A DNA stretch of 21,263 bases from positions 1 to 21,263 of IMG/VR virus record IMGVR_UViG_3300030012_000041. The stretch is one strand, 5' to 3'. Source of the DNA: a virus. The position numbers and the translations under genes were made by a program. The notes under the pieces are model-generated. The model did not search any database. It worked only from the letters and a program-made list of their open reading frames with translations, and was not told where the DNA came from. Positions 1 to 21,263 of the stretch are shown piece by piece (within the stretch, counting starts at the first letter, position 1; each line of letters opens with the position of its first letter).

Positions 1-22
1 GTTGCATTACTATTGTAGTACA

Positions 23-51
23 TAGACAAATTATTGTCAATGATATATAAT
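23..51 (+). promoter_or_regulatory. Sigma70-like promoter of the replication operon
   Basis: A -35-like TAGACA (23-28) and a consensus -10 TATAAT (46-51) are separated by exactly 17 nt. The expected start of transcription is about 57-59, giving a leader of about 60 nt before the primase-helicase start. The boxes are visible in the sequence; activity is inferred. Confidence 0.6.
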
Positions 52-55
52 AAGA

Positions 56-87
56 AAACCCTAAAGGGTGGAGTTCCTTCAGGGTTT
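56..87 (+). promoter_or_regulatory. Leader hairpin at the predicted 5' end of the replication mRNA
   Basis: AAACCCT (56-62) pairs with AGGGTTT (81-87). Inside it AAGG (64-67) pairs with CCTT (76-79), leaving one A/C mismatch and an 8-nt loop. The left arm coincides with the predicted transcription start, so the RNA would begin with a stem that may protect the 5' end from RNase E. Read on the minus strand, the stem is followed by TTTTCTT, so it could also terminate leftward transcripts. Confidence 0.45.
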
Positions 88-119
88 CAACATATAGTCT
101 ACAGTAGGTATTGTAACAC

Positions 120-2552
120 ATGAGTAACATAAATTTCATCCCCGAAATTCCATTGACATGGTTGACTTGTCCGATATATGCCGAGGGTGTATTACTACCG
201 AAAAGAAATGAGTCGAGTCCAGATAGATATTCTGACGGCAAAGTTCCTTTTGGTAGAGCGTGGAAAGAAGAACTTACAGTAAATGATTCTGCTCTGATGA
301 TTGAGAGAGAACCAGATAAGTTCAAAGCTATTGGTGTATTCACAGGTCAGAAGTCAGATGGTCTTGTGATATTTGACGTAGATAGGAACTTAGGTGTTAT
401 TGAAAAGAAATGGGGTAAAGATCTTAAAAAAGCACCAAAAGTTACATCACTTAGGAAAAATGCTGCTAAGTTTCTTTTCAAAGTTCCACAGGATCTTGTA
501 ACTGAAGTTGCTTCTATCTCACAGACTGCTGCTGGACAGGAAGGTTGGGAAGTTTTATGGGGAGGACAGGGTGTAATAGCTGGTGAATACCACAAAAAAG
601 GTGTAGGTAAAGGCGAATATAAATTGGAAGGTGATCTGTTTGACGTTCCAGTAGCTCCAGAATGGTTGCTATCTCGTATGAAGGATCAACATAAGAAAAA
701 TAATCAGGATGTTGATATTAAATATGTTGACAACAGATGGAGTAAACGTACCAAGGAAGAGAGGATTGCGATTATTAGTGGTTGCTTGAGTGTTATCGGA
801 CACAAAGGACCTAACCAAGAACATTATTGGTGGGAAATAGGTGCGATGATAAATAATGAGCTTCCAGGAATTGAAGGTTTAGAACTTTGGACAGAGTGGA
901 GTAAAAGAGATCCAGATTATGAACATTGTTGGGAAGAGGGTGAAGATCCTTGTGCTGCCAGATGGTATGCAACTTGGAGGAATGATGGTGCTAGATACAA
1001 TATGTCTCACCTCATTGAGTTAGCAGATAAGGTCGATCCAGAAAGAAAGAGATTTAAACAGGTTGGGCTGGATAAATTAATTGAAGATGTAGAGGCTATC
1101 CCACTTAGATACAAAGAGGAAGTGTTGGATGGTGAAGATCTTATTCAGCGATATATGGATATTGATAATGATCCTAAGAATGAGAACCCTGCACTACATA
1201 ACCAAGCGGTCCATAAATTAGCTATTGAAGCGAAGCGTGGTAATGCTGCTGAGATTGAGAGGTTAGTTGATACTCACGAAATGTTCAATAGAACTAAGGG
1301 TCAGAAGCCTTTAGCTATTGATGAGCTAGACGATACACCCTTTGAATATCTGATTCCAGGATTGCTACCTAAACCTTGGACATTGTTGGTTCATGCAGAT
1401 GGTGGTACAGGAAAGACTGCTATGTGTCAGACAGTGGCTAAACATATTGGACATGGAAAAGCATTTAATGTTTATGGTGCTTTAGTTAACGTTCCAGTTG
1501 GTAAGGTGCTTTGGTTGAACGGAGATCAGAACGAAAGGATATTGCGTAGGCAGATGAAACTTATTGGATGTGATAAAAATGTTCGGGTAGTTACTGAGTG
1601 GGATATGCAGTGGTACAGCAGATTCAAAAAGATGCAGAATAAATATGCTTACGATCTAGTAGTTATTGATAGTTTGGACGGCTGTAATGATAGCAACCCA
1701 TACGAAGAAAATAGGAGAGAGTATGCGTTGCCTATCAAAAAACTTGTTAGACGAAATGGACAGGATTTTCCTGCTTGTTCAATAATTATTATTCACCACA
1801 ATACCAAGGAAGGAAAGTTTAGGGGAACTACTGCGATTAAAAATGCGGTTGATGAAACTTGGAATATGAAAAAATTATCAATGAATGATGCTGCTGAGAT
1901 GGGTCTTACAGCAAATAGCAGATTAGTAAGCGTTGAGAAGTCCAGAGAGGATCGTGAAGGGCTTAGGATGATATTTACCCTTCTACCTGATTACACATAC
2001 TCTATAAGCCCTGCACCAGACCGTACAGAAGAGGTTGTGATAGACACTCCAAACAAACATACTTTGGACATATTGCGTTTGATGAGGACAGAAACTAAAC
2101 CTTGGTGCGTTAAAGATTTGGTAGATCACGATACTGTCGGTGGATCTCATAGAAAACGTGCCATAGTATATAGCTTAAATAAACTGGAAGATCAGAAATT
2201 GATTGAAGAAGTTGACGTTCCAAAAACTAAGAGTAGAGGAGGTAGACCATCTAAATTTTATAAAGCTGTTGGAAAGGAATTACCAAAGTCTTTTAGTTCC
2301 TTCCCGCGCGATATACCCCGAAATGATGTGTATAAACCCAATAATGTAGTTATTGGAACGGATTTGAACAACAATGAAAATTGTAAAAACCCTAATTTTG
2401 TAAAAACCTCGGAAGATAGTGGAGGTTTATACAAAGAGGAGGTTAATACAAAACCGATTGTTGTTGAAAACTCTTCCACTGGAACGAAAGAGGGTTTATA
2501 CACTGATGGGTCTGGGTATATAGAGGAAAACCAAAAATTCTGGGAGCAGTAG
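120..2552 (+). CDS. Primase-polymerase / RecA-fold helicase fusion protein
   Basis: This 810-residue protein probably primes and unwinds DNA at the phage replication fork. Residues about 15-185 look like a bifunctional primase-polymerase domain, with the metal-binding DxD at D86-V-D88 after GVFTGQKSDGL. The region where this fold normally carries a catalytic histidine reads KNAAKFLF (113-120), with no His. Residues about 208-300 resemble a primase C-terminal (PriCT-2) domain, rich in Trp. A RepA/AAA_25-type ATPase follows: Walker A ADGGTGKT (426-433, with Ala where the first Gly is usual), Walker B VVID (514-517) and HH at 559-560. Residues about 645-700 look like a winged helix, and the last 90 or so residues are Asn/Ser/Lys-rich and probably disordered. 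The ATG has no clear Shine-Dalgarno. The domain order matches phage and plasmid primase-helicases; the exact enzymatic activities are inferred. Confidence 0.9.
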   Translation: MSNINFIPEIPLTWLTCPIYAEGVLLPKRNESSPDRYSDGKVPFGRAWKEELTVNDSALMIEREPDKFKAIGVFTGQKSDGLVIFDVDRNLGVIEKKWGKDLKKAPKVTSLRKNAAKFLFKVPQDLVTEVASISQTAAGQEGWEVLWGGQGVIAGEYHKKGVGKGEYKLEGDLFDVPVAPEWLLSRMKDQHKKNNQDVDIKYVDNRWSKRTKEERIAIISGCLSVIGHKGPNQEHYWWEIGAMINNELPGIEGLELWTEWSKRDPDYEHCWEEGEDPCAARWYATWRNDGARYNMSHLIELADKVDPERKRFKQVGLDKLIEDVEAIPLRYKEEVLDGEDLIQRYMDIDNDPKNENPALHNQAVHKLAIEAKRGNAAEIERLVDTHEMFNRTKGQKPLAIDELDDTPFEYLIPGLLPKPWTLLVHADGGTGKTAMCQTVAKHIGHGKAFNVYGALVNVPVGKVLWLNGDQNERILRRQMKLIGCDKNVRVVTEWDMQWYSRFKKMQNKYAYDLVVIDSLDGCNDSNPYEENRREYALPIKKLVRRNGQDFPACSIIIIHHNTKEGKFRGTTAIKNAVDETWNMKKLSMNDAAEMGLTANSRLVSVEKSREDREGLRMIFTLLPDYTYSISPAPDRTEEVVIDTPNKHTLDILRLMRTETKPWCVKDLVDHDTVGGSHRKRAIVYSLNKLEDQKLIEEVDVPKTKSRGGRPSKFYKAVGKELPKSFSSFPRDIPRNDVYKPNNVVIGTDLNNNENCKNPNFVKTSEDSGGLYKEEVNTKPIVVENSSTGTKEGLYTDGSGYIEENQKFWEQ

Positions 2553-2555
2553 TAG

Positions 2556-2816
2556 TTGAAACAACCCATAATAAATGTCACTATCTACGAGGAAATAAAT
2601 CCCACCGAAGATAGTCCACTAGCTACTGTGCGTTACACAGAATACTCAAACAAAGAAAGAAATAAAGTTGAAAAAGTAAATCAGGTTGAATATCACGATC
2701 CAGAGTATTTTCATAGTGAGGTTTTACAGGCTGTTAGCTATGGACTTGATGTTTCTATATGCACACGGCTTAGTGTGAATACTTTACAAAAGAAGTTAAG
2801 TTACTGGACAAGATAA
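2556..2816 (+). CDS. Hypothetical protein, 86 aa, TTG start
   Basis: I do not recognise this family. The frame opens at a TTG 3 nt after the primase-helicase stop, with a GGGAG Shine-Dalgarno-like run at 2542-2546, 9 nt upstream. No ATG occurs near this point in the frame, so TTG is the only sensible start. The product is charged and soluble, with several Tyr and His (YHDPEYFH near residue 46). It has no membrane segment or known motif. Spacing implies translational coupling to the helicase, so a replication-accessory role is plausible but unproven. Confidence 0.65.
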   Translation: MKQPIINVTIYEEINPTEDSPLATVRYTEYSNKERNKVEKVNQVEYHDPEYFHSEVLQAVSYGLDVSICTRLSVNTLQKKLSYWTR

Positions 2817-2832
2817 TCTATTGTGCTACAAT
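2805..2832 (+). promoter_or_regulatory. Candidate promoter upstream of the DNA polymerase
   Basis: TGGACA (2805-2810) and TACAAT (2827-2832) are spaced by 16 nt, each one mismatch from the sigma70 consensus boxes. The pair lies across the end of the preceding gene, 26 nt before the polymerase ATG, in the longest intergenic gap of the replication module. Confidence 0.45.
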
Positions 2833-2858
2833 AATAGAGCATATTTATAGGTTCTCCC

Positions 2859-4721
2859 ATGACCTCAACAATTACTAAACAAGAATATTCTGTCTATTAC
2901 GGAATATCAGAATTAAAAAGATTGCAGACTGCTCACAGTCTTGCGTTTGATACAGAAACATTACAACTACAACCAGAAGAGGGTAAGCTCCGACTGATTC
3001 AGTTGGGGTCTTTTTCTTCTCGAACCATAGTAGTTATTGACTGCTTTGAACTGGAACGTAGCGATTGGAACTATTTAGAAGATTTTTTCAGTAGTACCAA
3101 TAGATATTGGCTGGCACACAACGCAGTATTTGATCTTGGCTGGTTACAAGAGCATGGCATATATCCAGAGGGATTTGTGCGTTGCAGTATGTTAGCCAGC
3201 AGATTACTTACAAATGGTATTCCACAGACTAAGCATGGTCTTGATGCACTAGCTAAAAGACAACTTGATATGAATATATCTAAGGAACAACAGAAGTCTG
3301 ATTGGGGTGCTGAGTATTTATCCAAAGAACAGTTAATCTATGCTGCGAAGGATATCGAAGTACTACTTGAATTAGATCAGGTATTGGACAGAAAGATAAG
3401 AAATGCACAATTAGATAGAGCTTATACATTGGAATGTAGGGCACTTCCAGCTATGGCCCAGATGTGGAGAACAGGACTACCCTGGAATAGGGAGGAGTTA
3501 GATCAATGTCGTATTGATTATGAAGATGACATTAAAGAACTTGGTAATGAATTTATTAGAGAACTTGATAACGACTTACCATCTGGAAAAAAGTTACCTA
3601 GAAATGAAGATGGCTCGTTCAACCTTCGTGCGAAAGACCAAGGCTCAAAAAGATTAGGTACTAAAAAGTATGCAGGATTCAATATTAAAAGTTCTAAGCA
3701 ACTATTAGAAAAACTTGAATTAGTCCTTGGTTATACACCAGTGAATAATGACGGTAAGCCTAGTGTTGCTAAAGATGCTTTGAAGAATTGTGCTGCTGAT
3801 TCTCCTACGATCCAAACACTTATGACTTGGAAACGTAGAGAAAAGCGTAGACAGATGATTGAGAGCATACAAGATAAGATGACTTTACACAGAAAGTTTA
3901 AGGATATTTATTTTGTTAGAGCATCTTATATGCAGTTAGGTGCAGATACAGGAAGAATGTCTAGTATCAAGCCAAATAATCAGCAGATACCAAGAGACTC
4001 GGAGTTTAGACAATGTGTGCAAGCTCCTTTGTACTGGAAGATTGTAGATGCTGACTTTTCGCAGATGGAGTTACGTCTTGCTGCTGCATTAGCTAAAGAC
4101 AAGAACATGACTGCTGCATTTCAACGTGGAGAGGATTTACACGACTATACGGCTAAACAAATGGGATGCGATAGACAGATCGCCAAATCTGCTAACTTTG
4201 GTTTGTTATATGGTGCTGGTGCTGAAGGTTTACGAAAGTATGCTGGAAGCAGTGGGGTCATCATGTCCAACGATGAAGCTGTAAAGATTCGGGATAACTG
4301 GCTCAATACATATAGTGGTATTCGAGATTGGCAAAGAGAGATGAATTATCTTTCACGATCCACCGAAGGCGATGAGTGGCCTGAGACTAGGGTTCCAGTA
4401 TCTAATATGCGTAGATTCTTAAAAGGTGATCTTAATAGAACTACTGTTAGATGCAATACACCGATCCAGGGTGCTGGTGCTGCGATATTAAAGTGTGCAT
4501 TGGGTAATTTATGGGCCAAAGTCAAAGAAGCGGGCGAAGATAAAGTAATGATTGCAGCAGCCGTTCACGATGAATTAATACTTCTTGTTAAGGAAGATTT
4601 AGCGGATGAGTGGGCTCAAATTCTTAAAACTACAATGGAAAAAGCGGAAGCAAAATGGTTAGGAGATGTTCCTGCATTAGCTGAAGTGTCTATTGGCGAC
4701 AAGTGGAGCGAAGTTCATTGA
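2859..4721 (+). CDS. polA: Family A DNA polymerase with 3'-5' exonuclease
   Basis: This replicative DNA polymerase has 620 residues, typical for phage family A enzymes that lack the 5' nuclease domain. The proofreading exonuclease is intact: Exo I FDTET (30-34), Exo II NAVFD (88-92) and Exo III YAAKD (161-165). The polymerase has motif A DADFSQMELR (397-406, catalytic D399), motif B from R439 through K443 to FGLLYG (447-452), and motif C HDE (570-572). The residue equivalent to E. coli Pol I 762 is Phe (F447). The ATG at 2859 has only a weak AGG upstream. The TGA stop overlaps a TTG that opens a 28-codon gene. With the primase-helicase upstream it makes up a minimal phage replisome. Confidence 0.97.
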   Translation: MTSTITKQEYSVYYGISELKRLQTAHSLAFDTETLQLQPEEGKLRLIQLGSFSSRTIVVIDCFELERSDWNYLEDFFSSTNRYWLAHNAVFDLGWLQEHGIYPEGFVRCSMLASRLLTNGIPQTKHGLDALAKRQLDMNISKEQQKSDWGAEYLSKEQLIYAAKDIEVLLELDQVLDRKIRNAQLDRAYTLECRALPAMAQMWRTGLPWNREELDQCRIDYEDDIKELGNEFIRELDNDLPSGKKLPRNEDGSFNLRAKDQGSKRLGTKKYAGFNIKSSKQLLEKLELVLGYTPVNNDGKPSVAKDALKNCAADSPTIQTLMTWKRREKRRQMIESIQDKMTLHRKFKDIYFVRASYMQLGADTGRMSSIKPNNQQIPRDSEFRQCVQAPLYWKIVDADFSQMELRLAAALAKDKNMTAAFQRGEDLHDYTAKQMGCDRQIAKSANFGLLYGAGAEGLRKYAGSSGVIMSNDEAVKIRDNWLNTYSGIRDWQREMNYLSRSTEGDEWPETRVPVSNMRRFLKGDLNRTTVRCNTPIQGAGAAILKCALGNLWAKVKEAGEDKVMIAAAVHDELILLVKEDLADEWAQILKTTMEKAEAKWLGDVPALAEVSIGDKWSEVH

Positions 4722-4804
4722 CAACACAAGATCGTATAAACGCAGCGTTGAAACGTATTGAAGAGCTAGAAACTTTAATTAAACTTTGGTCCAAACCTAA
4801 ATGA
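4718..4804 (+). CDS. Micro-gene, 28 aa, coupled on both sides
   Basis: A 28-codon frame opens at a TTG (4718) that overlaps the polymerase TGA, and closes with a TGA that overlaps the next gene's ATG (ATGA at 4801-4804). A GGAG at 4705-4708 sits 9 nt before the TTG. The peptide starts MTTQDRINAALKRIEELETL and is predicted to be an amphipathic helix or short coiled coil. Function is unknown. Perfect use of the 79-nt gap and overlaps at both ends argue for translation; the small size keeps confidence moderate. Confidence 0.55.
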   Translation: MTTQDRINAALKRIEELETLIKLWSKPK

Positions 4805-5091
4805 ATAGACTCCCACTGCATAAGTTGGGAGATTTCATAGAAAAAAGAGGTATGTCAGTCTTAGGGCATTGTTATAAATGCAATAAGATTATTTACCGCA
4901 CCCAACAAGAGGCCAAGAAAGAAGCATCAGACATGAGAAAACGGGGTAAAAACCATGCTTATGTCTATGCTTGTCCAAAAGGAAACGGATGGCATCTGAC
5001 ATCTATGAAACCAAGGAGCACCACAACTCCAAAAACTAGAAAGCCAGCTAAAAGCATGCAAACTAAAAAATTAAAAAGGTTTAGGAAATGA
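4801..5091 (+). CDS. Basic zinc-finger-like protein, 96 aa
   Basis: This is a probable small zinc-binding protein. HCYKC (23-27) provides a CxxC pair, and ACPKGNGWHLTS near residues 57-68 provides a further Cys and His. The C-terminal third is very basic (Lys/Arg/Thr/Pro), as in nucleic-acid-binding tails. The CxxC followed by a distal C...GWHLT arrangement is, from memory, widespread in small phage proteins of unknown function. Its ATG overlaps the preceding stop by 4 nt, and its own TGA overlaps the next ATG, so it lies inside a coupled run. DNA or RNA binding is inferred from composition only. Confidence 0.8.
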   Translation: MNRLPLHKLGDFIEKRGMSVLGHCYKCNKIIYRTQQEAKKEASDMRKRGKNHAYVYACPKGNGWHLTSMKPRSTTTPKTRKPAKSMQTKKLKRFRK

Positions 5092-5273
5092 TTGGTATTT
5101 GCAAAAATGAACACGGATGGTATATCTCCAAGCATAATAAACAGCTTGGAGTAAAATACTACAAGACCCTAACGGAGGTGATGCCTGTTGCTTATGCAGA
5201 AGAATATTCGAGTAGATCTAATGAAAGATCTGTACAAAGAGATTCCAAAGGCAACTACCAAAGACCTGGGTAG
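5088..5273 (+). CDS. Hypothetical protein, 61 aa, overlapped by the next gene
   Basis: The frame starts with an ATGA overlap on the preceding stop. Residues 1-42 (MIGICKNEHGWYISKHNKQL onwards) look like real coding sequence with a short beta-rich aromatic segment. The last 20 or so residues (Ser/Arg/Asn-rich) lie over the start of the next gene, in a different frame, and look like read-through. I do not recognise the family. The 86-nt overlap is unusual, so this gene is less certain than its neighbours. It may serve mainly to couple translation to the next gene. Confidence 0.5.
   Translation: MIGICKNEHGWYISKHNKQLGVKYYKTLTEVMPVAYAEEYSSRSNERSVQRDSKGNYQRPG
5174..5178 (+). promoter_or_regulatory. 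Strong Shine-Dalgarno GGAGG inside the upstream gene
   Basis: GGAGG lies 9 nt before the TTG at 5188 and 15 nt before the in-frame ATG at 5194. It is one of the few canonical ribosome binding sites in the window, and it selects the TTG/ATG start of the following gene although it lies within another reading frame. Confidence 0.6.
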
Positions 5274-5397
5274 TATCATTGAGTTTCTAAAAAGAGCTAG
5301 AGAGGTTCGTACAGGAAAGACTAAAAAACGCAGAGAAGCTAGAAAAAAGTATGTGGAAAAGCAACTTGATAAAGCCGATTTGCCTTTTTGGTGGTAG
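5188..5397 (+). CDS. Small basic helical protein, 69 aa
   Basis: This is an uncharacterised protein with many Lys/Arg residues, predicted mostly helical, ending in DLPFWW. The TTG start at 5188 (alternatively ATG 5194) is chosen because of the GGAGG at 5174-5178. The N-terminal half reads like a globular helical domain (DLMKDLYKEI, then TTKDLGSIIEFLKRAREVR) and the second half like a basic helix. No catalytic motif is visible. It overlaps the preceding gene by 86 nt in another frame. Nucleic-acid binding is possible from charge alone, and I cannot name a family. Confidence 0.7.
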   Translation: MLMQKNIRVDLMKDLYKEIPKATTKDLGSIIEFLKRAREVRTGKTKKRREARKKYVEKQLDKADLPFWW

Positions 5398-5421
5398 AGT
5401 AGTACAAGAACAACATTGTAA

Positions 5422-5667
5422 ATGGCTCTCAAACACGGAAACAAAAGCTATTATCAGGTACTAATCGACCCAAACAGAGCAGAACTTATAGAAAAAGTAG
5501 CTGACAAAGAGGGTATGCGTGGTACTGCATGGGTTAGAAAAGTAGCATATGAGGCTTTACAACGTGAATTTACTAGCTCAGAATATAAAATTGCTGAAGC
5601 CAAAGATGAGTTGATGTGGAGAGAATCTGTGCAAAGACGAATTGACGGACGAAAGCAGAAAGACTAA
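5422..5667 (+). CDS. Probable ribbon-helix-helix DNA-binding protein, 81 aa
   Basis: Residues about 9-50 show the pattern of a ribbon-helix-helix domain: a short beta strand (YYQVLID), helix A (PNRAELIEKVADKEG), a short turn, then helix B (GTAWVRKVAYEALQRE). The C-terminal 30 residues are charged and probably helical. Such proteins act as dimeric transcriptional regulators or antirepressors. The neighbours are small early-type genes, which fits a regulatory role. The start ATG follows a 24-nt spacer without a clear Shine-Dalgarno. The fold is assigned by eye and the target is unknown. Confidence 0.75.
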   Translation: MALKHGNKSYYQVLIDPNRAELIEKVADKEGMRGTAWVRKVAYEALQREFTSSEYKIAEAKDELMWRESVQRRIDGRKQKD

Positions 5668-5678
5668 ATACTGTGCCA

Positions 5679-5816
5679 ATGACAGAAAAACAGTATTATC
5701 AAGCACTAGCTAATTTGTCTGATAGATACCTGTTTGAAAATATGTCAAACAGAGAGTACGTAGAGCAAAGAAAGGCTATCGAAACTGACTACTTAAAAAC
5801 AATTTACAACAAGTAA
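5679..5816 (+). CDS. Hypothetical small protein, 45 aa
   Basis: This 45-codon ATG frame fills the gap between the ribbon-helix-helix gene (11 nt upstream) and the zinc-ribbon gene (2 nt downstream). The peptide begins MTEKQYYQALANLSDRYL and is charged, Tyr-rich and probably all-helical. It has no membrane segment and no motif I recognise. Tight packing in an operon and a natural amino-acid composition support it as a true gene. Confidence 0.7.
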   Translation: MTEKQYYQALANLSDRYLFENMSNREYVEQRKAIETDYLKTIYNK

Positions 5817-5818
5817 AA

Positions 5819-6016
5819 ATGAAAAGAATAACATGGGTCGAGTGCCCAGGCTGTAAGATGTACAGCGATCAGAAGGTTATCCGATCTGAAAGAAACTCAA
5901 AATTTATAACTGTTCGCAGACGACTCTGTTACGAGTGTGGACACAAATGGTTTACGATCCAGTATCCAGAAATGATAGTACCAGATATACAAGCTCGTTA
6001 TGCTTCTCGTGAGTGA
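5819..6016 (+). CDS. NrdR-like zinc-ribbon protein, 65 aa
   Basis: This zinc ribbon has two knuckles, C9-P-G-C12 and C37-Y-E-C40, the second in the context RRRLCYECGHKWFT. That closely follows the N-terminal zinc ribbon of NrdR, the repressor of ribonucleotide reductase genes. At 65 residues it has only the ribbon. The NrdR ATP-cone that senses dATP/ATP is absent, so it cannot be a full NrdR. It may be a stand-alone DNA-binding regulator or simply a structural zinc ribbon. Its end overlaps the end of the convergent leftward gene by 19 nt, with no terminator visible. Confidence 0.8.
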   Translation: MKRITWVECPGCKMYSDQKVIRSERNSKFITVRRRLCYECGHKWFTIQYPEMIVPDIQARYASRE

Positions 6017-6330
6017 TCTCTTAAGTGCTGTCTTATCTGTCTCACAAGTTTTACTTTTTCTACAAATAAACGAAATTTATAAAATAATTTGTTTTTAATT
6101 GGCGGTGTCTGTAATACGGCTAATTTTGCTTCAAGCTCTAGCATACGCATCATTGCGTTGGATAGTACAAGTTCGCTTCTTGCATGGTTCTTCATCATAT
6201 CTATGCAAAAAGCCTTTAGCTTATCTATATCATTACAACCCATAACTTCTCTACATCTCATCTCAACGGATAACTGTGTTTCAATAGGTAGAGGGGTTGA
6301 AATAAATCTTATGAAGCCATCATTCTTCAT
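5998..6330 (-). CDS. Hypothetical protein, 110 aa, last gene of a leftward trio
   Basis: A soluble, largely helical protein containing PLPIETQLSVEMRCREVMG near residue 13, a central helix pair, and a basic C-terminus. From memory the PLPIE-x-QL-x-x-E segment resembles a hypothetical family seen in cyanophages; I know no function. Its ATG overlaps the stop of the upstream 60-aa gene (ATGA at 6330-6327), implying translational coupling. A 126-codon frame on the opposite strand is rejected as its shadow. No signal peptide or catalytic motif is visible. Confidence 0.75.
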   Translation of the reverse strand: MKNDGFIRFISTPLPIETQLSVEMRCREVMGCNDIDKLKAFCIDMMKNHARSELVLSNAMMRMLELEAKLAVLQTPPIKNKLFYKFRLFVEKVKLVRQIRQHLRDHSREA

Positions 6331-6509
6331 CGTGGTAAAGATGATACTGGTCTACCTGGAAACAGTTGCTGCTCTAGAAAATCTACTGCCTGGTCGTCAA
6401 GGTCATTTGAAGTTTGTTTACAGATGGCTCGTAACAGATCTACAACTAACTGTTTACACGCTGATGTAGAAAGGAATTTAAGAAGTAAAGGCTTTAAAAT
6501 TTTTAGCAT
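6327..6509 (-). CDS. Small helical protein, 60 aa
   Basis: The sequence starts MLKILKPLLLKFLSTSACKQ and continues with VVDLLRAICKQTSNDLDDQAVDFLEQQLF. From memory, short proteins with a KPLL-like hydrophobic N-terminus and a T(D/S)N-x-(V/L)DD motif occur in many phages, with no assigned function. The N-terminal helix is amphipathic or hydrophobic and could associate with membranes, but there is no clear transmembrane span. It couples to the downstream 110-aa gene by a 4-nt overlap and follows the 53-aa membrane gene by 34 nt. Confidence 0.7.
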   Translation of the reverse strand: MLKILKPLLLKFLSTSACKQLVVDLLRAICKQTSNDLDDQAVDFLEQQLFPGRPVSSLPR

Positions 6510-6543
6510 TTTTGTAGTTTATCTATTCCAAACATACCAAATA

Positions 6544-6705
6544 TTAACGATTCTGACCTTCTATACGACTAACGGCTTTTTCTAACTGATTTAATCTGTT
6601 AAATAGCTCTCGAATATCTCTTTCTCTTCGATTGCTCATGTTAGACAGTACCATAAGAAAAGCGGTGGCTGCTGCTCCTATTAACGCTCCATATACCTCT
6701 GGCAT
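6544..6705 (-). CDS. Small membrane protein with C-terminal coil, 53 aa
   Basis: This leftward 53-codon frame starts at ATG 6705 and ends with TAA (6546-6544). Residues about 5-22 (YGALIGAAATAFLMVLSN) form one membrane helix. The rest is charged and heptad-like (RRERDIRELFNRLNQLEKAV), suggesting a cytoplasmic coiled coil. The one-helix-plus-coil plan recalls small phage holin or antiholin-like accessory proteins, but that is an analogy only. It is the first gene of a leftward trio and diverges from the 6752 membrane gene across 46 nt. Confidence 0.65.
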   Translation of the reverse strand: MPEVYGALIGAAATAFLMVLSNMSNRRERDIRELFNRLNQLEKAVSRIEGQNR

Positions 6706-6751
6706 TGATTTAAGCTATATTTATGTATAGTATGACTAATAAATCCTAGTT
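6706..6751. promoter_or_regulatory. Divergent intergenic region, probable promoters on both strands
   Basis: This 46-nt A+T-rich gap separates the leftward trio from the rightward exported-protein operon. A TATAGT (6726-6731) could be a rightward -10, but TTGATT (6705-6710) is only 15 nt upstream. No convincing leftward pair of boxes is seen. Promoter activity is inferred mainly from the divergent layout. Confidence 0.3.
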
Positions 6752-7204
6752 ATGGCAGAGAAACCGAAAGATTTATCAGAAAAACCAAAACAATTAGACG
6801 ATGATAAACCCGATTATCAAGAAAAAATTACTTTTTTAGTTTCTACTTTTGCACAAGGATTTATTTTAACTTGGTGTTTGGTAGTCTTATCTCTCGGATA
6901 TATAAAGTTACCTAATAAACTTTTCGGGGTAGACATTCCAGATCAACCTAGAGTGGATAGCACATTTGCTGCTGGACTTTTAGGAAACATCTTAGGTGGA
7001 CTTGGGATAAGCGTTAATGCAGCACAGGGAGCTAAGAAGAAAAAGAAAGAAGATGAAAATGGTACTATCGGTAACTCCACTGGTGGCACTCAAACTATAA
7101 TAATAAGACAGCCAATAGAATTGGTTACAAGTAAACCTGATGTTATTAGAGTTGATCCCATTACTGGGAAAAATATTAAAAACAACGGAAAACTAGACAC
7201 ATGA
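6752..7204 (+). CDS. Membrane protein, 150 aa, first gene of the exported-protein operon
   Basis: After a charged N-terminus (about 25 residues, Lys/Asp-rich), residues about 27-52 form a strong membrane helix containing FAQGFILTWCLVVLSLGYI. A second Gly-rich hydrophobic stretch at about 71-92 (FAAGLLGNILGGLGISV) may be another span or a hairpin. A KKKKKEDE linker and a beta-like tail (TIIIRQPIELV) follow. From memory it resembles an uncharacterised cyanophage membrane family. A holin-like role is conceivable but unsupported. Its TGA overlaps the next ATG by 4 nt, tying it to the three exported proteins downstream. Confidence 0.8.
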   Translation: MAEKPKDLSEKPKQLDDDKPDYQEKITFLVSTFAQGFILTWCLVVLSLGYIKLPNKLFGVDIPDQPRVDSTFAAGLLGNILGGLGISVNAAQGAKKKKKEDENGTIGNSTGGTQTIIIRQPIELVTSKPDVIRVDPITGKNIKNNGKLDT

Positions 7205-7716
7205 AAAAACTTCTTCCATTTTTATTTCTTATGTCAGCACCAGTTTATGCTGATATAAAACAGGAATTTGTAACCTCTGCACAGATTACTGTTGATATGC
7301 CATATAGCGTTACCAATAAACTTGGAACGACATATTCAATATCAGGTAATAATATTACTCCATCTGTAACTTCGGGAGGGTCAACAACTGCTGGTCAAAT
7401 TGGTGCTTTAAATGTTGGGTCATTAACGGATGGTGTTCCAGCTTTGATTCAAACTGACAAAGCTATTACAAGTGCAGGATCAGCCTTTAGTCTCACAGAA
7501 TCAGTAACAATGGGAGATGCCACACCTTCTGCAATTACTCCTTCTAGTGGAATTGCTACGATACCTCATCTATCAGGACAGACAACAGTGGGATCAGGTG
7601 GTACTGCTGGAAACCTTGCTATGACTAGCCTTTCATCAGGAGTTCATACTTGTACTGCTGGAGGATCAGGTACTAGCTGTATAGGATCTACTACTGTCCG
7701 TATTACGATTGACTAG
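7201..7716 (+). CDS. Sec-exported beta-rich protein A, 171 aa
   Basis: A classic signal peptide opens the protein: MKKLLPFLFLMSAPVYA with predicted cleavage after A17 (V-Y-A/D). The mature part is rich in Ser, Thr and Gly, with no long helices, and reads as beta structure. Two motifs are shared with the next gene: GTTYSISGNNI (42-52) and AFSLTES (95-101). Two cysteines (C151, C160) could form a disulphide outside the cytoplasm. From memory similar proteins occur in cyanophages without known function. As an exported non-lytic protein it would sit in the periplasm or outer envelope of the infected cell. The start overlaps the previous stop (ATGA) and the end overlaps the next start by 8 nt. Confidence 0.8.
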   Translation: MKKLLPFLFLMSAPVYADIKQEFVTSAQITVDMPYSVTNKLGTTYSISGNNITPSVTSGGSTTAGQIGALNVGSLTDGVPALIQTDKAITSAGSAFSLTESVTMGDATPSAITPSSGIATIPHLSGQTTVGSGGTAGNLAMTSLSSGVHTCTAGGSGTSCIGSTTVRITID

Positions 7717-8146
7717 ACTTTGGCTGCTGGTTTTATTAACATTACCTATAAGAACACTTGCTGTTCCTGTAGTCCCACAGTTTCGTACAGGAAGCTCTAC
7801 AACATCAAGTACATCTGAATCAATAATTAATGAAACAATCACGAGCCATCAATATCGGACAGGATACTCCTACTCAGCATCAGGACATAATATTGAAAGC
7901 ACCGATACAAATAAATATATCAACCCTACAGCTACTACTCTTACAGAACAAACAGTTGGAGGGGTAAATTTTAGTTGGACTTCACCAAACTTAGAAACCG
8001 TTCCAAGATTCACAATCACAAATCCAGGGGCATCATTTTCTCTCCAAGAAACTCTAATCACACCAGGGTTAGACACAGTAACGACAATAACAAGGCAGAT
8101 AAATACAAGCACCACAACAGAAACTACAACTACATTTGGGCAGTAA
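7709..8146 (+). CDS. Sec-exported protein B, 145 aa, related to A
   Basis: The protein begins at a TTG that overlaps the preceding gene by 8 nt. MTRLWLLVLLTLPIRTLA forms a signal peptide with probable cleavage after A18 (T-L-A/V). The mature part is Thr/Ser-rich and without cysteine. It carries TGYSYSASGHNI (51-62) and SFSLQET (109-115), matching the motifs of the upstream protein, so A and B look like diverged tandem paralogues or share a domain. The C-terminus is a Thr-rich run ending in FGQ. The role is unknown. The placement and shared motifs suggest a common extracytoplasmic structure. Confidence 0.75.
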   Translation: MTRLWLLVLLTLPIRTLAVPVVPQFRTGSSTTSSTSESIINETITSHQYRTGYSYSASGHNIESTDTNKYINPTATTLTEQTVGGVNFSWTSPNLETVPRFTITNPGASFSLQETLITPGLDTVTTITRQINTSTTTETTTTFGQ

Positions 8147-8730
8147 TTCTGTTTTCAATACCTGTAAAACCCTCTTTAGCTTCGACTACAATCGCGTCAC
8201 CTCAATCGCAAAATACAGGGGTAGTAAATAACAATGCCACCATGATAACCCCATCTTCCATGCCTTCTTTCAGAATGAGTCAGGGTATTGTATGTGCTTC
8301 TCCTAGTCTTACGATCACTCCGTATGTAACTGACTCTCATACATTTTCTTTACCTAGAGAAACTGTTACAAGACAAAATATCTATGACGAGAATACAGGA
8401 GCGATAAAGTATGTACAGGAAACTCCTAGATTTGAGAAGGAGAACTTTAATTTAAATTATGGTATCTCTGCTCAATTAAACATTCCATTAGGAAAGTCTC
8501 CACAACTTTGCCATAGGGCAACAGAAATAAATATCAAAAATCAGGAATTATTGTATAAGAAAACCAAGTTAGAGATCAGTTTACATAGGTTGAAAATCTG
8601 CGCGGAACAGGCAAAATTAGGTGTTTACTTTAAGCCTAATACTCCTAGTGCTGTTACCTGTGAAGATATTGTTGTTAATATCCCACCAAATCAAGTTATC
8701 CCACATACTCACGAATTAAAAACTAAGTAG
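8134..8730 (+). CDS. Exported protein C, about 198 aa, start uncertain
   Basis: The frame is open from a TTG at 7975, but codons before about 8134 overlap protein B and look non-coding. The plausible signal peptide (IWAVILFSIPVKPSLA/S) begins at an ATT (8134); other candidates are ATT 8146 or CTG 8149. No ATG, GTG or TTG lies at the right place, so the coordinate given is my best guess. The mature part contains HTFSLPRET (69-77), echoing the FSL-x-E(S/T) motif of A and B. It has four cysteines (about 54, 126, 156, 176) and a helical Lys-rich stretch near 135-165. Its end overlaps the convergent Pro-rich gene by 8 nt. Confidence 0.65.
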   Translation: MWAVILFSIPVKPSLASTTIASPQSQNTGVVNNNATMITPSSMPSFRMSQGIVCASPSLTITPYVTDSHTFSLPRETVTRQNIYDENTGAIKYVQETPRFEKENFNLNYGISAQLNIPLGKSPQLCHRATEINIKNQELLYKKTKLEISLHRLKICAEQAKLGVYFKPNTPSAVTCEDIVVNIPPNQVIPHTHELKTK

Positions 8731-9364
8731 ATTTATCTTTCTTCTTTGTAAGCTTCTTTACTATTTGTTTTACTAATGGTTTTACTGCGTTAAGAAGAAG
8801 TGGACTACTGGCAGCGACCAAGCCAATAACAGCAGTAGATACAATAGTAGAAACTTCTGGAATGTATTGATCTTTAAACGGAACACTTTCATAAAGAGTT
8901 ATACATTCAATCCCATCTTCCCCTCTTTTATGGCCTGTGACACGTTCCAATCGTTTTTCGTTACGAAAATCTCCAACCCTCTGATCTTTTTTGCCAGGAC
9001 AGGGTTCTAATTCAATATCTTTTTCTTTCGGTATTTCTGGTATTTCTGGAGTCGTTGCTTCTGGTAAGGGTGGGGTTTCATTAGTGACAGGTACTTCTTC
9101 TGTAATGACAAGGTTCTCAGGTGTATAGTCAAGAGGAACAAAACTAGGAAACGGAAAATCACACGTTGTATATACTCCATTTGGATCTTCCAACAATAAA
9201 TTATGATTACCAGTATTTTTTATATCTCGATGCTGATAAGTACAACCAGGAACATCAATATCAGGTGGTTTTGTAATAGTTAAATAGTGTGGGTTATAGA
9301 TTTCTGGAACGTCTGGGATATATATTTCAGAAATACTTATATGAGGTATTTCAATCGTAGGCAT
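8723..9364 (-). CDS. Pro-rich protein with C-terminal hydrophobic segment, 213 aa
   Basis: Residues 1-40 are rich in Pro, Ile and Glu with repeated EI(Y/P)-like units. A compact middle section follows (VPGCTYQHRDIKNTGN, LLLEDPNGVY), then a Pro/Glu linker (about 90-115), a charged section (QRVGDFRNEKRLERVTGHK near 127-145) and a C-terminal hydrophobic segment (VSTIVSTAVIGLVAASSPLLL) with a Lys-rich tail (KKLTKKKDK). From memory this matches a hypothetical family repeatedly found in marine cyanophages; no function is known to me. Four cysteines are present. The topology suggests a tail-anchored membrane protein with the bulk on one side. It overlaps the upstream zinc-ribbon gene by 14 nt. Confidence 0.8.
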   Translation of the reverse strand: MPTIEIPHISISEIYIPDVPEIYNPHYLTITKPPDIDVPGCTYQHRDIKNTGNHNLLLEDPNGVYTTCDFPFPSFVPLDYTPENLVITEEVPVTNETPPLPEATTPEIPEIPKEKDIELEPCPGKKDQRVGDFRNEKRLERVTGHKRGEDGIECITLYESVPFKDQYIPEVSTIVSTAVIGLVAASSPLLLNAVKPLVKQIVKKLTKKKDKST

Positions 9365-9512
9365 CTCGTTTCTTTAGTACTTCTACTTCTGAAAAACATT
9401 TAGGACAGGATAAGTTAGTCATCACCGAAAACTCAGGATAACCATTCATATCTTCTTCAATGTCAATGTCACCGCCTATGATTAGTTCTGTATTACACCA
9501 ATAACAATTCAT
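9351..9512 (-). CDS. Double-CxxC zinc-ribbon protein, 53 aa
   Basis: This leftward 53-codon frame opens MNCYWCNTELIIGGDIDIEE and carries C3-Y-W-C6, then CPKC (36-39), the ligands of a zinc ribbon. Its acidic centre and C-terminal EVEVLKK are, from memory, typical of a small hypothetical protein common in cyanophages. The ATG overlaps the stop of the upstream membrane gene (ATGA at 9512-9509), and its end overlaps the downstream Pro-rich gene by 14 nt. Zinc binding is inferred from the cysteine pattern; function is unknown. Confidence 0.75.
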   Translation of the reverse strand: MNCYWCNTELIIGGDIDIEEDMNGYPEFSVMTNLSCPKCFSEVEVLKKRDAYD

Positions 9513-9748
9513 ATCTTAGATTTTTTCATAGTAGGTGGGATTGGTAAAGATGGGCCTGTAAGATCTGGTAATCCTTTCTCTAAAACTTTAGGCATCATTC
9601 CTTGTACACCACCAAGGAGTTTATTCATCATCTTCGTTTGAAACTGTTCTGATGTTACATATTTATATCCAAAGTATCCTCCACCAATAACAGAGGTTAC
9701 CATTACGAATGAGACAATACTCAAAACATTAGCAATTTTTTGAAACAT
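9509..9748 (-). CDS. N-terminally anchored membrane protein, 79 aa
   Basis: Residues about 7-30 (NVLSIVSFVMVTSVIGGGYFGYKYV) form a single membrane helix. The rest is soluble, with a Met/Gly stretch (NKLLGGVQGMMP) and a Pro-rich end (LPDLTGPSLPIPPT). From memory similar short membrane proteins accompany the zinc-ribbon gene in cyanophages. It is the first gene of a coupled leftward run. Its start CAT shares bases with the ATG of a rightward micro-gene (CATG at 9746-9749), so the two genes diverge from one tetranucleotide. Confidence 0.75.
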   Translation of the reverse strand: MFQKIANVLSIVSFVMVTSVIGGGYFGYKYVTSEQFQTKMMNKLLGGVQGMMPKVLEKGLPDLTGPSLPIPPTMKKSKI

Positions 9749-9875
9749 GATTAAAGAAGCCTTTGCAAAAGCATTAGTACCTGTGACTATTATAACTTTC
9801 TGCGGAATCTGTGCATTAGCACCGCTTTATGTAGGACTATCAGTAATATCTACCAAGGTACACCAGAAGTCCTAG
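9747..9875 (+). CDS. Membrane micro-protein, 42 aa
   Basis: The rightward frame begins MIKEAFAKALVPVTIITFCG and continues ICALAPLYVGLSVISTKVHQKS: a short amphipathic N-terminus, one membrane helix and a basic end. It fills the 101-nt gap between two leftward genes, overlapping the start of one by 2 nt and the end of the other by 26 nt. The coherent membrane-protein pattern makes chance unlikely. No promoter or Shine-Dalgarno is evident, so the call stays moderate. Confidence 0.5.
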   Translation: MIKEAFAKALVPVTIITFCGICALAPLYVGLSVISTKVHQKS

Positions 9876-10164
9876 TAGGAGTCTTTGATTCTGTTATCTG
9901 TGCAGCAATTCCTGTTTCAATAGCTGTTACTTCATCAGAACCTATTGCAGCTTTAGCCCATGCGATAGCATTTTCTTTTGTTATATCTGCATAAGCAGTA
10001 AACGATCCAGAATCAGCAGCAGCAAGGCCAACAGTGCCGTAAGCAGAGCCAGAGTGATCTCCATCTGAATCACTTGCAGTCCAGTGAACAGTAGTAACAA
10101 CATCAGATAAACTTCCTACAGTTTTTGTTGCATCTAATGAAACAACATTCCAAGTAACAGCCAT
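9850..10164 (-). CDS. Small structural-type phage protein, 104 aa (DUF7936-like)
   Basis: The protein starts MAVTWNVVSLDATKTVG and has the pattern I recall for a family of about 100 aa near phage tail or fibre genes: VVTTVHWTASDSDG, then a Gly/Ala beta region, the helix ITKENAIAWAKAAIG, and a conserved-looking end (IAAQITESKTPT, then GVPW). The family has no firm function. A virion-associated or fibre-adjacent role fits its place at the end of the tail operon. The family name is from memory and needs a profile search. Confidence 0.7.
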   Translation of the reverse strand: MAVTWNVVSLDATKTVGSLSDVVTTVHWTASDSDGDHSGSAYGTVGLAAADSGSFTAYADITKENAIAWAKAAIGSDEVTAIETGIAAQITESKTPTRTSGVPW

Positions 10165-10184
10165 GATAATAAGTGTTTAGTTTT

Positions 10185-10213
10185 ATTTTACTTAGATTCT
10201 ACAGGTTGAACAA
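10185..10213 (-). promoter_or_regulatory. Weak candidate promoter for the 104-aa gene
   Basis: On the minus strand TTGTTC (10213-10208) and TAAAAT (10190-10185) are spaced by 17 nt, about 20 nt before the 104-aa gene. The -35 match is poor, so this is tentative. Confidence 0.25.
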
Positions 10214-10388
10214 CATCACTAAGTTTTTCTAACTGTTTTAATGCACCTTGATCTTCCATTATTGGTTGCATTAATTGATTTTTTTCCTGAACTTTTTGAT
10301 CTATTTCTTTTTGCAGCATCTGTGCTTTTGCAATATTTAAATCAAGACGAGTTTTTGTCTCATCATAAAGTTCCTGTGGTGTTGCCAT
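10188..10388 (-). CDS. Coiled-coil protein, 66 aa
   Basis: Nearly the whole protein (residues about 4-58) is one charged, Gln/Lys/Glu-rich helix with heptad-like spacing (KTRLDLNIAKAQMLQKEIDQ), ending in a short tail VVQPVESK. It probably forms a coiled-coil oligomer. It lies between the tail fibre and the 104-aa protein, so a fibre-associated or assembly role is plausible. It has its own good promoter candidate (10410-10438), unlike most genes of the tail operon. Confidence 0.75.
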   Translation of the reverse strand: MATPQELYDETKTRLDLNIAKAQMLQKEIDQKVQEKNQLMQPIMEDQGALKQLEKLSDVVQPVESK

Positions 10389-10409
10389 GAAATTTATTTA
10401 AGTTATCCA

Positions 10410-10438
10410 ATTATACTAAGCAGCTTCAAGAGCTTCAA
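10410..10438 (-). promoter_or_regulatory. Sigma70-like promoter at the 3' end of the fibre gene
   Basis: On the minus strand TTGAAG (10438-10433) and a consensus TATAAT (10415-10410) are separated by 17 nt. The -35 lies inside the fibre gene's last codons and the -10 just after its stop. Transcription would start about 10403, 15 nt before the coiled-coil gene. Confidence 0.5.
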
Positions 10439-12329
10439 CCTTACCTATAAGTTCCTGTACGGCAGCTACAAGTAAAGGTACAAGTTTACTTTGATCAATA
10501 CATTGTGGATCTATTGAACCATCTTTCTTTGTAGCATCTTTTTCTCCAACCACTGATTCTGGTACTACAGCTTGTGCTTCATGTGCAAAGAATCCATCAA
10601 ATGTTTGTGAGGAATCAGTTTTATAATTAAATCTGTATGGTTTTAGTTGTTTTAATCTTGTTATGCCATCAGATATTGCAACTTCATTTTCTTTTAACCT
10701 ATAATCACTAACATCTGTAAACGAACAATTACTACCACTTGTCGTTATTCTTCCTACCACTCCATTGCCGTTGAAGAACTCACCGACATTTATAGCACCT
10801 GTTGAAGAACCATTTGAATGAAATAAAACACCTGTACTACCATTTTTTTCAAAAGCCACACCAGCGACAGATGCGCTTGGTAAAGTAGCGCAATTAAATA
10901 AAAAATCACCGGACGAATTTACAGTCATCCTATTTAAACCATTAACTCTAAAATTCATAGAGTCATTATTGTGTAAATAAGTTAGAGCACCAGAATTTGC
11001 TCCATCATTAAAATAAACACCTCCATCTGTAGTACTTGGTGTTACTATACTGACCTCAGTCGCACCAGCTGTTTCTGCTTTTATATTTCCTACTACATGA
11101 AGCTTGTTACTAGGGTTTGATGTTCCGATTCCAACGTTGCCCCCATTATTAAAGAAATGATTTGTGTTTGTACTTCCTGTTATTCTTGTTTTTTGTGCAC
11201 CTATATCATCATATAAACTTAATTCTGCTCCAAGTGTATCTGAAAATCCAAGGTTAACCCTAGTAGTACCTTCCGCAGCAAAAACATTTATATGTTCATC
11301 ATGTATTTTTACAATTTCTTTTGTATTAGCACCTATAACCATTTCATCAGTACTATGTGAATATTGAACAAATCCAGCATATTCACCAGTTCCAGAGGTA
11401 GCATCAGAAAATAATAAACTTCCAACTGTATCGTTTGCAGTTCTTATAGTAATTCCAGCGGCACCTGATGCTTGAGCAATAGTTAAATCATCTCCTGTCG
11501 TGCTTCCTTCAGTGGTAGTTCCTATCAGCACCCTTCCAGCCGAATCTATAACCATTTTTTGAGTTGCAGAATTACCAGTTGTACTTGTAGAAAAACGTAT
11601 CTCTCCTTCTGCAAATCTCAACATAGTAGAACCGCCAGCAGAACCACCTCTGTTAAATAAAGTTGTTGTATAATCTGCACCAGAATTTGCAGAAAAACTA
11701 TTAATATTGAATACTTCCCCTGCACCAGTTGGTGTTGTTGTATCTGAAGTGTAAAATGCTAATCTACCAATCTGTGCGCCATTACTTAAAGTTGTGCCTG
11801 TATTCGTTATTCTCATTTCACAGTCTGTATCACTACTTAAATGAACTAATGCACCTGGAGTTGATGTACCTATACCAATCCGATCAGTAGAAGCATCTAC
11901 ATAAAATAAATTTGTATCATTATTACCTTCAATTCTAAAATCTACATCTGCTCCTTCTTCATTGAATATTGTTTCTGTACCAAGCTCTAATCTTTCAACA
12001 CCAGCAGTAGAAACATTAAATTTATTTGCAGCACTGAAAAATATTCCTGTGTTTAAATTTGATCTGTGAGCTAATGCGGGTGCAGTTTTTGTTCCATCTT
12101 CTAGAGTTAACGTACCATCAAGTTGAAAAAGTTCTACCCAACCATTATTTGCTGAGTTTCTTATTTTTAAAATCCCACTCGTAGTATCAGCCCACCACAT
12201 ATAAGCTGCTGTCGTACCAGGGGCAGAAGAACTACTATTGTTTGTTAATATCGCTTGCAATACATTATTAATATCTGCCCTGACGTTAGCTCCCGTGGAG
12301 TTGTCTATAACGTAATCGTGAGTTGCCAT
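10416..12329 (-). CDS. Tail fibre/spike with S74 intramolecular chaperone
   Basis: This 637-residue receptor-binding type protein has an N-terminal segment (about 1-75, with AAYMWWADTTSGILKIRNSA) that I associate with marine phage fibres and that probably attaches to the tail. The long beta-rich shaft has repeats of the type IGIGTSTP (151-158) and VGIGTSNP (399-406). The C-terminal domain (about 541-637) is a peptidase S74 / intramolecular chaperone: SDYRLKEN (541-548) carries the self-cleavage Ser and the Lys of the dyad, and GFFAHEAQAVVPE follows at 579-591. The chaperone trimerises the fibre and cuts itself off after folding. The gene follows J with a 42-nt gap, as expected for a host-range fibre at the tail tip. 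Confidence 0.9.
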   Translation of the reverse strand: MATHDYVIDNSTGANVRADINNVLQAILTNNSSSSAPGTTAAYMWWADTTSGILKIRNSANNGWVELFQLDGTLTLEDGTKTAPALAHRSNLNTGIFFSAANKFNVSTAGVERLELGTETIFNEEGADVDFRIEGNNDTNLFYVDASTDRIGIGTSTPGALVHLSSDTDCEMRITNTGTTLSNGAQIGRLAFYTSDTTTPTGAGEVFNINSFSANSGADYTTTLFNRGGSAGGSTMLRFAEGEIRFSTSTTGNSATQKMVIDSAGRVLIGTTTEGSTTGDDLTIAQASGAAGITIRTANDTVGSLLFSDATSGTGEYAGFVQYSHSTDEMVIGANTKEIVKIHDEHINVFAAEGTTRVNLGFSDTLGAELSLYDDIGAQKTRITGSTNTNHFFNNGGNVGIGTSNPSNKLHVVGNIKAETAGATEVSIVTPSTTDGGVYFNDGANSGALTYLHNNDSMNFRVNGLNRMTVNSSGDFLFNCATLPSASVAGVAFEKNGSTGVLFHSNGSSTGAINVGEFFNGNGVVGRITTSGSNCSFTDVSDYRLKENEVAISDGITRLKQLKPYRFNYKTDSSQTFDGFFAHEAQAVVPESVVGEKDATKKDGSIDPQCIDQSKLVPLLVAAVQELIGKVEALEAA

Positions 12330-12371
12330 TGCCTAATCCAATTTTTTATCTAAGTATATCTTAAATCAAAA

Positions 12372-15300
12372 TTAACTACCACGCCCAAAACCAACAGCAG
12401 TATAACTAAAAGTTTTATTCTGAACAGCATTTCCAGCATTTAGAAACTTAATGTTAAAACCAGTGGCAGAAATATTTGTAAGTTCAAATTTATCAGTGCC
12501 GCCTAAATCAGTGGCAGTAATACCAACACTAGGAAGTTGTGAACCTGCTGCAACAGAAGTACCACTAGCTCCTGTAAAAAACGCATGGTCAAAAGTAACA
12601 TTAAGACCAGAAGATGACGTACCAGAACTAATATTACTTTTTTGTTCCGTTCTTCTATTTAATTCTGCTGTATAACCCAGTTGATCTATTTCAATAGATT
12701 GTGCAGGGTCATTTGAACTCATTTCACATCTGAATTTAAATCCTCTTCCAATATGTGTACCATTAGCAAAAGTATTAAATGTCTTTCCAGAAAAATCACT
12801 ATCCTGATAGCTTGATCCATTAGCAGGTGCAGCTGTAGTTGTAGCAACTAATAATTTAGCGTTAACATCAAATGCTGTGGCAGAATCAAAATCTGTCCAA
12901 GTATCAATATTTGCAATTCTCTTATCAACCAAATCATTCGGGTAAAAACCCTGTGTTACAAAATGTCTAGTTAATCTAAGTGGATGTGTAGATCCTAAAT
13001 CCAAAATATTCGCAAAATCATAAGTGCCGAGTGTATCTACACCACCTAAGAAATCAAAATCAGCAACAGCATCTAAATCAGCTACATTATCAAGGGTGGT
13101 CAAAGAAGCAAGAACAAGACCATTAACCTCTTCACTAAAGAAGCAATCTACTTTTGTGCCACCAAAAGGTGGATTGTCTGTATCTTCTCTATCTGTAAAT
13201 GCAACAAGCTTTGGAAATGGATCAGGATTAGTAACAACTACAGATGTCTCACCAGCACTTAATCTGCCGCCATCATCCCTAAATTTTAAAATATACTCAC
13301 CGTCAATCGCTGGAACGAGTGTTTCACTGACCGATCCAGGTAATCTGGGGATAATGTCAACAGAATTTGTAAAGGTACCACTACCATCTGTGAGATTACT
13401 ATGTCTTATGACTACGTTGCCTCCATGTAAAACATCAACATCTGTTGATTGATTAAAACGCAAACGTAATAATTGATCTGATACTGGTTCTACAAGTAAG
13501 CCTGAGACATCAGCAGGTAAAGCTGTCTTACCAAGAGCGTCAAAAGTTAAAGTAGCTGGATCTGCCGATGCTTCGAATGCTGCATTTAAACTAAATACTC
13601 TAAATTCATATTGACCTGGACTTGCATCAAATATTTCAAAATCAGTCCTATTAATAGTAGCGGTTGTAAAGTTTCCATTATCATTGCGATATTGAACTTT
13701 ATATAAACTCACACCTTGAACACTTGAAAAATCTAAAATGATTTTTACTTTTGCCTTTTCTTCTTCTACATAAAACACTTGTGAAGCAGTCAAGTTAGCA
13801 GGAGCATCTTTTAATTCATTAAGAATAGATACATTTCTTACAGGTAAAAGTGACCCATCTTCAATAAATGCAAATTTTCCTGCGTTATAGGCAACACCAA
13901 CAACTGCATATTTATCTTCAGATTCAGTTACACTGATAACTCTCCATGTCGTAGTTTGCAGAGTTGTGTTCTGTAAAATCCAGATACTATTTGCATTTGG
14001 AGCAGATGAAAAAGCAGATGAGACAGTTATTACCGCACCACTAATATCGCTTACACTCTTACTTTCAACTGAACCATCAGGCAAAATAACGCTAAGTGTA
14101 GGACTATTGGTCGCATCCAAATCTGTATCTGCCGTATCATCTACAGTTATTGCTGTAGTTGTTGCTGATTTAATTCTTCCTCCTCGTCTTGCCCCTGCTC
14201 TTACTGGATCGCTTACTTCTATAACTTGCCCTGGTCTAACAATAACTCCTTCTGCTAAACCAGTTGTAAAACTAATTGTTTCAGTAGAATTTTGCTCCTC
14301 AAATAACATAAATCTGCCTAGTCTTGCTGCCTGACCTCTTGAAGTACAGGCAAAACCAGTTACTTTCTTATGCAAAGCTCCATATTTAGTTTTGGCTGTT
14401 GTATCTTCTACAGTTTCAAAATCTAACTCCTGATTTTCCATGTCGAAATATGACACAGAAATCATTGTGGATCGTGTTTTTAAGCTTGTTCCAGAGTAAG
14501 TAAAACCTTGTTCTGTTACATTAGATAAATTGAATAAATAACTAGGATCTGTAGGTCTGTCTTGAGAAAGTGTAAGTGATCCTGCGTTCCAAAAAGTTAT
14601 GGCTCTCATCACTGAAGTGAGTGCATTTATAACTTCATAAGCATCCTGTCTTGTTTGCAGAATAGTATTGCAGCTAAATCTAGGTTCTTGTCCTCCAAAT
14701 CCATCATCTACTAATTCAGAACAATAAACAGAGGCACTATAAAAGGCAAACTTATCTAATTGAGCTTCCGTTATGTGATCTCCTAATCCGTATCTAGTAT
14801 TCGTTAAAAGATCAAATAAAATCCAAGCTGGATCACTTGTCCAATGTTTTGTAGTAGTAAGCGTTCCATTGAAAGTACCTGAGTAAGTTATTCTTCCTGT
14901 TGTTGCATCTACAGTTCCATTATGAGGTATTTTTATTTTTACCCCACGAACTTTATACATTCTCCCTGGGACAGATGAGAATTGCTCAGAATCAAACCTT
15001 AAAGCTACATGGGCTATATCAGGATAAGGTCTTTGCTCATCAACAATTTCAGTAAACGATGCGAATATAAATTCATCCCTTAATTTAGTAGGATCTTCAG
15101 CATTATCAGTTACTCTTTCAACAGTTATTGTTATAGGAAAAGTACTAGGAATAAATCCATGTCTGGTGGCACTGAATAACCCAATCCTATAATCTCTGGC
15201 ATATGCTGATGAACTTCTTCCTGTTATTGTGTCATCTATCGGAGTGCTTAACGTTCCATCACCTTGCAAAAGGTTTATTTTTAACCTGACTGATGCACCT

Positions 15301-15770
15301 TTTACATTTCCATCTGTTTCAAACTTTTGTAAAGAATTAAATTTAACAGTAACTCTTACAGCATTTACATTTGAGTTAGTTATCTGTCTTGATACTGGAG
15401 TTCCTTTCTCTACCTTAACTCCAACATTTGTTTCTGTTTCTATATTTTTAATCCCAGGAATAAAATTTTGATCATTTGTTCCAAATCGAGGTTCAAATTC
15501 TACATTTTGAAAATTAAAATCTGTGTCCTGAAGATCAGTTACATCAGCATTAGCTCTTAATACTGGAGTTTTTCCCAAATAAACATCTTTCAATGCTGCA
15601 TTATTATAATTAGTTGTTCCTGGGGTAAATGCTGCTGCTGATGGGAAACCTTCTATTTCACCTTCGCTAAGAACATCGACAATAGTGGCAAACTGTTTAC
15701 TAGATAAAGCATCAGACGGTAACGTAGAATCTACTACTACATCATCTTCAGAGCGATTAACAATTCCCAT
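12372..15770 (-). CDS. J: Tail tip attachment protein (lambda gpJ family)
   Basis: This is the 1132-residue central tail fibre, similar in size to lambda gpJ (1132 aa). The N-terminal part has VDVLSEGEIEGF (31-42), and the middle has the hallmark DPAWILFDLLTNTRYGLG (313-330) and RPGQVIEVSDP (512-522), which build the tail hub. From about 650 a fibronectin-III-like module is seen (APANLTASQVFY, then PGQYEFRVFSLN), then more beta domains ending in a short C-terminal region likely to contact the host or fibre. It starts directly after the gpI stop (15771), so translation is coupled. Host-receptor contact is known for lambda J and inferred here. Confidence 0.95.
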   Translation of the reverse strand: MGIVNRSEDDVVVDSTLPSDALSSKQFATIVDVLSEGEIEGFPSAAAFTPGTTNYNNAALKDVYLGKTPVLRANADVTDLQDTDFNFQNVEFEPRFGTNDQNFIPGIKNIETETNVGVKVEKGTPVSRQITNSNVNAVRVTVKFNSLQKFETDGNVKGASVRLKINLLQGDGTLSTPIDDTITGRSSSAYARDYRIGLFSATRHGFIPSTFPITITVERVTDNAEDPTKLRDEFIFASFTEIVDEQRPYPDIAHVALRFDSEQFSSVPGRMYKVRGVKIKIPHNGTVDATTGRITYSGTFNGTLTTTKHWTSDPAWILFDLLTNTRYGLGDHITEAQLDKFAFYSASVYCSELVDDGFGGQEPRFSCNTILQTRQDAYEVINALTSVMRAITFWNAGSLTLSQDRPTDPSYLFNLSNVTEQGFTYSGTSLKTRSTMISVSYFDMENQELDFETVEDTTAKTKYGALHKKVTGFACTSRGQAARLGRFMLFEEQNSTETISFTTGLAEGVIVRPGQVIEVSDPVRAGARRGGRIKSATTTAITVDDTADTDLDATNSPTLSVILPDGSVESKSVSDISGAVITVSSAFSSAPNANSIWILQNTTLQTTTWRVISVTESEDKYAVVGVAYNAGKFAFIEDGSLLPVRNVSILNELKDAPANLTASQVFYVEEEKAKVKIILDFSSVQGVSLYKVQYRNDNGNFTTATINRTDFEIFDASPGQYEFRVFSLNAAFEASADPATLTFDALGKTALPADVSGLLVEPVSDQLLRLRFNQSTDVDVLHGGNVVIRHSNLTDGSGTFTNSVDIIPRLPGSVSETLVPAIDGEYILKFRDDGGRLSAGETSVVVTNPDPFPKLVAFTDREDTDNPPFGGTKVDCFFSEEVNGLVLASLTTLDNVADLDAVADFDFLGGVDTLGTYDFANILDLGSTHPLRLTRHFVTQGFYPNDLVDKRIANIDTWTDFDSATAFDVNAKLLVATTTAAPANGSSYQDSDFSGKTFNTFANGTHIGRGFKFRCEMSSNDPAQSIEIDQLGYTAELNRRTEQKSNISSGTSSSGLNVTFDHAFFTGASGTSVAAGSQLPSVGITATDLGGTDKFELTNISATGFNIKFLNAGNAVQNKTFSYTAVGFGRGS

Positions 15771-16403
15771 TTACGCTGTACCTTTTATCTGTACTGTATC
15801 AATTCCTGCCGATACTACTAGCGATCCAGCGAATATTTCTCCATAAATTATAGGTAACGCTGTTCCTGCCCTTGATGTATTTTGTACTCCACTAAATGAA
15901 AAGTTCTGTGCTTGTGGATCGTCTGATACTCCAGGGGGTTTGGGAACAGGGGTAAGCATCTCTGCTGCTCCTGATAATGCCAGATAAATACCAAAGTTTC
16001 CTGCTGCTGCCGCTAAACTAGCACCTAATCCTGCTCCTGCTCCTGCTGTGAAACCTAAACCAGAAAATGCTACTCCCGTTGCACCACCAGTAAGTGCTAC
16101 TGCTCCTATAATTGCTGCTCCTGTTAAAACTTTACCAATTCCCTTAAAAATACCTCCTGCACCTACTACTACTGGAATAATCTGTATTTCCTGTTGACCT
16201 AAAGGATCTAGTAAATCATCTTCATTAATATCAGTTTTTCCTACTTTTACTTGATAAGTTTGTTCCATCATGTGACGTTCCAAATGAGGAAAGTTTGCTA
16301 ATAAAAATTTAAATGTATCTACAGGTCTATTAATTTCAGCTTCAAAAGTACGTTGCCCTAAAAAACGAGCTAATCTGCCATAAACTTTTATTTTATTGAG
16401 CAT
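15771..16403 (-). CDS. I: Tail assembly protein (lambda gpI family)
   Basis: The 210-residue protein has a ubiquitin-like N-terminal half (KIKVYGRLARFLGQRTFEAE onward to IQIIPVV near residue 98), a long Gly/Ala hydrophobic stretch (about 100-150) and a C-terminal part (GTALPIIYGEIFAGS) that contacts the tail tip in related phages. In lambda gpI is needed for tail-tip assembly but is not in the mature virion. It overlaps gpK by 11 nt and is immediately followed by J, the conserved K-I-J order. Confidence 0.92.
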   Translation of the reverse strand: MLNKIKVYGRLARFLGQRTFEAEINRPVDTFKFLLANFPHLERHMMEQTYQVKVGKTDINEDDLLDPLGQQEIQIIPVVVGAGGIFKGIGKVLTGAAIIGAVALTGGATGVAFSGLGFTAGAGAGLGASLAAAAGNFGIYLALSGAAEMLTPVPKPPGVSDDPQAQNFSFSGVQNTSRAGTALPIIYGEIFAGSLVVSAGIDTVQIKGTA

Positions 16404-17097
16404 AGCGATACCTCTTCTTTGTACATTCTATATACTTTTGATCATAAGTTTCTCTACAGCTAAGTCTTTTTTGACAGTGATGAAGAATAGTTTGATCTCC
16501 TACATATAAAGCTACATGACTTAATGTGTTTTTATATGTATTAAAAAGCAAAACATCTCCAACTTCTGTTTCAACATTATCATCTATTTCCGTAAAACCT
16601 AATCTAGGTAAAGCATATTCAAATAAAGGATTCTCTGCAAACTCTTCTGGACTTTTTGGTCGTTTCCAATGTTTAATCTCTATATTTTTCTTTTCTTTAT
16701 ACCAATCAGTAATCAAACTCCAACAATCCTGTACATCCCATACCCATTCTCTACCTATCAATCCTTTTTTATAGCCAGAAGGTTCAAAATAATTCCATTG
16801 CTCTGGTTCTGGAGTAACAATATAAAAAGGCAAATCTAAATATTCGCAACTTGCAAGATCAGCTTGGCTAGGAATAGGAGGGTGATTTGGGTGACTATGA
16901 AAAACCGCAACTATTTCACCAGCATCTTCAGCTTTTACCCAATCATCAGGATCAATAACAAACTGATCTTCTAAATCTTCAGCAAGATTTTTACAGGGAA
17001 AATATTTTTCTTTACCTTTATAAACAGCTAAAAGACCACAAGCTTCATGTGGTGCATCTTCTTTTGCGTGTTTCAATGCAATATCTTTCCAAGTCAT
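16393..17097 (-). CDS. K: Tail tip peptidase: JAMM metalloprotease + NlpC/P60 (lambda gpK family)
   Basis: Two domains lie in order. Residues 1-110 are a JAB/MPN domain with a complete JAMM motif: E18, then H67-S-H69, S77 and D80, the zinc ligands. Residues about 115-234 are an NlpC/P60 cell-wall hydrolase with C125 in DCWSL, H194 in SHVALYVG and a third His at 206/207. In lambda-like phages gpK acts in tail-tip assembly and probably cleaves peptidoglycan crosslinks during DNA entry. All catalytic residues appear present. Its start overlaps gpL (ATGA) and its end overlaps gpI by 11 nt. Confidence 0.95.
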   Translation of the reverse strand: MTWKDIALKHAKEDAPHEACGLLAVYKGKEKYFPCKNLAEDLEDQFVIDPDDWVKAEDAGEIVAVFHSHPNHPPIPSQADLASCEYLDLPFYIVTPEPEQWNYFEPSGYKKGLIGREWVWDVQDCWSLITDWYKEKKNIEIKHWKRPKSPEEFAENPLFEYALPRLGFTEIDDNVETEVGDVLLFNTYKNTLSHVALYVGDQTILHHCQKRLSCRETYDQKYIECTKKRYRYAQ

Positions 17098-17669
17098 CCT
17101 ACAAACGTACCAATGCCAGGAAATATTGCTCTAGTTGCTATCCTTTTCGGTAGTTTTACGTTAACTAAATCAAGTGCAGAAATAGCTTCCCACTGAACAA
17201 GATCTCTATTTTCAGTTATTTTTCTGTCTAAGAAGTAAATTTCTTGAGGAAACTCTGCTGTTGGATCAGGAGTTCCATAAGGATTTGTATTACCCTCAAA
17301 ATTAACAGCATCTAAAAATTTAGCTAATGTTCTAATTCTTACCAACTTTGTTCCATTTAAATCATTACCAACAGTTGTTTGGTTGGCAGCTTGTAATAGT
17401 GCTGTAATCGTTCCAAAGATATTACTTACAGAAATTGTAGGTCTAGGTAAAGTGCCTGTAGAACCAAAATCGAATCCTTCACATTGGATAGGAAACTTTT
17501 CATAACTATTACCAGCCCATACAATATTTCCATTAAGGTTCATATTTGAACCGTTATGAAAACGATGAACAGTGGAAGAACCATGTAATGTTGAATCTAA
17601 CGTCAACGTAAACAATTCAATAATTGCTCCAGGATTTATTGATTGTAAGTCTGAAACTGGTACTGCCAT
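17094..17669 (-). CDS. L: Minor tail protein L (lambda gpL family), short form
   Basis: A 191-residue tail-tip protein with the family's N-terminal half (LQSINPGAIIELFTL, then GNIVWAGNSYEKFPIQCEGF, then LPRPTISVSN) and the domain ending DLVNVKLPKR. Lambda gpL is longer (232 aa) and carries a C-terminal region with cysteines that hold an iron-sulphur cluster. Here the protein stops soon after LPKRIATRAIF and has only one cysteine (C63), so that cluster region is missing. The start overlaps the gpM stop by 1 nt (TAATG) and the end overlaps gpK by 4 nt. Identity as L is well supported by content and order. Confidence 0.93.
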   Translation of the reverse strand: MAVPVSDLQSINPGAIIELFTLTLDSTLHGSSTVHRFHNGSNMNLNGNIVWAGNSYEKFPIQCEGFDFGSTGTLPRPTISVSNIFGTITALLQAANQTTVGNDLNGTKLVRIRTLAKFLDAVNFEGNTNPYGTPDPTAEFPQEIYFLDRKITENRDLVQWEAISALDLVNVKLPKRIATRAIFPGIGTFVG

Positions 17670-18010
17670 TAGGGTTCAAATACTTGTTCAAAACTTGCTG
17701 TAATTCTGTTTCTTTGAAACTCAAACATTTCTCTGTTAAAACTTCTGCATATCCACTGATAGCTTGCGGTTTCGTCAGGTGGTGACCAAGTGAATGATGC
17801 ACCATCTTTTCCTCTTGCTTCTAAAAATGTTTCAATTTCATCTGCATCTTCATCATCTACATTAAAAGTAAGACTCCAAACTTTTGGATCTTGATTTAAT
17901 CCAAATGAAGTACGTTGCTGATAGCCGTCACCAAACTGAGTAATTCTTAACTTTGGCTGACTACGTTTTGTAGCAGAATATGATGGGTTGTAACTAGGAA
18001 AAGTAGCCAT
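17669..18010 (-). CDS. M: Minor tail protein M (lambda gpM family)
   Basis: The 113-residue protein has the family's typical features: a basic, Ser/Tyr-rich start, ITQFGDGYQQR (23-33), a middle PKVWSLTF, FLEARGKDGASFTW (62-75) and the end ITASFEQVFEP. It forms part of the tail tip between tube and tape measure in lambda-like phages. The length is close to lambda gpM (109 aa). Start and stop overlap the neighbours by one base each (TAATG), typical of coupled tail genes. Confidence 0.95.
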   Translation of the reverse strand: MATFPSYNPSYSATKRSQPKLRITQFGDGYQQRTSFGLNQDPKVWSLTFNVDDEDADEIETFLEARGKDGASFTWSPPDETASYQWICRSFNREMFEFQRNRITASFEQVFEP

Positions 18011-20649
18011 TAGCGAATACTAGAAAGTAGTCCTCCAGGTCTTTGTTGTCTGACGAGTTCACTTTGGACTGCAACAGATATAAGTCCACCAAGTTCTTTC
18101 GCTCCAGCATCATCACCTTGAACATCTGAACCTGATGCGTCTACATTAACAACAACACTTGTGCTACCGCCACCCATAAGTTTGTGGTTTGGTGTTATAG
18201 CACCTGATCGACCAGGAGTGAATAATTCTGGGCCTTTCTCTCCTACAATAAACGATCTTCCGCTTCTAACTGGCCCACCATTAGCTTTAAATATGCCAGC
18301 AATCGCACCAAATATTCCACCACCTTTACCTTTTTTAAATTCTCCAGCAGCACTACCAAACAGTGCTTGGTTTAATGCTAAATCTAAAAATCTATCAGCA
18401 ACATTATTTAACAGATCACCAAGAGTAGAAGTTCCTTTAATAAGTCCTTTTATACCTTCTTTAATATCATTTCTAATAGTTTGATTTAATTTTTCAAAAG
18501 CTTCTCCTACTTTATCTGTTCCATCTGCTAGGTCTTCTGTTAAGCCCAAAGCTCTCAATCTTTCAGCATTATGAATACCTAATTCTTTAGTAATTTGAGC
18601 AAGTTTTTCTTTTAATTCATCTTGTTTAGGTTTACTAGCATCATCTAATTGTGCCGTTGCAAGATCTAACTTTGCCTGTTTTTGTTTTTCAAGTAATACT
18701 TCTTTTTCTTTATCAAATGTTTGCTCTACTGTTGCTAATGATTTAGCGAGTTCTTTATTAATACCTCTTTTCATTATTTCTTTGACTCTATTATTTAAAT
18801 CAACTTCTTTTTCCTTTGCAGCTAATAACTCAGAAGATTTAGTAGTTTCATTAGCAACTTCTGCAGATACTTTTTTTCTAATTGCAAAGAGTTGTTTTTC
18901 AATATTAAGACGTTTTTGATCTACTCCTAACTGTAAACTTTCTTCGATGGTTGGTGGATTAATAAATGCAGAAGTACCTCTTGTCTTTTTATCTATAGCG
19001 TCTTGTCTTTTCTGTAAAGCTTTAGCCTCTGGATCTCCTAAAGCTGCTTCAGATTTTACAATTCTACCAGCATCAGCAACCTTTAAGGCATTATTAATAC
19101 CAGTAATTTTGCCAATAAAGTTTATAAGTCCAGCAGTAAAAGCTTGTAATTTTGTTAAAGCTAAAGTTAGTTGACTAGAAAAAATTCTCGAATTTTCACC
19201 AAATTTCTTTAAGGCATCAACTCCTCTTGTACCAATTTCTGCTGCCATTATTTTTGAAGCTGCATTAAAAGCAGCAGTTTTACCTTCTACTTGTTCTATT
19301 AATTTAATTTGAGCTTCTTGAACAGATCCTTGTAAACCAAGAGCACTTGTAACTGCTTCTGTATTTTGTGTAAATGACCCTAAAGCTTGTCCTAATTTAC
19401 TAATAGAATCTAAAGCACTTGATATAGTCTGTACAATTGCTGTGGCTGCGATACCTCCTGCAAAACCACCCATACCGCCAAACATTCCACCTACACCACC
19501 ACCTAAAGCTCCTGCTGCTGCTGTAAGTGGGCCTTGACCAAATAACAGAGGAAAACCTCCACTAATAAGAGCACTTTCAAAGTCAAAGCCTCTGGTAGGA
19601 GAAGGCATCCTAAACCTTGGTATTGCTCTACTAAATCCACCAGCTTGACCTGTAGCCTTAACTCTTTGGTCTAGCATTTGAGCACTAGGAAGAGCGAGCA
19701 TACTTCCACCTGGTCCTCTAGTTTTTAGTAGACCATCTTGGAATTTGGCTATATTTGTTCCAAGTTGACCGAATCTATCTCCTAATTTTCTAAGATTATT
19801 TGATTGCCTTATAGTTTGTCTGTTGTTTTTCTCGACAGCTTTGTTAACGCTAATAGTCTGTCTATTTCTTATTCGCTCAGAGCCTATTAATTTGTTATTA
19901 GCCTCTATGCCTCTTTCAATAGCAGCATTTCTACGTTTTTCAAAAAATTCAGCTTTTTCTACAGAACTTGCAGTAAACTCTCCTGCTCTATCTCTAATTG
20001 TTGGAGTTGCTCCTAGTCTTTGTATTCCTCTACCCTCTATATCTTTTGAACTAGGTAAGCCTAGTAAATTACTTGGACCGAGACCTTTTCTTTGGCTATC
20101 AATAAATCCACCCATTCCTCCTGCCAATTTATTAGCACTGCCAGATAAACGTAAAACATTTATTCTTTGCTGTGCAGTTAAAGTTCTCTCCGCAGCTTGA
20201 GCTACCTGTACTTCTGCTTTTGCCTTTTCTTTTGTACTAATTAATGACTTTTCGGCAAGAATAACTTCAGACTTTCTTTTTTCAATAACTCCTTTTAAGT
20301 TATTTAAATTTTTTGCTCCTTTTAAATCACCTATTTTTTCTAAATCTGCTATTTTTGAGGTTAAATCTACAGATGTATCTTTTAATTTATTTTGTACTTT
20401 AAGTGCTCTATTAGTTAAAGCTAATGCACTATTTTTTACTCTAAGGAACGCTGTTTCTTGTTGATTTGCTTTATTAACTGCTCTTGAAGAACTACTACCT
20501 CCACCACCTGCTGAAGCACCGCCTCCTAATCTCTTTTTGTTTATTGCGTTTACGCTTTTACTTATACTGCTTAACTTCTGTTCTAATTGACTAATCGAGC
20601 CAAGATTACGTACTTTTACATCTATCTCGGCTTTATATGCCACAGTCAA
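18010..20649 (-). CDS. H: Tape measure protein (lambda gpH-like)
   Basis: The 879-residue protein sets tail length and is ejected with the DNA. The N-terminal part is Lys/Ala-rich and helical (coiled coil, about 60-330). A Gly/Ala hydrophobic block at about 355-415 (GGGVGGMFGGMGGFAGGIAA) is a likely membrane-inserting segment. A long charged helical region (about 550-720) follows. The C-terminus has the widespread motif GGPVRSG, then VGEKGPELFTPGRSGAITPN (about 788-823), also seen in lambda gpH. The frame opens at a TTG (20649); a GTG at 20643 is an alternative. It follows the chaperone gene by 44 nt and overlaps M by one base. Confidence 0.93.
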   Translation of the reverse strand: MTVAYKAEIDVKVRNLGSISQLEQKLSSISKSVNAINKKRLGGGASAGGGGSSSSRAVNKANQQETAFLRVKNSALALTNRALKVQNKLKDTSVDLTSKIADLEKIGDLKGAKNLNNLKGVIEKRKSEVILAEKSLISTKEKAKAEVQVAQAAERTLTAQQRINVLRLSGSANKLAGGMGGFIDSQRKGLGPSNLLGLPSSKDIEGRGIQRLGATPTIRDRAGEFTASSVEKAEFFEKRRNAAIERGIEANNKLIGSERIRNRQTISVNKAVEKNNRQTIRQSNNLRKLGDRFGQLGTNIAKFQDGLLKTRGPGGSMLALPSAQMLDQRVKATGQAGGFSRAIPRFRMPSPTRGFDFESALISGGFPLLFGQGPLTAAAGALGGGVGGMFGGMGGFAGGIAATAIVQTISSALDSISKLGQALGSFTQNTEAVTSALGLQGSVQEAQIKLIEQVEGKTAAFNAASKIMAAEIGTRGVDALKKFGENSRIFSSQLTLALTKLQAFTAGLINFIGKITGINNALKVADAGRIVKSEAALGDPEAKALQKRQDAIDKKTRGTSAFINPPTIEESLQLGVDQKRLNIEKQLFAIRKKVSAEVANETTKSSELLAAKEKEVDLNNRVKEIMKRGINKELAKSLATVEQTFDKEKEVLLEKQKQAKLDLATAQLDDASKPKQDELKEKLAQITKELGIHNAERLRALGLTEDLADGTDKVGEAFEKLNQTIRNDIKEGIKGLIKGTSTLGDLLNNVADRFLDLALNQALFGSAAGEFKKGKGGGIFGAIAGIFKANGGPVRSGRSFIVGEKGPELFTPGRSGAITPNHKLMGGGSTSVVVNVDASGSDVQGDDAGAKELGGLISVAVQSELVRQQRPGGLLSSIR

Positions 20650-20693
20650 AAAGAAATACTTACTTTATTTTACATTAAATAAACTGATTAGCA

Positions 20694-20882
20694 CTATCTT
20701 CTGCGTCTTATTTTTTCAAACTCCTTTTCTTGCTCCTCGTTTATTACTTGGAAGTAGGCACTCCAGCCTATGAGTTCCTGCTCTGTCATTTCTCCTATTT
20801 CCTGGAGCGTTTTGCCTAATTCTTTGGCTACCCCAAACTTGAGCATCATCCAGTTATCTCTTTTTAACTGGCTAGCTAGGAT
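20694..20882 (-). CDS. T: T part of tail assembly chaperone GT (reached by -1 frameshift)
   Basis: In the -1 frame relative to G, 62 codons run from the slip site to a TAG at 20696-20694, starting ILASQLKRDNWMMLKFGVAK and ending EEQEKEFEKIRRRR. The sequence FGVAKELGKTLQEIGEMTEQ followed by GWSAYF is typical of the C-terminal part of lambda-like chaperone fusions. The predicted GT product is 123 G residues plus 62 T residues, 185 aa in all, with base 20882 read twice. In lambda the T part binds tail tube subunits while G coats the tape measure. Internal ATGs exist (WMM), but no Shine-Dalgarno precedes them, so frameshifting is the likely route. Confidence 0.88.
   Translation of the reverse strand: MLASQLKRDNWMMLKFGVAKELGKTLQEIGEMTEQELIGWSAYFQVINEEQEKEFEKIRRRR
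20850..20871 (-). other. Stimulatory hairpin downstream of the slippery site
   Basis: In the mRNA CCAGTTA (20871-20865) pairs perfectly with TAACTGG (20856-20850), leaving the 8-nt loop AAAAGAGA. It begins 10 nt after the slippery heptamer, near the spacing seen for frameshift-stimulating structures. Confidence 0.75.
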
Positions 20883-21250
20883 TTTGGGTCTATTGTTTCT
20901 TCCTCCTCTGCATTTATTACTGCGAGCATAAGAGATTGAAGATCACTGTCCTTGACTTCGTTTTTGAGAACGTCTATTTCTCCTGCGTTGAATAGTTTTG
21001 TTCCGTTTTCATCTAATGCTTTATTTATTAATAATTGTAAAGCAAATCCATTTGAATCATCGCTTCTTACTTGCCTTTGTGCCCTTTCACGCTCTGCCAT
21101 TGTTAAAGGGGTTACATACATGACGAAGAGCGATCCATCGGATAGGGTTACCTCTTTTTTGATTGGGTCAAGATTCGCAGCTTTTCTAAGTCTGTCGAGA
21201 GCGTTCATTGTCGCCATAAATTTCGTATTGTTTTTATTAGTGTACTTCAT
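20876..21250 (-). CDS. G: Tail assembly chaperone G
   Basis: The 124-residue protein has LDRLRKAANLDPIKKEVTLS, then FVMYVTPLTMAERERAQRQV, a helical core and an acidic end (NAEEEETIDPKS). This is the usual pattern of the upstream chaperone partner before a tape measure gene. In lambda gpG (140 aa) binds the tape measure and keeps it soluble during tail assembly. The start may be ATG 21250, or the internal ATG at codon 12 or 15, since none has a clear Shine-Dalgarno. The stop (20878-20876) lies just after the slippery heptamer. Most ribosomes would stop here and a minority would shift into T. Confidence 0.85.
   Translation of the reverse strand: MKYTNKNNTKFMATMNALDRLRKAANLDPIKKEVTLSDGSLFVMYVTPLTMAERERAQRQVRSDDSNGFALQLLINKALDENGTKLFNAGEIDVLKNEVKDSDLQSLMLAVINAEEEETIDPKS
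20882..20888 (-). other. -1 ribosomal frameshift slippery heptamer CCCAAAA
   Basis: In the G frame the mRNA reads C CCA AAA, an X-XXY-YYZ heptamer, one sense codon before the G stop. Slipping by -1 re-pairs both tRNAs on CCC AAA and opens the T frame. A stem follows at 20871-20850. Confidence 0.85.
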
Positions 21251-21263
21251 TATGCAATAAAAA

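Follow-up and report, generated by a model that had tools for sequence, protein, structure and literature searches.

Genes A, B and C of the window (the whole 21,263-nt stretch of DNA analysed here, a 21.3-kb virus genome fragment recorded as IMGVR_UViG_3300030012_000041) are shown by our comparisons to be the half, predicted to be exported, of a conserved marine-cyanophage cassette consisting of Z, A, B, C, D and E. B and C overlap out of frame, and judged by the distribution of open frames and synonymous changes among relatives, this overlap is real and under selection. The T4-like cyanophage version of the cassette has been known since 2010 with no function given, and the genes are not peculiar to the window phage. 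The features of the window region are as follows.

6752..7204, plus strand: Z, with two hydrophobic segments (residues 28-46 and 70-88); PHROG_2714/721, DUF6450; overlaps the start of A by 4 nt
7201..7716, plus strand: A, ATG start, 171 aa, PHROG_564; signal peptide 7201-7254, mature part 7255-7713; predicted to be exported
7309..7509, plus strand: segment of A homologous to B (YSxSGxNI ... FSLxES), from the HMM-HMM alignment
7709..8146, plus strand: B, TTG start overlapping the stop of A, 145 aa, PHROG_650 / DUF6322; signal peptide 7709-7762; predicted to be exported
7847..8059, plus strand: segment of B homologous to A, from the HMM-HMM alignment
7958..7964, plus strand: GGAGGGG, a Shine-Dalgarno-like element inferred from sequence, 10 nt before the start codon of C
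7975..8730, plus strand: C, TTG start, 251 aa, PHROG_848/1755; N-terminal extension, signal peptide and mature part
Within C: basic stretch of about 53 aa at the N-terminus; hydrophobic core at 8134-8163; signal peptidase cleavage predicted after residue 68; mature part, 8179-8727
7975..8146, plus strand: B/C overlap, two reading frames, with C in the -1 frame relative to B
8723..9364, minus strand: D, PHROG_570 (T4-GC 234), 4 Cys; tail-to-tail overlap with C
9509..9748, minus strand: E, 79 aa, N-terminal hydrophobic segment, PHROG_568

Because Z ends on the ATG of A and the TTG of B overlaps the stop codon of A, Z-A-B-C constitutes one tight gene row. The D protein of the window has a single hydrophobic segment close to its C-terminus, followed by a basic tail. 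The "plasmid stability" label of E (PHROG_568) is database naming only; it denotes a 79-aa single-segment membrane protein found with the cassette. Elsewhere, the window encodes a primase/helicase-type protein, a family A DNA polymerase and, on the minus strand, a lambda-type tail module comprising a tape measure, M, L, K, I and J homologues and a fibre with an S74 chaperone domain. The only close DNA match in the public phage collection was marine virus AG-345-A17 (80.5%), and the best isolate protein matches of A were the Prochlorococcus siphophages MED4-184, P-HS2 and MED4-117 (67%), indicating that the window comes from a siphovirus-like marine cyanophage.

The original prediction regarded such a row of exported proteins as rare among tailed phages, which proved wrong for this group. 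A was found in 403 records of the public phage collection, B in 400, C in 411, Z in 441 and D in 408, almost all of them marine cyanophages, and the carriers include T4-like, TIM5-like, siphovirus-like and, lacking A, T7-like members. PHROG_564, 650, 848 and 570 were matched, and the A-B-C order facing D is identical in S-SSM7, P-RSM4, S-SM1 and P-HM2. E matches PHROG_568 and Z matches PHROG_2714/DUF6450, which correspond to the "plasmid stability" gene of the cassette and GC218. In the T4-like layout, A-B-C and Z-E-GC219-D form two rows that run towards each other, with C and D tail to tail, and B, C and Z occur together in S-SM1, P-SSP7 and P-SSP10. Eight phages searched (S-PM2, PSS2, Syn5, P60, S-CBS4, Pf-WMP4, S-CRM01 and S-CREM2) yielded neither B nor C, and Z was also absent from them save for a weak, stop-interrupted match in S-CREM2.

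The main text of Sullivan et al. (2010; PMC3037559) describes GC 218, 219, 234, 235 and 237, together with "plasmid stability", as one clustered cassette, present in all their cyanophages except S-PM2, and puts the clustering down to "functional reasons" with no function assigned. The genes are the same ones (Z is GC218, D is GC234, C is GC235, B is GC236 and A is GC237), although the cluster as given there leaves out B. The A-B-C row facing D tail to tail and the E-like "plasmid stability" gene nearby are also shared. Unlike that cluster, the cassette of the window belongs to a siphovirus-like phage with a lambda-type tail, its Z precedes A within one operon, and a GC219-like gene was not identified in the window. 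Export, the out-of-frame overlap, late promoters of the cluster and T7-like members are not mentioned in the main text of that paper (PMC3037559).

We assessed the signal peptides of all three proteins, A, B and C, from their composition and motifs. A and B had been placed correctly, at 7201-7716 and 7709-8146, and called Sec-exported, and each indeed begins with an n/h/c signal peptide, with predicted cleavage after MKKLLPFLFLMSAPVYA and before D in A, and after MTRLWLLVLLTLPIRTLA and before V in B. The two common motifs reported earlier are also present (GTTYSISGNNI in A and GYSYSASGHNI in B; FSLTES and FSLQET, respectively). When profiles built from IMG/VR relatives were used to compare the mature parts by HMM-HMM alignment, A matched B over 65 columns spanning both motifs, with a probability of 90.7, an E value of 1.3e-6 and a score of 42.7, whereas 40 column-shuffled controls scored 21.0 at most and the reversed control scored 11.5. 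Additionally, 16 of the 61 A relatives matched Pfam DUF6322, the family of B (best E value, 1.2e-4). At the level of sequence profiles, these comparisons show A and B to be homologous and descended from one ancestral domain. In T7-like cyanophages B and C are present and A is not detectable, which fits either an origin of A by duplication of B or a loss of A in these phages.

The suggested duplication and divergence of an extracytoplasmic beta domain thus holds for A and B but does not extend to C, for which profile comparison of the mature parts gave no homology (HMM-HMM probability, 0.11 with A and 0.04 with B), and we rejected C as a third paralogue. The FSLPRET string that had linked C to the others does exist in the window; however, only 84 of 449 C relatives have anything similar. 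By this comparison it is a clade-specific coincidence, and C is unrelated to A and B. The two predicted structures, of C and of A, were of low confidence (pLDDT 61 and 66). The A model is all-beta, in keeping with the beta-rich, low-complexity composition of A and B, while the C model contains beta segments and a predicted 40-residue helix. Fold searches with these two low-confidence models gave no E value below 0.001 in the PDB and no Z score of 5 or more, although at this confidence either protein may still have a known fold; a viral structure library returned cyanophage relatives of C, including those of T7-like P-SSP10 and P-SSP3. A PDB sequence search gave nothing credible, and matches of B to the WRAP-T designed propeller (E value about 1e-5) were discarded, as no single stretch passed the threshold alone.

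The start of C had been put at about 8134. The codon there is ATT and is replaced by CTT, GTT or TTT in relatives, so we rejected 8134 as the start codon. The frame is open back to a TTG at 7975, which has an in-frame stop immediately before it and GGAGGGG at a spacing of 10 nt. Taken together, the sequence features of the window and its relatives show that C begins at this TTG, inside B and in the -1 frame; consequently the predicted C signal peptide straddles the B stop codon, which is spanned by its hydrophobic core. The likely signal peptide in the original prediction was borne out, with an AxA-like site in all 212 dereplicated loci, where the n-region is basic (mean net charge, +4). A lipobox pattern was seen in 2 of the 212 C loci and in none for A or B. 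Mature C carries four invariant Cys, at mature positions 39, 111, 141 and 161.

Several lines of evidence bear on the overlap. Of 419 loci, which had been collected for their similarity to A or C and not for the frame relation, 417 have C in the same -1 frame of B, and the overlap is at least 120 nt in nearly all loci. Over the last 46 codons of B, the -1 frame is open in 212/212 dereplicated loci, against an expectation of 16.4 under synonymous exchange of B codons, whereas the other alternative frame is open in 1 against 13 expected; further upstream in B, the -1 frame is open in 6 of 142. At fourfold sites, third-position differences amount to 0.22-0.35 in the stretch of about 90 codons next to the B stop, compared with 0.40-0.47 at codons 91-130. 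The same geometry is found in isolates Syn9, P-RSM4, P-SSM4, P-SSM2, S-TIM5 and S-MS29 and in T7-like P-SSP7 and P-SSP10. One exception to the frame, MED4-184, has 7 T after the B stop (locus L001, 8947-8965) where MED4-117 has 8 T (locus L239, 3447-3465); the shorter run shifts C from the usual frame and reflects either a sequencing error or a real indel.

The constancy of the -1 frame could also mean that C is made as a B-C fusion by -1 ribosomal frameshifting from B and not from its own start codon, the more so as in the window the first start codon is more than about 45 codons away from the hydrophobic core of C. We consider this very improbable, because a canonical upstream start (ATG or TTG) occurs in the C frame in all 212 dereplicated loci. 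Among the window-type relatives with the TTG, 52 of 53 have a preceding Shine-Dalgarno-like sequence, and those without TTG at -172 have an ATG at -139, 33 nt further on, and tolerate a stop codon in between. Counted from the B stop, the ATG of C in T4-like relatives lies at about -166 or about -310, and inspection by eye showed no conserved slippery heptamer. The overlap has led annotators to start C too late (S-TIM5, P-SSP7), to miss C (S-MS29) or to miss B (P-SSP10), and proteomic searches against these records may therefore miss peptides. The gaps located are given below.

L482, 43241-43636: B, unannotated in P-SSP10
L241, about 2430-3060: C, unannotated in S-MS29
L483, 38627-39238: C of P-SSP7, started after its signal peptide

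The timing of the cassette can be read from motifs in its T4-like relatives. In 116 of 167 T4-like loci, the stretch from -50 to -15 before A contains TAAATA, the T4 late promoter core (given as TATAAAT in PMC3037559), preceded by a C or A nucleotide and mostly about 26-35 nt before the start; shuffled sequences gave a mean of 9.6 and at most 18. Upstream of Z the motif was found in 70 of 90 loci, mostly at -27 (shuffled mean, 4.4; maximum, 9), while the internal genes C (1/195) and D (4/197) nearly lack it, so both rows look like late operons in these phages. The siphovirus-like group showed nothing comparable to this late-type motif, and a sigma-70 and terminator scan of the window region found no promoter-like site near the operon start. 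Going by the T4-like motifs, we infer that the cassette is transcribed late; the main text of the P-HM2 infection transcriptome paper gives no values for cassette genes. In P-SSP7 and P-SSP10, the cassette sits between the tail-fibre and terminase genes. That place is occupied in the T7 layout by gene 17.5 (holin) and, nearby, by 18.5/18.7 (the Rz/Rz1 spanins).

According to the above-described results, we tentatively favour, over superinfection exclusion, a late envelope-disrupting (lysis) module in phages without recognised spanins; this is the simplest reading of exported A, B and C accompanied by three membrane proteins, late and near the lysis position. The cassette would act as infection ends, in the envelope of the host. 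After Sec-dependent passage through the inner membrane and removal of their signal peptides, A, B and C would come to lie in the periplasm or at the outer membrane, where C would probably be held by disulphides between its invariant Cys and the three proteins may form a periplasmic complex. Together with the membrane proteins Z, D and E, among which Z could play a holin-like role given the holin-like layout of its two hydrophobic segments, they would breach the envelope layers and let the progeny leave. The module would thus replace the holin and spanins of other Gram-negative phages, without spanin sequence or anchoring, and the tight operon with its B/C overlap might keep B and C in a fixed proportion. 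A more specific version, possible but rather doubtful, is that Z-A-B-C-D-E is a new type of outer-membrane-breaching lysis system, distinct from spanins and common to T4-like, T7-like and siphovirus-like marine cyanophages, whose key exported pair comes from overlapping out-of-frame genes.

Known spanin pairs differ from this arrangement in their anchoring, as the o-spanin is an outer-membrane lipoprotein with a lipobox and the i-spanin retains a transmembrane anchor at its N-terminus. In A, B and C the signal peptides are cleavable and of the signal-peptidase-I type, a lipobox is lacking (the C loci having the AxA-like site instead) and the mature parts contain no hydrophobic segment; hence these proteins are not spanins. 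They also differ as beta-rich exported proteins with an extra paralogue, A, and sequence similarity of the cassette to Rz/Rz1 was not found. By contrast, the cassette shares with the two-component spanins Rz/Rz1 (PMC6139136) the origin of envelope proteins from overlapping out-of-frame genes, often mis-annotated, as well as periplasmic cysteines (four invariant ones in mature C) and, in T7-like relatives, a late lysis position. A published survey found no spanin in 20 phages of Prochlorococcus and Synechococcus and proposed that these phages might not need one, and the cassette carriers P-SSP7, P-SSM2, P-SSM4, P-HM2, Syn9, S-SM1 and S-SSM7 are on that no-spanin-found list (PMC6139136). We nevertheless rejected the cassette as the missing spanin of all cyanophages, and it is no general answer, because spanin-less S-PM2, Syn5, P60, PSS2 and S-CBS4 lack B and C. 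As for Z, its two hydrophobic segments and charged ends, seen by hydropathy in the window, S-SM1, P-SSP7 and P-SSP10, and its location at the T7 gp17.5 position in P-SSP7/P-SSP10 resemble a class II holin. Class II holins have two membrane segments and an N-in/C-in topology. However, Z belongs to DUF6450 / PHROG_2714, outside the curated holin families, and it matched none of the holin models, only DUF6450 and PHROGs with no function assigned.

The lysis reading has to be weighed against two others. In its favour, gene set and order are kept in T4-like, TIM5-like, siphovirus-like and T7-like cyanophages, and A, B, C, Z and D occur in nearly equal numbers of records; against it, we know of no member with known lytic activity, and the cassette contains no endolysin. 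That the exported proteins act together in the envelope, as the original prediction proposed, is supported by their staying with three further membrane-protein genes across unrelated phages. The accompanying proposal of superinfection exclusion or host-surface modification, in which the three proteins would cover or alter the periplasm or outer membrane and block adsorption or injection by further phages, agrees with the export signals of all three, with the proximity to tail-fibre genes in the window and P-SSP10, and with the spread of one gene set among phages competing for the same hosts. T4 exclusion genes imm and sp, though, act early, whereas the promoter motifs in T4-like relatives are of late type and, together with the place of the cassette in P-SSP7 and P-SSP10, which is that of the lysis genes in T7, point more to the end of infection; known exclusion proteins showed no similarity in PHROGs, Pfam or NCBIfam, and we regard this explanation as unlikely.

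The same late motifs and tail-fibre neighbourhood, along with the beta-rich, low-complexity character of A and B, would suit a virion or tail-fibre accessory that is partly exported, or added to the particle or fibres during release. Such a role appears decidedly unlikely, since tails are assembled in the cytoplasm and cleavable Sec signals are kept across all divergence seen, and the clusters are called hypothetical in the main text of the S-SM1 virion-proteome paper (PMC3037559) and in the S-SM1 record. In the texts and records covered, no detection of A, B or C in virions came to light. The S-CREM2 virion proteome lists no such protein, but the S-CREM2 genome itself is without C and B. The late envelope-disrupting module therefore stays our preferred, if tentative, reading, and under it the cassette bears on the rupture of the outer membrane in Prochlorococcus and Synechococcus infected by marine cyanophages. 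Present across unrelated tail types, it is among the most widespread unexplained gene sets of marine cyanophages, and its defined anatomy, corrected gene starts and timing signal make the question of function directly testable.

Nine matches fell in bacterial assemblies, two in Prochlorococcus single cells and seven in MAG or isolate contigs. The relatives of C seen there (loci L473-L481) include one in the isolate Nonlabens xiamenensis 1Q3, on a 188-kb contig, and several in MAGs labelled as other phyla; these are probably cyanophage contigs binned or co-assembled there. Two small minus-strand genes of the window, at 6327-6509 (PHROG_2738) and 9850-10164 (PHROG_7802), have apparent counterparts beside the cassette of T7-like P-SSP10, that of the latter judged by eye, and the shared block may thus be larger than Z-A-B-C-D-E.
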